The position numbers were made by a program, and so were the translations under genes. Below the pieces are notes generated by a model that had not been told where the DNA came from, searched no databases, and saw only the letters and a list, made by a program, of their open reading frames with translations. A stretch of DNA of 64,000 bases from Chitinophagales bacterium 33-2 (GTDB lineage: Bacteria; Bacteroidota; Bacteroidia; Chitinophagales; Chitinophagaceae): contig MWYV01000038.1 in NCBI GenBank assembly GCA_002050435.1, positions 1 through 64,000 on the forward strand, written 5' to 3'. This document shows positions 1 through 64,000 of the stretch, one piece after another; position 1 is the first letter of the stretch; the number at the start of each line of letters is the position of its first letter.

Positions 1-404
1 GGGAGCGCACCGAAAAATGAAAACAGGTGCAACTCCATGCGATCTGATTGTGCAAGCGTTCTTCGCGCTGTATTGCTCCACCTTAGGTTTAAAGATTTCT
101 TAGGAAAAATCAGGAGCAATAAGGCGCACACAACCACCCAAATGTGATAAGATGATGTGCCTGGAATTTCATTTTGTGAGGAAACCTGGTACCTGCCTCT
201 TGTTGCCCGCAGATCGCGCTGATGAACGCAGAAGACCCATCAGCGAAAATCTGCGTAATCTGCGGGAGGCCTTTTTGTTGCCTGTTCGCAAGGCTGGCAA
301 CGCTCAAAAAGGTTGTCAGCCAGGTACGAGGCCCGCCGGCCTGAGGCAAAATAGCTTAACTAAAAGCGATGTTTGATTTTTACCGGACAGCAGTGAATTT
401 ATGA
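1..404. other. Left-edge non-coding stretch with a dispersed repeat
   Basis: No convincing gene is visible. Short open frames on both strands here are made by the repeat at 191-392 and reappear in the second copy near 27.8 kb, so they are not treated as genes. The first 190 bases show no recognisable RNA, terminator or promoter. Confidence 0.6.
191..392. repeat. Dispersed intergenic repeat, copy A
   Basis: About 200 bp that recurs at 27791-27998 in the same orientation with a few substitutions and 1-3 base indels. It contains nested inverted repeats. An 8-bp stem CGCTGATG/CATCAGCG is extended by CAGAT/ATCTG. A second hairpin is formed by CCTTTTTG/CAAAAAGG enclosing GTTGCC/GGCAAC. A GC-rich GGCC-CGCC-GGCC segment lies near the right end. 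There is no coding potential and no transposase. It resembles the ATCTGCGTAATCTGCGG-type intergenic repeats I recall from several bacterial phyla; that recollection was not checked by search. Confidence 0.85.
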
Positions 405-1109
405 TCATGAACGTGAAACCCTTCCAAATACTTTTTTCAGTATCTCGGTTGTGCGGGCCACAGGATTCGTTCTGATATTGGCCTCCTCCTGGGCAATCTG
501 ATCAAACAAAGCAGTAACAGCCCTGTCCACAACATAAGAAGGCAGATCAGGATTCAATTTATTCATTGTTGTTGGAAAATTATTATAGGTGTTGATCACA
601 TCTGTATAATATTTGGTAGCATTGAATTTATCAAGAGATGCCCGGATAATTGGAGAAAAAGCATTGACAAGTTTCTGGGTTGTTCTTTCACGGAAGTAAT
701 TTGTTGCGGCGTCACGCGGACCAGATACAATGTTCAGGGCATCAGCAATGCTCATATCTCTTATGGCATCGAGAAAAATGGGACCCGCATGACCTACGGC
801 ATCCTCAGCGGCCCGGTTGATTTGTAAAATGGCACGATCCACCATCGAACCCAAACCTACCTGCCTTAACGTATTTTCAATTTTCTGTGCATCTGGCGGA
901 AGCAGTAATTTATATAATGCACTGCCAAAAAATCCATCGGTTTGATTTAAAGAAGCAATGCCTCTCCCAACCCCTTTGTCCAGGGCCTGCCTGATAGCTG
1001 TTGCTGCTTCAGATTGGGTTACGGCGGATGTTGCTGTCCCGGGAAAATTGGCTACATCACATGAAAAAAAAAAGAAAGGAATTACAAGGGTTAATAAAAT
1101 ACGTTTCAT
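405..1109 (-). CDS. DUF4197 domain lipoprotein
   Basis: A 234-aa protein of unknown function. The N-terminus is a lipoprotein signal: basic MKR, a hydrophobic stretch, then a lipobox ending FFSC with Cys near residue 17. The remainder is a mostly helical soluble domain matching the DUF4197 pattern: AIRQALDKGVGRGI near residue 40, then a Phe-rich stretch and repeated Leu/Ile helices. Length is typical of the family. It probably sits on the periplasmic face of the inner or outer membrane. The ATG start is supported by the signal peptide. It is not in an obvious operon. Family recognition is from memory of conserved segments; function is unknown. Confidence 0.75.
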   Translation of the reverse strand: MKRILLTLVIPFFFFSCDVANFPGTATSAVTQSEAATAIRQALDKGVGRGIASLNQTDGFFGSALYKLLLPPDAQKIENTLRQVGLGSMVDRAILQINRAAEDAVGHAGPIFLDAIRDMSIADALNIVSGPRDAATNYFRERTTQKLVNAFSPIIRASLDKFNATKYYTDVINTYNNFPTTMNKLNPDLPSYVVDRAVTALFDQIAQEEANIRTNPVARTTEILKKVFGRVSRS

Positions 1110-1166
1110 TTGAGATTTTAAATTATTTACTCAAAACACGCGCCAGACTAAGCAGTGGAATAACAG

Positions 1167-1535
1167 TTAGAAAATAAGGTGTTGCTTCCTGCCTTTAATC
1201 CTGTTTCTTAAATTTTTGAAAAACCTTATTCGCTCCCTTTCACTGACTGTGCTGATCAGGGTTGATTTTTTTATAAGATTCTGAATATAGCGCGAGCTAT
1301 GCTCACAAAAATGAACATCACGGGTAATCATTACATTCAAAACACTATGAACAAGGAAGCAAATTTTTGATTCATTCAAGGTAGCCAATATAGAATTCTC
1401 CAATATGATGATCTCATTAAAATACATGCGGTAAGATGCAAGCGGCTTTTTCTCAGGGTCCCCTACCCTGAACTTATATCCTAAAGTGGCCTGCTCCTCA
1501 AGGTGATCTATCAATTTTTCCAGCGCTTCATACAA
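1167..1535 (-). CDS. Hypothetical protein, 122 aa
   Basis: An ATG-started frame of 122 codons with no recognised domain. The sequence is helical and charged (N-terminal EKLIDHLEEQ), has two Cys residues in the middle, and ends in a basic segment rich in Arg/Lys (ERIRFFKNLRNRIKGRKQ). There is no signal peptide or membrane segment. It is divergent from the next small gene with only 34 bp between start codons, so the two could share a control region. It could be an accessory gene or a chance frame. Confidence 0.4.
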   Translation of the reverse strand: MYEALEKLIDHLEEQATLGYKFRVGDPEKKPLASYRMYFNEIIILENSILATLNESKICFLVHSVLNVMITRDVHFCEHSSRYIQNLIKKSTLISTVSERERIRFFKNLRNRIKGRKQHLIF

Positions 1536-1569
1536 CTTTCAAAAACTCAATGGAAATGAAAAAGTAAAT

Positions 1570-1872
1570 ATGCACACTACTTTCAAAGGCACTTATTACC
1601 TGGTCAAATTCAGAAATAAAGAAATCATCGTACACAAGCCCGTCATTGATTATAATATGGTTTGCCTATATACCATTGAACCCCATAACCGGGAGACCAT
1701 TTATTCTGACAAATACCATAGCTTTTTATTCATTCAAAAAATAAAGGCACATCACTATAAAATACAATTTCCAGATGGAAACTATAATGAATACTTCTAT
1801 GAGAACGGGCGCTGTACTTCAATAAAGGTGGAGAGTTCCATGTACAGCGTCATTATGGTATTAAAAAAGTGA
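1570..1872 (+). CDS. Hypothetical protein, 100 aa
   Basis: An ATG-started 100-codon frame rich in Tyr, His, Ile and Lys, with alternating hydrophobic residues suggesting a small beta-rich soluble protein. No signal peptide, membrane helix or known motif is seen. It starts 34 bp from the divergent 122-aa frame. Its AT-rich, Tyr-rich composition differs from the housekeeping genes to the right. Both small genes may be accessory. I do not recognise a family. Confidence 0.45.
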   Translation: MHTTFKGTYYLVKFRNKEIIVHKPVIDYNMVCLYTIEPHNRETIYSDKYHSFLFIQKIKAHHYKIQFPDGNYNEYFYENGRCTSIKVESSMYSVIMVLKK

Positions 1873-1887
1873 TTTAAAATTATTAAT

Positions 1888-1950
1888 ATGAAAGTTTTTA
1901 TCTCAGGCACCACAGTTATATTGGTAGTTTCCTCATGTTTAAAGCTTTAG
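1888..1950 (+). pseudogene. 20-codon frame resembling a lipoprotein signal peptide
   Basis: ATG AAA GTT... encodes MKVFISGTTVILVVSSCLKL and then a TAG stop. The peptide has a basic start, a hydrophobic core and a lipobox-like VVSSC, as in Bacteroidota lipoproteins, but it stops three residues after the Cys. No continuation in frame looks protein-like. It could be a remnant of a decayed lipoprotein gene, a very small lipopeptide, or chance. Confidence 0.25.
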
Positions 1951-2270
1951 AAACGGGCCATATAGTACATGCATTGGTTCGTGTAGGGTTTATGGGGCAA
2001 CAAAATCCTACCCGGGGTCCTTTTCATTAAGCCTTAAAAAAGATGTTTAAGGGTGATGGCTGATCATACCAGGCAGAATGAATCTTTCCAGCTTTTCTAA
2101 AAAATCGACTGATAGAGATTCAAATGTCAAACACAAAAGAGCGCCCCGCCTCAGTGGCTGCGTAAAAGATCCAATATTTTTTATTAGCCTGCCCTAATAT
2201 CCAACAGCCAGAAACAGGTGCATTTTTATTGCCTGGGGCTGTCCATATCTTTTTAATTCACTGCTATGAG

Positions 2271-2278
2271 TACATTTG
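2271..2278 (+). promoter_or_regulatory. Probable lysS promoter -7 element
   Basis: TACATTTG matches the Bacteroidota -7 consensus TAnnTTTG and lies 19 bp before the preferred lysS ATG at 2298. No clear -33 TTG is present at the usual 17-23 bp spacing, so the assignment rests on the -7 element and its position. Confidence 0.6.
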
Positions 2279-2297
2279 CACACTTAGAACAGCTAGT

Positions 2298-3851
2298 ATG
2301 CAAACACAACATTTATCAGAACAGGAAGTTATCCGGAGAGAAAAACTATCGGGGCTTCAAAATCTTGGAATAGACCCTTACCCGGCGGCACTTTATCCCG
2401 TCAGCCATTATTCTCAGGAAATAAAAGCTTCATTCGCTGACGAATCAAAAGATGATTACGCAGATGTATGCCTGGCAGGAAGAATCATGGGTGTCCGTGA
2501 TATGGGTAAAGCTTCGTTCGCAGAATTACAGGATGGACAAGGAAGAATACAGATCTATGTAAGGAAAGATGACATTGCAAAAGACGGTGATACCAGCTTA
2601 TACGACCAGGTCTGGAAAAAACTTTTGGATATCGGTGATTTTATTGGTGTAAAGGGTTTTGTTTTCAGAACAAAGATGGGTGAGATCTCCATTCATGTTA
2701 AAGAATTTACCCTGCTTGCAAAATCATTGCGTCCGTTGCCTATTGTAAAAGAAGCAGAAGGCCAGACCTTTGATGCGGTTACAGATCCTGAATTTAAATA
2801 CCGCCAGCGTTATGCCGACCTGGTGATCAATCCTGCGATCAAAGAAACTTTTCTGAAAAGAACAAGGCTGATTAATTCAATAAGAGAATTTTTAAACCAG
2901 CACGGTGCACTTGAAGTAGATACGCCGGTGCTTCAAAGCATTCCGGGCGGCGCAGCGGCTAGGCCTTTTACAACGCACCATAATGCATTGGATGTTCCTT
3001 TTTATTTAAGGGTCGCCAATGAACTTTACTTAAAACGACTGATCGTTGGAGGTTTTGACTGGGTGTATGAGTTCAGCCGCAATTTCAGAAATGAAGGAAT
3101 GGACCGAACCCATAATCCTGAGTTTACCATTCTGGAATTTTATACTGCATATAAAGATTACCTGTGGATGATGAATGTTACAGAACGCCTGCTTGAAAAA
3201 GCAGCCATTGATGTTACCACCACAACAGACGTAACCGTTGGCGAACACCTGATTTCATTCAAAGCACCTTATAAGCGCATCTCCATTTACGATGCGATTA
3301 AAGAACATACAGGTTTTGATGTAAGCGAAATGGATGAAGCAGCATTAAGAGCTGTTTGCAGGCAATTGCGCATTGAATCCGATGCTTCCATGGGTCATGG
3401 AAAACTGATCGATCAAATTTTTGGCGGTCGGTGTGAACATCATTATATACAACCCACTTTTATTATTGATTACCCTGTGGAAATGAGTCCGCTTACAAAA
3501 AAACACAGAAGCAAACCAGGACTTGTAGAACGTTTTGAACTGATCATAAACGGAAAAGAAATCGCTAACGCATACACGGAGCTGAATGATCCTATTGATC
3601 AGCGCGAACGTTTTGAAGAGCAGGTGAAACTTATGGAAAGAGGCGATGAAGAAGCCATGTATATAGATTATGATTTTTTACGCGCACTGGAATATGGAAT
3701 GCCTCCGACGTCGGGAATTGGTTTTGGCATCGACAGGCTTTGCATGCTGCTCACCAACCAGCCTTCCATCCAGGATGTATTGCTCTTTCCACAGATGCGA
3801 CCTGAAAAATGGGTGGTGGATGCGAACGAAGAACAAAAAGATGATCAATAA
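2298..3851 (+). CDS. lysS: Lysyl-tRNA synthetase, class II
   Basis: Charges tRNA-Lys with lysine in the cytoplasm, using ATP. The 517-aa length fits the bacterial family. The order is an N-terminal OB-fold anticodon-binding domain (about residues 40-150, GRIMGVRDMGKASFAELQD) and then the class II catalytic core. Motif 2 is visible as RNFRNEGMDRTHNPEFT, and motif 3 as GIGFGIDRLCMLLTN close to the C-terminus. The frame is open to 2229, but that longer start would place the TAnnTTTG element inside the gene. ATG 2298 gives the usual N-terminus MQTQHLSEQE. It overlaps the next gene by one base (TAATG), suggesting co-transcription. Confidence 0.97.
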   Translation: MQTQHLSEQEVIRREKLSGLQNLGIDPYPAALYPVSHYSQEIKASFADESKDDYADVCLAGRIMGVRDMGKASFAELQDGQGRIQIYVRKDDIAKDGDTSLYDQVWKKLLDIGDFIGVKGFVFRTKMGEISIHVKEFTLLAKSLRPLPIVKEAEGQTFDAVTDPEFKYRQRYADLVINPAIKETFLKRTRLINSIREFLNQHGALEVDTPVLQSIPGGAAARPFTTHHNALDVPFYLRVANELYLKRLIVGGFDWVYEFSRNFRNEGMDRTHNPEFTILEFYTAYKDYLWMMNVTERLLEKAAIDVTTTTDVTVGEHLISFKAPYKRISIYDAIKEHTGFDVSEMDEAALRAVCRQLRIESDASMGHGKLIDQIFGGRCEHHYIQPTFIIDYPVEMSPLTKKHRSKPGLVERFELIINGKEIANAYTELNDPIDQRERFEEQVKLMERGDEEAMYIDYDFLRALEYGMPPTSGIGFGIDRLCMLLTNQPSIQDVLLFPQMRPEKWVVDANEEQKDDQ

Positions 3852-4717
3852 TGAAGGTCTGCGGCTTTTCATTTATCAGGAACGCCATAAAGTACCAGTA
3901 TCCCGTTGCTGAAGCTTTATCCTCCATTCTTCCACTTTGTGATGAAGTGTTTGTTGCTGTAGGAAATTCTGATGATGGAACCAGGGCACTCATTGAAGGA
4001 CTGAGCCCTAAAATCCACATCATTGATACCGTGTGGAATGATCGTTTGAGGGAAGAAGGAAAAGTACTTGCTGTGGAAACAGATAAAGCCCTGCGCGCTG
4101 TGACTCTTAACTACCACTGGTGTATCTATATCCAGGGAGATGAAGTCATGCATGAAGCAGGTTATGATGAAGTGAAAAAGGCCATGGAGAAATGGAAAGA
4201 TGATAAGCGTGTAGATGGACTTCTATTTAAATACAGGCATTTCTATGGTTCCTATGATTATATTGGAGCATCCTCAAGATGGTATAAACGGGAAATTCGT
4301 GTGATCAAAAATGATCCTGCCATATTTTCTTACCGCGACGCGCAGGGCTTCCGAAAGAACAACAATGAAAAACTAAGTGTAAAAGCATTGAATGCTTATA
4401 TCCATCATTATGGCTGGGTAAGAGAGCCGGAAGCCATGTATGCAAAAACTTATGATTTCAGTAAACACTGGAGTGGAGATAAGTGGCAGCCTCAAAAAAC
4501 TTTTTCAAAATTTGATTATAGCCAGCATGTTGATGGATTGCAAAAATTTACAGGAACGCATCCATCTGTGATGCATCCATTGATAGAAAAAATGAACTGG
4601 CAATTTGAATTTGATCCCAGTTTCAGCAATCTTCCATTCAAAGAAAAACTTAAAAATTACCTGGAAAAAATTACAGGAAAAAGACCGTTCGATCACAACA
4701 ATTTTAAGATCGTTTAA
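3851..4717 (+). CDS. Glycosyltransferase family 2-like protein
   Basis: A 288-aa cytoplasmic protein with a GT-A-like N-terminus (KVCGFSFIRNAIKYQYP, then LCDEVFVAVGNSDDGT), where the Asp residues could bind the nucleotide sugar. The metal-binding position looks like YIQGDEVMHEAG around residue 100, in place of a strict DxD. It lacks C-terminal membrane helices, so it is probably a soluble or peripheral enzyme acting on a glycan or lipid acceptor. The acceptor cannot be inferred. The start codon overlaps the lysS stop by one base. Only the fold family is called. Confidence 0.8.
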   Translation: MKVCGFSFIRNAIKYQYPVAEALSSILPLCDEVFVAVGNSDDGTRALIEGLSPKIHIIDTVWNDRLREEGKVLAVETDKALRAVTLNYHWCIYIQGDEVMHEAGYDEVKKAMEKWKDDKRVDGLLFKYRHFYGSYDYIGASSRWYKREIRVIKNDPAIFSYRDAQGFRKNNNEKLSVKALNAYIHHYGWVREPEAMYAKTYDFSKHWSGDKWQPQKTFSKFDYSQHVDGLQKFTGTHPSVMHPLIEKMNWQFEFDPSFSNLPFKEKLKNYLEKITGKRPFDHNNFKIV

Positions 4718-4859
4718 ATGAAATAATTCCTTGCTGCCTTTTATAATTTTCCACGGGGCGTCCTCGAGTGCTCAATTCCTTTGTTAGAAAGAAAAATTCT
4801 TTAACTCCTAAGAAACAACTTCAAATAAATGTGATTTTTTAAAAGAGATGGAACAGGAG

Positions 4860-5681
4860 TTAATCCAGGAAAATATCTTTCATTAATCCCTGCCCGCTGT
4901 TCACTGAATAAATTGACAGATCGGTAATGCCTTCCGCTGCAAGCACCGCTTCATCAATAAAAAAATTGCCAGTGCATTCAGCAGAAAGTTTTGATAATAT
5001 GTGATATGCTGCGTCCGCAACAATTTCTGGTTTGCGGCTCATTTGCATAAGCGCATCTCCACCCAAAAGATTTTGTACCGCCGCTGTTGCAATGGTTGTT
5101 TGGGGCCACAAGGCATTTGCAGCAATTTTATATTGTCTTAATTCTTCCGCAAGACCTAAAATGATCATGCTCATCCCATATTTACTCAAGGTATAGGCCA
5201 GGTGTTGTTCAAACCATTTTGGATTCATGTTCAATGGAGGCGAAAGATTGAGAATGTGCGGATTCTCCGCTTTCTTCAGATAGGGCAAACAGGCCTGGCA
5301 CATCAGAAAAGTGCCGCGGACCTGGATTCCATGCATCAGATCAAAACGTTTGGCCTCGATATGTTCGGTGGGAGACAGGTTGATGGCACTGGCATTATTG
5401 ATTAATATGTCGATGCTACCGAAATGATTTGCAGTTTCCTTGACAGCACTGGCAATATCTTCTTCATTGCGGATATCGCATTTTAAAGCAAGCGCTTTTA
5501 CACCGAATGCTTCAATTTCTTTGGCAGCAGTAAAGATGGTTCCTTCCAGTTTTGGATGTGGTTCAGTTGTTTTGGCGGCAATGGCAATATTGGCGCCTGC
5601 TTTTGCAAGTTTGATGGCGATGGCTTTTCCAATTCCACGGCTGCCACCTGTGATCAGTACATTTTTGTTCTTAAATTTCAT
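4860..5681 (-). CDS. SDR family NAD(P)-dependent oxidoreductase, HSDL2-like
   Basis: A classical short-chain dehydrogenase of 273 aa. The N-terminal TGGSRGIGKA (residues 11-20) is the Rossmann cofactor loop, NNAS is present near residue 92, and YTLSK carries the catalytic Tyr and Lys. The insertion KTTEPHPKLEGTIFTAAKEI after the second strand and the SP-rich active-site strand (LNLSPPLN) resemble the hydroxysteroid-dehydrogenase-like 2 subgroup. The substrate is unknown, possibly a fatty acyl or isoprenoid-derived compound. It lies 8 bp downstream of the aldo/keto reductase gene on the same strand, so the two reductases are probably one transcript. Confidence 0.9.
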   Translation of the reverse strand: MKFKNKNVLITGGSRGIGKAIAIKLAKAGANIAIAAKTTEPHPKLEGTIFTAAKEIEAFGVKALALKCDIRNEEDIASAVKETANHFGSIDILINNASAINLSPTEHIEAKRFDLMHGIQVRGTFLMCQACLPYLKKAENPHILNLSPPLNMNPKWFEQHLAYTLSKYGMSMIILGLAEELRQYKIAANALWPQTTIATAAVQNLLGGDALMQMSRKPEIVADAAYHILSKLSAECTGNFFIDEAVLAAEGITDLSIYSVNSGQGLMKDIFLD

Positions 5682-5689
5682 AGCCTGGT

Positions 5690-6679
5690 TTAATATTCAG
5701 CCTGCCTTGGTTTCGTTTGCATGATTGCATCAATCTTTTGCATAACCTCAGGTGTTAATGCCGGAAGAACATCCAGTGCTTTAAGATTTTCCTGAAGCTG
5801 TTCTTTTTTTGTGGCACCCAGGATGGCTGTTGTTACATCAGGATTTTTGATACACCAGGCAATCGCAAGGGTTGACTGGGCGGTACCAAGTTCATTCGCC
5901 ACTTCTGCCAGCTGGCGCACCTTCTGCAGTTTGTCTTCCACCATCCATCTTTCTTTCAGCCAGCCAAAGCCTTCCAGTGCAAAACGGCTTCCTTCTGGAA
6001 CACCATCATTGTATTTCCCGGAGAGTAATCCTGATGCCAATGGGCTCCAGATGGTGGTGCCCATACCTACTGTTCTGAAAATATTGGTAAACTCCGCTTC
6101 CATTTTATCGCGCTCCAGCAGGTTGTATTGTGGTTGTTCTACTGATGGACCAATCAGGTGTAACAGGCTGGCCACCCTGTGCGCCTCCATGATCTCCGCG
6201 GCACTCCATTCGCTGGTGCCCCAGTATAATATCTTTCCCTGTTGTATCAGGGTGTTCATTGTCCAAACCACTTCTTCCATAGGAACACCCTTATCTGGCC
6301 TGTGACACAAGAAAAGGTCAAGGTAATCCAGCTGCAATCTTTGCAAAGCCTCATGACAGGCTTCCACCAAATGTTTCCTGCTTAACCCGGTCTGGTTTGG
6401 TTTATTTTCTTTTCCTCTCCAGCCAAAAAAAGCCTTGCTGCTCACGGTATAAGATGTGCGGTCCCAGTTTTTGTTTTTCAGAATGCGGCCCATCAGTTTT
6501 TCACTTTCGCCCAGTGCATATACTTCAGCATTGTCGAAAAAATTGATACCTGCATCATAAGCAATGCTCATTAATTCATCTGCAGGTGCTTCATCAATTT
6601 GTTTATGAAATGTAACCCAGCTACCATAGGAAAGTACGCTTAGCTCCAATCCTGTTTTTCCCATTCTCCTGTATTCCAT
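5690..6679 (-). CDS. Aldo/keto reductase, potassium-channel beta-subunit-like
   Basis: A 329-aa NADPH-dependent oxidoreductase with a TIM-barrel fold. The catalytic tetrad is visible: Asp and Tyr in FFDNAEVY (around residues 49-56), Lys in SSKAFFGW, and His in LCHRPD. The sequence RRMGKTGLELSVLSYGSWVTF and the GTSEWSAAEI and IWSPLASGLLSGKY segments are typical of the Kv-beta/YghZ branch. It probably reduces aldehydes or ketones in the cytoplasm. It is the first gene of a probable two-gene operon with the SDR. No specific promoter element is called. Confidence 0.92.
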   Translation of the reverse strand: MEYRRMGKTGLELSVLSYGSWVTFHKQIDEAPADELMSIAYDAGINFFDNAEVYALGESEKLMGRILKNKNWDRTSYTVSSKAFFGWRGKENKPNQTGLSRKHLVEACHEALQRLQLDYLDLFLCHRPDKGVPMEEVVWTMNTLIQQGKILYWGTSEWSAAEIMEAHRVASLLHLIGPSVEQPQYNLLERDKMEAEFTNIFRTVGMGTTIWSPLASGLLSGKYNDGVPEGSRFALEGFGWLKERWMVEDKLQKVRQLAEVANELGTAQSTLAIAWCIKNPDVTTAILGATKKEQLQENLKALDVLPALTPEVMQKIDAIMQTKPRQAEY

Positions 6680-6779
6680 GCTATAAATTTTTACCGAAGG
6701 TATTCAGAGAAATCTGAAGTTCAGCTGCAGAGGTGCGTGATGATCCGGCAGATCAACACTCCTGATTCACGCAAATTTC

Positions 6780-8363
6780 TTAAAACAGTTTTGCCGCGCC
6801 TGAAGAAAAAATGGGCATGCCACTGCGTGTTCCATTATGTACACCAGCATCCACTACTACCTGCCCGTTCACAATTACATAATGAAAACCTTTGGAATAG
6901 GCATGTGGTTTTTCAAAACTTGAAATGTCCTGAACTTCCTTTTCATCAAAAATGAGGATGTCTGCTGCGAAACCTTCACGGATCAGACCCCTGTCGCGCA
7001 AACCGAATTTCTGTGCGGGCAATGAGGTCATTCTTCTGATGGCCTCTTCAAGAGTAAGGATCTTCTGATCACGAACATAATTACCAATCACCCTGGCATT
7101 GGTGCCATATCCACGCGGATGTGGGACACCCTGGTTGTAGATGCGGATGCTGGCATCGGAAGCAAACATGTTAAAGGGATACTGCATAATGCGTTTTACA
7201 TCCTCTTCACTCATACCATGAAATACCATTCCTGCACCACCTGCCAGCATCATATCAATTATGGTCAGCGCTTCTTCTTTCCCTTTATGTTTTCTGCCCT
7301 TCATTAAATTGATCTGCTCAATGCTTTTACCATTGTAAGTTGAATCGGCACGGTGACTTGCCACGACAGCGTAACTGAAATGTTTTAATTTTCTTTTTTT
7401 AAGATTTTTGAGCAGGGCATCAATCACATAGGCGCGCACTTCAGGTCTTTGAAGCCTGGCCATAATCGAATCATTTCCATCAGCAAGAATTTCATCCGGC
7501 AGCAAGGTGCTTAAGGAAGTGCTGCTTGCCGTGTATGGATATTGATCGATCGTTACTTCAATTCCCTCTTCCCTGGCTGCCTGCACAAGTGCCAGCGTTT
7601 GCCTGCTTCTGCCCCAGTTATGATGGCCACTGACTTTAAAATGCGAGATCTGCACTGGTATGCGTGCCTGTCTTCCAATTTCAAGTGCTTCATTTATAGC
7701 CCTGATCACACTATCACCTTCACTGCGCATGTGAGAGGCGTACACACCATTGTATTTTGCAGCAACTTTGGCCAGCCTTACAATTTCATCTGTCTCGGAA
7801 TAAGCACCTGGTATATAAAGCAGGCCTGTGCTCAAACCTACAGCTCCTCCCTGCATGGCAGCTTCCACCAGGTTTTCCATTCTTTTCATTTCATCTTCCG
7901 TTGGTTTACGGTTGGCTCTTCCCATGATGGCCCTGCGCACATCGTTATGACCAACCAGACTTGCTACGTTCACTGATGTTTTCAGCGAATCGATCATCTG
8001 CAGGTATTTTTTTATATCAACATTTGATGCGCCGCAATTCCCGGTGATCACGGTAGTTACTCCATCAAGAATAAAATTATTGGCAGTTGGATTAATCAGT
8101 TCATCGCCTTCGATATGTGTATGCACATCGATGAAACCGGGAGTAACAATTTTTCCTGCTGCATCTATGGACCTTTTTGATTTTAATAAGTGTAGGTTTC
8201 CAATTCTTACAATTCTTCCATCACGCACTGCAATATCGGCGCGGTACCAGGAATTGCCTGTGCCATCAAGTATGCGCCCGTTTTTAATAATCAGATCTAC
8301 GGAATCCTGTGCTGAAACCTGAAAAAAGGTAAAGAAAAACAGGACGATAATGGGAAGTTTCAT
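6780..8363 (-). CDS. N-acyl-D-amino-acid deacylase family amidohydrolase
   Basis: Probably hydrolyses N-acyl-D-amino acids to D-amino acids, or a related amide. The 527-aa protein starts with a signal peptide (KLPIIVLFFFTFFQVSAQ) and is therefore periplasmic. Metal-site motifs of the D-aminoacylase group are visible: GFIDVHTH near residue 78, GNCGAS with the metal-bridging Cys near residue 110, ASHMRSEGD, ISHFKVSG, and FASDAS near residue 403. It is divergent from the class C-type serine hydrolase with 64 bp between starts. Together they suggest periplasmic handling of D-amino-acid-containing peptides. The exact substrate is not determinable. Confidence 0.88.
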   Translation of the reverse strand: MKLPIIVLFFFTFFQVSAQDSVDLIIKNGRILDGTGNSWYRADIAVRDGRIVRIGNLHLLKSKRSIDAAGKIVTPGFIDVHTHIEGDELINPTANNFILDGVTTVITGNCGASNVDIKKYLQMIDSLKTSVNVASLVGHNDVRRAIMGRANRKPTEDEMKRMENLVEAAMQGGAVGLSTGLLYIPGAYSETDEIVRLAKVAAKYNGVYASHMRSEGDSVIRAINEALEIGRQARIPVQISHFKVSGHHNWGRSRQTLALVQAAREEGIEVTIDQYPYTASSTSLSTLLPDEILADGNDSIMARLQRPEVRAYVIDALLKNLKKRKLKHFSYAVVASHRADSTYNGKSIEQINLMKGRKHKGKEEALTIIDMMLAGGAGMVFHGMSEEDVKRIMQYPFNMFASDASIRIYNQGVPHPRGYGTNARVIGNYVRDQKILTLEEAIRRMTSLPAQKFGLRDRGLIREGFAADILIFDEKEVQDISSFEKPHAYSKGFHYVIVNGQVVVDAGVHNGTRSGMPIFSSGAAKLF

Positions 8364-8427
8364 AATTCTAAAAATATGGCATTAAATGCATGAACAAAGG
8401 ATCTTGTGAAAATTCTTACATTCAGTT

Positions 8428-9954
8428 ATGAAAGCTAATAAAATAATTTGCCCCATTTTTTTATGTCTTTTTGTTTTTCAGCTTTTGGGAACGTTCTCCT
8501 TCGCTCAATCCGACAGTTCACAGGAACGTTTTCAAAAGATCCTTCGGCTCAAATCCCTGGTAGATACACTCTACCAGGATCACTATAACAATCAAAACCT
8601 GCCCGGACTCTCTTACGCAGTGATGGTTGACGAAAAAATTGCATTTATAACAGGTGCCGGTTACCAAAACATACAATCAAAAACAAAAGTTTCGGCCAAT
8701 TCAGTTTTTCGCATTGCTTCCATGACCAAAAGTTTTACCGCGCTTGCCATTTTAAAATTAAGGGATGAAGGAAAATTGAAACTTGATGATGCTTCCCGTT
8801 TATATGTGCCTGAAATGATGGATTGGAAACACAGGCTTTCTTCATCGCCCATAACCATCCGGCAGCTGCTTACGCACATGGCGGGATTCCCTGAAGACAA
8901 TCCCTGGGGGGACAGGCAATTAAGCAGGAGTGAAGCAGAACTGAGTGCGCTGCTGATCAGCCAACCCGCTATGTCCAATGCACCGGGGATGGAGTTTGAA
9001 TACAGCAATCTTGGATATGCCCTATTAGGCAGGATCATAAAAAATATTTCAGGACAATCGTACCAGGAATACATCAGCAACCAGATCCTGAATCCACTTG
9101 GTATGCATCAAACTTATTGGGAAGTGAACAACGTGCCGGCAAACCAGCTTGCACAGGGATATAGAAGATCCGGTACGGTTTATCATAAAGAACCCATTCT
9201 TCCTGATGGTTCTTTTGCTTCCATGGGCGGCATGCTGACCACTATGGTGGATTTTGTGAAATATATGCAGCTCCACATGCAAGCATGGTCCGGTGGTGAA
9301 GACAGCACGTTGTTCGTTTTAAAGTCCACCCTGCGCGAAATGCACATGCCGCATACCATTAGTGGTTTGAATACCGGTTTCCAGCTTTTATCCAACAATA
9401 CCTGTGCTCTTGTTGCGGGATACAGCTATGGGTTAAGATGGTGGAAGGACTGCAGCAATAAAAATTATGCTGGGCACAGCGGGGGGCTGCCCGGTTATGG
9501 CAGCAACTGGATGTTCCTGCCGGAATATGGCATCGGCATTGTTGCTTTTTCAAATGTGACGTATGCCTCCTTCACAAATTTTCATATTTCTGTTTTGGAC
9601 ACCCTTATAAAAAGGTCGGGAATCAACAGGGCGGTTGCTAGTTCTGACATCCTGGAGTCCAGGAAAAAGGTGCTGCTCACTTTCCTTCCTGAATGGAAAA
9701 ACGCAGTAGGTTCAGGCATTTTTGCAGAAAACTTTTTTTCAGATCAGCCTTTGGAAGAATTGAAGCGTACCACCGCCACCATTTTTAATCAAATTGGCAG
9801 GATCAAAAACATTGGTGTTTTGGTTCCCACGAACCAACTCAGAGGTAGTTTTATTTTATATGGTGAGAAGGGAAGTGCTGAAGTGTTTTTTACACTTTCA
9901 CCGGAGCATCTGCCCAGGATCCAGCATTTCAGGATCCGATCCATCAGTAAGTAA
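8428..9954 (+). CDS. Serine hydrolase, class C beta-lactamase / D-Ala carboxypeptidase fold
   Basis: A 508-aa secreted protein: signal peptide residues 1-26, then a penicillin-binding-protein-like domain. Catalytic motifs are S98-M-T-K101, Y-S-N in FEYSNLGYALLGR, and an H-S-G-G triad box (GHSGGLPGYGSNW) replacing KTG. This pattern fits esterase, DD-peptidase or D-aminopeptidase relatives as well as beta-lactamase, so resistance should not be inferred. About 110 residues beyond the catalytic domain form a C-terminal lipocalin-like or beta-rich extension. Its 3' end overlaps the convergent DUF418 gene by 11 bp, and it is divergent from the D-aminoacylase-like gene. Confidence 0.88.
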   Translation: MKANKIICPIFLCLFVFQLLGTFSFAQSDSSQERFQKILRLKSLVDTLYQDHYNNQNLPGLSYAVMVDEKIAFITGAGYQNIQSKTKVSANSVFRIASMTKSFTALAILKLRDEGKLKLDDASRLYVPEMMDWKHRLSSSPITIRQLLTHMAGFPEDNPWGDRQLSRSEAELSALLISQPAMSNAPGMEFEYSNLGYALLGRIIKNISGQSYQEYISNQILNPLGMHQTYWEVNNVPANQLAQGYRRSGTVYHKEPILPDGSFASMGGMLTTMVDFVKYMQLHMQAWSGGEDSTLFVLKSTLREMHMPHTISGLNTGFQLLSNNTCALVAGYSYGLRWWKDCSNKNYAGHSGGLPGYGSNWMFLPEYGIGIVAFSNVTYASFTNFHISVLDTLIKRSGINRAVASSDILESRKKVLLTFLPEWKNAVGSGIFAENFFSDQPLEELKRTTATIFNQIGRIKNIGVLVPTNQLRGSFILYGEKGSAEVFFTLSPEHLPRIQHFRIRSISK

Positions 9955-11227
9955 CTACAGGATGGTTTTCAGTTTTTTCTTCCTGCTTTCTTTTTGTAAA
10001 ACTTTGCCATTTTTTATAGGTTGCGCTTCGCCACAACCATTCCACAGGACCATATTGAAAATAGTTTAACCAGATCCTGCTGACAATAATCTGAAAGAGG
10101 AAAACAGATGTGGCAAGCAAGGCACCATAGGCCGCACCCAATTTTCCCATCATATTGAGTCCAAAAGGTAAAAAGAATATCGTGGCCACAAGGGATTGGA
10201 GTATGTAATTGGTGAACGCCATTTTTCCTACAGGGGCTAAAACTTTCACTACAAACTTTCCAATACCCGAAGCTGCCAGCAAAAAGAAAAGTGCCATGTA
10301 GGCGAGTGCCTGAGGTGCTACTCCAATGGCATAGGCTATAGTACGATGCCATCCCATTAATTTCAATCCATAATATTCACCCTGATCTTTCATTACCATG
10401 TTGCTCATCATATAATTAGCGGGCAGGCCAACGAGTAGTCCTGCCAGGGCAATGATGGAAAGCAGCCGGTAATTTTTAAGTATGGTTTTATACCTTCCCT
10501 TTCTACCCATTAAAAAACCAAGAATAAACATGCCCAGTACTTTAGAAATCCTTGATTGAAAGAACAGGTCACTAAACCTCCAGAAAAAACCTGCAATGTT
10601 TGTTTTGATCAGATCAAAATAATTCATGTTCGCTAAAAAAAGCTTCCATTCTTCCAGTGAGTTGATGTTATTTAATCTTGAATCCACCCAGATGCCGGTA
10701 TCGTTTAAAAGTTGCTGTGGCGCCGATGCAGGTGGCCATATCATTTTGATATAGTAGAGCAATACCGGAGAAAGAATGAGAAGAATAGCAGTAATGAATA
10801 AGGTACGGTCCTTCCATTTGCGGATGGCCAAAAGAACAAAACCTAACATAGCATAAAAAGCAACAATATCGCCGATCCATAAAAAAACGATATGGGAAAG
10901 TCCAAGAACCAACATAAAAAACAACCGGCGCCGCGCAAATGAAATGGCCTTTAACTGGTTTTCTTCCCTGCGCTGTATCTGCAATGCAATGCCCCAGCCA
11001 AATAAGAAACTAAAGATGGAATAAAACTTTCCTTCGAGCAGCATGTGATCAAGAAACCGGACATTATTGTCTAAAGAGGTAAAGTAAGGTCCTGTTCCGA
11101 CAGGTTCGGACAAAAAATTAAAGCCGGGGATATTTGCAATAAAGATCCCCAAAAGAGCAAGCCCTCTCAGGGCATCCATGGAAATTAACCGATCAGAATT
11201 TTTTAAGGGAGCAAAAGCAGTTGGCAT
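9944..11227 (-). CDS. DUF418 (YeiB-like) integral membrane protein
   Basis: An inner-membrane protein of about 427 aa with roughly ten hydrophobic segments. The N-terminal RLISMDALRGLALLGIFIANIPGF is the signature of the DUF418/YeiB acyltransferase-3-like group, and the C-terminal FTNYILQSL...GPVEWLWRSATY segment is the DUF418 domain itself. The frame opens with TTG at 11236, but ATG 11227 gives the usual start. Function is unproven; relatives may transfer acyl groups or transport small molecules. It converges with the serine hydrolase with an 11-bp overlap, so neither has room for a terminator. Confidence 0.88.
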   Translation of the reverse strand: MPTAFAPLKNSDRLISMDALRGLALLGIFIANIPGFNFLSEPVGTGPYFTSLDNNVRFLDHMLLEGKFYSIFSFLFGWGIALQIQRREENQLKAISFARRRLFFMLVLGLSHIVFLWIGDIVAFYAMLGFVLLAIRKWKDRTLFITAILLILSPVLLYYIKMIWPPASAPQQLLNDTGIWVDSRLNNINSLEEWKLFLANMNYFDLIKTNIAGFFWRFSDLFFQSRISKVLGMFILGFLMGRKGRYKTILKNYRLLSIIALAGLLVGLPANYMMSNMVMKDQGEYYGLKLMGWHRTIAYAIGVAPQALAYMALFFLLAASGIGKFVVKVLAPVGKMAFTNYILQSLVATIFFLPFGLNMMGKLGAAYGALLATSVFLFQIIVSRIWLNYFQYGPVEWLWRSATYKKWQSFTKRKQEEKTENHPVVTY

Positions 11228-11323
11228 TGTAAACAAATAATATTAAATCTAAATACTACTTTCCGCAGTTGCAAATTTTATTCTTAAAGTGTTGAAAATG
11301 ATTATTCCGAAAAAAAATCTTTT

Positions 11324-11860
11324 TTATTTAGAACTGTCTCCAACAAACCATTGCTCTTTATTTCTGAAAAGCACATTAAAAGTGGTGAGGGTACCATAGA
11401 TCCTGGTGATGTATTGCTGGAGGTTTACTTTTTCTTCATCAGAAAGTTTTTTATGCGCATTGACCTGCTGTTCCATCACGCGCAGCCTGTCGCGGAGCAT
11501 GACTATTTTATGAAAAAAATCTTCAATCGGCACTTCCTTTGGTTTAAGCGATTTGTCGGCTGGTTGTAAAATCATGATGCCGCCCTGCCAGCGGTCACCG
11601 ATAGGAACCACTTCTGAAATTCCACCCCACAATCTTAAAATTTTTAAAAGGGAGCGTTCAACATCGGAATGGGTTTCAATCTCCTCACTTACATTTTCCG
11701 GAATGATCTCTTCAAGATGCGCATCATTTTTATCAATTTCTTTTATCCCGTGGTAGATAAAAGAAATTAAATAGGTAGCATACCTGATTCCTACAATCAC
11801 TCCCGGCCCGTGTTGAGTGTGTTGCAGTCTTGTGCCGATACCAAGGTTCAGTTGATCCAT
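11324..11860 (-). CDS. Conserved hypothetical protein with N-terminal SH3-like segment
   Basis: A 178-aa cytoplasmic protein. The first 50 residues (LNLGIGTRLQHTQHGPGVIVGI) look like a small SH3-like barrel of the kind in CarD/TRCF or DUF3553 proteins, built around GxxVxHxxxGxGxV. The C-terminal half is helical (residues 118-160). There is no catalytic motif or signal peptide. It could contact nucleic acid or protein, but that is only a fold-level guess. It stands 34 bp upstream of the 12-kb secreted-protein gene on the same strand. Confidence 0.55.
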   Translation of the reverse strand: MDQLNLGIGTRLQHTQHGPGVIVGIRYATYLISFIYHGIKEIDKNDAHLEEIIPENVSEEIETHSDVERSLLKILRLWGGISEVVPIGDRWQGGIMILQPADKSLKPKEVPIEDFFHKIVMLRDRLRVMEQQVNAHKKLSDEEKVNLQQYITRIYGTLTTFNVLFRNKEQWFVGDSSK

Positions 11861-11894
11861 AAAAGAAAATTAATAGCGAAGATAAAGTGTGCCG

Positions 11895-12641
11895 TCAAAA
11901 GCCGCGTTTGGAATTAAAGGCAATGCCTGCATTCTTAATGTACAGCTGAAAATCGTATTCGGTGGTGAAAAGGCAAAATTCATACGCGGGCCGGTAGGTG
12001 ACCATAAATTGTTCAAGGGCAGCGCTGTCAAGACCTGTCAATCGCCTGACCAGCGGCTTATTAAAGCGGTGATCTACAAATTTTTCTTTCTCCTGTTCCA
12101 GCAGTCTTTCCCTGAAACGTTCCATCGATTTGTTTTTCCTGAATTGGAATACCCTGATCAGTTCCTGTATATCTATGCCAGCCCCTGTTGAATTCACAGA
12201 GGTCATGGAGGCAAGATCTGGTCTTCTGAAATCAAACACTTTTTTATAATCATTCCTGTTTTGCAAGGAGTCTTGTTTATAAATTCTTGTCCGGATCTTT
12301 ACTTCAGGCAATATATTTCCTTTGGTGATCATGTTCAGGTTGAGCGCAATGTCGAATTGAGATATATCAGCGATCTTCAAAACCGGGTATTTTGGTGTGG
12401 GTCTTCCCAGGAATGAAAACCAGATGGTATCAATTTCACTAACCTCTATGCTATAACGGCCCAGCGTATCTGAAATGGATAATTTGCCGGAAGAACTCAA
12501 TACCGTAACAGATTCCACTGTATGATTCCGGGAACTGTCAAATACAGTTCCTTTGACCTTGTACTGTGCTAAAGAAGAGGCGGGAAAAAAAAGAGTGCAG
12601 CCTCCTGCAATTAAAAAAATATGGAAAATCCTGTTCTTCAA
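11895..12641 (-). CDS. Secreted protein with carboxypeptidase-like regulatory domain
   Basis: A 248-aa protein with a signal peptide ending near residue 25 (FPASSLAQ). A CarboxypepD_reg-like Ig-fold follows: YKVKGTVFDSSRNHTVESVTVLSSSG...DTLGRYSIEV, the motif order of the TonB-receptor N-terminal domain but without a barrel. The C-terminal half is charged and helical. The only in-frame start before the signal sequence is TTG 12641, so a TTG start is likely. Such stand-alone proteins are common in Chitinophagaceae. The role is unknown, probably at the cell envelope. Confidence 0.75.
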   Translation of the reverse strand: MKNRIFHIFLIAGGCTLFFPASSLAQYKVKGTVFDSSRNHTVESVTVLSSSGKLSISDTLGRYSIEVSEIDTIWFSFLGRPTPKYPVLKIADISQFDIALNLNMITKGNILPEVKIRTRIYKQDSLQNRNDYKKVFDFRRPDLASMTSVNSTGAGIDIQELIRVFQFRKNKSMERFRERLLEQEKEKFVDHRFNKPLVRRLTGLDSAALEQFMVTYRPAYEFCLFTTEYDFQLYIKNAGIAFNSKRGF

Positions 12642-12836
12642 TTCTGAGTTTGCAGCAAATAACTAAAAAATATCCTAATGGATTGGTAAATGGCAGGTCT
12701 GCGGCTGGGGGAGGTAAAAAATCCTCAACCCGCTTTAATTCATAAAACCACATCATTATAAATTATTGATTCTCGCGACCTTAATTCAAATATCCTTTTT
12801 GGCACAGGATTTTAAGCACATAATAAAACGGCAGGT

Positions 12837-13154
12837 ATGAAAAATACAGAGTTTACAATGTCCGGAACCAACAACCAGGGACTGCAAAATGTGTTAATTG
12901 AAAAGCCTTTAAATAATGAAGTGAAGCACGTGAACGGCAATTATGCCGACCCTGATGAGGATGAGGAGGAAGAGGAGGAAGATCTGATTTTAGGCGATGA
13001 AGATGAACTGGAAGGGGATGAGGAAGAATTTGAAGTTGAATTGGAAGAAGACATCGATCCGGCTATTGATGGAAAAGATATCGACGATGCGGATGATCTG
13101 ATTATTGATCCCGATGATGACCCTGACGAGGACGATGAAGATGATGACCTGTGA
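12837..13154 (+). CDS. Highly acidic small protein
   Basis: A 105-aa protein whose last 65 residues are almost entirely Asp and Glu in low-complexity blocks (DEDEEEEEEDL near 41-51; a D/E-only tail at 94-104). The first 40 residues are ordinary and polar. There is no signal peptide and no recognised domain. It is followed by a strong hairpin terminator 14 bp after the stop, which supports a real single-gene transcript. An acidic tail like this could mimic DNA or bind basic proteins or metal ions; none of that is shown. An alternative start at Met8 (12858) is possible. Confidence 0.65.
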   Translation: MKNTEFTMSGTNNQGLQNVLIEKPLNNEVKHVNGNYADPDEDEEEEEEDLILGDEDELEGDEEEFEVELEEDIDPAIDGKDIDDADDLIIDPDDDPDEDDEDDDL

Positions 13155-13167
13155 AAACAGACATTTT

Positions 13168-13193
13168 AAGAGGCTTACTTAGGTAAGCCTCTT
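13168..13193 (+). terminator. Hairpin terminator after the acidic protein
   Basis: A perfect 11-bp stem, AAGAGGCTTAC / GTAAGCCTCTT, with a TTAG loop begins 13 bp after the stop. It is followed by a short pyrimidine run rather than a long T-tract, so it may terminate or stabilise the transcript end. Confidence 0.7.
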
Positions 13194-13443
13194 CCCTTAA
13201 AATTAACCAGGTAATAACCGCCTCAGTCTTTACAAACCACTTTGGCCTAAAAATGATCGTGCACCAAAAAGCCTCAATTTATATGTGGGCAAAAAATCGA
13301 CTACTCTTAAAAAAATCTGCTCCAGTGATGATACAGTCGGCCCAGAACTGCCTATATTAATCCATGCTCCTTCCAGGAAATAAAAAAGGGCTAGTACAAC
13401 CTACTGAACATGAAATGCGTCATTATTGCGCAAAAAAATAAAA

Positions 13444-13773
13444 ATGAATCATCTTTTTAAGAAGCGGAATAGGTTACCTGCAGTTCAAAAGCCAATGCCC
13501 TCACTGGGTTTTTGCATTATAATGGACTTATTAGGTTGCGCCAGTTACCTTTTACCTTTTTTTGGTGAATTTTTTGACCTTTTGTGGGCGCCAATTTCTG
13601 CGCTTATTTTTATGCGCACTTTTGGCGGCGCAAGAGGCATTTTTGGTGGTGCTTTTAATTTCATTGAAGAATTGTTACCAGGACTGGACATCATCCCTAC
13701 ATTCACCATCAGCTGGTTTTTGCTTTATTATAAAAGAAACAATCAGGGTTTCACTATACCTACGCTCAGGTAA
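13444..13773 (+). CDS. Conserved small membrane protein
   Basis: About 109 aa with two or three hydrophobic segments (PSLGFCIIMDLLGCASYLLPFF, LLWAPISALIFMRTFGG, and IIPTFTISWFLLYY). It is probably an inner-membrane protein with a short basic N-terminus. The upstream in-frame TTG at 13426 is less likely than ATG 13444. The 3' end overlaps the convergent nagA stop by 8 bp. I recognise no family and infer no function. The pattern of conserved Gly and Pro argues for a real protein. Confidence 0.65.
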   Translation: MNHLFKKRNRLPAVQKPMPSLGFCIIMDLLGCASYLLPFFGEFFDLLWAPISALIFMRTFGGARGIFGGAFNFIEELLPGLDIIPTFTISWFLLYYKRNNQGFTIPTLR

Positions 13774-14863
13774 GGGCAGTAATGAATTCTGATTGCTGGT
13801 TGAAAACAAGCAGGCTCCCACTGTAACCGGGCGCAATTCTTCCATATTGTTTATCTGCTCCAAGCAATTGTGCGGGATACAAACTGCACATGCGGTGGGC
13901 TTCACCCTTTTCAATACCTGCCTGTTTTACCAGGTTATTAAAAGCCTGGTTCATGCTAAGTGCCGATCCGCTGAGGGTGCCATTACATTCATACCGGTCC
14001 ACATTCAGTACATGCTGGTAAGGCCCGGTGGCAGTTGATGTAACAGCATCCGTAATAGCAAACAACCTTGCTCCCATTTTCATTTTTGCAATAATCAACA
14101 TATTGTAATCCACATGATGCCCATCCGGTATGATGCTGGCCTTTACAGTGGAATGTAAAAATGCTGCTGCCGGCAACCCGGGTGCGCGGTGGTGCATGCT
14201 GCTCATGGCATTGAACAAATGAGTAACCGCATCAATTCCGGAATCAAATGAGCGCATCGCTGTTTCAAAATCTGCATCTGTATGGCCTGCTGACACCACG
14301 ATACCTGCGCTCTGGATGTATTCAATTATTTCAACAGAGCAAACTTCGGGTGCCAAAGTGATCATAGTAATGTTTTCACTTCCGTAATCCAGCAAGGCTT
14401 TTACTTCCTCTATTGATGGAACACGAATCCACTCTTCTTTATGAGCGCCTTTCCTGGCAGGATGGATCCATGGTCCTTCAATATGCAATCCATGCACGCC
14501 CTTTCCTCCCGATTGCTTAAACGCGCGAACAGCATCAATACATGATTTGATTACATCAGTGGTGTTTGTAGCGACTGTAGGCTGGAATAACGCCGTTCCG
14601 GCTGAAGCAAAACTGTTTGCCATCACGGAAAGCGTTTCCTCCGTTGGATCTACAGATAACAATCTTCCTTCTGCACCATACACCTGCACGTCGACAAAGG
14701 CAGGGTATAAAATACAATCCTTAAAATGTTTAACTGGAATACCTTCGCCCACCTGATGCTGTGGAACTACCTCCTTCACAAGTTGATCTTCAACAATTAC
14801 AGCTAAGCCGTCAACAAAACCTTCCCCGGTAAAAATACCTGTTGCAGAATATGCCTGTACCAT
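13766..14863 (-). CDS. nagA: N-acetylglucosamine-6-phosphate deacetylase
   Basis: Converts GlcNAc-6-phosphate to glucosamine-6-phosphate and acetate in the cytoplasm, in cell-wall amino-sugar recycling. The 365-aa protein has the family motifs HIEGPW (residues 128-133), GHTDA, THLFNAMS, PDGHHV, ITDAV and a C-terminal LSGSALSM. The first metal-site strand reads FVDVQVYGAEG, that is QxY instead of HxH, as in the single-metal E. coli-type enzymes (QxN). It starts 4 bp after the AsmA-like gene stop, so it is the last gene of the kinase-regulator-AsmA-AsmA operon. This placement links amino-sugar recycling to an envelope-sensing system. Confidence 0.92.
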   Translation of the reverse strand: MVQAYSATGIFTGEGFVDGLAVIVEDQLVKEVVPQHQVGEGIPVKHFKDCILYPAFVDVQVYGAEGRLLSVDPTEETLSVMANSFASAGTALFQPTVATNTTDVIKSCIDAVRAFKQSGGKGVHGLHIEGPWIHPARKGAHKEEWIRVPSIEEVKALLDYGSENITMITLAPEVCSVEIIEYIQSAGIVVSAGHTDADFETAMRSFDSGIDAVTHLFNAMSSMHHRAPGLPAAAFLHSTVKASIIPDGHHVDYNMLIIAKMKMGARLFAITDAVTSTATGPYQHVLNVDRYECNGTLSGSALSMNQAFNNLVKQAGIEKGEAHRMCSLYPAQLLGADKQYGRIAPGYSGSLLVFNQQSEFITALT

Positions 14864-14867
14864 AATG

Positions 14868-16541
14868 CTATAAAGATCCTGAACTTAACATGATTTCCTG
14901 CATTCCTGCAAAGATGGATCGCCAGACCATCCCAAAAAAGCTCTGGTCATTAAGGCGCATGAACTTTGCACCTCTTGCCACTCTTGTATTTCCATTCAGG
15001 GGATTATGGTTATACACAATAAACCTGTTAACCGCTTTTGAAATAAAACCGCGCGACTCTCTTGTGCCTTCGTCCCTGCTGATTTCCTTAATGGTAATGC
15101 TAAAATCATTGTAGGTCATGTCCAGGTTGCAATACCCATTGTTATCATCAGCCGTTATAGCAAAATCAACCTTGTGTATTTGAAGTGAATTGATCTGTAT
15201 CTGTGCAAGCGGAACTGAAATCACATTCAGTTGCGCACCTTTCATATTTCCCACCTGACCTTTTACATTGAATTGTCCATTAGAAGAATCCAGGTGAAAA
15301 TTAAATAGTGCAGTTATCGGACTGCCAAGTATATTCCCTTTGCCTTCAGCCTTCATTACCGGATCTTTTTGTATCAGCGCTGGCTTGTTTGTAAGGTTGG
15401 TAAAATATAATTGAAGGTCTCTAACTTTTACTTCTCCTTCGAGGCCTGTAATATCACTTTTTTCTGTATAGGTTATGGCCGCATTCTGCAGGCCAATCGC
15501 ACGAATATGCAATGGAACAGAAGCTCCCAGCACCAGTTGGTGGGGATAGTTTCCCACCTTTGTTTTAAAGTTGCGCTCCTGGGTTCTGTCGTGGTAAACT
15601 CGAACTTCCGGATCTTTTACCAGGATGCTGTCAATGTCAAGCTTATCCAAATGAACAAAAGTTTCAGCATGAAGGCCTCTGATTGTCAGCGCTGGTGCTT
15701 TTAAAAAATAAAGAGTTTCTTCCAGTCCCGTTTTTGCATAATGCGCTTCTTTTTCAAGATATGGTCTGAAGTGAAGGTCTTCCACTTCCAGCATTTTTTT
15801 TCCGGAGGAATAATCAATAACTTTTGCAGATAAAACATAATTTGAATCAGCGGTGCGATAGTTAAATTCCTCCAGCTTCACAGCAATTTCCTTTGCATAG
15901 AACAGTCGTGTAGTATCGGCTGCGGAGGTGCTGTCGATCTTTATCTGGTCCAGCTGTGCAAATAGCTGATCAAAGTTTAAATTCAGCGGTCCGGTGGTGT
16001 CCCGACTTATATACCGCAGATTGATACCATCCAGTTTGACCTGGTCAACAACAATGGAATTGATGCCTGGCTGAATTTTTTTCCAGAAGGGAGGTTTTGT
16101 TGTTTTTTTATTTGAACCACTCAACAGCCGTGTCATGGTAATGGATCCCTTCTGAGAAATAATTGCCGCTATTTTCACTCTCTTGTTGAACAGGAACGAA
16201 AGCAGTGAAAGTCCTTTGATCTCACCCTTCACCAGGTCCAGCTCCATGATCGTAGAAGGCAGATCATCCGCCAGCTGAAGCTGCTCATACCGGCTGCTGT
16301 CAACAAACAACCTGAACTGATCCAGTGTGATCTTACCTCCAATAATCTGAACACTAAGGTCTTGCAGTTGGTAATTGTATAAGCTGTCACTTCCATCGAT
16401 CACCATTGCATGTAATCGTTTTCGAACCGCCGGTTCAACTATAGCCGGGCCTGCAATGATCAGAAACATGAAAAAAATAAAAAGAAAACCGCCGATGATC
16501 ATCAGCCACTTCCTGTGGGCGCTTAAAAACTTTTGGATCAT
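14868..16541 (-). CDS. AsmA-like membrane-anchored protein, paralog B
   Basis: A 557-aa protein with one N-terminal membrane helix (residues 13-35) and a large periplasmic region of repeating amphipathic beta strands, in the style of AsmA/DUF748 bridge-like lipid-transfer proteins. The block after the helix (RKRLHAMVIDGSDSLYNYQL...GG.ITLDQFRLFVDSSRY) and the C-terminal block (NRFIVYNHNPLNG...RFMRLNDQSFFGMVWRSIFAGMQ) are closely shared with the adjacent gene. The two are therefore tandem paralogs. It lies 35 bp after paralog A and 4 bp before nagA. A lipid or envelope assembly role is inferred from the fold only. Confidence 0.7.
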   Translation of the reverse strand: MIQKFLSAHRKWLMIIGGFLFIFFMFLIIAGPAIVEPAVRKRLHAMVIDGSDSLYNYQLQDLSVQIIGGKITLDQFRLFVDSSRYEQLQLADDLPSTIMELDLVKGEIKGLSLLSFLFNKRVKIAAIISQKGSITMTRLLSGSNKKTTKPPFWKKIQPGINSIVVDQVKLDGINLRYISRDTTGPLNLNFDQLFAQLDQIKIDSTSAADTTRLFYAKEIAVKLEEFNYRTADSNYVLSAKVIDYSSGKKMLEVEDLHFRPYLEKEAHYAKTGLEETLYFLKAPALTIRGLHAETFVHLDKLDIDSILVKDPEVRVYHDRTQERNFKTKVGNYPHQLVLGASVPLHIRAIGLQNAAITYTEKSDITGLEGEVKVRDLQLYFTNLTNKPALIQKDPVMKAEGKGNILGSPITALFNFHLDSSNGQFNVKGQVGNMKGAQLNVISVPLAQIQINSLQIHKVDFAITADDNNGYCNLDMTYNDFSITIKEISRDEGTRESRGFISKAVNRFIVYNHNPLNGNTRVARGAKFMRLNDQSFFGMVWRSIFAGMQEIMLSSGSL

Positions 16542-16576
16542 AACTGGTTAAGCAAAAATTTCCTGCCACGTTAATG

Positions 16577-18265
16577 CTAAATGGTTCCTAAATTTCCTGA
16601 TCGCATCATTATAGCCTGCATGCCTGCAAACAGCGCCTTCCAGATCACACCAAAAAAAGACTGGGTGGTAAGGCGCATAAACCTTACTTCACGGGCGGTT
16701 CTTGTTGCACCATTGTAAGGGTTGTGTGGGTAGATCATGTGGTGGTTGATGGCATTGGTAAGAAATTTCCTGGTGGAAACGGTACCTGTGGATACATCAG
16801 TCTTACGCAGCGCGATGGAGAGATCGTTATACAGCATATCTACATTACTCCACGCAGTGTACTCGTCTACACGCAAGGAGAAATCAATTTTGTTTATGGT
16901 CAACGAAGGCAGCTGAATATTAGCAAGTGAAACCGCGATGGGATTTAATTGTGCCGCTGTAATTTTCCCAACCACACCACTTACGTCAAACCTGCCTAAA
17001 GAAGAATCCAGGTAAAATTTAAAATTGGTTTGAATGGGACTGTTTCCAAGGATCCGCCCATTGGCTGAAGCCGTGCAAATTCCGTCTTTAAGAATGTCTT
17101 CCCTGATGTTGGTGATGTTCTTAATATGAAGATCCAGGTCATTGATAACAATATTACCTTCCATGCCCGTACCTCCGTTCTTCTCTGTATAAACGAAAGC
17201 CGTTTTTTGTAGCAGGATATTTTTTATTAGAATAGATAGTTTGGATTTTGCAAGTTTCTGATGAGGATAACTCCCGCTTTTGTCAGAAAAATTCCGGTCC
17301 ATGCCTTTATCCATATAGATCTTCAGATCAGGTTTGTAAATAATGATACTATCGGCTTCCACGATGTTCTGGTGCAGGTATTTTTCCAGCGGAGCATTCA
17401 CCAGCCTTACTTTTTCAAATTCAAAATAGTACAGGCTTTTCCTTAAACCGGTTTGTTGATAAAATGTTTCCTTATCCAGTGTGGGCTGGAGCTTAAAACT
17501 GTCAACCTCAATGGTTCTTGTTTCAGATGAGTAAGTGATCCATTCTGCTTTCAGTTTATAAGTGGAATCAGAAGAACGAAATTTCAGGTCATGGAATTTA
17601 AGAAAAACGGATTTTACAAAGCTGATCCTGCTGGTATCAAATGCGGCGGCACTGTCAATCCGGATGTCATCAAAAACGGCATCAAACCTGTCGAATTGCA
17701 ACTTCACAGATTCGGAAGTGTCGGAATTATTGAAAAGCATCTTTACTCCATCGAGCTTCAGCCTGTCCACTGAAATGGATTGAATAGCTGGCTTCATTGA
17801 TCTCCACAAAGGAAGAGGCTGTTTTGCTCCGGATGTTGTTTCCCGGAAATGCCTTGATAGTACGATGTTGGCATCCTTTGAAAGGATCTCTTCTACCTTA
17901 ATGCGTTTTCCAAATATTAAAGCCATCAAACCAACACCTTTGATATGCCCCTTTGCCAGTTTCAATTTAAGGGTCATATTTGGTAAGGTTTGTTGCGCTT
18001 TTAATAACTGGTAACGGTTACTGTCAACATACACCTCAAGGTTTTCCACTTCTACATCACCACCCAAAAAATCTGCCTGCAATTTTCCCAGCTTATATTG
18101 ATACAGACTGTCTGAACCATCTATGATCAGTGTATGAATTTTTTTACGAAGAATAGGTTCAAGATAAAAATAGGAAAATACGGCCAGCGCTGTCAGGCAG
18201 ATAAGAACGATCACCAGGGAGATCACCAGGAATTTTTTAAATGAACGCGAAAGCCGTTGGAGCAT
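16577..18265 (-). CDS. AsmA-like membrane-anchored protein, paralog A
   Basis: About 562 aa with an N-terminal basic patch and one membrane helix, then a long periplasmic beta-rich region. Shared landmarks with paralog B are a post-helix IIDGSDSLYQYKLG, a KLAKGHIKGVGLMALIFGKRIKVEEI segment, and a C-terminal FMRLTTQSFFGVIWKALFAGMQA. Identity is clearly partial, so the duplication is old, unlike the nearby 1.9-kb tandem repeat. The frame opens with TTG at 18280; ATG 18265 fits better and lies 27 bp after the response-regulator stop. It is probably co-transcribed with the two-component genes, making it a candidate output of that system. Confidence 0.7.
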   Translation of the reverse strand: MLQRLSRSFKKFLVISLVIVLICLTALAVFSYFYLEPILRKKIHTLIIDGSDSLYQYKLGKLQADFLGGDVEVENLEVYVDSNRYQLLKAQQTLPNMTLKLKLAKGHIKGVGLMALIFGKRIKVEEILSKDANIVLSRHFRETTSGAKQPLPLWRSMKPAIQSISVDRLKLDGVKMLFNNSDTSESVKLQFDRFDAVFDDIRIDSAAAFDTSRISFVKSVFLKFHDLKFRSSDSTYKLKAEWITYSSETRTIEVDSFKLQPTLDKETFYQQTGLRKSLYYFEFEKVRLVNAPLEKYLHQNIVEADSIIIYKPDLKIYMDKGMDRNFSDKSGSYPHQKLAKSKLSILIKNILLQKTAFVYTEKNGGTGMEGNIVINDLDLHIKNITNIREDILKDGICTASANGRILGNSPIQTNFKFYLDSSLGRFDVSGVVGKITAAQLNPIAVSLANIQLPSLTINKIDFSLRVDEYTAWSNVDMLYNDLSIALRKTDVSTGTVSTRKFLTNAINHHMIYPHNPYNGATRTAREVRFMRLTTQSFFGVIWKALFAGMQAIMMRSGNLGTI

Positions 18266-18292
18266 ACTAATCACAATCAAAAACTCATGCCA

Positions 18293-18976
18293 TCAGCGAA
18301 CAACAAAGCGGTATCCAATACCTTTAATTGTAATGATTTCGATAGAAGGGTCAAGTTTTAAATAGCCCCTGAGCTTGGTTATATAAACATCCAGGTTCCT
18401 GCTATTGAAAAAAGAATCACTTCCCCACAGCGTATTCAAAATTTCTGTCCGCTCAACGATGTTTTCCCTGTTGATGTAAAGTAAACGCAATAATTCACTT
18501 TCCCGGTAAGACAGTTTTTTGTTTTCAGTTGGGTGCACGAGTGTCTGGCGGCGGCTGTTGAAAGTGTAGCCACCAAATTGAACATCATCATTTTCCGTGT
18601 TGGTTCTGCTTTTTACTTTGATTACATTCTCAATGCGCACAATAAGTTCTTCGATGCTGAAAGGCTTTCTTATATAATCATTTCCACCTGCTTTAAATCC
18701 ATTCAGCACATCCGGGGTTTGAGATTTAGCGCTTAAAAAAATAATAGGCACGGAGGCGTCTTTGGACCTGATCTGATCTGCGATCTCAAACCCGTCTTTG
18801 TTTGGTAACATAACATCCAGTACGCATACATCAGGCTCTTTTGAAACAAATTGGTCGAAAGCTTTGGCGCCATCGTTTTCCACCACAACTTCATATCCCC
18901 TTCCTTGCAAAGTTTCACTTACAATTTTTGCAAGAAAGATCTCATCTTCCACATATAAGATCCTGGTTTTTTTCAT
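18293..18976 (-). CDS. OmpR/PhoB-family response regulator
   Basis: A 227-aa DNA-binding regulator. The receiver domain covers residues 1-120, with acidic pocket E10-D11, phosphoacceptor D54 (CVLDVMLP), and K104 in YIRKPF. The winged-helix output domain covers 130-225 (SYRESELLRLLYIN, then DVYITKLRGYL, ending GIGYRFVV). Its ATG overlaps the kinase stop in an ATGA arrangement, so kinase and regulator are translationally coupled. It is followed by the AsmA-like pair and nagA. It probably controls its own operon and the divergent GLPGLI gene through the repeats in the 20.4-kb intergenic region; this is inference. Confidence 0.95.
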   Translation of the reverse strand: MKKTRILYVEDEIFLAKIVSETLQGRGYEVVVENDGAKAFDQFVSKEPDVCVLDVMLPNKDGFEIADQIRSKDASVPIIFLSAKSQTPDVLNGFKAGGNDYIRKPFSIEELIVRIENVIKVKSRTNTENDDVQFGGYTFNSRRQTLVHPTENKKLSYRESELLRLLYINRENIVERTEILNTLWGSDSFFNSRNLDVYITKLRGYLKLDPSIEIITIKGIGYRFVVR

Positions 18977-20388
18977 GTTGAACTTTTACCTGGTAAACTA
19001 ATCCTGAACCTGCTGCCATTATTCTCTTCAGACTCCACCCTGATCGAACCTTTATGTTTCTTTACTACGTGCGCTACATAACTCAGGCCAAGGCCGTAAC
19101 CTTTGGTATTGTGCAGGTTTCCATTGGGAACCCTGAAGAATTTTTCAAAAATCCGGCCATGGTATTCCGGTGGAATGCCCAATCCCCTGTCAGAAACGAT
19201 CAACTGTATTTCGTCATCATTTCCTTCTACAAGAATGTTGATCAATGGCGTGTCAGGACTGTATTTTAAAGCATTGTCAAGCAAATTGAATATCACACTC
19301 ACCAGGTGCAGCCTGTCGCCCTCAAGTGTGGTATTTCCTTTTGATTCCACATTCACAGCAGCCCCTCTTTTTTCAAACTGAAGCCGCAGCGAGGAGGTTA
19401 CTTCTTCCACCAGCAACTTCATATCAAGCGATTCATAGATCAATTCAATTTCTTTTTTTTCAAACATGGAGAGCTTCAGCACTTTGTCTACAAGAAGCGA
19501 AAGTCGTTGGAGTTCATTTGCAGAAATGTCAAGATATTCTTTGGTCCTCGAAGGATCCATTGTTGCATTAAAACTACGGAGTGCTTCTATCGCAACACTA
19601 ACTGTGGCTATCGGGGTTTTTAATTCGTGGGTGATGTTGCTGATAAATTCATTTTTAATATCGCCAAGTCTTCGCTGCCTGATCATATTCCTGTAAAGCA
19701 GCATAAAAGAAAAAAATGTAAGTGCAACCAGGAAAATAGAAAAGAGTATGGGAACACTGATCCTTTTTAAAAGAAAGGGAATGGTATTCCCTAATTCAAG
19801 CTTAAAGGTTACCGGCTCGGTAAAGCCCAGCGTAACCTGGCTGAATCCACCCTCTTCATTTGCCTGACCTTTAAATTTTCTAATAGAAAAGGGAACAGCA
19901 ACCTGGTTTTCATCCAGTTTGTTCCTGTAAGCCTCTTGAATTTCCACAACGCGCACCGAATCCTGCAGCGAATCCACTTCAAACAGAAACTGCATTAACC
20001 TATTTCTGCGGCCGGGAAAATTCTTTTTCAGCGTATCACTGGTCATGTAGATCTGCCGGCGATCAGAGTCTGTAACTCTTTTCATGATCACATCCATCAT
20101 ATTCGTCATTTTCCTTTCGGCCCTATTGTGGTTCACCTTAATTTTTGTATCCCTGCGCAAAAGCATTCTTGGAACAAGAGAGGAGTCGCCCTCAAGCCTG
20201 TCTAGTTTTAATTTAGAACCCTGGAGATTAAAAACCGTTTCCCGAAATAAATAATTTGTGCGCATTTCCAGCGTGCGCTGCTCCCTTTCATAAGCTTTTG
20301 CAAGCCAGTAAACCTGGAAGGCAGCAATGGCCATAATGGTCATTATCATTAGAACAGGCAGCCATTTTTTATTAGCGAACTTATGCAT
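18973..20388 (-). CDS. Sensor histidine kinase, complete copy
   Basis: A 471-aa membrane kinase. Membrane helices lie at about residues 9-30 and 211-233, enclosing a roughly 180-residue periplasmic sensor with no recognised fold. The dimerisation/phosphoacceptor helix has H254 (NITHELKTPIA). The ATPase domain has an N box around FNLLDNALKYSP (367-378), G1 DRGLGIP (400-406), an F box FEKFFR, and G2 GYGLGL (430-435). The C-terminus after residue 451 (ESEENNGSRFRISLPG) completes the ATPase fold. The stop overlaps the response-regulator start. All but its last 21 codons lie inside the 1,946-bp duplication, so a truncated twin exists at 20973-22334. The TAnnTTTG element lies only 5 bp before the ATG. 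Confidence 0.95.
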   Translation of the reverse strand: MHKFANKKWLPVLMIMTIMAIAAFQVYWLAKAYEREQRTLEMRTNYLFRETVFNLQGSKLKLDRLEGDSSLVPRMLLRRDTKIKVNHNRAERKMTNMMDVIMKRVTDSDRRQIYMTSDTLKKNFPGRRNRLMQFLFEVDSLQDSVRVVEIQEAYRNKLDENQVAVPFSIRKFKGQANEEGGFSQVTLGFTEPVTFKLELGNTIPFLLKRISVPILFSIFLVALTFFSFMLLYRNMIRQRRLGDIKNEFISNITHELKTPIATVSVAIEALRSFNATMDPSRTKEYLDISANELQRLSLLVDKVLKLSMFEKKEIELIYESLDMKLLVEEVTSSLRLQFEKRGAAVNVESKGNTTLEGDRLHLVSVIFNLLDNALKYSPDTPLINILVEGNDDEIQLIVSDRGLGIPPEYHGRIFEKFFRVPNGNLHNTKGYGLGLSYVAHVVKKHKGSIRVESEENNGSRFRISLPGKSST

Positions 20389-20393
20389 CGCGA

Positions 20394-20401
20394 CAAAATT
20401 A
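20394..20401 (-). promoter_or_regulatory. Probable promoter -7 element of the kinase operon
   Basis: On the minus strand TAATTTTG matches TAnnTTTG. Only TCGCG separates it from the kinase ATG at 20388, so the transcript would be leaderless or nearly so. The same element recurs at 22340-22347 for the truncated kinase. Confidence 0.5.
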
Positions 20402-20406
20402 CCCTT

Positions 20407-20465
20407 TTCAGGTACCGCTCATACCTGAATTAACCATTATTAACGTAGCATACACCCCTATTAAC
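20407..20465. promoter_or_regulatory. Candidate regulator-binding region between kinase and GLPGLI genes
   Basis: A perfect inverted repeat TTCAGGTA-N7-TACCTGAA occupies 20407-20429. It abuts three direct TTAAC repeats starting at 20430, 20440 and 20461, spaced 10 and 21 bp, which is about one and two helical turns. OmpR/PhoB-type regulators commonly bind phased direct repeats, and this region lies between the divergent promoters. It is duplicated at 22353-22411. Confidence 0.45.
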
Positions 20466-20477
20466 AATCACTCCTTA

Positions 20478-20485
20478 TACATTTG
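20478..20485 (+). promoter_or_regulatory. Probable promoter -7 element of the truncated GLPGLI gene
   Basis: TACATTTG fits TAnnTTTG, 12 bp before the preferred ATG at 20498. No clear -33 TTG is seen at standard spacing. The duplicate at 22424-22431 serves the complete gene. Confidence 0.55.
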
Positions 20486-20497
20486 AAAAAAAATCAG

Positions 20498-20989
20498 ATG
20501 AAACAGTTGTTACTATTTGCCGGAATTTTCTTTTCCATTTGTGCACAGGCGCAGGTGAAAGAAGGAAAAATTATTTATGAACGTGTAACACAAACGCCGG
20601 CAAGAATGTTTGCCAACCTCGATCCCCATATTGCAGCACAAATACCCAAATCAAGGACAGACCAGTTTGAATTATTGTTTGGAAACAACCAGTCCTTATG
20701 GCAATTCATTCCTTCAGCTGCAAATGAAGAACAATCTACTTTTTCAGGAAATGGCATGATAGTGCGCATGGCTACAGGAAATAATGAAATTGCCTATTTC
20801 GATTTTGAAAAAGGAGTGCGGGTTGACCAGCGCGAGGTGATGGAAAAGACTTTTATTGTTACTGATACCATCAGAAAAGGAAGCTGGAAATTAACTGATG
20901 AAACAAAAACCATTTTAAATTATACTGTCAGAAAAGCAATTGGACAAAGAATCAGCACACGCACTTCGATGACTATGGAAACACCCTGA
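20498..20989 (+). pseudogene. GLPGLI-family protein gene, 3'-truncated copy
   Basis: Identical to the first 161 codons of the complete gene at 22444-23241, then broken by the duplication junction. After ...SMTME the frame reads T-P and stops, giving about 163 aa. The signal peptide (MKQLLLFAGIFFSICAQAQ) is intact, but the family-defining G-x-LPG-x-x-LE region and everything after it are missing. It keeps its own promoter and may still be transcribed towards the truncated kinase, with which it overlaps by 17 bp tail to tail. Confidence 0.85.
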
Positions 20990-22334
20990 TCGAACCTTTA
21001 TGTTTCTTTACTACGTGCGCTACATAACTCAGGCCAAGGCCGTAACCTTTGGTATTGTGCAGGTTTCCATTGGGAACCCTGAAGAATTTTTCAAAAATCC
21101 GGCCATGGTATTCCGGTGGAATGCCCAATCCCCTGTCAGAAACGATCAACTGTATTTCGTCATCATTTCCTTCTACAAGAATGTTGATCAATGGCGTGTC
21201 AGGACTGTATTTTAAAGCATTGTCAAGCAAATTGAATATCACACTCACCAGGTGCAGCCTGTCGCCCTCAAGTGTGGTATTTCCTTTTGATTCCACATTC
21301 ACAGCAGCCCCTCTTTTTTCAAACTGAAGCCGCAGCGAGGAGGTTACTTCTTCCACCAGCAACTTCATATCAAGCGATTCATAGATCAATTCAATTTCTT
21401 TTTTTTCAAACATGGAGAGCTTCAGCACTTTGTCTACAAGAAGCGAAAGTCGTTGGAGTTCATTTGCAGAAATGTCAAGATATTCTTTGGTCCTCGAAGG
21501 ATCCATTGTTGCATTAAAACTACGGAGTGCTTCTATCGCAACACTAACTGTGGCTATCGGGGTTTTTAATTCGTGGGTGATGTTGCTGATAAATTCATTT
21601 TTAATATCGCCAAGTCTTCGCTGCCTGATCATATTCCTGTAAAGCAGCATAAAAGAAAAAAATGTAAGTGCAACCAGGAAAATAGAAAAGAGTATGGGAA
21701 CACTGATCCTTTTTAAAAGAAAGGGAATGGTATTCCCTAATTCAAGCTTAAAGGTTACCGGCTCGGTAAAGCCCAGCGTAACCTGGCTGAATCCACCCTC
21801 TTCATTTGCCTGACCTTTAAATTTTCTAATAGAAAAGGGAACAGCAACCTGGTTTTCATCCAGTTTGTTCCTGTAAGCCTCTTGAATTTCCACAACGCGC
21901 ACCGAATCCTGCAGCGAATCCACTTCAAACAGAAACTGCATTAACCTATTTCTGCGGCCGGGAAAATTCTTTTTCAGCGTATCACTGGTCATGTAGATCT
22001 GCCGGCGATCAGAGTCTGTAACTCTTTTCATGATCACATCCATCATATTCGTCATTTTCCTTTCGGCCCTATTGTGGTTCACCTTAATTTTTGTATCCCT
22101 GCGCAAAAGCATTCTTGGAACAAGAGAGGAGTCGCCCTCAAGCCTGTCTAGTTTTAATTTAGAACCCTGGAGATTAAAAACCGTTTCCCGAAATAAATAA
22201 TTTGTGCGCATTTCCAGCGTGCGCTGCTCCCTTTCATAAGCTTTTGCAAGCCAGTAAACCTGGAAGGCAGCAATGGCCATAATGGTCATTATCATTAGAA
22301 CAGGCAGCCATTTTTTATTAGCGAACTTATGCAT
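20973..22334 (-). pseudogene. Sensor histidine kinase gene, 3'-truncated copy
   Basis: Identical to residues 1-451 of the complete kinase, then F-P and stop because the junction joins it to antisense GLPGLI sequence (453 aa). It keeps the sensor, both membrane helices, H254 and all N, G1, F and G2 boxes, but loses the last 20 residues, including the final strand of the ATPase fold. It also loses its coupled response regulator. It could be inactive, or could form mixed dimers with the complete kinase. The promoter and candidate operator upstream are intact, so expression is possible. Confidence 0.85.
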
Positions 22335-22927
22335 CGCGACAAAATTACCCTTTTCAGGTACCGCTCATACCTGAATTAACCATTATTAACGTAGCATACA
22401 CCCCTATTAACAATCACTCCTTATACATTTGAAAAAAAATCAGATGAAACAGTTGTTACTATTTGCCGGAATTTTCTTTTCCATTTGTGCACAGGCGCAG
22501 GTGAAAGAAGGAAAAATTATTTATGAACGTGTAACACAAACGCCGGCAAGAATGTTTGCCAACCTCGATCCCCATATTGCAGCACAAATACCCAAATCAA
22601 GGACAGACCAGTTTGAATTATTGTTTGGAAACAACCAGTCCTTATGGCAATTCATTCCTTCAGCTGCAAATGAAGAACAATCTACTTTTTCAGGAAATGG
22701 CATGATAGTGCGCATGGCTACAGGAAATAATGAAATTGCCTATTTCGATTTTGAAAAAGGAGTGCGGGTTGACCAGCGCGAGGTGATGGAAAAGACTTTT
22801 ATTGTTACTGATACCATCAGAAAAGGAAGCTGGAAATTAACTGATGAAACAAAAACCATTTTAAATTATACTGTCAGAAAAGCAATTGGACAAAGAATCA
22901 GCACACGCACTTCGATGACTATGGAAA
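20982..22927. repeat. 1,946-bp tandem duplication, unit 2
   Basis: Second unit of the direct tandem repeat. It starts at CACCCTGATCG (junction) and ends at ATGGAAA, after which the complete GLPGLI gene continues with ATGGAGAAATG. The absence of any seen divergence points to a very recent event, gene conversion, or an assembly artefact. Confidence 0.93.
22340..22431. promoter_or_regulatory. Duplicated divergent control region
   Basis: Exact copy of the 20394-20485 region. It has the minus-strand TAATTTTG at 22340-22347, the inverted repeat at 22353-22375, TTAAC repeats at 22376, 22386 and 22407, and the plus-strand TACATTTG at 22424-22431. It would drive the truncated kinase leftwards and the complete GLPGLI gene rightwards. 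Confidence 0.5.
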
Positions 22928-23241
22928 ATGGAGAAATGAAGCGCCAGGAATACCAGGATACTTCTGTAATGATCGCGTGGTTTACCACCGAAATACCTGT
23001 ACCAGTTGGGCCAGATACGCAGGGACAACTTCCGGGAGCGATTCTTGAAATGGATATAAGTAATGGCGAGATTGTTTACAAAGCTGTTGAAGTTTCCCCA
23101 AAAGTAAATACAGGGAAAATTAAAGAGCCTAAAGATGGAAAAAGAATTACATCTGCAGAATTCGCAATTGAAAGAACCAGGATGATTGAAGAAATGAGAA
23201 AAAATATGCCGGTAAGAAATAGTTTCCAGATCAGGAACTAA
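22444..23241 (+). CDS. GLPGLI-family secreted protein, complete copy
   Basis: A 265-aa protein with a signal peptide (residues 1-19, cut after CAQAQ). The family signature is in the last third: WFTTEIPVPVGPDTQGQLPGAILEMD, corresponding to the GLPGLI consensus. These Bacteroidota proteins are typically periplasmic or surface proteins of unknown function found beside TonB-dependent or barrel proteins, as here (barrel gene at 24183). TTG 22429 opens the frame, but ATG 22444 fits the signal peptide and lies 12 bp after the -7 box. It is divergent from the kinase and probably under the same two-component control. A terminator follows 21 bp after the stop. Confidence 0.9.
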   Translation: MKQLLLFAGIFFSICAQAQVKEGKIIYERVTQTPARMFANLDPHIAAQIPKSRTDQFELLFGNNQSLWQFIPSAANEEQSTFSGNGMIVRMATGNNEIAYFDFEKGVRVDQREVMEKTFIVTDTIRKGSWKLTDETKTILNYTVRKAIGQRISTRTSMTMENGEMKRQEYQDTSVMIAWFTTEIPVPVGPDTQGQLPGAILEMDISNGEIVYKAVEVSPKVNTGKIKEPKDGKRITSAEFAIERTRMIEEMRKNMPVRNSFQIRN

Positions 23242-23262
23242 CCTGGAATTCATCTAATGAGG

Positions 23263-23296
23263 AAAGGCTATAGGGAACCCTTTAGCCTTTCTTTTT
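23263..23296 (+). terminator. Rho-independent terminator of the GLPGLI gene
   Basis: Stem AAAGGCTA / TAGCCTTT with an inner GGG/CCC pair, followed by CTTTTT. Confidence 0.85.
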
Positions 23297-23299
23297 AGA

Positions 23300-23884
23300 C
23301 TAATCAATGATAGCGCCTCTTTCATTGTCTTCCCGCTCCTTTTCATAAACCAGCAACTGCACTTTCCATTCGGGAAACTGGAATTGTAACCCTGCTTCTA
23401 TTTTTATTTTGGGCATGCCTGCAGCAAGTGGGGTTAATGTAAATACAGTAGCACTAAAAACTTTGCTTTCATCCGGAGCATCAAATGTTCCCTTAAGCGA
23501 AAAACTGTATTCGCCGTCCAGCGTAAGCGTCATGACTTTTAGCTGGTTGCAAAGCCAGGTATATTTCTTTTTAGCCACTTCAAATTCCTCTGTACTTAAC
23601 AGCAATGCCTGCCAGCTATAAATGGATCGGGTTCCCTTGTATTCTGTGATCAGGTGTTCTTCGGCGCTATCAAATTTGAGTAAGGATACATATTCAACCG
23701 TTTGAGGATTCTGGTTGATCACGGCTCCTTTTAAATTAATGAAATGGCGTGGAAAATCTGATACTACCACTTGAAGATTGATCCGGAGTTCGTTGTTCGT
23801 AACAGGTAATTTCAGTTGAGCAAGGGCAGGTGAAGAAATGACCATTAAGGCCAATAACAAAGTTTTGGTTTTTGATTTTCTCAT
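23300..23884 (-). CDS. Hypothetical secreted protein, 194 aa
   Basis: A protein with a signal peptide starting at ATG 23884 (MRKSKTKTLLLALMVISSPALAQ). TTG 23908 is an alternative start that adds eight residues. The mature part is beta-rich with alternating hydrophobics and ends in a charged tail (EKEREDNERGAIID). I recognise no domain. It lies between the GLPGLI protein and the large barrel protein and could act with them at the envelope, but it has its own strand arrangement and no shared promoter is evident. Confidence 0.65.
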   Translation of the reverse strand: MRKSKTKTLLLALMVISSPALAQLKLPVTNNELRINLQVVVSDFPRHFINLKGAVINQNPQTVEYVSLLKFDSAEEHLITEYKGTRSIYSWQALLLSTEEFEVAKKKYTWLCNQLKVMTLTLDGEYSFSLKGTFDAPDESKVFSATVFTLTPLAAGMPKIKIEAGLQFQFPEWKVQLLVYEKEREDNERGAIID

Positions 23885-23982
23885 AGTTTGGATGGCATTG
23901 GGCAACAAAATAGAAAAAACTTTCTTTTTACAAGAAAAATTCTTAACTTTCTTAACAATTTTTCCACATTAAAATCCAGAAC

Positions 23983-24156
23983 TTGAAAAACAGGAATATT
24001 GCACATGCCCAGCAGGAAGTAAAAATTTACAGAGAACATTATCAGCCATCTTTTAATATTTGGCGCTTTACCAAATCCATCCTGGGCGTTTTATTATTTG
24101 GCCGCTCAACTGTAGCAACAAGTTATGTTCCGATTAATAAAAGAATCATGAAATAA
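23983..24156 (+). CDS. Candidate 57-aa small protein
   Basis: A TTG-started frame, M-K-N-R-N-I-A-H-A-Q..., 57 codons long. It has a mildly hydrophobic centre (SILGVLLFGRSTVATSYVP) and a basic end (INKRIMK). The stop is embedded at the start of a strong bidirectional terminator, the position expected for a real short transcript. There is no upstream TAnnTTTG match and no recognisable family, so it may be chance. It fills most of the otherwise empty gap between the 194-aa gene and the barrel gene. Confidence 0.3.
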   Translation: MKNRNIAHAQQEVKIYREHYQPSFNIWRFTKSILGVLLFGRSTVATSYVPINKRIMK

Positions 24157-24184
24157 AAAAAACCTCCCACGGGAGGTTTTTTTT
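24155..24184. terminator. Bidirectional rho-independent terminator
   Basis: Stem AACCTCCC-AC-GGGAGGTT flanked by A-runs on the left and T-runs on the right. It therefore works in both directions: for the barrel gene, whose stop codon lies in its edge, and for anything transcribed rightwards. Confidence 0.92.
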
Positions 24185-27035
24185 ATTGGGTAATACGCAT
24201 ATTTCTTGTGGCTCTTTCCATGATAGCCGGCATGGTACGCCCTCCCATCCTGTTTAGTTTGTAAGTGAAAGTGAGCATGAAGTATCGCTGTAAAACAGAT
24301 GACTGTACATCTTCAATATAATTATTGCCAACGTTCCGGTTCACGCTGATATTCTGACCCAGGATATCAAATACAGAAAATTTGATTTCCCCTTTTTTAT
24401 TCTTAAACATTTCTTTGGCAAGGCTGGCATTCAGCAGGGCGAAGTTCTGGTTGAATCCATCAGACCTTCCTGTGTTCATGGTATACTCAAAATCAGTTGA
24501 AAAAATTATTCCTTTTGGGAAAGTGTAACTGATGTCTGCCGTATAGTTATGGGTATAATAAGACTGGCTGTTTTGTTTTTGAACGGTATAATTGACAGAA
24601 TTATAATTGACACTGATCCCGATACCCATATCCAGCTTTTCTTTATAATTATAACTTAGCCTGAGGTCTTCTCCTACGGTAAGGTTGCGTGTGTAATTTT
24701 TCACTCCGTCAAATAAATTCACATCGCGGTTGAGATTGATCCGGGTATTGGTATTGAAATTCCCGCCTTTCATTTTTTTGATCGGGAATCCGATATTAAA
24801 TGTTCCGGCAAGGTTGTAAACACCATCCACATTCACAGGGCGTGAAAGCTGCACGCCACCGGGAAGCTGCTCAATGGAATTTGCGATCCTGTTTGCAGTA
24901 TTTGAAAAGGTAATAAAGGCAAACAAGTTCCTGAACTTTATGATGTCAAAAAAGTTATAACTGAGTGTAAAGTTGTTGGTGAACTCCTGTTGCAGGCCGG
25001 GGTTTCCTCTGGTGATGTAGGGATAATTGGTAATGTCCGTGACATCCTGCAACTGCGCAATTGCCGGCTGCCTTGTGCTTCCCCTGTAATTAAATTTTAA
25101 ACTCCTGCTTCTTGCAAACTGGTAATTGAAAACAGCGGTAGGAAAAACATTCAGAAAATTCTGTTTAACAGTCGTGTTCTTGAATACATTGTTACTTTCC
25201 AGAGTTGTGTTCTGAACAGAAAAGCCCACCTGGTAATTGTATTTCTTTTTTACGATGCGAAGATTGGACCCGATCCTGTTCGACCTGTTGCTGTTGTCGA
25301 ACATGTTGGTTAGCGAGTCCACAACGTTTTGATATTTACCAGTGCTGGGATCAAAGTTCAGTGTTTGCCTGTCTGATTCATTTGTATTGTTTGAATGCTG
25401 GTAATTGAATTCTAAAATTTTATCCCGTGCAATTGGCTCGGTATAGCTGAAATTAATACTGTAGTTATTGGTTTCGTTATCGGAAGTGTTTAAAGTGTTC
25501 GTGTTTCTTTCTGCCCACTTGTTCCCTGCATTGTTATAAAACCTGGCATTCACAATAGAATAGGCATCACGGTTATTCTGTCCTATAGTGTTGCTAAAAT
25601 TAACGGACAGGGTGCGGCCAGCACGCCTGAATTTCTTTCTCCAGATCAGGTTGTTGGTCCAGTTAAATCCTTCTCCGTTGCTGTAATTGTTGGCAGCACT
25701 TTCGTTTGTCAGGAAAAGGGTTTCGTTCTTCCTGGAATCTGTATGAAAAGAATCCATCGAATTATTCTCGGATTTCTGGAAAGTGAGCGAAGGGGTATAT
25801 ATCAGGCTGTTAAATGAATCGATTGTAAAAATGATATTCATGTTTATGCGATGGTTATCATTTTTAGCTCTGGCAATGGCGGTACCGTCCATTAATAAGG
25901 CGGAATCGGTTGCAAAAGTGTTTCTAAAAGTACGCCTGTCGTTAAAAGTATTGAGCTGATTGTAAAAATAGCTGCCATTCACATCAAACTTTTTGCTCCA
26001 GGTGTCGCGATAATTGATACCCACCTGCGTGGACCTGGTAATACCTGCCCCGGAATTCCCTAGGTTCAATCCTCCAAAACCGCCACCTCCGCCGCCACCA
26101 CGTATAACGGTCATGCCGCCTCCCATTCCACCCATTCCACCTCCCATTCCTCCGCCGCCGCCAAACATGCCTAGCATATCAGAAAATGAAAAACCTATAT
26201 TATTTGTGTTGTTGCTTTTTGCAATGATGGAGGTTTGTGTGGCACCTTTAAAGAAATTGGCATTCAACCCGGCGTCATAACGGTTATCGGTACCCGCACC
26301 TGCATAAGCCCTTCCAAAGAGGCCTTTCTTTTTATCTTTCTTTAATTTAAGATTGATGGCTTTTGACCGGCTGCCATCATCGATCTGGTTGAACTTTGCC
26401 TGCTCACTCATATCATCATACACTTCCACCTGGTCCACCATATCTGCTGTTAAATTTTTTGTGGCGATTTTAGGGTCGCTCCCAAAAAATTCCTTTCCAT
26501 CAACATATACTTTTTGCACCTGCTCTCCCTGGGCTTTAACGGTTCCATCTCTTTCAACCTGTACTCCAGGTAATTTTTTTAAAAGGTCTTCAACAGTTGC
26601 ATTCGGTTTAGTTTTAAAAGCATCGGCATTGTATACGATCGTATCGCCCTTGATTTTTATAGGCGCTTCATCCTTTATCACTACTTCCTCCAGCGTATTG
26701 TAATGTCGGTCCATTGTGATCACTCCAAAATCTACAACGGGTGCGGAAGGCTGGACGTTGAAGTTTTTTTTCAGGGTTTTTAACCCGGTGAAGGAGGCGA
26801 TGAGATGGTAAGCACCTGCGTCAATATTTTTGATCTCAAAATTTCCGTTTCGGCCTGTAACGGTAAAGGATATTAAGGAAGAATCACTTGTTCTGACCAC
26901 AGAAACCGTTGCATCAGTTAGCACAGTCCCGGAAAGGGAGTCCTGTAAGATCCCTCTTACCGTACCTGATATTTTTTGAGCGCCGGCATGGGAGCCCGTC
27001 GCCAGGATCATTAAAAAAAAGAATACCTTCTTCAT
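24183..27035 (-). CDS. Outer-membrane beta-barrel protein (TonB-receptor-like)
   Basis: A 950-aa outer-membrane protein. Order: signal peptide 1-19; carboxypeptidase-regulatory-like domain about 22-110 (ISGTVRGILQDSLSGTVLTDA); plug-like segment about 118-240 (VEDLLKKLPGVQVERDG and DGKEFFGSDP); then a long barrel with many aromatic-ended strands to a short C-terminus. This matches the OMP_b-brl_3 group, in which TonB-dependence is uncertain because no clear TonB box is seen. A conspicuous Gly/Met-rich loop lies at about 290-325. The cargo is unknown. It ends at a bidirectional terminator. Confidence 0.9.
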   Translation of the reverse strand: MKKVFFFLMILATGSHAGAQKISGTVRGILQDSLSGTVLTDATVSVVRTSDSSLISFTVTGRNGNFEIKNIDAGAYHLIASFTGLKTLKKNFNVQPSAPVVDFGVITMDRHYNTLEEVVIKDEAPIKIKGDTIVYNADAFKTKPNATVEDLLKKLPGVQVERDGTVKAQGEQVQKVYVDGKEFFGSDPKIATKNLTADMVDQVEVYDDMSEQAKFNQIDDGSRSKAINLKLKKDKKKGLFGRAYAGAGTDNRYDAGLNANFFKGATQTSIIAKSNNTNNIGFSFSDMLGMFGGGGGMGGGMGGMGGGMTVIRGGGGGGGFGGLNLGNSGAGITRSTQVGINYRDTWSKKFDVNGSYFYNQLNTFNDRRTFRNTFATDSALLMDGTAIARAKNDNHRINMNIIFTIDSFNSLIYTPSLTFQKSENNSMDSFHTDSRKNETLFLTNESAANNYSNGEGFNWTNNLIWRKKFRRAGRTLSVNFSNTIGQNNRDAYSIVNARFYNNAGNKWAERNTNTLNTSDNETNNYSINFSYTEPIARDKILEFNYQHSNNTNESDRQTLNFDPSTGKYQNVVDSLTNMFDNSNRSNRIGSNLRIVKKKYNYQVGFSVQNTTLESNNVFKNTTVKQNFLNVFPTAVFNYQFARSRSLKFNYRGSTRQPAIAQLQDVTDITNYPYITRGNPGLQQEFTNNFTLSYNFFDIIKFRNLFAFITFSNTANRIANSIEQLPGGVQLSRPVNVDGVYNLAGTFNIGFPIKKMKGGNFNTNTRINLNRDVNLFDGVKNYTRNLTVGEDLRLSYNYKEKLDMGIGISVNYNSVNYTVQKQNSQSYYTHNYTADISYTFPKGIIFSTDFEYTMNTGRSDGFNQNFALLNASLAKEMFKNKKGEIKFSVFDILGQNISVNRNVGNNYIEDVQSSVLQRYFMLTFTYKLNRMGGRTMPAIMERATRNMRITQ

Positions 27036-27356
27036 AAGCGTGTTTGTGATTACGAAGATATTCGCACCTTATCTTCAAACCAGTTAAAAAACGTTAACAA
27101 CTTGATAAACGGTTAATTGTCCGGACTATCGCTGGAAATGGAATACAAAAAACACATTTTTATTCAGAGAATTTAGTAAAAAGGTATGAATCTCTGCATT
27201 GAGATGTTCTTCAGGCATAAGCTATACGAAAAACCCTTTTTATTTAACTCCATGATTATAAGTGGTAATTAATGTCGCTCCCCTTATTTCTACCCATTGC
27301 TTTGAAAAGAACTCAGGCTAATATATATTTAACCCTTAATCCAAAATTTAATCTTT
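27036..27356. other. Intergenic region, barrel gene / small lipoprotein gene
   Basis: About 320 bp of AT-rich sequence between divergent genes. I see the promoter of the right-hand gene (27301-27331) and no further gene, hairpin or repeat. No TAnnTTTG match was found upstream of the barrel gene. Confidence 0.5.
27301..27331 (+). promoter_or_regulatory. Probable promoter of the 117-aa lipoprotein gene
   Basis: TTTG at 27301-27304 and TATATTTA at 27324-27331 are separated by 19 bp. The arrangement fits the Bacteroidota -33/-7 promoter with one mismatch in the -7 element. The ATG follows 25 bp later. Confidence 0.5.
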
Positions 27357-27710
27357 ATGAAAACAGGAATGCTGCTTTTTTGCCTCGCTGCTTCATTGAT
27401 TGCCTGCAAAAAGGATAATCAAAACGCTAAAGTAACTTACAGGGTTACAGGTTCGGGAGTTTCTCAATTTAAAATATCGAACGGAGCTACTGAGCACTAC
27501 GTGAATATCCCTTTTACCGGAACAAGAGATACCACAGTATATCTGGCTTATAGTACAAACATAAAATTGGACCTTAAGGCTGACGGAGGTACTACCCTTC
27601 AGGGGACCATCTTTGTTAATAATGTTCTGGTTTCAACTCTATCAGACGCTGACATCGATGGAGACAACAAGACAGAAGTCAAATTGGCTTATTTAATACC
27701 AGGTAAATAA
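27357..27710 (+). CDS. Small lipoprotein, 117 aa
   Basis: The N-terminus MKTGMLLFCLAASLIACKK is a lipoprotein signal with the acylated Cys at residue 17 and a KKD following. The mature part is a compact beta-rich domain (VTYRVTGSGVSQFKIS, then DTTVYLAYSTNIKLDLKA), reminiscent of a small Ig-like or MmpS-like fold. No enzyme motif is present. A long hairpin terminator follows, so this is a single-gene unit. Function unknown. Confidence 0.75.
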   Translation: MKTGMLLFCLAASLIACKKDNQNAKVTYRVTGSGVSQFKISNGATEHYVNIPFTGTRDTTVYLAYSTNIKLDLKADGGTTLQGTIFVNNVLVSTLSDADIDGDNKTEVKLAYLIPGK

Positions 27711-27723
27711 ATCATCGCGTTGG

Positions 27724-27758
27724 AAATTAAAAGTGGGTTTTATGCCCACTTTTAATTT
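27724..27758. terminator. Terminator after the 117-aa lipoprotein gene
   Basis: A perfect 14-bp stem (AAATTAAAAGTGGG / CCCACTTTTAATTT) with a 7-base loop. The outer arm supplies the A and T runs, so it may work in both directions. Confidence 0.85.
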
Positions 27759-27790
27759 ATGAATTTTCTTAATTCCGGTTTCTATTTGAA

Positions 27791-27998
27791 CCAGCACCTG
27801 TCTCTTATTGCCCTCAGATCGCGCTGATGAACGCAGAAGACCCATCAGCGAAAATCTGCGTAATCTGCGAGAGGCCTTTTTGTTCCCTGTTCGCAAGGCT
27901 CCGGCAACGCTCAAAAAGGTTGTCAGGCAGGTACGAGGCCCGCCGGCCTGAGGCAAAATCTTAATTAAAACTGATGTTTGATTTTTCCCCGGACAGCA
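27791..27998. repeat. Dispersed intergenic repeat, copy B
   Basis: Same orientation as 191-392. The central hairpin segment (CGCTGATG...CATCAGCG) is identical. Differences are scattered in the flanks and in the second hairpin loop (CTCC inserted). Both copies extend to GGACAGCA on the right. Confidence 0.85.
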
Positions 27999-28001
27999 TT
28001 G

Positions 28002-28035
28002 ATTGACTATTGACCATTGACCATCACCATTGCCC
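28002..28035. repeat. Short degenerate heptamer array
   Basis: ATTGACT, ATTGACC, ATTGACC, ATCACC and ATTGCCC follow one another directly, starting 3 bp after the right end of repeat copy B. Copy A has no such array. Confidence 0.6.
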
Positions 28036-28112
28036 CTTCACACTAGTTGGATCCAGCCTCTCTACTCTTTAAGGGGATTACTTAATGGCAGAGATATTGC
28101 ACAGTAAAGGAT

Positions 28113-28508
28113 ATGAAACGTATAAAATCGGTTATAGCGCTGCTTTCCTTATGTTTTATTATTTCCTGTGCCACAACACAGGACCCAATTGCCAGAGAAG
28201 TGGAAAGGGACACCAGGGAAAAAAGAAAATACCCCATTATAATGAGTGCCCAGGGTATGGGATATACCCTGAACCTGAGAGACCAGAACTTTTTTGATTT
28301 TCAGGGCCGCGGTCCTGACGAATCAGGATCATCTTTATATGCCGGAACGTACGAAAGGAAAGGTGACAGCCTGCTGTTAGGATTTCACAATAATTATAAA
28401 CCGATGGACCTGACGGGTACGGGAATGATCAATCGTACAAATAATACGGTTACGCTGTTTTCTAAAGATCCTTCAAAACACCGGATGCTAACGATCCAGA
28501 CACTTTAA
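28113..28508 (+). CDS. Hypothetical lipoprotein, 131 aa
   Basis: The signal MKRIKSVIALLSLCFIISC has a clear lipobox (Cys 19) followed by ATTQDP. The mature part is about 110 residues, beta-rich, with GSSLYAGTYERKGDSLLLGFHNNY suggesting a small barrel or lipocalin-like sheet. No family is recognised. It converges with the SNF2 gene, overlapping by 4 bp. Confidence 0.7.
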   Translation: MKRIKSVIALLSLCFIISCATTQDPIAREVERDTREKRKYPIIMSAQGMGYTLNLRDQNFFDFQGRGPDESGSSLYAGTYERKGDSLLLGFHNNYKPMDLTGTGMINRTNNTVTLFSKDPSKHRMLTIQTL

Positions 28509-31500
28509 CTGAAAAGGTATTCCACATCGTCTCTCGAAAGTGACTTCACAAAGGTGGCATCATCAGCAATCAGCTCTTTTGCAAGTGATCTTTTCTTTTC
28601 CTGCAGCTGTATGATCTTATCTTCTATTGTATCCTTGCAGATCATGCGGTAAGCAAAAATATTTTTAGTCTGCCCAATACGATGTGTTCTGTCAATGGCC
28701 TGTTGCTCTACAGCCGGGTTCCACCAGGGATCAACAATATATACATAGTCGGCAGCGGTAAGGTTTAAACCCACGCCGCCCGCTTTTAAAGAAATAAGAA
28801 ATACACGCACCTCGTCATTATTCTGAAAACTTTGGATGGCCTTCTCCCTGTCGGGTGCAGAAGTGCTGCCATCAAAATATTCATACTTTACTCCCAGTTC
28901 CTCCAGCCTTTCCCTGATCAGCGCCAGCATCCCAAGGAATTGAGAAAAGATAAGGGCTTTATGATCACCAATATTTTCAGAGATCTCTCTTCCCAACTCT
29001 TCAAGTTTGATGGAATGGTTGTCGAATTTTTCCGTTTCATTCAAAATTGCCGGCGAATCGCAGATCTGGCGCAGTTTCATCAGTCCCTGCAAAATGGTCA
29101 GCTGTGATTTCTGAATACCCTGTTCTTCAATCGTGCCCATGATCTTTGAACGGAAGTCGTTCCGGTAGGCATCATAAATTCTTCTTTGGTCCTCCTGCAT
29201 TTCACAAAAAAGAATGGTTTCGGTTTTATCCGGAAGATCCTTGGCCACCTGCTCCTTGGTACGGCGCAGGATAAACGGATACAATATTTTTTTCAGGTGT
29301 TCTTTTTGTTCCGTTTCGCCAAATTTATCAATGGGAATTGCAAACTCCTGCCTGAAAAATTCCATGGAACCCAGCATGCCCGGGTTCAAAAAATTCATCT
29401 GGGCAAAAATATCAAAGGTGTTGTTTTGTAAAGGGGTACCACTCATACAAAGCCTGTGTTTGGCATTCAATAAAGATGCGGCACGGGTTACTTTGCTGGA
29501 AGGATTTTTAATGGCCTGCGATTCATCCAGTATCACATAATCAAATTGGATCTGCAGAAAAAGCTTGATGTCGCTACGCAGGGTTCCATAAGTTGTAATG
29601 ATCACATTGTGCTTTATGAGATCTGCAGGCAGCCTGCTTCTTAAAGAACCGTGGTGTATATAATAATCCAGGGTGGGCGTAAATTTTTTGATCTCGTTCT
29701 CCCAGTTATAGATCAGGGTTGTAGGACAAACCACAAGCGCCTGCAATTCGCCATCGTTGTTTTCAAAATAATACTGAAGAAAAGAAAGCGCCTGAACTGT
29801 TTTTCCTAATCCCATATCATCCGCAAGAATACCGCCCCAGCTAACTTCGTGCAGGTAGTTCAGCCACTGGAACCCTGCTACCTGGTAAGGTCTCAGAATC
29901 GTCTGTAGATTTCCAGGCGCATCAATTTCCTTTATTTTGTCAAACTCTTTTATCCTGCTGTATTTCTCCTCAAGCTGAATGGTCAGCTCTTCTTCATTCC
30001 TGTTCTCATATAATTCATCGATCACGCTCATGTGGTAACGTGATAATTTCAACTTGTCGGTTTTTCCCTCTCCTACACGAAACAGCAGCGCGTATTTTTT
30101 AAGCCATTCGTCGGGAAGAATGCCCAGTGTTCCATCATTTAACTGAACAAATTGCTGTTTATTGGCAATTGCCTTTTTCACTTCAGCGACCGTAACTTTC
30201 TGGTCGCCAAAAATGATATCCACTTTTGCATCAAACCAGTCGGTATGGCTGCTTATATAAATATGGGTTTGTGGTTTAGCTGTATTGAATCTGAAATTCT
30301 TTAGACTTTCAAAGCCATATACAGGTGTTTTGGCTTCTTTCATTGCATCAACAAAAAGAAAGAACCAGTTGTTGCGTAAAACTTCTGCGCCTTTTAAAGC
30401 AAGTGCCGCACCATCATCATAAATAATAAAATTGGAATGCAGTGTTTGCAACTGTTCAATAAATTTTTTTTCAGCTTCCCTGTTCCTGTAAACAACGATC
30501 ACTTTATCGTGATGCGGTATAATCAGTTCCGTTTTTTCGGTGGCTTTTGTTTCATACCCCTTATAGCTGAATATGGGCTGAAACACCAGGTATTCGCCTT
30601 TTTCATGCAGGTAGAGTTTCACATCCGGCTGGCTTTCCCTGACATCTGAAACAAGCGTTTTATCAAATTCAACTTTATAGTCTTTCGTAAGGGGCATGAT
30701 CATCTGCGAAAGAATCACTGGCCACGTGTCTTCGGTGATCTTCATTACGCCATTGGGAAGAAACTTTTCAGCGATCTCGATCACTTCCGTATTCTTCCAC
30801 AGGTATAGCTGGTGATTATACAGAAATACCAGTGAGGCATTTACTTCATTATCGCTGAGTTCATAAGCCACTGCATCGGGCTTGACAAAACATGCAATTG
30901 CATATTTCTTCCCTTCCTTTGTAACATTAAATTGTGGTTGCAGCAATTGTTCTTTCAGTTCAATGCGCTCAAGCTGACTGGTTTTAAATGTCTTTCCTTT
31001 TGACAAAGTGTACACTGGGCATCCAGGTCCTTCAGTAAAAAGTTTTTTTAATTTTGGATGAATGTATTCTGCAATTAATGTTTTGGTTTCTGCAGGAAGT
31101 TCATCGTCTTCAGCATGAATGATGTTTTCCCAAATTCCGGAGAATGGCGAGTTCCTGCTTACGTACTTGCTGATCTCGGTGTCCTGGAGCTTGCGCACCA
31201 GCAATAACAGATTTTTATCTGCTTCGCTGAATTCATCTGTATTTATGTATTTGGCCAGTTCCAGTTTCTGAATCGTACCAAGAAATTTATTTTCTTCATC
31301 CATTTCACCTTCAATAATATCAAAGCTGAAATAAGGATAGGCAACCTTATTGAAATTGATCACAACGCCGAGTCTTCTGGAAATAACCTGCGCGCGCAAT
31401 TCGGGTTCTTCTTCTTCAAATGCAGGTTGTTTTAGAAATTGAGGTGCTGATGAAACAGGTGTTGAAATTCTTTTTATGGAAGGATCCAGCACACGCAGAA

Positions 31501-32254
31501 ATGGTTTTCCGTCCTTATAATTGAATTCAAACTTTCCTTTCAGATCATCTTCAAGACTAAAGCCGTAAGCTTCAAGTAGTTTATTTTTTTCTTTATCCCA
31601 ATTTCTGATGGAATCAAAATAATGCTGTCCTTTCGTGTAAAGCAGGTGCAAAAAAACAATCACTTTTGGAAGGCCCAGTAAATGATCGGTGTCTTCGTAA
31701 TTGCTTGAAGTATCAAAATGGCGTTCTTCATTGCGGCTTAGGATCACCGAATATTCTTTGCCTTCAATTTCAACCGTGGCCTTAACTGTTTCATCTTTAG
31801 CCATTGTGATCTGGGGCGGCGCAGCTTTAAGGCAATCTTCAGCCTGGGCAAAAATCTCAGGGCCGGCAAGCAACTGAATGCTTTTCATATCGATGGTCTT
31901 CATTTTCGCCACCGTATGCTTCTGATCATAAATAACGTTATCTGACTGAAGCAATCCCTTATCCAGCATTTCCTGCAAACGGATTAACGCAGCTGCTTCA
32001 TGCCTGCAAATATCACCAAGGTTATAAGGACATGCGCATCTTAGCGAAACTGTTTTTGGATCTTTATAATTAGAAATATGCACCTTGTAAAAAGTAGCAT
32101 AGCTATCATCTTTCACCCGGTACACTGCAGAACCGAACAGGTAGTCGTTTTCAACCAGTTCCACGAAACCTATGGCATGGATCTTTTTTCCGCGACGAAT
32201 TACTTCATCACTGCCATGCGTATAAACATATTTTAATAAATGGGGTAAAGCCAA
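28505..32254 (-). CDS. SWIM zinc-finger SNF2-family helicase
   Basis: A 1,249-aa ATP-driven double-stranded-DNA translocase related to HepA/RapA and Snf2. A SWIM zinc finger lies near residues 72-90 (CACPY...CRHEAAAL). A long middle region of unknown fold follows. The helicase domain starts near residue 780: Walker A ADDMGLGKT (about 815), motif II ILDESQAIKNP, motif III CMSGTPLQNN. Lobe 2 has VGLNLTAADYVYIVDPWWNP and DRTHRIGQ near the C-terminus. It may remodel stalled RNA polymerase or nucleoprotein. The frame starts with TTG at 32254; no better start is near. A minus-strand TAGTTTTG at 32314-32321 is a possible -7 element. Confidence 0.93.
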   Translation of the reverse strand: MALPHLLKYVYTHGSDEVIRRGKKIHAIGFVELVENDYLFGSAVYRVKDDSYATFYKVHISNYKDPKTVSLRCACPYNLGDICRHEAAALIRLQEMLDKGLLQSDNVIYDQKHTVAKMKTIDMKSIQLLAGPEIFAQAEDCLKAAPPQITMAKDETVKATVEIEGKEYSVILSRNEERHFDTSSNYEDTDHLLGLPKVIVFLHLLYTKGQHYFDSIRNWDKEKNKLLEAYGFSLEDDLKGKFEFNYKDGKPFLRVLDPSIKRISTPVSSAPQFLKQPAFEEEEPELRAQVISRRLGVVINFNKVAYPYFSFDIIEGEMDEENKFLGTIQKLELAKYINTDEFSEADKNLLLLVRKLQDTEISKYVSRNSPFSGIWENIIHAEDDELPAETKTLIAEYIHPKLKKLFTEGPGCPVYTLSKGKTFKTSQLERIELKEQLLQPQFNVTKEGKKYAIACFVKPDAVAYELSDNEVNASLVFLYNHQLYLWKNTEVIEIAEKFLPNGVMKITEDTWPVILSQMIMPLTKDYKVEFDKTLVSDVRESQPDVKLYLHEKGEYLVFQPIFSYKGYETKATEKTELIIPHHDKVIVVYRNREAEKKFIEQLQTLHSNFIIYDDGAALALKGAEVLRNNWFFLFVDAMKEAKTPVYGFESLKNFRFNTAKPQTHIYISSHTDWFDAKVDIIFGDQKVTVAEVKKAIANKQQFVQLNDGTLGILPDEWLKKYALLFRVGEGKTDKLKLSRYHMSVIDELYENRNEEELTIQLEEKYSRIKEFDKIKEIDAPGNLQTILRPYQVAGFQWLNYLHEVSWGGILADDMGLGKTVQALSFLQYYFENNDGELQALVVCPTTLIYNWENEIKKFTPTLDYYIHHGSLRSRLPADLIKHNVIITTYGTLRSDIKLFLQIQFDYVILDESQAIKNPSSKVTRAASLLNAKHRLCMSGTPLQNNTFDIFAQMNFLNPGMLGSMEFFRQEFAIPIDKFGETEQKEHLKKILYPFILRRTKEQVAKDLPDKTETILFCEMQEDQRRIYDAYRNDFRSKIMGTIEEQGIQKSQLTILQGLMKLRQICDSPAILNETEKFDNHSIKLEELGREISENIGDHKALIFSQFLGMLALIRERLEELGVKYEYFDGSTSAPDREKAIQSFQNNDEVRVFLISLKAGGVGLNLTAADYVYIVDPWWNPAVEQQAIDRTHRIGQTKNIFAYRMICKDTIEDKIIQLQEKKRSLAKELIADDATFVKSLSRDDVEYLFS

Positions 32255-32439
32255 GCGTTCTTATTTTTTCCTTTTGATGCGAGTTGGCTTTTGGTTTAAA
32301 AAAGGCCAATTGACAAAACTAAAGCAAACCTTTGCAGATACCATACATAAGGAATGAATTTCTGCGTTAAAATCTTTAAAATAAAACAGGCTTAGTTTTA
32401 TTTATAAAAACGCTTCACTTCATTTAATTTTGCGGATTT

Positions 32440-33168
32440 TTATTTCCGGATGAAAAGCTTGCCGTTTTCGAAATCAGGAAGAATATTTGCAAGATCTTCT
32501 GTCAGACAATGACGAATATCGCGTTCGAGCCCGAAGTTCATCAGCCTGTGGTAGTGAGAAGCATCGTTTTGCTTCATAAATTCAAAAAGATCAGGCTTTG
32601 AAAGATTGTAAAGATTCTCAGCCATGTGCGAGGCATCGCAATTGATCTCAAATGCATGTTTGATCCTGGAGATCACAGCCCCGGCCAGTAAGGTATCTTC
32701 CATATTGGGTTTGTCTTTCCACGCAGCACAACCCAGGATCACATCTTTCTTTTTATCCAGCAGGTGATCGCAAACGGCGGAGAGATTCAAAAAAGATCCG
32801 GTTACAATTTCCTGCGCACCTCTGGATAGTGCCATGTGCAATAATTTTGTTCCGTTGGTGGTAGTAAGCACCAGGGTTTTGCCGCTGATAAATTCTTCCG
32901 GGTATTCAAAAGAAGAATTGCCGTATTGGAGTCCGTCGGCCACCTGTCCGTCCCGCTCTCCTGCAGTTATACATTGCAGTTCGCGACCTAATTGTATGCA
33001 ACGCTCCACGCTGTCTACCGGAATCACTTCCTTTGCTCCGTTGTAAAGTGCAGTGGCAATGGTTGATGTTGCCCTGAGTACATCAATCACAACAACAATG
33101 GTATTGGATACATCATAAAGATGCAGCAGTGCAGGTGATAAAACCGTGTGAATAGAAGGTTTTTTCAT
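32440..33168 (-). CDS. comB: ComB-family 2-phosphosulfolactate phosphatase
   Basis: Predicted to dephosphorylate 2-phosphosulfolactate to sulfolactate, a Mg-dependent step of coenzyme M or sulfolactate synthesis. The 242-aa length and the motifs VVVIDVLRATSTIATAL, AGERDG and LTTTNGTK fit the ComB family. The in-frame start at 33189 is replaced here by ATG 33168, which overlaps the SRPBCC stop as ATGA, so the genes are coupled. Bacteria without coenzyme M carry ComB, and the true substrate in this lineage is not established. Confidence 0.88.
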   Translation of the reverse strand: MKKPSIHTVLSPALLHLYDVSNTIVVVIDVLRATSTIATALYNGAKEVIPVDSVERCIQLGRELQCITAGERDGQVADGLQYGNSSFEYPEEFISGKTLVLTTTNGTKLLHMALSRGAQEIVTGSFLNLSAVCDHLLDKKKDVILGCAAWKDKPNMEDTLLAGAVISRIKHAFEINCDASHMAENLYNLSKPDLFEFMKQNDASHYHRLMNFGLERDIRHCLTEDLANILPDFENGKLFIRK

Positions 33169-33641
33169 GATTGTAAATATTGTTTCCACTGGTTACCTTC
33201 CGCAATGTTTTTTATGGTAACATTCCGCTCGGACAGTAACCTGCTCAGGTATTTGTTCATGTAAATTTTATTCAGCACCCTGCCCAGTATTCCATAAGGT
33301 AGTTCATAATGGAACAGGTCTATCATCAGCGTTCCATTATCGGCTGGTTTAAAAAAGTGTTCGTGTTTCATGCTCGTGAAGTCGCCTTCCAGCTGCTCAT
33401 CACGTAAGTAAGCAGGAAACTGCAATGCCGTAATGACCACACGCAACGTGCGGGTTTTAAAAAAATGCCTGGCTTCCCATTTTACGTCTTCATTTAAACC
33501 AAGCAATCCGCTTGTTTTACTGCTGATAATCCTTTCTTTATACTTACTCATTGAAAACTTATGCACAGACAAGTGCCTGCTCAGATCAAAAACCCTTTCA
33601 ACGGGAGCTGCAACAAAAGTAGTCAGGTGAATGAGTTGCAT
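33165..33641 (-). CDS. SRPBCC-superfamily protein
   Basis: A 158-aa soluble protein with the START/Bet v 1-like pattern: LIHLTTFVAAPVERVFDLSRHLSVHKFSM at the N-terminus, a central beta sheet, and a long C-terminal helix. Such proteins bind hydrophobic ligands or act as ligand cyclases. The ligand is unknown. Its ATG overlaps the gcvT stop by one base (TGATG) and its stop overlaps the comB start, so it is the middle gene of a coupled three-gene operon. Confidence 0.82.
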   Translation of the reverse strand: MQLIHLTTFVAAPVERVFDLSRHLSVHKFSMSKYKERIISSKTSGLLGLNEDVKWEARHFFKTRTLRVVITALQFPAYLRDEQLEGDFTSMKHEHFFKPADNGTLMIDLFHYELPYGILGRVLNKIYMNKYLSRLLSERNVTIKNIAEGNQWKQYLQS

Positions 33642-34726
33642 CAGCTGAATGGAATCTTTACAACTTTAGCCTTTAAAAGTTTCTCCCTTATTTTGATATA
33701 CACTTCGGAATCGGTTGAAGCCGATGGCAACTCCATATAACCCATGCCTATTGCTTTACCCAGACTTGGTGATTGTGTTCCCGAAGTGACATAACCAATT
33801 TTTTTTCCATCTGCATGGCAGATCTCATATCCGTGGCGCGGAATGCCTTTATCAATCATTTCAAATCCTGCCAGTTTCCTTTTAATGCCTTCTTCTTTTT
33901 GCTGCTGCAAAATCTGTTTTGCTGTAAAGGAATCTTTAGACAGCTTGGTGATCCATCCAAGCCCCGCTTCAAGCGGAGAAGTGGTATCATCTATGTCATT
34001 CCCATAAAGGCAATAACCCATTTCCAGTCGCAGTGTGTCTCTGGCAGCAAGTCCAATGGGACGAATACCCTGGCCGCCGGCTTCAAAAATGGCATTCCAG
34101 ATTTTATCGGCATTGTCATTTTTATCCTCAAAATAAATTTCAACGCCACCGGCACCTGTGTATCCCGTTGCGCTGACCAGAACATTTTCAACACCTGCAA
34201 ATTTGCCTTTGGTAAAAGTGTAGTACTTAAGGTTGAGGATGTCCATTTCTGTAAGACCCTGCAAAATGCGTGTGGCATTGGGTCCCTGAACCGCAAGCAA
34301 ACAGGTTTCTTCAGAAATATTATGGATCTCCGCGTTGTTCTGATTGTGTTGCTGGATCCAGTTCCAATCTTTTTCAATATTGCTTGCATTCACAACAATC
34401 ATGTACACCTTATTTTCTTCAATGCAATAGATCAGGAGGTCATCAATGATCCCGCCCTCCTCGTTGGTCATGCAACTATATTGGGCCTTCCCGGTGGTAA
34501 GTTTGGAAGCATCGTTGGTGGTAAGGCGCTGGATCAAGTCAAGTGCATGTTCGCCTTTTAAGATAAATTCACCCATGTGACTCACATCAAAAACCCCGGC
34601 ATTCTTTCTCACGGCGTTATGCTCTTCATTAATACCTGAATAGCTGATCGGCATGTTATAGCCAGCAAATTCAGCCATTTTCGCACCCATCTCCACATGC
34701 TTCCGGGTAAAAGGAGTCTGCTTCAT
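33641..34726 (-). CDS. gcvT: Glycine cleavage system T protein (aminomethyltransferase)
   Basis: Transfers the methylene unit from the lipoyl H protein to tetrahydrofolate and releases ammonia. The 361-aa length from ATG 34726 matches the family; the open frame to 34795 adds an implausible extension. Motifs: [34 protein letters not shown], and [22 protein letters not shown]. The P and H proteins are not in this window. Minus-strand TATTTTTG at 34744-34751 may be its -7 element. It is the first gene of the operon with the SRPBCC protein and ComB. Confidence 0.95.
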
Positions 34727-34860
34727 ATTCAAAATTTGGAAAGCAAAAATAAGGAAAGGAAAATAGCCGGGAGGAATTGAGTTGATTCGCGCCATTCCTG
34801 AAAAAAGGCACTTGCTACGAATTAATGATAAAGGTTTTTATTTGTTATAATATTCTCTAG

Positions 34861-35778
34861 ATGAACAACAGTAAAGCGCTGATTTTATGGTTTGCATTCA
34901 CCCTGCTGAATATGGCCGTATTTGTTTTCAGGGACCATTTTCAATACCACCCTTACCGATCTTATGCCACGCTGTATGGTCAATGTAAAAGCGATTGCAA
35001 AGATTTGTGGATCAAAGATTATACAACGAAAGAAAAAACAGAAGAACTTATTGCAGCAAAAGCGATCAGTACAGCTTTTATTGATGATTCAGTTCGCACG
35101 GCGTTTAGTAAAATAGTGCTGATCACAGATCATCTTTATCAAAAGCTGGGAAGCAGGTCCGGACTGCCTGAAGAGAAATTCAGACAGCTTGGTTCATTGG
35201 AACAATATGTTTCCGGAATGGCAAATCAAAAGGACAGCTTTTGGTGCGGTATCTATACAGGAATGGTAGCGATGTTCGCATCGTCGCATGATATAGTAAC
35301 GAGGCAGGTCGAAATAAAAAAAGATGGTGAATCGCACATGGTAGTGGAGGCCTATTTACCTGAAGAAAATAAATGGATACTTACCGATCCAACATTTGGT
35401 CTGTTGGGGATGAAAAACAAAAATAATGAGTGGCTGAACCTGCAAACTTTCAGGAAAGCGCTCGAAGGCGGAGGTGAGATCCGGTTGCTCAGCAGGGTAC
35501 AGGGGCAGCTTCAATATGCCCTTTTAGATCCAACCCAACCTTTCCTTCAGAAATTCTATTTGGGAAAGAGTGCAGTTGATTATTATTATCATAGCACTGT
35601 TTTAAGGGAAGTGTATCAACCAATAAAAAAAATGCAGCGTTACCTGCTTCCTGTTTCGTGGTATGACCACTATTCCGAAAACCCTCCCTTTCAATTTTGG
35701 TTTTACTTGAAGATCACCCTGGTCTTTTCCTGGCTCTTCTTATCGATCGTTTTATTAGTTAGAAAATTTTCCAAATAA
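34861..35778 (+). CDS. Membrane protein with transglutaminase-like domain
   Basis: A 305-aa protein with membrane helices near residues 6-23 and 280-300 and an extracytoplasmic domain between them. A transglutaminase/cysteine-protease-like triad is visible: C129 in DSFWCGIYTGM, H159 in GESHMVVEAYLP, and D176 in WILTDPTFG, with the usual spacing and the Trp before Cys. Catalysis is not proven. The protein could be an amide-forming or peptide-cleaving enzyme, or an inactive scaffold. It is divergent from the gcvT operon and has no obvious co-transcribed partner. Confidence 0.68.
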   Translation: MNNSKALILWFAFTLLNMAVFVFRDHFQYHPYRSYATLYGQCKSDCKDLWIKDYTTKEKTEELIAAKAISTAFIDDSVRTAFSKIVLITDHLYQKLGSRSGLPEEKFRQLGSLEQYVSGMANQKDSFWCGIYTGMVAMFASSHDIVTRQVEIKKDGESHMVVEAYLPEENKWILTDPTFGLLGMKNKNNEWLNLQTFRKALEGGGEIRLLSRVQGQLQYALLDPTQPFLQKFYLGKSAVDYYYHSTVLREVYQPIKKMQRYLLPVSWYDHYSENPPFQFWFYLKITLVFSWLFLSIVLLVRKFSK

Positions 35779-35821
35779 TTTTCCCGGAAGATGTTTGTTG
35801 CGAATGAATTGTTTGCACAAT

Positions 35822-35845
35822 AAAAAAAAGCCCCCCGGAGGGAGC
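35822..35845 (-). terminator. Rho-independent terminator of padR-pspC
   Basis: On the minus strand GCTCCC-TCC-GGGGGGC (one G-U pair) is followed by eight T residues, 33 bp after the pspC stop. Confidence 0.85.
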
Positions 35846-35877
35846 TATAGCGCCTGTTAGAGGTGCTTCAACCTAGA

Positions 35878-38025
35878 TCAAATTAATACGGTAAAAAAAG
35901 GCCTGTCAAATGCTACTGTAGTAACGCCTTTTGTTGAAGAGGCTTTTTTAATTACAGACCTGGATGATTTTTGCTGTTTCAACAGTTCGATCTCCCTTTC
36001 CTTTTCCTGAATCATTTTATTTAAGGAATCTACATTATTCGGTGCAGGTGATTGCTGGTATTTATCTGCAGGCAACAGTTCTCCCGTTACCGTCATCACA
36101 TATTCGATATTGGTTAGATATTGGAATAAATGCTTCTGGTGTTCAATCCTTACATCATAATCATTGTTTCTGTTCCTGCGGCGATTTTCCTTGATCTTCA
36201 CATTCACCGGATGTAATTTATCCACTACAGAGGCATCAAAAATGATTCTTTTTCCAACTGGTACCCTGATCTCCACTTCAATTTCCTGTGCTCTGAATTT
36301 ATCATCGGCAGCAATTGCATAACCACTTCCCAGGTGCAAAGCATTCTGGCCTTGTGTAATGGGATAGTGTATGCTCAGCGCACGGTTCAAAGCTTCAGTT
36401 CCTGTACGGCCACGGGATTGTTTTACCAGGTTTACACTGTAAGTGCTGTCGGCGCTTTTGGTCACACGGATCTTTACATTTCCAAGTTTTAAAGAATCTT
36501 CGGTAAAGTCCCAACCTTCATTGGTATCGCTGATGAACCAAAGGCTGCCATTATACCTGATCTGTGGTTCAGGAACATTTACCATTAATGAACTAGTTGT
36601 GGGTTGTGTAACAGGAATCACCTGGCTTGCTTCCCTTGACACGCGGAAGTCACGTACAATGCTGCTCACCAAAAACACCAGTGCGATCCAGCCAATTGTC
36701 CAAAGCGCGCCAAAGATCCACCCCAGGTGGCTTTTCTGCGAACGCACTTTCATGAGCCTTCTCACCAGCCATGTGATAAATGCAACCAGTGGAGCAAGGA
36801 AAAAGAATATGACCGTTCCCCAGAAAAATGTTTTTTGCCATATGCCATCCAAAACAAAATTCAAAACGCTTGATTTTACCGGCCAGAAAGCAGCGCTGCC
36901 GCCAAAGATCAACACAATCAATGCTACAAACAAACCAAAAGCAATGCTCCCAGCAACAAATATGAAGAATGCTTTGATAATGACCCCGATGGCATGACCG
37001 AGGCCAGTTGCAACCGGGCGTGCCACTGAAGAAAATTCACCGGCAAATTCTTTTCCTCTTGTATCTGAAAATTTCTTTGCTTTCTCACCAAATTCCTTTG
37101 CAGAAGTTCTTACTTCTTCGCTCCATTCGTGCGCGCGGGTTTTTATAAATTCCATTTCGTCTTTCACATTCTGGCGGATGCGGTTCACATCCACGGTTTC
37201 GCCACGCATTTCCATTTTTTCAAAAGGACTTTTTGCTTCCGGAAGCACAACCCAGAGAATGATATAGGCCAGTACAAATGTTCCTGTGAGTGAGCCCATA
37301 AAAAAGCCGGGGATATTAACGCCATGACTGTAGTCGAATATAAAATTGAACATGCTCAAAATAATATTCAACAGGAATGGTGCGGCGAAAATGATACGAA
37401 TGGCTGTTGCAGATTTGTTGAAATAGGCCGAAAGACCACCGGCCACACCACCAATCATTTTATCATCAGGATTTCTGAAAAGCCTTTTACCTACAAAAAT
37501 TTCGAGATTTTTAGCCGGAAGGATGATCCATAAAAGGATATAGATAATAAATCCGAATCCGAATCCGCCAAAGCTGATGATGGCGAACAGCAGCCTTACC
37601 ACAGCCGGGTCCACATTCATATAATTTGCCAGCCCGGAACAAACACCGCCCAGGAACTTGTCGGAAGTGTCGCGGTATAAGCGGCCCTGAAACCTTTTTG
37701 AGCCGGTAGAAAAAGTTGTCTGCTCCTGCGACGCGTAAGTTCCAGCGTTTTCTGCAGCATCCACTTCTTCAAAATCTTCTATGCGGCCCATGGAGGTAAC
37801 GATCTCTTCAATGTCTTCGCCGGTGATTGCCGTCTGACCTTTTTTTATTTTATCGTTCATCAGTTCTGCAATCCTGCTTTCAATATCATTGATGATCTCA
37901 TCACGTCCTTCTTCATTGATGAAGTACCTGCGCAGACTATCAATATATTTTTGCAAGATTTCATATGCTGCGTCCTCGATTGGTATCACCCTGCCAGATA
38001 AGTTTATGTTGATGATCTTTTTCAT
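35878..38025 (-). CDS. PspC-domain multi-pass membrane protein
   Basis: A 715-aa inner-membrane protein. The N-terminal cytoplasmic helical region (1-110) is followed by two PspC domains: about 113-172 (RLYRDTSDKFLGGVCSGLANY) and about 180-265 (RLFRNPDDKMIGGVAGGLSAYF). Further helices, a periplasmic beta-rich segment, and a C-terminal coiled coil (EKEREIELLKQQ) complete it. PspC modules sense or respond to envelope stress. It lies 39 bp downstream of padR and shares its promoter; PadR probably represses both. Such PadR-PspC pairs are common in Bacteroidota. Confidence 0.92.
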   Translation of the reverse strand: MKKIININLSGRVIPIEDAAYEILQKYIDSLRRYFINEEGRDEIINDIESRIAELMNDKIKKGQTAITGEDIEEIVTSMGRIEDFEEVDAAENAGTYASQEQTTFSTGSKRFQGRLYRDTSDKFLGGVCSGLANYMNVDPAVVRLLFAIISFGGFGFGFIIYILLWIILPAKNLEIFVGKRLFRNPDDKMIGGVAGGLSAYFNKSATAIRIIFAAPFLLNIILSMFNFIFDYSHGVNIPGFFMGSLTGTFVLAYIILWVVLPEAKSPFEKMEMRGETVDVNRIRQNVKDEMEFIKTRAHEWSEEVRTSAKEFGEKAKKFSDTRGKEFAGEFSSVARPVATGLGHAIGVIIKAFFIFVAGSIAFGLFVALIVLIFGGSAAFWPVKSSVLNFVLDGIWQKTFFWGTVIFFFLAPLVAFITWLVRRLMKVRSQKSHLGWIFGALWTIGWIALVFLVSSIVRDFRVSREASQVIPVTQPTTSSLMVNVPEPQIRYNGSLWFISDTNEGWDFTEDSLKLGNVKIRVTKSADSTYSVNLVKQSRGRTGTEALNRALSIHYPITQGQNALHLGSGYAIAADDKFRAQEIEVEIRVPVGKRIIFDASVVDKLHPVNVKIKENRRRNRNNDYDVRIEHQKHLFQYLTNIEYVMTVTGELLPADKYQQSPAPNNVDSLNKMIQEKEREIELLKQQKSSRSVIKKASSTKGVTTVAFDRPFFTVLI

Positions 38026-38064
38026 TTTTTTTCGATTTGGTTGAAGCCTCCGCTGCGGCGGAGA

Positions 38065-38403
38065 TTAATTGTTTTCTTTTGTTTTGGTTACTGCATTCAC
38101 GCCATTGGATAGTTCCATCCAGGTCTGTTGCAATTCCTTATAAAAGGCGTCGCCTTTTTCAGTAAGAGAAAAATATTTTCTTGGCGGACCTGAGTTGCTT
38201 TCTACCCAGCGGTAAGTCAGCATGTCGGCATTTTTCAATCTGGTGAGCAAGGGATAAAGCGTTCCTTCCAGTATTTGAAGATTGGCCATTTTCATTTCCT
38301 CCACAATATCACTGGGGTAAGCTTCGCCCCGGCGTATGACAGAGAGAATGCAAAACTCCAGTATCCCTTTCCTCATCTGGCTCTGTGTATTCTCGATATT
38401 CAT
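38065..38403 (-). CDS. PadR-family transcriptional regulator
   Basis: A 112-aa winged-helix repressor with the family pattern MRKGILEFCILSVIRRGEAYPSDIVEEMK, ILEGTLYPLLTRLKNADML, and GPPRKYFSLTEKG. It has the short C-terminal helix of subfamily-2 PadR proteins. It is the first gene of the padR-pspC operon. A 10-bp perfect inverted repeat covers its promoter -33 region, so autorepression is likely. The inducer is unknown. Confidence 0.95.
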   Translation of the reverse strand: MNIENTQSQMRKGILEFCILSVIRRGEAYPSDIVEEMKMANLQILEGTLYPLLTRLKNADMLTYRWVESNSGPPRKYFSLTEKGDAFYKELQQTWMELSNGVNAVTKTKENN

Positions 38404-38462
38404 TTCTCTGAGTTTTTCCTTGCCCGGTTCAGGGTTAAAGGGTTTATTGATAATTGCTGGAG

Positions 38463-38493
38463 CAAAACTAAAGTATTATTTGGTACTTGGCAA
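38463..38493 (-). promoter_or_regulatory. padR-pspC promoter
   Basis: On the minus strand TTG (38493-38491) and TAGTTTTG (38470-38463) are spaced 20 bp, a full match to the Bacteroidota -33/-7 arrangement. The predicted transcript starts about 50 bp before the padR ATG. Confidence 0.75.
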
Positions 38494-38508
38494 CACATAG
38501 TACCAAAT
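38478..38508. promoter_or_regulatory. Candidate PadR operator
   Basis: Perfect inverted repeat ATTTGGTACT-N11-AGTACCAAAT. Its central spacer contains the -33 TTG of the padR promoter, so a bound dimer would block RNA polymerase. Confidence 0.72.
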
Positions 38509-38520
38509 ATTTTCTAGTAT

Positions 38521-38970
38521 TAGGTCAAGGGCAGAATAGGAAAGCTTTTCAACTGTCTGACAGTCAGTAATATAAGTTCAAATGGAAGCCCGGAGCGTGT
38601 CGAAAAATATTTTCGAAAGGAATTTTTTACTAACAAACGGTAACTATTGCCCAAGGGTAGAAAAGTGAATGAAAGTAAGATTTGCACGATTTTCCAATGT
38701 AAGGGTTTGTTGTTTAGAAACACCTCCAGCTCCCAGAACCTCAAGCTGGATAGAATTGTTCCCCGACTGAAGTTAAAATTCTTGTATAGTCAATCCTGCA
38801 GGGGAGACTTTGCCAGTTTCTGGTATCAGCCCTTTCTGTTACAAGATTCAATAGTTTGAGTCATGCCGCCAGCGCCTCCTGTTGAACTTTCCTCTTTTTT
38901 TCTTCGCTTTTCTCAGGAGTGTTTCAGTTGCAATTAGTAATGAACCAGAAGCAACAATTATAGAAGGGAA
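38521..38970. other. Unassigned gap between padR and the oxygenase gene
   Basis: About 450 bp. Open frames here lack any protein-like conservation I can recognise and were not called. The stretch holds a small palindrome TCGAAAA-ATA-TTTTCGA (38600-38616). It could be decayed DNA. No terminator or promoter for the oxygenase gene is evident. Confidence 0.45.
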
Positions 38971-39915
38971 TTATTTTTTCAAACCGATTTCTCTCAATCT
39001 TTCATCAAGGTATTCACCCGCGGTGGCATCTTCGTAAGCTTTTTGATGATCTGTATCAATACAACCTTCCAGGCAGGCAAGATTCATATTGCCTTTGGGA
39101 TGAAGGAAAAATGGAATTGAAAATCTTGAAGTGGCCCAAAGCTCTCTGGGCGGATTTACAACTCTGTGTGTTGTGGAGCGCAGTTTATTGTTGGTGAGCC
39201 TTTGTAACATGTCACCTACATTCACTACAATTTGTTCAGGCAATGAAGTAACGCCTACCCATTCATTTTGTTTGGTTAGTATTTGCAATCCATCTGCAGA
39301 AGCGCCCACCAGTAGTGTGATCAGGTTGATGTCTTCGTGTTGTTCCGCGCGGATCGCAGATTTAGGTTCGTTTTTAATTGGCGGATAATGTATGGCCCTG
39401 AGAATGGAATTGCCATTATGTACCCATTCGTCAAAATAATTTTCATCCAGTTGAAGGTACAGGGCAATTGCTCTTAATAATGATGTTCCTGATTTTTCAA
39501 AATTTTCATAGGCTTTAAGCAAGGTGGGAGAGAACTCCGGCACTTCAGAAACCATTACATTATCCGGATATTCTTCTTTAACCGGATCATTGTCTTCCAC
39601 GGTTTGTCCAAACTGGAAAAACTCTTTCAGATCCGGAGCATCAAAACCTTTTGCGTGTTCTCTACCAAATGAGGTGTAACCCCGCTGACCTGCCAGTTCT
39701 TTTTTCTCATAAGACAACTTCACATCATCGGAGAGCGAAAAAAATTGTTGAACGTATTTATACAGATCGGCAATGAGGTCGTCCGGGATGCCGTGATTTT
39801 TTACAGCAACAAAGCCTACTTCCTCATAGGCTTGTCCCAGCTTTTTTACAAATTCTTTCTTTTTTTGCTCATCGCCGCTTAGAAATTCTTCAAGATCAAC
39901 AACAGGAATATTCAT
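38971..39915 (-). CDS. 2-oxoglutarate/Fe(II)-dependent oxygenase, isopenicillin-N-synthase-like
   Basis: A 314-aa cytoplasmic non-heme iron oxygenase. Fe ligands are visible as H and D in EQHEDINLITLL and H in STTHRVVNP; the 2-oxoglutarate Arg lies in SRFSIPFF. The N-terminal MNIPVVDLEEF and GFVAVKNHGIP are typical of the DIOX_N domain. Relatives act on small metabolites such as amino-acid-derived or flavonoid-like compounds, and the substrate here is unknown. It stands alone on the minus strand, 38 bp after the exbD-like gene stop. Confidence 0.92.
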   Translation of the reverse strand: MNIPVVDLEEFLSGDEQKKKEFVKKLGQAYEEVGFVAVKNHGIPDDLIADLYKYVQQFFSLSDDVKLSYEKKELAGQRGYTSFGREHAKGFDAPDLKEFFQFGQTVEDNDPVKEEYPDNVMVSEVPEFSPTLLKAYENFEKSGTSLLRAIALYLQLDENYFDEWVHNGNSILRAIHYPPIKNEPKSAIRAEQHEDINLITLLVGASADGLQILTKQNEWVGVTSLPEQIVVNVGDMLQRLTNNKLRSTTHRVVNPPRELWATSRFSIPFFLHPKGNMNLACLEGCIDTDHQKAYEDATAGEYLDERLREIGLKK

Positions 39916-39953
39916 ATTGTATAATTAGAAAAGTAAAATTACGCTGAAATCAT

Positions 39954-40439
39954 TTAAAATCCAGAAGGGCTTAAAACAGCATATTCTTCCTTTTCAGGAT
40001 CCATAACTACATATTTTTCGATGTTGGAGATCAGCATTTCATCCAGAACGTCCACCAGGTTCTGATAGGTAGCATCTGGAGTTATTTTGATCAGCACCGT
40101 GAGTTCATTCCCGGTGGCGGCTTTTTTGACCTGTAGCTTTTGGCGCAGCTCATTGTAATCAATTTCCTTAAGATCGGTTTTCTCGGCCATGCCCTCATAA
40201 TAAAAAAGAACATTATTTGCACCGAGGATCACAGTTGCTGATTTGCTTTCTGCAACCGATGGTCGATTGCTGGAAGTTGCCGGCATTACCAGTTTAAAAA
40301 CATGGGCTTCCATCATGGTTGATGTAAATATGAAAAAGGTGATCAGCAAAAATCCAAGGTCCACAAGCGGTGTCATATCCAATAATATTTCTGTTGCCGC
40401 TCCTTTTGCTGCAATTGGTTTGTCGTTCAATAGGTTCAT
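39954..40439 (-). CDS. ExbD/TolR-family biopolymer transport protein
   Basis: A 161-aa protein with one N-terminal membrane helix (about 26-42) that carries the functionally essential Asp just before it (LLDMTPLVDLGFLLITFF). The periplasmic C-terminal domain is of ExbD size. It normally works with ExbB and TonB (or TolQ) to use proton motive force. No exbB or tonB lies in the window, so it probably partners with products encoded elsewhere. It is divergent from the universal stress protein gene, with 84 bp between starts. Confidence 0.9.
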   Translation of the reverse strand: MNLLNDKPIAAKGAATEILLDMTPLVDLGFLLITFFIFTSTMMEAHVFKLVMPATSSNRPSVAESKSATVILGANNVLFYYEGMAEKTDLKEIDYNELRQKLQVKKAATGNELTVLIKITPDATYQNLVDVLDEMLISNIEKYVVMDPEKEEYAVLSPSGF

Positions 40440-40523
40440 AAAATGTTTTTGTTATGACGGGAATCATTTGGTTTTCCACAAAAGATGGTGACCTGAAACC
40501 GGAATTCTTTGTACTTTTTCATT

Positions 40524-41318
40524 ATGAAAAAAATACTGGTAGCTACTGATTTTTCTCCTTCGGCTGATAATGCCATTCATTATGCAGCTCGTATGGCACA
40601 ACAAATCAACGCAGGTTTGATCTTATTGCATGTGTACCAGATCCCCATTAGTATGAGCGATGTACCGGTTTTAATGGTTTCAGCAGAAGAATTAAAAAAC
40701 AATGCAGAGACGGGGTTGAAAAAAACCGAAGAGGCGTTGCGGGCAAAAATCAGTGGTGTGGAGATTGAAACCATCAGCAGGCTGGGAGATGTAGTTGGAG
40801 AGATCAATGAAATTTGTGAAAAGCAGCAGCCATTTGCAGTTATCGTTGGTAAACGCGGCGCCTCAGGTGTTGAACAGTTTTTGTTTGGCAGCACCGCACT
40901 TTCCGTAATACGTTCATCACGCACACCGGTTATTACCGTTCCCGATACTATACATGAATTTAAACTACAGCAGGTTGCACTTGCTTCAGACGGTAATTTT
41001 CCAGAGGAACATGAAGGCTGGATCAGGAATTTTCTTTTGGAAACCCGTGCACAATTCCACATTGTTCATATAAGTGGAACCAATGCTGACAAAAAAGACA
41101 TCAGTCATATTCTTTCAGACCTGCGACCAGAGATTCACTCCATTACCAGCGAAGACTTTTCAGAAGCAATTGATGCCTTTATGAATAACAACCAGGTAGA
41201 TATGCTAATCGTCCTTCCTCATAAGCACAGCATGATAGAGCGATTGCTATTCAAAACCCATACAGCCGAGCTGATTAAAAACATCAGCTTTCCTGTTCTT
41301 ACGATTGGAGAAGGATAA
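40524..41318 (+). CDS. Universal stress protein, two UspA domains
   Basis: A 264-aa cytoplasmic protein. Domain 1 (residues 1-140) has the full ATP-binding pattern: KKILVATDFSPSADNAIHYA, then GKRGASGVEQFLFGSTALSVIRSSRTPVITVP. Domain 2 (about 150-264) is degenerate but keeps the fold (IVLPHKHSMIERLLFKTHTAELI). TTG 40509 opens the frame; ATG 40524 gives the standard MKKILVATDF start. It is probably induced by stress or slow growth, by analogy with the family. Confidence 0.93.
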   Translation: MKKILVATDFSPSADNAIHYAARMAQQINAGLILLHVYQIPISMSDVPVLMVSAEELKNNAETGLKKTEEALRAKISGVEIETISRLGDVVGEINEICEKQQPFAVIVGKRGASGVEQFLFGSTALSVIRSSRTPVITVPDTIHEFKLQQVALASDGNFPEEHEGWIRNFLLETRAQFHIVHISGTNADKKDISHILSDLRPEIHSITSEDFSEAIDAFMNNNQVDMLIVLPHKHSMIERLLFKTHTAELIKNISFPVLTIGEG

Positions 41319-41375
41319 ACACCTTGCCTGTTTACTATTTACGGATTGAATAAATTCACACCATAAAAATGTTTA

Positions 41376-42812
41376 TTAAAACTCAGCGCTTTTGGGAGTG
41401 CGTGGAAAGGCAATGACATCCCGGATATTGCCCATGCCGGTTACAAATTGAACCATTCTTTCAAAACCCAATCCGAAACCAGCATGGGGAACGGTACCAA
41501 ACCTTCTAGTATCAAGGTACCACCAGAGTTCATCCTGGGACACGCCCATTTCATCCATTCTTCCCGTTAACCTGTCCAGTCTTTCTTCGCGTTGCGAACC
41601 GCCAACGATCTCTCCGATACCAGGCGCAAGAATGTCCATGGCCGCAACGGTCTTTCCATCATCATTCATGCGCATATAAAAAGACTTGATGTCCTTGGGA
41701 TAATTGGTAACAATGACGGGCTTTTTAAAATGTTTCTCAACGAGGTAGCGCTCATGTTCGCTTTGCATATCCATACCCCATTTCACCTCGTACTGAAACT
41801 TTTTTTTCTTGTATGCCGGAGATTGCAATAAAATATCGATCGCTTCTGTATAGGTAATTCTTTCAAATTTATTTTCCACTACGAACCTTAGCTTTTCTAT
41901 AAGATCCAGTTCACTTCTTTCGTTCTGTGGTTTCTGCTTTTCTTCATCAAGAAGTCGCATTCTTAAAAACTCCAGGTCTTCCGCATTTCTTTCCATAACG
42001 TAGCGGATGATATACTGAATAAACGCTTCTGCAAGATCTGCGTTGTCTTCAAGATCATAAAAAGCCATTTCAGGTTCAATCATCCAGAACTCGGCCAGGT
42101 GGCGTGCTGTATTGGAGTTTTCCGCCCGAAAGGTTGGACCAAAAGTATAGATATCGCCAAAAGCGGTTGCTCCCAGCTCTCCCTCCAGTTGTCCGCTTAC
42201 TGTAAGGTTGGTGGCACGTCCAAAAAAATCCTGTGTAAAATCGATGGAGCCTTCTTCAGTCAGGGGTGGATTAATTAATGGAAGCGTGGATACGCGGAAC
42301 ATTTCGCCAGCACCTTCTGCATCACTTGAAGTGATGATTGGGGTGTGTAAATAAATAAATCCTTTGTCGTTAAAAAATTGGTGTACGGCAAAAGCCAATG
42401 AATGCCTGATGCGGAACACAGAACCAAATGTGTTTGTCCTGAAGCGCAGGTGCGCAATTTCCCTTAAAAATTCGAGGCTGTGTTTTTTTGGCTGCAGCGG
42501 ATATTTTTCCGGGTCACTGTCGCCCAAAACTTCAACATGCTCTGCTTTCAGATCCATCTTTTGTCCTTTCCCCAATGAAGCCACCAGTGTACCGGAAACT
42601 TTTAATGAAGCACTTGTGGTCATTCTTTTTAGCAGTTCCTCATCAAACTTTCCCAGTTCCAGCACCACTTGTAAATTATGATTGGTGGAGCCGTCGTTCA
42701 GGGCAATGAACTGGTTGTTTCTGAAAGTGCGCACCCATCCCATAACCGTAACCTGTTGTTCTGCTGGTTCCATTTTAAGAATTTCACTGATCCTGGTGCG
42801 CCTGTTGAACAT
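41376..42812 (-). CDS. asnS: Asparaginyl-tRNA synthetase
   Basis: Charges tRNA-Asn. 478 aa from ATG 42812; the frame is open to 42938, but that extension has no family match. OB-fold: [22 protein letters not shown]. Class II motif 2: [24 protein letters not shown]. Motif 3: [29 protein letters not shown]. The [16 protein letters not shown] stretch separates AsnRS from AspRS. Minus-strand TATCTTTG at 42846-42853 is a probable -7 element. No operon partner. Confidence 0.97.
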
Positions 42813-43129
42813 AGTAAAAGATTGTTTGATGATGGTTGAAGTGCGCAAAGATAAACTTAGAAAAGAATTTCCTGCACCTGCTCGACAACCGTTCTGAACA
42901 TAAATATTCCCTTTGTTCTGGCATAAAACCTGCCTCATTGCTACAGTCCGGGTAAGAGGAAAAGGGGTAAAAATTTTTGGATTTCTCTTTTTAGCTGTAT
43001 AATTGCAGCGGAATCGGTTGAGAGATCATCCCTATATTACGCGCAACACCCGTATTTACATTCCATTCATAAACAAATCAATAAGTTAACAGACTGGTTT
43101 TTACCTCTGGTTAGTTCAAACAATTTTTT
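42813..43129. other. Divergent intergenic region asnS / rho
   Basis: About 317 bp with the asnS -7 element (42846-42853). For rho I see only a one-mismatch -7 candidate TACCTCTG at 43102-43109. No hairpin typical of a rho attenuator and no gene were recognised. Confidence 0.5.
42846..42853 (-). promoter_or_regulatory. Probable asnS promoter -7 element
   Basis: Minus-strand TATCTTTG fits TAnnTTTG, 33 bp before the asnS ATG. No -33 TTG is seen at normal spacing. Confidence 0.5.
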
Positions 43130-44761
43130 ATGTACGATATTCTGCAGTTGAACGACATGCTTGTTCCAGAGTTGCTGGACATTGCTGAAGAACTAAAAAT
43201 TGATAGTGCAAAAAAACTCGATAAACAGGGACTTATTTTTAAAATTCTCGACAAACAAGCTGTAATGGGTAGTCAACAAAAAGAAGATGCATCGGATAAG
43301 CCGAAAAGAAAAAGGATCGTAAAAGCATCTACTGCAAATTCAACAGAAGAAGCAATTGTAGAAGAAACCGGCAATGCCCCTTCTGAAGAAACATCAGCAA
43401 AGCCCGCAAAGAAAATTGCGGCCAAAAAAGAACCGGTAAAGAAAACGCCAAGGAAAAAATCTGACGATCAACCGGAACTAAACCTTGAAGCACCAGCAGA
43501 ACAACAGGTGGACAAGCAACCTGCTGAACATATAAATGAAAAAAGACAAGAAGAAGCTCAGCCGCAGGAAAAACCAGCTGAAAATCAGAACAACCAGGTC
43601 AACAAATATTTTCCACAACGCCGCGAACAGGTGTTCAATATAGAATTTGATGGAATTATCCTGGCTGAAGGTGTTTTGGAGATGATGCCGGACGGATATG
43701 GTTTCTTGCGTTCATCGGATTATAATTATTTGTCTTCTCCTGATGATGTGTACGTTTCCCCTTCTCAAATCAAATTATTTGGTTTAAAGACGGGAGATTC
43801 TGTTTACGGATCAGTAAGACCTCCAAAAGAAGGCGAAAAATATTTCGCACTTTTAAAAGTGGAGCACATCAATGGTAAAAGTCCGGAAGAAGTGCGCGAC
43901 CGTGTGCCATTTGATTACCTGACCCCACTTTTCCCTTTTGAAAAATTAAATCTGTTTACAAATCCTTCTGATAACAGTACAAGGATCATGGACCTCTTTA
44001 CTCCTATAGGTAAGGGACAAAGAGGATTGATCGTTGCCCAACCTAAAACGGGTAAGACCATGTTATTGAAAGCAGTGGCGAATGCTATTGCAGCCAATCA
44101 CCCGGAATGCTACCTCATTATTGTGCTGGTGGATGAACGCCCGGAAGAGGTTACCGACATGGAAAGAAGTGTGAAGGCAGAAGTAATTGCTTCTACATTT
44201 GATGAGCCAGCCGAAAAACATGTAAAAGTTTCAACTATTGCACTTCAAAAAGCCAAACGACTGGTTGAATGCGGACATGATGTGGTGATCCTCCTGGATT
44301 CCATTACCCGCCTTGCCCGTGCGCACAATACGGTTTCTCCATCTTCCGGAAAAGTACTTTCGGGTGGTGTGGAGGCCAATGCCATGCAAAAGCCCAAACA
44401 GTTTTTTGGTGCGGCCCGTAAAATAGAAAACGGAGGTTCGCTTACCATTCTTGCTACAGCGCTGATCGATACCGGTTCTAAAATGGATGAGGTGATCTTT
44501 GAAGAATTTAAAGGTACCGGCAACATGGAACTTCAACTGGATCGCCGCCTGGCAAACAGGCGTGTTTTCCCGGCCATTGATCTGGTAGCTTCTTCTACAA
44601 GAAGGGATGACCTGTTGCTTGATAAAGATGTTTTGCAGCGCATGAACCTGCTTCGGGTTTATCTCAACGACATGAATACGGAAGAGGCTATGTCTGAGCT
44701 ACTTAAGCGTATGCGTGGCACTAAAAGCAATGAAGAATTTCTTGCCTCAATGAATGGTTAG
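43130..44761 (+). CDS. rho: Transcription termination factor Rho with charged insertion
   Basis: A hexameric RNA-dependent ATPase that ends transcription. 543 aa against about 420 in E. coli. The order is: N-terminal Rho helix domain (1-45); a Lys/Glu/Pro/Gln-rich low-complexity insertion (about 48-165); RNA-binding cold-shock domain (168-250, [23 protein letters not shown]); then the RecA-like motor. The motor has Walker A QPKTGKT (304-310), Walker [17 protein letters not shown], the Q/R loops, and [20 protein letters not shown]. The insertion is typical of Bacteroidota Rho, where it may aid RNA binding or condensation. The ATG start is well placed. Confidence 0.97.
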
Positions 44762-44823
44762 TAGCAGCAAGGCCTTCTACGGCCCCATTTTTGCACCACG
44801 AGAGGAAACAAATAATTTAACTC

Positions 44824-45372
44824 ATGAAAAAGCAGATTTTCAGCGTAGTTGCTGTGGTATCATTAGGCTTTACAGCTTGTAATAATGATTCAGACACAAC
44901 CTCAATTTCAGCAGACACAACAACTACTACCGGCACAATGAATACCACGACTGATTATTCGGCTATGGCTGATGAATTCAACCGTAACAGTGAAGCGGGA
45001 TTATATCGTGATGCTCAAACCGGGCAGCCTGTAAAGATTTCAGTAGACAGAACAACGGGTGCAAAAGTAAACACGAGCAACAACCAGCCCCTTACCCGTT
45101 ATATTTATGTTGACAACAACGACTGGTGGGTATATGATGCAGAAGGCAACAGGTTGCGTCAGGCAAGACAGGAAAACAACAGGGTTTTATACCAGGATGA
45201 AAACAACCTTTGGGTTGAGTGGGATAAAATAAAATGGGATGAAGATGGCAGCATGAAGATGAAAAATGATGATATGAAGATCAAAACAGAAGCTGACGGT
45301 GATATGAAAATCAAAACCGGTGATAAAAAGATCAAGGTTGAAGATGGTAAAACCAAAGTGAAAGATAATTAA
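44824..45372 (+). CDS. Hypothetical lipoprotein with repetitive Lys/Asp tail
   Basis: A 182-aa protein with a lipoprotein signal (MKKQIFSVVAVVSLGFTAC, Cys 19) and then a Thr/Ser/Asp-rich linker. A middle domain has TTDYSAMADEFNRNSEAG and ITVD/WWVYDAEGNR strands. The last 40 residues contain repeated DMKIKT/GDKKIKVEDGK units of alternating basic and acidic residues. There is no enzyme motif. It follows rho by 62 bp but has its own terminator. The role is unknown, probably structural or sensory at the envelope. Confidence 0.7.
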   Translation: MKKQIFSVVAVVSLGFTACNNDSDTTSISADTTTTTGTMNTTTDYSAMADEFNRNSEAGLYRDAQTGQPVKISVDRTTGAKVNTSNNQPLTRYIYVDNNDWWVYDAEGNRLRQARQENNRVLYQDENNLWVEWDKIKWDEDGSMKMKNDDMKIKTEADGDMKIKTGDKKIKVEDGKTKVKDN

Positions 45373-45392
45373 GCATGTTTGATCATGTATTT

Positions 45393-45420
45393 AAATGCCT
45401 TCCATCCGGAAGGCATTTTT
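45393..45420 (+). terminator. Rho-independent terminator after the 182-aa lipoprotein gene
   Basis: Stem AAATGCCTTCC / GGAAGGCATTT with a 4-base loop, leading into a T-run. The -33 TTG of the selU promoter overlaps its distal edge. Confidence 0.9.
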
Positions 45421-45446
45421 GGTTTAGTGAATTGAAGATACATTTG
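45419..45446 (+). promoter_or_regulatory. Probable selU-selD operon promoter
   Basis: TTG at 45419-45421 and TACATTTG at 45439-45446 are separated by 17 bp, within the Bacteroidota range. The -7 element ends only 4 bp before the GTG start of selU. Confidence 0.65.
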
Positions 45447-45450
45447 CCAA

Positions 45451-46578
45451 GTGCAGGTCAAAAGGATAAGAATAGATGAATTTCTGAATGCGTCTAAAGA
45501 ACAGCTTGTTCTTGATGTGCGCTCTCCATCTGAATATGTTCATGCACATATTCCTTCAGCCATAAATCTTCCGTTGTTTTCCGATGAAGAAAGAAAACAG
45601 GTTGGCACTACTTATAAACAAGTCAGTCGTGAAGCTGCCATTAAAATTGGGCTGGACATTTTTGGTCCCAAAATGCGTTCCATGGTCGAAGCCGTGGAAT
45701 TAATGATTAAAAAATCGACCCCCAATGCATACGGCAATGAACCGCCATTAGAAAATGACCTAAAACCCATTGTTTTCATTTACTGCTGGCGCGGGGGGAT
45801 GCGCAGTGCTGCTGTGGCCTGGTTGCTGGATCTTTATGGATACCGGGTTCAGGTGCTGGCAGGAGGTTATAAATCCTTCAGGAACTATGTGCTCAAAACA
45901 TTTACGCTTCCCTTCAACCTTAAAATAATTGGCGGTTACACTGGTTCGGGAAAAACCCTGGTATTGAAAGCACTACAAAAAAGAGGCGAAACAATAATCG
46001 ACCTGGAGGCGATTGCTTCTCATAAAGGATCTGCTTTTGGAAACATCCAGATGATCCCGCAACCCTCCCAGGAAATGTTTGAAAACCTGCTGGCGCTTGA
46101 ATTGATTGAAAAATGCAGTGATTGCCCCATTGAATTGGATCCGCTGGCATACAGCCAAACTACAGGTAAAATGATCTGGCTGGAAGACGAAAGCCAGCGC
46201 ATCGGGGACCTTAATCTCCCAAATGTATTTTGGAATACCATGCGAGCCGCGCCACTCTGTTTCCTGGAGATCGGTTTTGAACAAAGGCTGGAAAATATCT
46301 GCGAGGAATATGGCGCATTAGAGACTGAAAAACTGATTCATTCCACACAAAGGATCTGCAAAAGACTGGGGCCAATGGACACTAAAAATACCATCGAATT
46401 CCTGGAGCAGGGAAATACTAAAGAAGCCTTCAGGATCCTGCTGAAATACTACGATAAACATTATTTAAAAGGATTGAATAATCGCTCTCAACTTGAAAAA
46501 TTATTGTCTATTTTGCCTTGTGTCTCTGTTACGCCGGCCAATGCCGACCTGCTGAAAACCCAATATCAAATGTTATGA
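45451..46578 (+). CDS. selU: tRNA 2-selenouridine synthase
   Basis: Replaces sulfur with selenium in 2-thiouridine at the tRNA wobble position, using selenophosphate. Also named MnmH/YbbB. The 375-aa protein has an N-terminal rhodanese domain with catalytic C112 in FIYCWRGGMRS and a C-terminal P-loop domain (GGYTGSGKT at 161-169). The only start that keeps the family N-terminus is GTG 45451. This lies 4 bp downstream of a TAnnTTTG element, implying a leaderless transcript. It overlaps the next gene (ATGA) and shares the operon with selD, the selenium donor enzyme. Confidence 0.93.
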   Translation: MQVKRIRIDEFLNASKEQLVLDVRSPSEYVHAHIPSAINLPLFSDEERKQVGTTYKQVSREAAIKIGLDIFGPKMRSMVEAVELMIKKSTPNAYGNEPPLENDLKPIVFIYCWRGGMRSAAVAWLLDLYGYRVQVLAGGYKSFRNYVLKTFTLPFNLKIIGGYTGSGKTLVLKALQKRGETIIDLEAIASHKGSAFGNIQMIPQPSQEMFENLLALELIEKCSDCPIELDPLAYSQTTGKMIWLEDESQRIGDLNLPNVFWNTMRAAPLCFLEIGFEQRLENICEEYGALETEKLIHSTQRICKRLGPMDTKNTIEFLEQGNTKEAFRILLKYYDKHYLKGLNNRSQLEKLLSILPCVSVTPANADLLKTQYQML

Positions 46579-47495
46579 AACCAATTTGCCTGCTACTGTT
46601 GCTTTTTTTCTGCGGCCCAACTTCCGCACAAAAAATAAGTGGATTTTACACCGGGACTTTATATAATGACTCATCTAAACTTGTTCAGCAATACGAACTC
46701 GCGTTGAGTGAATACCGTGGAAAGATCACGGGGTATTCCTATGTCACTTTTGTTTCAAACGATACATTCTATTATGGCATCAGGAAAGTTAAAGCACAAA
46801 TAGATGGCGACAATCTTGTTGTGGAAGATGATAAATTCCTCGCACACAACTTTCCCGAATCACCAGCAAAAGGCGTAAAGCGGCTTTTTGTAATTCCGAT
46901 CAACCGGCAGGACAGTCTTATTGACCTAAACGGCACCTGGCAAACCAATCGCACAAAACAATATTATTCCATTCCGGGCAAGGTGGAACTCAGCCGTTCA
47001 ACCGACAGCGCAAAGTCTGCATTGTTTACCCATCTCCGCGAAATGGACGAAATGCGCACACCAGCGCAGGCTACAAACCAAAAACCCAAAACAAATTCAA
47101 CTAAACCACCCGCTGCTTCAAAAGAATTAAAACCTGCCGAAATTATTCCGGTGGATAAAAGAATAAAAAAAGAGCTGGCCATATTTGAGGTTACCGGCGA
47201 CAGCCTTCAACTCTCTTTTTATGATAACGGGGTGATTGACGGTGACTCGGTAAGTGTTTATATAAATGGTGAAAAGATCATTGATGCTGCACGTCTAACA
47301 GCCATAGCTATACGAAAAAATATTGTTGTACAACAGGATGCTTTTGAAATCGTTCTTGTTGCAGAAAACCTGGGGAGCATTCCGCCGAATACCGGATTGC
47401 TGATGATACGCGACGGCGACAAAATTTATCAGCTTCATTTTGCAGCAGACCTTAAAACCAATGCATCCATCAGGATCATTAGAAAAAGAAAATAA
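46575..47495 (+). CDS. Unknown secreted protein inside the selenium operon
   Basis: A 306-aa protein with a signal peptide (MKPICLLLLLFFCGPTSAQ). The first half is beta-rich (GFYTGTLYNDSSK...LALSEYRGKITGYSYVTF), a pattern of an extracytoplasmic lipocalin-like or Ig-like domain. A Pro/Lys/Thr linker (about 170-205) leads to a second Ig-like domain (LSFYDNGVIDGDSVSVYINGEKI). The ATG overlaps the selU stop as ATGA, and selD starts 2 bp after its stop, so it is translationally embedded between two selenium genes. It has no Sec or Cys-rich motif. It may simply be a hitch-hiker. Family not recognised. Confidence 0.75.
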   Translation: MKPICLLLLLFFCGPTSAQKISGFYTGTLYNDSSKLVQQYELALSEYRGKITGYSYVTFVSNDTFYYGIRKVKAQIDGDNLVVEDDKFLAHNFPESPAKGVKRLFVIPINRQDSLIDLNGTWQTNRTKQYYSIPGKVELSRSTDSAKSALFTHLREMDEMRTPAQATNQKPKTNSTKPPAASKELKPAEIIPVDKRIKKELAIFEVTGDSLQLSFYDNGVIDGDSVSVYINGEKIIDAARLTAIAIRKNIVVQQDAFEIVLVAENLGSIPPNTGLLMIRDGDKIYQLHFAADLKTNASIRIIRKRK

Positions 47496-47497
47496 GA

Positions 47498-48544
47498 ATG
47501 GAAGAATCAAAACGGTTAAGCACCTACTCAAAAGGGGGTGGCTGTGGCTGTAAAATTTCACCTGCGGTATTAAAAGAGATTATCGGGTCAGATAACCTTT
47601 CGGCATATACCGGGCTGCTTGTAGGAAATGACACGAATGATGATGCTGCAGTATTTTCACTTGATGCTGCTTCCGCCGTAATCTCAACCACTGATTTTTT
47701 TCTTCCCATAGTAGATGATGCTTTTGATTTCGGAAGAATTGCCGCGGCCAATGCCATCAGTGATGTATATGCCATGGGCGGAAAACCCATCATGGCCATT
47801 GCCATTCTTGGATGGCCGGTTGAAAAAATTTCTCCGGAACTTGCCCGTCAGGTACTTGAAGGAGGAAGAAGCATTTGTAATGAAGCGGGGATACCGCTTG
47901 CGGGCGGACATACCATTGATTCAAACGATCCGATATTTGGTTTATCTGTAACCGGCATCCTGCAAAAAGAACATCTCAAAAAAAATTCCGCTGCTTCAGC
48001 AGGCGACCATCTATTTCTAACCAAGCCGCTTGGTGTTGGCATTTTGACAACAGCAATAAAAAGGGGCGTACTTGCTGAGGAACACTACAAACCCCTCATC
48101 GATCAGCTCACCAGTTTAAATAAAGTTGGAGCTGCTCTTGGAAAAATTAAAGGCGTTAACGCCATGACAGATGTAACAGGGTTCGGTTTCTTGGGACATC
48201 TTATTGAAATGCTTGACGGGGGACGGATAAGTGCAACGATTCATTATGAAAAAATAAAAAAAATCGAAGGGCTGGATGATTATTTAAGACAAAGAACCAT
48301 TCCCGATGCCACCTTCCGGAACTGGAATAGCTATAGTCAGCATGTGGCTTTTGAAAAGGGAGTGAATGTAATGGAAGCATTTAATGTACTTCCGGATCCT
48401 CAAACAAACGGAGGCTTACTCATCGCGGTTGATAAAGAAAGCCTGAAGGAGGTAGCTCAAATATTTCAGTCATTTCAACTGAACCTGGAACCCATTGGTA
48501 TTTTTACAGGTCCCAGAGAAAAACTGGTTTATGTTACCGCCTGA
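47498..48544 (+). CDS. selD: Selenide, water dikinase (selenophosphate synthase)
   Basis: Makes selenophosphate from selenide and ATP. The 348-aa length is normal. The N-terminal catalytic loop GGGCGCKISP has Cys16 and Lys19, aligned with E. coli Cys17 and Lys20, so it is the Cys and not the Sec form. Further motifs: GNDTNDDAAVF, STTDFFLPIVDDAFDFGRIAAANAISDVYAMGG, TDVTGFGFLGHL, PQTNGGLLIAV. No selA, selB or tRNA-Sec is in the window. With selU alongside, the likely use is tRNA 2-selenouridine. The 3' end overlaps the convergent ctlX gene by 16 bp. Confidence 0.96.
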   Translation: MEESKRLSTYSKGGGCGCKISPAVLKEIIGSDNLSAYTGLLVGNDTNDDAAVFSLDAASAVISTTDFFLPIVDDAFDFGRIAAANAISDVYAMGGKPIMAIAILGWPVEKISPELARQVLEGGRSICNEAGIPLAGGHTIDSNDPIFGLSVTGILQKEHLKKNSAASAGDHLFLTKPLGVGILTTAIKRGVLAEEHYKPLIDQLTSLNKVGAALGKIKGVNAMTDVTGFGFLGHLIEMLDGGRISATIHYEKIKKIEGLDDYLRQRTIPDATFRNWNSYSQHVAFEKGVNVMEAFNVLPDPQTNGGLLIAVDKESLKEVAQIFQSFQLNLEPIGIFTGPREKLVYVTA

Positions 48545-49455
48545 CGCCTCTTTAAAAAGATCTCAGCAACCATACATCTTACACTACCGCCATTTACCGA
48601 TTCAATTAAAGATACATCTATCGGCAGCAGCTCCCCGTGGTGTTGCAACCTTTCAAGTTTTTCCTGGGGCAGTGCATTCACTGCCGACTGGCTGATGACG
48701 ATCATTCGTTTTCCTGCATTGTTTTTCACCTGGAGTAAATTGCACGCAAAATTTTTCATGTGTTCTGGTTCAACATAAATATTTTCATGCCCTGTGGCTT
48801 CAAGTAACTGTGCAACAGCAATCCTTTCTGTATGATCGGTAATGGATTTGGGACATAGCACTGCAAAACCTTCACCAATACTCAACATAACATTGGTATG
48901 ATAAACAGGCGCGCCTTCAAATTCTGCAGTGAATGGAATGGCGCGGTATTGCATGTCTTCTGCAAATCTTTTTAACGCATTTACATTTGTCCTTTCTGAA
49001 ATGCATGCATAAATGATCCGGTTATTGTGATCAAACACCATGCTGCCGGTTCCTTCCAGGAATTCGTTTAAAGCCTCTCCATCTGACCAGTCTTTAATAT
49101 AATCAAAAACAAAACTTTCTTTCAGCGCATCAACAATGGCGGATGATCGCTCTTTTCTTCTGTTAGGAGCAAACATCGGAAACAGGTGAATACCGCCGTC
49201 GGCTCCAGTAAGAAACCAGTTGTTTGGAAAAACAGCATCCGGTTTTGGAGGATCGACATCATCATCTTGCACAATAACATGAATGCCTTTTACAAGCAGC
49301 ATTTTCACCATGGCATCAAATTGGGCAAGGGCTTTTTGTTGGAGGGTTTCCTTACTTAGTGAGGAAGCCTGCTGGAATAAATTATTTGCGGCTGTTTCTT
49401 CATTATAGGAAAAGGCGGCTGGCCTTACCATGAAAAGTGTATCAGTTATTTGCAT
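48529..49455 (-). CDS. ctlX: Citrulline-utilisation hydrolase CtlX family
   Basis: A 308-aa guanidino-group-modifying enzyme of the amidinotransferase/arginine-deiminase superfamily. Motifs: [63 protein letters not shown], and a C-terminal [13 protein letters not shown] carrying the catalytic Cys. The start at 49482 adds residues that run through the upstream gene; ATG 49455 gives the usual N-terminus and still overlaps the pterin dehydratase stop by 14 bp, so the two are co-translated. The substrate is expected to be citrulline or a related ureido acid; this is by family name only. Confidence 0.88.
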
Positions 49456-49684
49456 TGAAAATTCGATCGATGGTTTCAGCAAGTTTATTGTCTTTGTCGG
49501 TCACGGTGTTCCCAGCATCATGGGTGGAAAGCCAGATCTCTACGGTGTTCCAAACATTCGTCCATTTAGGATGGTGATCCATTTTTTCAGCTGCCAACGC
49601 TACGCTGGTCATAAAAGCAAAGGCTTCTGAAAAATCCTTAAATGTAAATTTTCGGTAAAGTGCTGATGAAGTTTGCTCCCACAT
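49442..49684 (-). CDS. phhB: Pterin-4a-carbinolamine dehydratase
   Basis: Recycles the 4a-hydroxy-tetrahydropterin formed by aromatic amino-acid hydroxylases. At 80 aa it is shorter than the 95-110 typical elsewhere, but it keeps the core: [53 protein letters not shown], with the two adjacent His and THD motif of the active site. The short N-terminus is normal in Bacteroidota. It overlaps the downstream ctlX start by 14 bp. No phenylalanine hydroxylase is in the window. Confidence 0.9.
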
Positions 49685-49743
49685 AAGGTGATGTTATATT
49701 GATAAATAAAAATTAAGCTGAATAATCGTCATGGTGTGCTTAC

Positions 49744-50196
49744 TTATAAGACCAGGTGTTCCCTGTGTTTTATTTTTTCATTGGTTAGCTCCACTACCAG
49801 TTGCACACCGCTAATCGCTTTAAGCGATTGAACGATCTCCTGGAGGTAATCTTCAGCAACATGGTCGTCTTTCAATAACCATAAAAAATCAAGATGTTTA
49901 AATTCGGGCAGCAGGTATTCGCCGTCATTTTGGTTATTGTATAAATAATGCTTCAGGCAGGTTGCCGTTTCATTGAATTCATAAATCGAAAAAAAATAAT
50001 TCCTGTTCTTTTTTATCAACTGGATTTCAAGGTCATTGTTGATCCTGAAATCTATTCCCAGCGCGGCGTTTACTTTCCAGCAAAACTGGTAGGCTTTTAC
50101 AGGTGCCATGATCCCAAGCAAGCGGGTTGCATCAAAAAAATTTTCGGTAATCGCGTGGGTATCAAGAACAAGTTTGAGGTTTTGACTGGAAGCCAT
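49744..50196 (-). CDS. IPExxxVDY-family protein
   Basis: A 150-aa conserved Bacteroidota protein of unknown function. The family-defining segment is present as LPEFKHLDFLWLLKDD (residues 95-110), a conservative variant of IPExxxVDY. The N-terminus is preceded by a basic segment and contains hydrophobic strands. There is no signal peptide, so it is cytoplasmic. The family often lies near acyl-carrier or fatty-acid genes, but here it neighbours the M28 peptidase, 24 bp upstream on the same strand. Confidence 0.7.
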   Translation of the reverse strand: MASSQNLKLVLDTHAITENFFDATRLLGIMAPVKAYQFCWKVNAALGIDFRINNDLEIQLIKKNRNYFFSIYEFNETATCLKHYLYNNQNDGEYLLPEFKHLDFLWLLKDDHVAEDYLQEIVQSLKAISGVQLVVELTNEKIKHREHLVL

Positions 50197-50220
50197 AAAA
50201 GGAATTGGAGTGGAAAAATA

Positions 50221-51879
50221 CTAAAATTCAACCGCTGTTGAAAGTACCTGATTTTTCCGGGAAAAAGTCACACTGGTTTTATCCCCTTTATTGAACCGGC
50301 TTAATGCCTGCATATAAGCTTCCATTGAACTGACATTGGTATTTCCCAGAGCCGTCACGATGTCGCCTGGCTGCAGGCCTGCTTTATGAGCAGCACGCCC
50401 TTCGATCACTCCGTCAACCCTGATTCCATTGCCACTGTAAGTATAATCCGGCATGATGCCAAGTGAAACCGAGAACCTGGCAGAAGTGTTGGTTTGCACT
50501 TCGCGCGTTTTTGAAAAAGCAATTTTCCCAGGTTTTTTTTCGGTCGCCTCCAGCAAACTGAACACGTGCTTTACAAGATGCAGTTGTCCTTCATAATTGA
50601 TCTTATCATGATCATCGGTTGGCTTATGATAATCTGAATGAAGACCCGTAAAATAAAAAAGCACAGGAATATTTTTCCTGTAAAAGGAAGTGTGGTCACT
50701 TGGCCCGGTTCCGCTGGAATCAAATTTGAATTGGATTCCCGAGGCATACAAACCTTTCTTTCCACTTGCTTTATAAAACTGGCCCCAGGAAGGAGAAGTG
50801 CCGTAACCACCAACGGTCAAGGTTTTTGTTTGTGCATTCAGTCTTCCAACCATATCCAGGTTCACCATATAATTGACACCGGCCAATTCAATTGTAGGAT
50901 TTTCAGTAAAATATTTTGAACCGTATAAACCCAGTTCCTCACCTGAAAAACCAATAAAAAGGTAGTTGTGTTTTTTAAGTTTTGCCAATCTCACAAGTCC
51001 AGCCAGCTCTATAATAGCAGCAGTTCCGCTGGCATTATCATCTGCACCGTTATGAACAGCGCCCAATGAAACTTCTCTCGAATTTCCATCTTCGCCATAA
51101 CCCAGGTGATCGAAATGGGCGCCTATAATGATCGTTGTTGCGGCGCGGTTATTTACAAACCCGATCACATTCGAGCCTGTTCTGGAAACTTCTGTAATCT
51201 GCGTTTGCAATTGAAGTTCCAGTTCGGCGGATGCATCAGAAAAGAATTTCTTTGCAGCGGATCTTTTGATATAAACAACTGGAATTTCCATTGCCGGACT
51301 CCGATCTTTCGCATCAAAAATGATCCTGTCTTCTTTATCTGATGAATTGTATACAAACAATGCTGAGGCACCTTTAGCCCTTATGGATTTTACTTTTCTA
51401 ATCAAAGCGCCCTGCAGGTCGAAATGTGGATTGGATGCACCTTCATCAAGCAACTCATGCAGATCCAGAAACCACGGCATACCAGATTCCTGCAAAGCCA
51501 GAGAAGGAGCAGCCTCCTGTTTGCCATTGGCACTGTAAGCAAGCGGAAAAAAATCCTCATGCAACTTAAGCGTCTCGCCATTAAAAGAAAGTGAGGTGCT
51601 TTCATCAATACGCTTTCCTTCATAAATGGAAAATTCCTGGAAATAACCATTGGTTCCCATAGGCGCTAAACCTGCTTTTTGAAATTCAGTAGCTATATAA
51701 GCAGCTGCCTGCTTTTCACCACCAGTTCCCGTTCTTCTGCCTTCCAGTTTATCATCCGATAAATAAACAACGTGCTTCTGAAGATTTGAAATAAGTGCTC
51801 TGTCTTCTTTTTTTAATTTTTGACCATAACTCTCTGACGACAAAAAAACTAAAACCACGATGGCTATATTTCTAATCAC
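50221..51879 (-). CDS. Secreted M28-family metallopeptidase with PA and PDZ domains
   Basis: A 552-aa zinc aminopeptidase. The order is: signal peptide 1-19 (GTG start at 51879); PA insertion about 100-215; M28 domain with Zn ligands in GAHFDHLG, HNGADDNASGTAA, SGEELGLYGS, NLDMVGR, and a C-terminal His in HSDYHKPTDD; then a PDZ domain from about 460 (DGVIEGRAAHKAGLQPGDIVTALG). It is secreted and probably trims peptide N-termini in the periplasm or outside. The PDZ may bind substrate C-termini. Confidence 0.94.
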   Translation of the reverse strand: MIRNIAIVVLVFLSSESYGQKLKKEDRALISNLQKHVVYLSDDKLEGRRTGTGGEKQAAAYIATEFQKAGLAPMGTNGYFQEFSIYEGKRIDESTSLSFNGETLKLHEDFFPLAYSANGKQEAAPSLALQESGMPWFLDLHELLDEGASNPHFDLQGALIRKVKSIRAKGASALFVYNSSDKEDRIIFDAKDRSPAMEIPVVYIKRSAAKKFFSDASAELELQLQTQITEVSRTGSNVIGFVNNRAATTIIIGAHFDHLGYGEDGNSREVSLGAVHNGADDNASGTAAIIELAGLVRLAKLKKHNYLFIGFSGEELGLYGSKYFTENPTIELAGVNYMVNLDMVGRLNAQTKTLTVGGYGTSPSWGQFYKASGKKGLYASGIQFKFDSSGTGPSDHTSFYRKNIPVLFYFTGLHSDYHKPTDDHDKINYEGQLHLVKHVFSLLEATEKKPGKIAFSKTREVQTNTSARFSVSLGIMPDYTYSGNGIRVDGVIEGRAAHKAGLQPGDIVTALGNTNVSSMEAYMQALSRFNKGDKTSVTFSRKNQVLSTAVEF

Positions 51880-52035
51880 GATATAATTTTTAGAACAACA
51901 AAAATATTCAAAGGCATTTGCAATTAATCGTCAGCTGTCCATTTTAAACCACCATTTTGTTAATTGTCAGCCATTTCTATAGTGGGCGCTGAGTAAAACT
52001 CCGCATCTCGTAAGTTATTGCCGGGGTCTGCAATT

Positions 52036-52043
52036 ACCTTTGC
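52036..52043 (+). promoter_or_regulatory. Possible feoB promoter -7 element
   Basis: TACCTTTG matches TAnnTTTG. The nearest upstream TTG (52018-52020) gives a 15-bp spacer, slightly short. The element lies just upstream of GTG 52055, arguing for that start over TTG 52040, which falls inside the element. Confidence 0.5.
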
Positions 52044-52054
52044 GCGGCATAGTT

Positions 52055-54172
52055 GTGAAAAAACAAATCATTCATATTGCTTTAGTGGGTAACCCCAACA
52101 GCGGGAAAACCTCTTTATTCAACGTATTTACCGGTTCCAATCAAAGAGTGGGCAATTTCCCGGGCGTTACCGTAGATAAGAAAACGGGTAATTCCTCCAT
52201 TTCTTCAACCGTTACGGGAAACATCATTGACCTCCCGGGCACCTATAGTTTATACCCGAAGCGGCTGGATGAATGGGTGAGTTATCGCGTATTGCTGAAC
52301 CAGGACCAGGATATTCGTGCCGATGTATTTGTTGTAGTTGTGGATGCCAGCAATTTGAAAAGAAACCTGTTGTTCTGTTCCCAGATCCTTGATCTTAAAA
52401 AACCGGTGGTGGTCGCCCTTACGATGGCAGACCTGGCCAGCAAAAAAGGAATAGAAATAAATATCCCGGAACTTGAAAGAGAGCTGGGTGTTCCCGTGGT
52501 TTCTGTTAATCCCAGAAAAAACAAAGGCATTGCCCAGTTAAAAAAAGTGATCGAACTCACGGTATCAAACATCAACAAAGTTGCTGCAAGAGATTTTATC
52601 GACAACAGGGCGCTGGCAAAAGAACCGATTGAAGAACTCAGGGCGCTGGTTCCCGGAACAAGTGACTATTCCGCCATACACTACCTGATCAATCATGAGT
52701 CTTTTGATTTGAGCCGGGCAACTCAGGATCAGATCGAGGAAATTGAAAGAAAGCACGCGTTTAACCATACAAAAACGCAGGCAACAGAAATATTGCAGCG
52801 CTACGGAAGAATCAAACATATTATGCAGGTGGCAGTAACAGAGCCGGATCCCCTGCAGCAAACCATACTTACAGATAAACTTGACAATGTGCTGTTACAC
52901 AGGCGGTGGGGTTATCTTATCCTGCTGGCTGTTTTATTTATTTTATTTCAATGCGTTTTCTGGCTGGCACAACATCCTATGACCTGGATCGAAATGCTTT
53001 TTTCTTCAGGCAGCGCATTTCTTTCCCGAACACTGCCGGAGGCCTGGTGGAGTGATCTGTTGATCAACGGGGTGGTAGCGGGCCTTAGTGGTATTATGAT
53101 CTTTGTTCCGCAGATCATGATCCTGTTTGGATTGATCACACTTTTGGAAGATACCGGCTACATGGCCAGGATCAGTTTTCTTACCGACAGGTTGATGCGC
53201 AGTGTTGGATTGAACGGAAAAAGCGTAATGCCTTTGATCAGTGGTTTTGCATGTGCCGTTCCTGCTATTATGAGTGCAAGGGCCATTGAAAACAGAAAGG
53301 AACGCCTGCTTACGATCCTGATCACACCGCTCATGAGCTGTTCCGCCCGGCTTCCTGTTTATACCATTCTCATTGGCCTGGTGATCCCAAATACCTACGC
53401 TCTTGGAATATTTAGCACACAGGGACTGGTAATGATGGGGCTTTACCTGATGGGGCTTGTGATGGCCTTGCTGGTTTCCTTCATTGCCAAATGGTTCATT
53501 AACATAAAAGAAAGAAGCTTTTTTATTTTGGAGCTGCCAACGTATCGTGCGCCAAGACTGGCCAATATTTCGCAAACAATGATCAATAAGGCCAGGATAT
53601 TTGTTACAGATGCCGGAAAGGTGATCATGGTCATCAGCCTGATCCTTTGGGCGCTGAGTTCATTTGGCCCGGGAAACCGGATGGATGCACTGGAAACAAA
53701 ATACCAAACTGATGTAAAAAGCAATCCTGAACAAAAAGAAATATTACTTCAGAACTATAGTACAGCAAAGCTTGAAAACTCTTATGCCGGCATCATTGGA
53801 AAATCTATCGAACCCGCTATTCAGCCCCTGGGTTACGACTGGCGGATCGGCATTGCACTGATTACTTCATTTGCAGCGCGTGAAGTATTTGTTGGCACAA
53901 TGGCAACATTATACAGCGTAGGGGAGGAAGAGGAAGGATTGTTACTCAGGGAAAAATTGCGCTCTGCAAAAAAAGAAGATGGTTCGGTGTTGTTTACGCT
54001 GGCCACAGGAGTTTCGCTGATGGTATTTTATGTTTTTGCTATGCAGTGTATGAGCACCCTCGCCATCACAAGAAGAGAAACGAAAACCTGGAAATGGCCA
54101 GCCATCCAGTTTGTTTACATGACAGCTATTGCTTATGTCATGAGCTTTGCTTTTTACCAGTTTCTTAAATAA
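52055..54172 (+). CDS. feoB: Ferrous iron transporter B
   Basis: An inner-membrane Fe(II) importer with an N-terminal GTPase. About 705 aa from GTG 52055. G1 VGNPNSGKTSLFN, switch-I RVGNFPGVTVDKK, G3 DLPGTYSLYP, and a G4-like TMADLA (Thr for the usual Asn) lie in residues 1-165. A helical spacer follows, then a membrane domain with the two Gate regions containing SGFACAVPAIMSAR and PLMSCSARLPVYTILIG. FeoA is encoded 4 kb away on the other strand, and no FeoC is seen. Regulation by iron is expected, but no Fur site was found. Confidence 0.96.
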   Translation: MKKQIIHIALVGNPNSGKTSLFNVFTGSNQRVGNFPGVTVDKKTGNSSISSTVTGNIIDLPGTYSLYPKRLDEWVSYRVLLNQDQDIRADVFVVVVDASNLKRNLLFCSQILDLKKPVVVALTMADLASKKGIEINIPELERELGVPVVSVNPRKNKGIAQLKKVIELTVSNINKVAARDFIDNRALAKEPIEELRALVPGTSDYSAIHYLINHESFDLSRATQDQIEEIERKHAFNHTKTQATEILQRYGRIKHIMQVAVTEPDPLQQTILTDKLDNVLLHRRWGYLILLAVLFILFQCVFWLAQHPMTWIEMLFSSGSAFLSRTLPEAWWSDLLINGVVAGLSGIMIFVPQIMILFGLITLLEDTGYMARISFLTDRLMRSVGLNGKSVMPLISGFACAVPAIMSARAIENRKERLLTILITPLMSCSARLPVYTILIGLVIPNTYALGIFSTQGLVMMGLYLMGLVMALLVSFIAKWFINIKERSFFILELPTYRAPRLANISQTMINKARIFVTDAGKVIMVISLILWALSSFGPGNRMDALETKYQTDVKSNPEQKEILLQNYSTAKLENSYAGIIGKSIEPAIQPLGYDWRIGIALITSFAAREVFVGTMATLYSVGEEEEGLLLREKLRSAKKEDGSVLFTLATGVSLMVFYVFAMQCMSTLAITRRETKTWKWPAIQFVYMTAIAYVMSFAFYQFLK

Positions 54173-55036
54173 TCAGTTGGAAAAATGATTCCAGAGCAGT
54201 TGGGATAATTTTCCTGTCAACACCCAGGCTTCATTGTTATCACCCCAGCTTTGATCCTTATTATTTTTTGTACAGATGCAGAATATATAACGTGCCTTCC
54301 GTCCATTAACAAAAAGCAATTCATTCCTGGCCTGGTTTACTGCGCCGTTTTTACTGGCAACAAAAACATCTGCAGGGATTTTAGAAACAGCAACTTCATC
54401 CCAGTAATTTCTTCCTAATAACCGGAGCATTTGTTCACTTCTTTCTTTGCTGATCACTTTACCTTCCACAATGTTTTGCATCAGCAACACCATTTCAAAA
54501 GGCGTTGTTTGTCCCCAACCATATTTCAGCCGGTCCGCTTCTCTTCCTGGTGTGCGGGAATTGACTTTTGTATTTTTCAATTCAAGACGATCCATTAATT
54601 GATTGATAAACGTTCCGGTACCTGCAAGGTATTGCAGCCACAGGCTTGCTGTATTATCGCTCATAGTCAGCATCAGCATAATCGCTTTGCTCAATTCAAT
54701 TTTTTCTGAATCCTTAAATGAACCAAGAAGATCCACGCCGGCGTACAATAAAGAATCGCGGTACACCAATGGCTGGTTGTATTTTAATTCTCCTGATTGT
54801 ATCTTATGCATAACGCCTACAAGGATCGGGATCTTTACAATGCTCGCCGATGGGAAAACCGAATCGGCATTGATCGCTACAATTTTGTTTGTCTTAAGAT
54901 CTTTTACATATACCCCAATATCGCCGTTATACCCTTTGAATAATGCTTCAATTTTCTTTTGAAGTTTTTTATCTGTTTTTTGAGCGGGGGCCTGGAGAAT
55001 GAAAATAAAACTAATCAGTACTAAAAAATATTTCAT
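54173..55036 (-). CDS. Serine hydrolase, class A beta-lactamase fold
   Basis: A 287-aa secreted protein (signal peptide in MKYFLVLISFIFILQAPAQ). Active-site motifs: S-x-x-K in FPSASIVKIPIL, S-D-N in MSDNTAS, and K-N-G (for K-T-G). The omega-loop region reads SRTPGREADRLKYGWGQTTP, in which a catalytic Glu equivalent to E166 is not certain. It could hydrolyse beta-lactams, but a peptidase role is possible, so no resistance call is made. The start at 55072 would overlap the M20 gene; ATG 55036 is preferred, 19 bp after the M20 stop. Probable operon with M20. Confidence 0.82.
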   Translation of the reverse strand: MKYFLVLISFIFILQAPAQKTDKKLQKKIEALFKGYNGDIGVYVKDLKTNKIVAINADSVFPSASIVKIPILVGVMHKIQSGELKYNQPLVYRDSLLYAGVDLLGSFKDSEKIELSKAIMLMLTMSDNTASLWLQYLAGTGTFINQLMDRLELKNTKVNSRTPGREADRLKYGWGQTTPFEMVLLMQNIVEGKVISKERSEQMLRLLGRNYWDEVAVSKIPADVFVASKNGAVNQARNELLFVNGRKARYIFCICTKNNKDQSWGDNNEAWVLTGKLSQLLWNHFSN

Positions 55037-55055
55037 GGTTGCTTGGTTTGCATGC

Positions 55056-56351
55056 TTAGCGTTTGCCGGCATTCATATAATCCATTACGAGGTAAGCAAA
55101 GGCCTTGATTCCTGTTTTTAACCCTGCTTCATCAACAAAAAAATCGGGGGTGTGGTGAGGCGCTACTTTTTTCGGGTCCTGGCCCGGTGTCATTCCTCCA
55201 AGATAGAAGTAGAGCGCGGGGATTTTTTCTGCAAAAAAAGCATAGTCTTCTGCGCCCATTACAGCATCCATCCGGATCACATTATTCCCGGTGGCTTTGT
55301 TTAGTGAAGGCAGCATTTGAGCAGTCAGCTTTGGATCATTGTAAGTGACCAGTGTCATTGGTGTAATACTTACTTCAGCGGTAGCCCCCGAAGCTTCTGC
55401 AATATTTTTTGCCGTGCGTTCAATTCTTTTCCAAATATCTGCCTGCATGGCCGTGTCCAGAGTTCTAATGGTTCCTTTCAGCAAGGCCTCTTCGGGAATA
55501 ATGTTTTCCCTTACACCACCATTAAATACGGTTGTTGAAATCACAACGGCGTTCTTTGTTAATTCGGTTTGCCGGCTCACAATCGTTTGCAATCCCTGGA
55601 TGATCTGGGCACCTATTACTACCGGGTCAATGCCATTCCATGGTTGCGCGCCGTGGGTTTGCTTTCCTTTGATTTTTATGGAGAACCAGTCTGACGCAGC
55701 CATCATGCCCTGTTCCCTGTATTTGATCTGTCCTACAGGTGTTTGTGCGTTAATGTGCAGTCCGAACATCACATCCACTTTAGGATTATCCAGTACGCCT
55801 TCCTTTACCATTAGTGGGGCACCGCCTTCTTCGCCCTGTGGCGGACCTTCCTCCGCAGGTTGAAAAACAAATTTTATGGTTCCTGCAATATCATTTTTTA
55901 CGGCAGCAAGTATTTCGGCAACGCTCATTAAAATAGCTACGTGGGTGTCGTGGCCGCAGGCATGCATCACACCTACTTCCTGTCCGTTGTATTCTGATTT
56001 TTGTTTGGATGCGAAAGCAACTGGGGTTCTTTCGGTTACGGGTAAGCCATCCATGTCGGCGCGTAATGCGATAACGGGTCCTGGCTTTCCCCCTTTTAAA
56101 ATGCCAACCACACCCGTATGTGCTACATTTTCCTGGACGATCATTCCAAGTGAGCGTAAGTGATCGGCAACAATTTTTGCTGTGCGAAATTCACGGTTCC
56201 CAAGTTCGGGATTTTGGTGCAGGTCTCTTCTCCAGCTGATGCACTTGCTTTCAACTTTATCAGCAGCCTGCTGAATATAGGCTTCATTGAGTTTTTGCGC
56301 ACTTGCATTACCGCTTATAATGATGGCAAGGAATAAAATTGATTTCTTCAC
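55056..56351 (-). CDS. M20-family amidohydrolase
   Basis: A 431-aa secreted (signal peptide 1-18) zinc hydrolase of the IAA-amino-acid / hippurate / N-acetyl-L-amino-acid hydrolase group. GTG start at 56351. Metal motifs: WRRDLHQNPELG, ALRADMDGLP, MHACGHDTHVAIL, QPAEEGP, and a C-terminal GAEDYAFFAEKIPALYFYLG. The middle dimerisation domain is present. It likely cleaves N-acyl amino acids or related amides in the periplasm. It precedes the class A-fold hydrolase by 19 bp, so both may act on the same class of substrate. Confidence 0.92.
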   Translation of the reverse strand: MKKSILFLAIIISGNASAQKLNEAYIQQAADKVESKCISWRRDLHQNPELGNREFRTAKIVADHLRSLGMIVQENVAHTGVVGILKGGKPGPVIALRADMDGLPVTERTPVAFASKQKSEYNGQEVGVMHACGHDTHVAILMSVAEILAAVKNDIAGTIKFVFQPAEEGPPQGEEGGAPLMVKEGVLDNPKVDVMFGLHINAQTPVGQIKYREQGMMAASDWFSIKIKGKQTHGAQPWNGIDPVVIGAQIIQGLQTIVSRQTELTKNAVVISTTVFNGGVRENIIPEEALLKGTIRTLDTAMQADIWKRIERTAKNIAEASGATAEVSITPMTLVTYNDPKLTAQMLPSLNKATGNNVIRMDAVMGAEDYAFFAEKIPALYFYLGGMTPGQDPKKVAPHHTPDFFVDEAGLKTGIKAFAYLVMDYMNAGKR

Positions 56352-56463
56352 TGTTTTTATTTGAGGTAAATAAATGTACTGTTTTTCGTTTATTGAAAGG
56401 AAAGAAAAGGAATACCAAAGATTATGGATGTCAGGTGCTAGAAATCAATAAATTTATCCCGCG

Positions 56464-57714
56464 ATGATGTTGCGGCACATTCCTTTTTTAAAGAACGTAT
56501 TTCTCTACAGCATTTCTGCTTTCGGAGGGCCGCAGGCGCATATTGCAATGATGATGAAGATGTTTGTTCAAAAAACACCCTACATCACCAAACAGGAATT
56601 GCTGGAGTATAATGCCTTTTGCAATTTACTTCCGGGCGCTTCCTCTACCCAGACCATCACACTTGTAGGGTACAAACGGGGCGGAGTTCCGCTGGCTGTT
56701 GTTACCTTACTAATATGGATCGCACCGGCAAGTATATTAATGGCAGGCTTTTCATTCTTCCTTCATTATGTGGATCGGGAATCGTTGCATACGGATATTT
56801 TCAAATTCATTCCTTCATTGGCTGTGGGTTTTCTTGCCTATGCTGCATTTATGGCTTTTGGAGTTTCTGTAAAAAACACCATTACCTGGGTGATCATGGT
56901 GGCCTGCACTATTGCCACTTATGTTTTTTTTAAAAACCCCTGGATCTTTCCACTGCTGATCGTTCTTGCCGGCTTTGCCACTAACCTTAGTGAAAAAAGG
57001 ATCCCACAGCCGCCAGTAAAACGGAAGAAAATAAAATGGTGGAATATCTGGGTTTTTGCATTTATTTTTCTTGTAGCGGGTGTGAGCAGTGAACTCGCGC
57101 GTACCAACAATTGGAACGACAGGAAGCCGGTCAATCTATTTGAGAATATGTACCGAATGGGAAGCCTTGTTTTTGGCGGGGGGCAGGTGTTGATGCCAAT
57201 GATGTATGAACAATTTTCTGTGCGTCCGGTCAATCTAAAAAAGACCTCACCGGAATCCGCATCCAATATGATCAATATTCAAAAACAAGATATGGTTACA
57301 GGAATGGGTATTGTGCGCGCCATGCCCGGACCCGTATTTTCTATCGCAGCTTTTTCTGGAGGAATGGCATTGCGCGAAGAAGGCAAGCATATGCAATTGT
57401 TAGGGTGCCTCATTGGCACTGTCGCTATTTTTCTTCCAAGTGCCCTGCTGGTACTCTTCTTTTTTCCTATCTGGCACAACCTTAAAAAATACGCAGTTGT
57501 TTACCGTTCACTGGAAGGGATCAATGCAGCCGTAGTAGGGATCATGATTGCATCCACTTTATATATTATGAAAGATATATCGCTTGCAGGCGCAACTGCA
57601 ACCAGCCTGATAAATATTTTGGTGATCCTTATTACTTTTTTATTGCTGCGGTTTACTAAAATCCCCTCGCCGTTGATCGTGGCCACCTGTATTCTGGTGG
57701 GCTATTTCTTTTGA
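56464..57714 (+). CDS. chrA: Chromate transporter, two-domain (ChrA family)
   Basis: A 416-aa inner-membrane protein with about ten helices. It has the two homologous CHR halves: N-terminal [16 protein letters not shown] and [17 protein letters not shown]-terminal [15 protein letters not shown] and [16 protein letters not shown]. The FGG(P/G) motif of each half is intact. ChrA exports chromate, but many homologs have other or unknown substrates. There is no chrB. It converges with nadD with a 13-bp overlap. Confidence 0.85.
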
Positions 57715-58286
57715 GTTTTTTTATACATCCCTGTAGTTTTTATTTCTTCTTCTACCGCCTCGGGCACAAGGTATTTTATTGATTTTCCTTGTTTAAGTAA
57801 CTCACGGATATGAGTAGCCGAAATTTCAAGTAATGGTGCATCCATCACGATGATCTTTGCGCCCATGGTGTTGATGATCTCAAACCCGGGACGATTATAA
57901 ATCATGAGTTCATAGTTGGCAATGATGACTTCAGCATTTTTCCATTTAGGGAGGTTTTGAAAACTGTCGGACCCCATGATGATTGAAAAATCGAATTCGG
58001 GGTATTTATCCTGCAAGTAAGCCAGGGTATGTGCCGTATAGGAGGGGCGAGGGAGCGAAAACTCAATATCAGAAGGCTTCAGCCTTAGGTCATGTTCCAC
58101 GGCTTTTTGGACCAGGTGATAGCGTTCGTATTCGTTTAATAGATTCTCTGTATTTTTTAAAGGGTTTTGTGGAGAAACCACGAACCAGATCCGCTTGAGG
58201 TTGGTTGTATTTAATACATGGTTCGCAATAATGAGGTGACCGGTATGGATGGGATTAAAAGACCCAAAATAAAGACCAATTTTCAT
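57702..58286 (-). CDS. nadD: Nicotinate-nucleotide adenylyltransferase
   Basis: Makes nicotinic acid adenine dinucleotide from nicotinate mononucleotide and ATP in NAD synthesis. The 194 aa are a normal length. The nucleotidyltransferase signature is [15 protein letters not shown] (residues 7-21), with the family's (S/T)-x-T-x-x-R as SATHIRELL near the C-terminus. Mid-region [17 protein letters not shown] is typical. It converges with chrA and lies 24 bp downstream of feoA on the same strand. Confidence 0.96.
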
Positions 58287-58310
58287 TAATCCTTGATTAT
58301 CAATAACTTA

Positions 58311-58526
58311 TTATTCAATAATGATTTGGTTCGCTTCGTTTATTCTTAAGCTCAACGAATATCCGGCCACCCTGATCGATATCGGGTCGCCTAAAGGTGC
58401 CTTCTGCTCTACCACCACTTCCTCACCCGGTATGCAGCCCATTTCCATCAGCTTTAATTCAATCTCTGAACTTTCAAATGCTTTGATCCTTCCCTTCTCC
58501 CCAGACTTCAATTCGGATAACTTCAT
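58311..58526 (-). CDS. feoA: Ferrous iron transport protein A
   Basis: A 71-aa cytoplasmic SH3-like protein that assists FeoB. Typical sequence: MKLSELKSGEKGRIKAF, LMEMGCIPGEEVVV, GDPISIRVAGYSLSLR. It is a stand-alone FeoA, 4.1 kb from feoB on the opposite strand, so the usual feoAB order is broken. It is upstream of nadD by 24 bp; that pairing looks incidental. Confidence 0.93.
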   Translation of the reverse strand: MKLSELKSGEKGRIKAFESSEIELKLMEMGCIPGEEVVVEQKAPLGDPISIRVAGYSLSLRINEANQIIIE

Positions 58527-58574
58527 TTTTCAAAGCTATTCAATCCTTTAGGAAAGGGTTTACGAAATTTGAAA

Positions 58575-59015
58575 ATGATAAAAACCGAACGGATATTTTT
58601 TCATTTTATTGATGTCGCGTACAACCTGGGCAGCAGGAAGGCGCTGAAAAGTTTTATTAGCGAAAAGTTCGAGGAACGCAAGATTGGAATTGAAGAGATC
58701 AACTTCATTTTTTGTAAGGATGCCTATCTGCTGGAGCTCAACCAAAAGCACCTGCAACACAATACACTTACTGACATCATCACTTTTGAACATTCTTTAA
58801 AAGGACAAAACATGCATTCAGATCTATTCATTTCTTTGGAACGCGTGCGCGAGAACGCCAGCCTCTTTAAGACTTCCATTAAAAACGAACTCCACCGTGT
58901 CATGTTTCATGGAATTCTTCATCTCTTGGGCTTCAAGGATAAGAATGATAAGGATCAGCGAGCCATGAGGGCAATGGAGGAGGAGTGGCTTGATCTGTTT
59001 TTTTATGAAAAATAG
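58575..59015 (+). CDS. ybeY: Endoribonuclease YbeY (16S rRNA maturation)
   Basis: A metal-dependent RNase needed for 16S rRNA 3'-end processing and ribosome quality control. About 146 aa from ATG 58575 (TTG 58569 also opens the frame). The family pattern NTLTDIITFE and the metal motif RVMFHGILHLLGFKD are present. The third canonical His (HxxxHxxxxxH) is Asp here, a substitution I recall from other Bacteroidota. It lies 62 bp before mnmG on the same strand, with two parS-like sites in the gap. Confidence 0.92.
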   Translation: MIKTERIFFHFIDVAYNLGSRKALKSFISEKFEERKIGIEEINFIFCKDAYLLELNQKHLQHNTLTDIITFEHSLKGQNMHSDLFISLERVRENASLFKTSIKNELHRVMFHGILHLLGFKDKNDKDQRAMRAMEEEWLDLFFYEK

Positions 59016-59018
59016 CGC

Positions 59019-59032
59019 GTTCCACGTGGAAC
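59019..59032. promoter_or_regulatory. parS-like palindrome 1
   Basis: GTTCCACGTGGAAC is a perfect palindrome matching the ParB-binding parS core (TGTTnCACGTGnAACA). It lies in the ybeY-mnmG gap, a typical origin-proximal place for parS. Confidence 0.75.
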
Positions 59033-59044
59033 AATTTTAACACA

Positions 59045-59058
59045 GTTTCACGTGGAAC
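59045..59058. promoter_or_regulatory. parS-like palindrome 2
   Basis: GTTTCACGTGGAAC is the same core with one base breaking symmetry. It starts 26 bp after the first copy, so the pair sits on nearly the same helical face at about 2.5 turns spacing. Confidence 0.75.
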
Positions 59059-59077
59059 ATGGATTTACCTTTACCGA

Positions 59078-60940
59078 ATGTTTCAGAAATATGATGTTAT
59101 AGTGGTCGGAGCGGGGCATGCGGGATGCGAGGCTGCAGCTGCGGCAGCCAACATGGGCTCCGAGGTGCTCCTCATTACAATGAATCTTCAAACGTTGGCG
59201 CAAATGAGCTGTAATCCAGCTATGGGTGGGATCGCTAAAGGCCAAATTGTAAGGGAAATAGATGCTTTAGGGGGCTATTCGGGAATCGTATCCGACGCTT
59301 CTATGATTCAATTCAGGATGTTGAATAAATCCAAAGGCCCGGCGATGTGGAGCCCCCGAACACAAAATGACCGGATGTTATTTGCCCAAAAATGGAGGGA
59401 GGCCCTGGAACAAACCCAAAGGGTGTCGTTTTACCAGGATATGGTAAAAGAGATCATCATTAAAGATGGCAAGGCAGAAGGTGTAGTAACAGGAATGGGG
59501 CACCGAATTGATTCCCGGGCAGTGATCCTTACGAACGGAACTTTTTTAAACGGTGTTATTCATATTGGAGAAAAGCGATTTGGTGGTGGGAGGGTGGCGG
59601 AGAAAGCTGCCGAAGGGATTACAGAACAATTGGTGTCACTAGGATTCCAAAGCGATCGATTAAAAACAGGAACTCCTCCAAGGGTTGATAGCCGGTCGTT
59701 GGACTTTTCAAAAATGGAGGAACAGAAAGGAGATGATGAAATAGTGGGCTTCTCTTTTCTCCCCACCAAAAAACCTACCAGCCAAGTCAGTTGCTGGATC
59801 AGCTATACAGATACCGCAGTTCATGATATTTTAAAAACAGGCTTTGACAGGAGTCCGATGTATGCAGGGAGAATTGAGGGTACCGGCCCCCGTTATTGTC
59901 CTTCCATAGAAGATAAAATCAGCAGGTTTTCCGAGCGAGACCGACACCAGTTATTTATAGAACCTGAAGGCTGGAACACTGCGGAGATCTATGTTAACGG
60001 CTTTTCCACTTCCTTGCCCGAAGAAGTTCAATACGAAGCCCTTAAAAGAGTGCCCGGGTTTGAAAAAGTAAAATTCTTCCGGCCAGGTTACGCCATTGAA
60101 TATGATTTCTTTCCCCCAACTCAACTGGATTATACCCTGGAAACAAAGGGGGTCAAGCAATTGTTTTTTGCAGGCCAGATCAACGGAACCACCGGATACG
60201 AGGAAGCAGCCTGCCAGGGACTTATGGCTGGAATGAATGCCCACCTTTCCATAAAAAAAGAAATGCCTTTTATTCTTAAAAGAAGTGATGCTTACATCGG
60301 CGTTTTGATAGATGACCTGATCAGCAAGGGCACACAGGAGCCTTATCGTATGTTTACTTCGAGGGCAGAGTTTCGAACATTGTTAAGGCAGGATAATGCT
60401 GATTTACGACTAACAGAAACCAGCTATCAACTTGGCTTGGCAGGGAAAGAAAGAATGGAACTTATGTTGAATAAAAAAGCGCAAGTGTCCTCACTACAGG
60501 AAATGTTCAAGGCAACCGCCATTGAGCCAGATGAAATTAACCCTTACCTCACATCGAAAAAGAGTGCTGCAATAACCGAGAAGCAAAGGCTGGAAAAAAT
60601 AATCCTTCGTCCTTCAGTTGACCTGCAAGGAATGAGGCAAAGCTCAAACCGCGTTGATGAGCTACTCCGCTCTTATTCTACTGAAGCAATAGAACAGGCT
60701 GAAATACAAACCAAATACCAGGTGTATATAGATAAAGAAAAGGACCTGGTTCAGAAAATGAAACAACTGGAAGAACTAGAAATTCCACAACAATTTGATT
60801 ATCAACGTATTACGTCGTTAGGCTCCGAGGCAAGGGAAAAGTTACACAAAAGCCGCCCGCGGACCTTGGGACAAGCCTCAAGAATTTCAGGTATCAACCC
60901 GAGTGACGTTCAGATTCTTATGGTATTTATGGGTCGCTGA
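59078..60940 (+). CDS. mnmG: tRNA uridine-5-carboxymethylaminomethyl synthesis enzyme
   Basis: FAD enzyme that, with MnmE, modifies the wobble uridine of several tRNAs. 620 aa, normal length. N-terminal Rossmann GAGHAGCEAA (11-20); MSCNPAMGGIAKGQIVREIDALGG; the FAD-binding INGTTGYEEAACQG; C-terminal GidA domain. Its substrate U34 is the same position altered by SelU, encoded 13 kb away. A TACCTTTA element lies only 4 bp before the ATG. Confidence 0.97.
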   Translation: MFQKYDVIVVGAGHAGCEAAAAAANMGSEVLLITMNLQTLAQMSCNPAMGGIAKGQIVREIDALGGYSGIVSDASMIQFRMLNKSKGPAMWSPRTQNDRMLFAQKWREALEQTQRVSFYQDMVKEIIIKDGKAEGVVTGMGHRIDSRAVILTNGTFLNGVIHIGEKRFGGGRVAEKAAEGITEQLVSLGFQSDRLKTGTPPRVDSRSLDFSKMEEQKGDDEIVGFSFLPTKKPTSQVSCWISYTDTAVHDILKTGFDRSPMYAGRIEGTGPRYCPSIEDKISRFSERDRHQLFIEPEGWNTAEIYVNGFSTSLPEEVQYEALKRVPGFEKVKFFRPGYAIEYDFFPPTQLDYTLETKGVKQLFFAGQINGTTGYEEAACQGLMAGMNAHLSIKKEMPFILKRSDAYIGVLIDDLISKGTQEPYRMFTSRAEFRTLLRQDNADLRLTETSYQLGLAGKERMELMLNKKAQVSSLQEMFKATAIEPDEINPYLTSKKSAAITEKQRLEKIILRPSVDLQGMRQSSNRVDELLRSYSTEAIEQAEIQTKYQVYIDKEKDLVQKMKQLEELEIPQQFDYQRITSLGSEAREKLHKSRPRTLGQASRISGINPSDVQILMVFMGR

Positions 60941-61037
60941 GTGGAAGAAAGTTTCTAGCTAAACTTAATTTAACCTGATGAATTTCAAAGGGAAACCCAG
61001 GCCTGGCAGGAAAACATTGTCGCTTTAAAAATTCTGT

Positions 61038-62039
61038 TTATGGTTTTATAAACCAAGGTTTTGTTGTTTCATCTGAATTAAAAAAATTGAGCAGCAACTG
61101 CGCCACTTTCTGCCTGCCCGATGCGGATGGATGTGTGCCATCAGGTTGAAAATCAGAAGCAAGCCAGGTTAAACCATCACTTCTTGCAATTGTACCATTG
61201 GCCCACAGATAAGGACCCCAGGAAAGAAAGGCAGAAGAGGGGTTATTACCGGAGTAATTCAATTCGGGATCTCCGCCTATCTGGTCTTCGATCAAACGTT
61301 TAATGCTCCAGCCGGAAAACCAGGCAAATGGTTCAGGGTTTAGGCCAGAAGTGGCATAACCAGCGTAAATCCTGCTGCTTAAATAAACCAGCTTTAAATT
61401 GGGAAATTTAGTTTTAAGCAGTTGCATTACTGATCGGTATTTTATTTTCAGCGCATCCGGGTAGCTTACAAAGGCAGTGTCCGTAGCGCCGGCCTCCGCT
61501 TCCTTAAACCAAATGACCTGAACTTGTTCTTCACCCAACCCTGCAACGGAAAGCCTGTTCAACACATGACTCCAATAAGAAGCTGCCGGGTTGTTAATGG
61601 CATTGATGTCCTGACCTCCCTGGGCACCGTCAATTAAAACAAGCTTGGGATTTTTAGTTGGGGCGGTTTGTGCCAGCGAAAGGAAGGCCTGTGTTTCCTG
61701 CGTGGCATTAGACATCCCTATCGAGATCCAAACAATTTTACCGTTTACCACATCTTCAGCACCCATACCATTTAAAGGCTTAATTGATTGTGCAATAGCA
61801 ATTCCGGCAACATTGTGCAATGGCGGTCTTTGATTTAATCCATTCGGATAAAGTCCGCCCATAGCTCCACGATATTTTCCTGTACCAAAATCCGTTAAGG
61901 CCGTGGCCGACATTATTTCATTGTTGTTCACATTGCCCGGTGTACCATTTTTTTTACAGGCAAAAAAGAATAGAATACATAAACTAAAAATAATTTTTAA
62001 TCGCCGTCCTTTTGGGTAATATGTTAGCGCAATTGACAA
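61038..62039 (-). CDS. SGNH/GDSL-hydrolase-like lipoprotein
   Basis: A 333-aa lipoprotein. Signal: basic KGRRLK, hydrophobic IIFSLCILFFFAC with lipobox Cys. TTG start at 62039. The catalytic region resembles SGNH esterases: Ser in SIGMSNATQE (about 107), Gly/Asn blocks in the middle, and a C-terminal DGTHPSASGRQKVAQLLL carrying Asp and His. It probably acts on acyl or glycan esters on the cell surface. The substrate is unknown. It has no operon partner. Confidence 0.7.
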   Translation of the reverse strand: MSIALTYYPKGRRLKIIFSLCILFFFACKKNGTPGNVNNNEIMSATALTDFGTGKYRGAMGGLYPNGLNQRPPLHNVAGIAIAQSIKPLNGMGAEDVVNGKIVWISIGMSNATQETQAFLSLAQTAPTKNPKLVLIDGAQGGQDINAINNPAASYWSHVLNRLSVAGLGEEQVQVIWFKEAEAGATDTAFVSYPDALKIKYRSVMQLLKTKFPNLKLVYLSSRIYAGYATSGLNPEPFAWFSGWSIKRLIEDQIGGDPELNYSGNNPSSAFLSWGPYLWANGTIARSDGLTWLASDFQPDGTHPSASGRQKVAQLLLNFFNSDETTKPWFIKP

Positions 62040-62089
62040 AGTCTAAATTTAATGGATTCCTTCTCTTTCTAAATTTACGCTTTCCCTTT

Positions 62090-64000
62090 TTAATGTGCGG
62101 TTTCAGGACTACGTGTTTCTTTTGCTTTCAGCTGTTGTACGTGGTTGATTACAGCACGGATCTCGTAAAAAGAAAATTCATCACCCAGCTCATTTTTTAT
62201 TGCCGTTACAGACCCCGGTTTATGGACTATAGCTTTGAGAATCGCCTCTTTTTTATCTGCAGGAAGAAGATCGTCAACGGAAACAGCGCCTGTTGCCACA
62301 AGTGCAACCAGGTGGGTTTCTATGGTGCCTGCAGAAAGATTTCTAAGTTGGGCGATCTCTTTGATCGCGTTTCCTGAATTAAACAAAGCAAGTGTCTGCA
62401 GTTGGCTTTCGCCTTTGTCCTTTTTTCCTTTGCGGAATGGTTTAACTGCCTTAATAAGGGAGAGGTCGAGGGGAAAATGCTGGAACTGCATTCCCTCAAT
62501 CTGAATTTTATTCAGACTTTCGATATAATGAACAAACCTGAGTTTTATGCCCTCTACTTCTTTGATATAAGAACTGATCTTGCTTGCATGTTGAATCGCT
62601 AATAAATGTTCCTGAATCGGTATGATAAATTCATCAAAAACAATTTTAGAAAAATAGAGAATGCCTTTGCCAACACGTGCTTCCAGCATGGCAGCATCAT
62701 TACTATTTACTACACCTTCGAGCTGCCGGATAAACCTGGATTCTACATCCATCAATTCATCCAGGCGCAGGATCAATTTCTTATGGTGTACGATAACTTC
62801 TTGCTTCCCTGGCAAACTTTTTAAATGAATCAATTCTTCCCACTCTGAAAAACTGGTATGAATTCGGTTCAGCCGGAATGCTTCCAACAGCTTTTTTACC
62901 TGGTAAACTTTTCGTTCTTTTACCAGAACTTCTTTCAGATAATTGTGGTCAACTTCAGCATTGGAAAACCTAATGATTCTTTCATCTGTTTTGATGGCTG
63001 AAGGCGTTATTCTCGAGTGTAGCACCATTCCCTGAAGGGAAGTACACCTGCTTAACGCCACATAAACCTGACCGGGCGCAAATGCAGATCCGGCATCAAT
63101 AATGGCTTTTTCAAAACTCAGTCCCTGGCTTTTGTGAATGGTGATGGCCCATGCCAGTCGCAGCGGATATTGTTTAAAGCTGCCCAATTCATCTTCTTCA
63201 ATTTCATTGTTCTCCTGGTTCAGGATATAGCGATTATTTTTCCAGGTTTCTTTCTCGAGTTTTAGTTTTTCACCATCTTCAAAAGCAACAACAATTTGCT
63301 TCTGATCGATCTCGTGCACAATAGCTAGTTTGCCATTAAAAAATTTTCGATCATCACCTGAATCATTTTTAATGAACATCACCTGTGCGCCACGTTTTAA
63401 TTTCAGATAGTCTTCAGCAGGAAATGATTTCTCGGGAAAATCGCCGTTCACATCCGCCTTATAAGCATAAACCGGTTCGGAAAGTTTTTCGAGTGCTGCA
63501 TTGTTAATTAAATCGGCCTTTTTATTGTGTGTGGTGAGCGTAATGTAGTTTTCACCTTCAGGAATAAAATCAGGCAAAAACCTGTTTTCCAATAAACTGA
63601 CATCTGCATCTATCACCCGGTTGTTGCGAATTCGATTCAGCGTATCAATAAAAATTTGTTCGCTTTGCCGGTAAATTTTTTTTAATTCTATGTAAAGCGG
63701 TGCCACTTCTTTTGTGGCTTGTGCATGAAAGAAAAAAGGGCTTTCATATATCGACCTAAGCAACTCCCACTCCTCAGAAGGAACCACGGGTGGCAACTGG
63801 TAGAGATCACCGATATAAACAACCTGCACGCCTCCGAAGGGAATGTAAGGTTGCCGCCTGGTGTGCCGGAGAATGGCGTCCATGGCATCCAGCATATCCG
63901 CACGCAACATGCTTACTTCATCAATGATCAGCAATTCCAGTTCATTTAAGAGTGTGCGTTTTTGGGATGAAAATCTCAGGTTACGCAATAAACCCGCTTT
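62090..64000 (-). CDS. PIF1-like AAA/UvrD helicase, 5' end outside window
   Basis: A partial gene. The frame is open to base 64000 and lacks the N-terminal Walker A, so it starts beyond the right edge. Visible: Walker B LLIIDEVSMLRADMLDAMD; GDLYQLPPV; and the UvrD_C_2-type ATPase lobe AWAITIHKSQGLSFEKA with QVYVALSRCTSLQGM. The C-terminus is an HTH_40-like helix-turn-helix (about residues 530-620, LRNLSAGTIETHLVALV). It unwinds DNA 5'-3' by analogy with PIF1/RecD-like proteins. The C-terminal HTH is the usual extension in Bacteroidota. Confidence 0.9.
   Translation of the reverse strand, partial: KAGLLRNLRFSSQKRTLLNELELLIIDEVSMLRADMLDAMDAILRHTRRQPYIPFGGVQVVYIGDLYQLPPVVPSEEWELLRSIYESPFFFHAQATKEVAPLYIELKKIYRQSEQIFIDTLNRIRNNRVIDADVSLLENRFLPDFIPEGENYITLTTHNKKADLINNAALEKLSEPVYAYKADVNGDFPEKSFPAEDYLKLKRGAQVMFIKNDSGDDRKFFNGKLAIVHEIDQKQIVVAFEDGEKLKLEKETWKNNRYILNQENNEIEEDELGSFKQYPLRLAWAITIHKSQGLSFEKAIIDAGSAFAPGQVYVALSRCTSLQGMVLHSRITPSAIKTDERIIRFSNAEVDHNYLKEVLVKERKVYQVKKLLEAFRLNRIHTSFSEWEELIHLKSLPGKQEVIVHHKKLILRLDELMDVESRFIRQLEGVVNSNDAAMLEARVGKGILYFSKIVFDEFIIPIQEHLLAIQHASKISSYIKEVEGIKLRFVHYIESLNKIQIEGMQFQHFPLDLSLIKAVKPFRKGKKDKGESQLQTLALFNSGNAIKEIAQLRNLSAGTIETHLVALVATGAVSVDDLLPADKKEAILKAIVHKPGSVTAIKNELGDEFSFYEIRAVINHVQQLKAKETRSPETAH

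Follow-up and report, generated by a model that had tools for sequence, protein, structure and literature searches.

The window analysed here (64,000 nucleotides, bases 1-64000 of the 69,338-base contig C6) contains an exact head-to-tail doubling of 1946 bp in a sensor kinase/GLPGLI locus. We consider this doubling to be most probably an artefact that arose in assembling a short-read draft genome, with a probability of about 0.8. The artefact is favoured because exact doublings are found elsewhere in the same draft, one of them breaking a gene that cells need. The observations on its side are the exact identity of the two units, their blunt joins, the lack of gap letters, 127-base overlaps between contig ends and three sister doublings. 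As biology, the doubling in the window is probably unimportant; its significance lies in data quality, since a draft with high ratings yet holds exact doublings that would create false truncated genes and break cysS.

An exact doubling with blunt joins

Comparison of the window with itself at an offset of 1946 gives one run without mismatch in which 1946/1946 bases of the two units (Table 1) are identical. Identity extends 0 bases beyond either side, the neighbouring bases being already different, and the junction carries no short homology (0 shared bases). The sequence-only reading, which had described units matching base for base and a junction without shared bases, is borne out on both points. 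There is not a single N in the 64,000-nt window. Chance cannot account for a perfect tandem repeat of 1946 bases, while identical copies lying head to tail, as they do here, are the form taken both by an assembly artefact and by a real tandem duplication.

No third copy of the unit is present across the draft, where the sole further match is a stretch of 80 bases, 73% identical, in contig C50. A dispersed repeat was rejected as an explanation of the unit, as the draft has just two copies of it. A mobile element was rejected as well: the unit has no end repeats, and no mobile gene is seen among the ORFs listed between 14 and 28 kb, seven of which were scanned with Pfam. The Tandem Repeats Finder listing, in which the longest period covered is 500, omits the 1946-bp unit.

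Table 1. Features of the doubled locus (window positions) and of the sister doublings (positions in their own contigs)
Feature	Position	Strand	Basis or remark
Response regulator, 227 aa, outside the unit, overlaps the end of the intact kinase	18293..18976	-	Pfam Response_reg + Trans_reg_C
Intact sensor kinase, 471 aa	18973..20388	-	Pfam HisKA + HATPase_c
Unit 1 of the exact doubling, 1946 bp	19036..20981	.	matches unit 2 at 1946/1946
Divergent spacer of unit 1, 94 bp	20389..20482	.	gap between ORFs
Truncated GLPGLI copy, 168 aa (166 native)	20483..20989	+	ORFs, Pfam
Truncated kinase copy, 453 aa (451 native)	20973..22334	-	ORFs, Pfam
Unit-unit junction, blunt, no shared bases, no Ns	20981..20982	.	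zero identity extension
Unit 2 of the exact doubling, 1946 bp	20982..22927	.	matches unit 1 at 1946/1946
Divergent spacer of unit 2, 94 bp	22335..22428	.	gap between ORFs
Intact GLPGLI (Porph_ging) gene, 270 aa	22429..23241	+	Porph_ging 56.8 bits, cut-off 25
615-bp doubling	G000:C5:16313-17542 (L025)		two copies, blunt joins; exact-repeat scan
2112-bp doubling	G000:C16:6112-10335 (L035)		two copies, blunt joins; exact-repeat scan
217-bp doubling inside cysS	G000:C27:13946-14379 (L046)		two copies, blunt joins; exact-repeat scan

Gene content and geometry of the doubled locus

The ORFs of the locus agree with the arrangement claimed from the letters, in which the kinase is whole at the left edge, the GLPGLI gene is whole at the right edge and a truncated pair lies between them. 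The claimed agreement of the encoded proteins also stands: the truncated kinase has its first 451 residues in common with the intact kinase and lacks the last 20 of 471, and the truncated GLPGLI protein has its first 166 residues in common with the intact 270-aa protein. For the divergent control region said to be kept in each unit, both units do have the 94-bp spacer. In Pfam the extra kinase copy retains HisKA and positions 1-93 of 111 of the HATPase_c profile, and no response regulator lies directly behind it. The extra GLPGLI copy retains 31/81 positions of Porph_ging, with a score under the curated cut-off.

A tandem doubling that ends in two genes preserves each of them once in full and places the truncated versions between these, whatever its cause, and it is equally automatic in such a head-to-tail doubling that the left flank runs into one complete unit and the right flank follows on another. 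The intact gene copies, being a product of geometry, are therefore no sign of selection. A change of dosage, or a decoupled second control region, is for this reason unsupported; the truncated ORFs follow inevitably from the geometry, and the extra kinase and the extra GLPGLI protein are both incomplete. The sequence-only reading had left a choice between a real duplication, possibly changing dosage, and an assembly error. The latter half of this alternative gains from the sister doublings and the broken cysS described below, while the dosage change by way of a real duplication found no positive support.

A single divergent locus in relatives

A 4.7-kb query run against 58 genomes, made up of the draft itself and 57 relatives, matched the draft and 28 of the relatives, 29 genomes in all. 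Fourteen related loci were examined, 11 from relatives of the same genus and three obtained by a kinase scan of named genomes, these last being metagenome-assembled Bacteroidota titled Chitinophagales, Bacteroidetes and Chitinophagaceae. Kinase, regulator and GLPGLI gene were sought in them by tblastn (E below 1e-8). The kinase is single and the regulator present in 14/14 loci, and the GLPGLI gene lies on the opposite strand in 13/14, none being found in the stretch searched at L014. With one kinase in every related locus, a single divergent locus is the norm, though all 14 belong to other species, in which a strain-level duplication would not show. In three loci (L016-L018) the kinase match is divided into two parts covering separate stretches of the query; the split comes from a longer sensor region.

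The locus thus resembles other Bacteroidota two-component pairs standing beside a GLPGLI (Porph_ging) gene, with a kinase and a regulator throughout, and differs from them in being doubled, a state of the regulator-kinase/GLPGLI locus seen in no other of the loci examined. That the regulator-kinase pair is kept divergent from the GLPGLI gene in all but one of the related loci (L005-L018; window 18293-23241) hints, as far as gene order can tell, that the pair may control the GLPGLI protein or sense through it. For Riemerella anatipestifer, PMC9603813 lists five GLPGLI genes among the direct targets of PhoP.

The kind of assembly

The draft comprises 76 contigs and 3,013,322 bases and is rated 90.18% complete and 0.28% contaminated; no N runs were reported in the 77 pieces of it scanned. 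We compared 128 contig ends (76 starts and 52 ends), leaving out full 500-base matches such as those of an end to itself. Exact 127-base overlaps link C2 with C26 and C5 with C51, and in C52 and C63 the terminal 127 bases recur further inside the same contig. The other contig-end matches listed are shorter than 127 bases, except for a 189-base start shared by C54 and C62. Exact overlaps of 127 bases are a typical residue of a SPAdes-type graph assembler at k=127, and the overlaps and terminal repeats found here point to a short-read graph assembler of this kind.

Sister doublings elsewhere in the draft

Exact repeats were sought with a repeat length of at least the period minus 5 and a period of at least 100; arrays with a period below 100 and repeats not lying head to tail were not counted. 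The scan of 1,357,596 bases returned five rows, of which a 127-base row at the end of C52 was dropped as a contig-end overlap. In the four remaining rows the repeat length equals the period (1946, 615, 2112 and 217 bp). The whole of the sequence scanned, 1,698,519 bases or 56% of the draft, contains four perfect doublings, all with exactly two copies and with zero shared bases at their joins.

The 615-bp doubling truncates two convergent genes at their 3' ends while leaving each of them once in full, and the 2112-bp doubling leaves whole and truncated copies of two genes in the same geometry as in the window; from their sequences we take these genes to encode an OmpA-like lipoprotein and UvrA. 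Together with the 217-bp case, the signature seen in the window thus recurs elsewhere in the draft regardless of gene function.

The 217-bp doubling lies within one frame, which with one copy would be 501 aa long. As 217 is not a multiple of three, the doubling shifts the frame of cysS and splits it into pieces of 344 and 227 aa. Searching the draft with TIGR00435 recovers the two cysS pieces, the one at model positions 1-313 scoring over the cut-off and the one at 239-465 under it; no other cysteinyl-tRNA synthetase gene was found in the draft, one further weak match lying under the cut-off. Among 28 relatives searched, 26 have cysS full-length, uninterrupted and in one copy; in G043 it is in two pieces on two contigs, and none was found in G010, which is 62% complete. 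Cysteinyl-tRNA synthetase is essential and the only copy found is broken; it is therefore improbable that living cells carry the C27 doubling as a fixed state, unless the missing tenth of the genome contains another, intact cysS. Such a copy could exist and would count against the artefact. Even so, the broken cysS is the strongest argument that the draft holds false doublings resembling that of the window.

Four relatives were scanned for comparison over 800,000 bases, 200,000 from each (G002, G015 and G034 from one contig each, G012 from about ten), and no exact direct repeats of at least 100 bases were found. Four events in 1.70 Mb of the draft versus none in 0.80 Mb of the relatives would arise with a chance of about 0.21 under equal rates, so that this contrast alone is weak. 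About 1.2 further doublings per 400 kb had been predicted, and none appeared in the 340,923 new bases that form part of the total scanned, where about 1.0 was expected (chance 0.37). Blunt joins in 4/4 doublings would have a chance of about 0.10 if joins were random.

Explanations of the doubling

If the doubling is an artefact, the real organism probably has a single ordinary locus, with the regulator and sensor kinase transcribed away from the GLPGLI gene, and a stretch between branch points of the k=127 assembly graph would have been written out twice. One possible route is a loop created by a chimeric or rare read and traversed by the assembler one time too many; another is the end-to-end joining of two contigs whose overlap, the whole unit, was left unmerged. 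We infer this assembler step, and likewise a common cause for the doubling in the window and its sisters. Two observations run counter to the artefact: the window's doubling breaks no gene for good, and the further doubling predicted for the additional bases is absent.

A real and very recent tandem duplication that arose through non-homologous joining and became fixed in the strain sampled would also give this order, with the regulator-kinase pair whole at the left edge, the GLPGLI gene whole at the right and a truncated kinase and GLPGLI gene between them. The exact identity and the two whole genes at the edges suit a new event, no gene is lost in the window, and short-read assemblers require some junction sequence to build a loop. 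We nevertheless regard such a duplication as unlikely, in view of the three sister doublings, with the only cysS found broken by one of them, and of joins without a shared base in all four cases, where duplications in cells usually, if not obligatorily, leave short homologies. The single state of the locus in all related loci speaks in the same direction, albeit from other species. Slightly less credible still is a minority form, in which the consensus would have taken up a junction present in some cells, either as the duplication or as a circle formed by the unit, most cells having one unit. It has the merit of explaining a doubling in an essential gene, of which most cells would keep the normal form, but minority forms seldom win the consensus, and neither a repeat at the unit ends nor a mobile gene among the ORFs seen around the unit is present. 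A circle would likewise yield a head-to-tail junction (compare Shalon et al. 2022, PMC9104695).

It is very improbable, in our judgement, that blunt tandem duplications of 0.2-2 kb really arise at many sites in this lineage and that four of them were caught, including the cysS case as a minority form. Were this true, the kinase/GLPGLI doubling would alter a signalling locus. Returning to the artefact, a plain exact-repeat scan is enough to expose doublings of this sort, and claims of recent duplication made from such drafts should pass one first.

Comparison with described assembly errors

Chen et al. (2020, PMC7111523) count among the errors of metagenome assemblies the artificial concatenation of identical sequence, local repeats given in the wrong number, and Ns placed between flanks that in fact overlap, so that duplicate sequence is left. 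Artificial concatenation is there called seemingly rare, with phage sequences named and up to three or more copies. The doublings described here are like those artefacts in that identical stretches of hundreds of bases or more lie head to tail and are found by a repeat finder, and like the class in which duplicate sequence remains at unmerged overlaps. They are unlike those artefacts in being four two-copy cases in one bacterial draft with no Ns at the joins; moreover, the errors of Chen et al. were judged with reads, whereas our doublings were judged from the assembled sequence. Our literature search returned no paper that joins tandem duplication, metagenome-assembled genomes, assembly error and SPAdes.

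Other repeats in the window

An RNA family (Rfam) scan of the window at gathering scores gave 0 matches, and so none for a dispersed repeat of about 162 bp that occurs at 191-352 and 27796-27959. This repeat has 63 matching pieces in the draft, with 77-100% identity, and they stand partly in short arrays about 75 bp apart.
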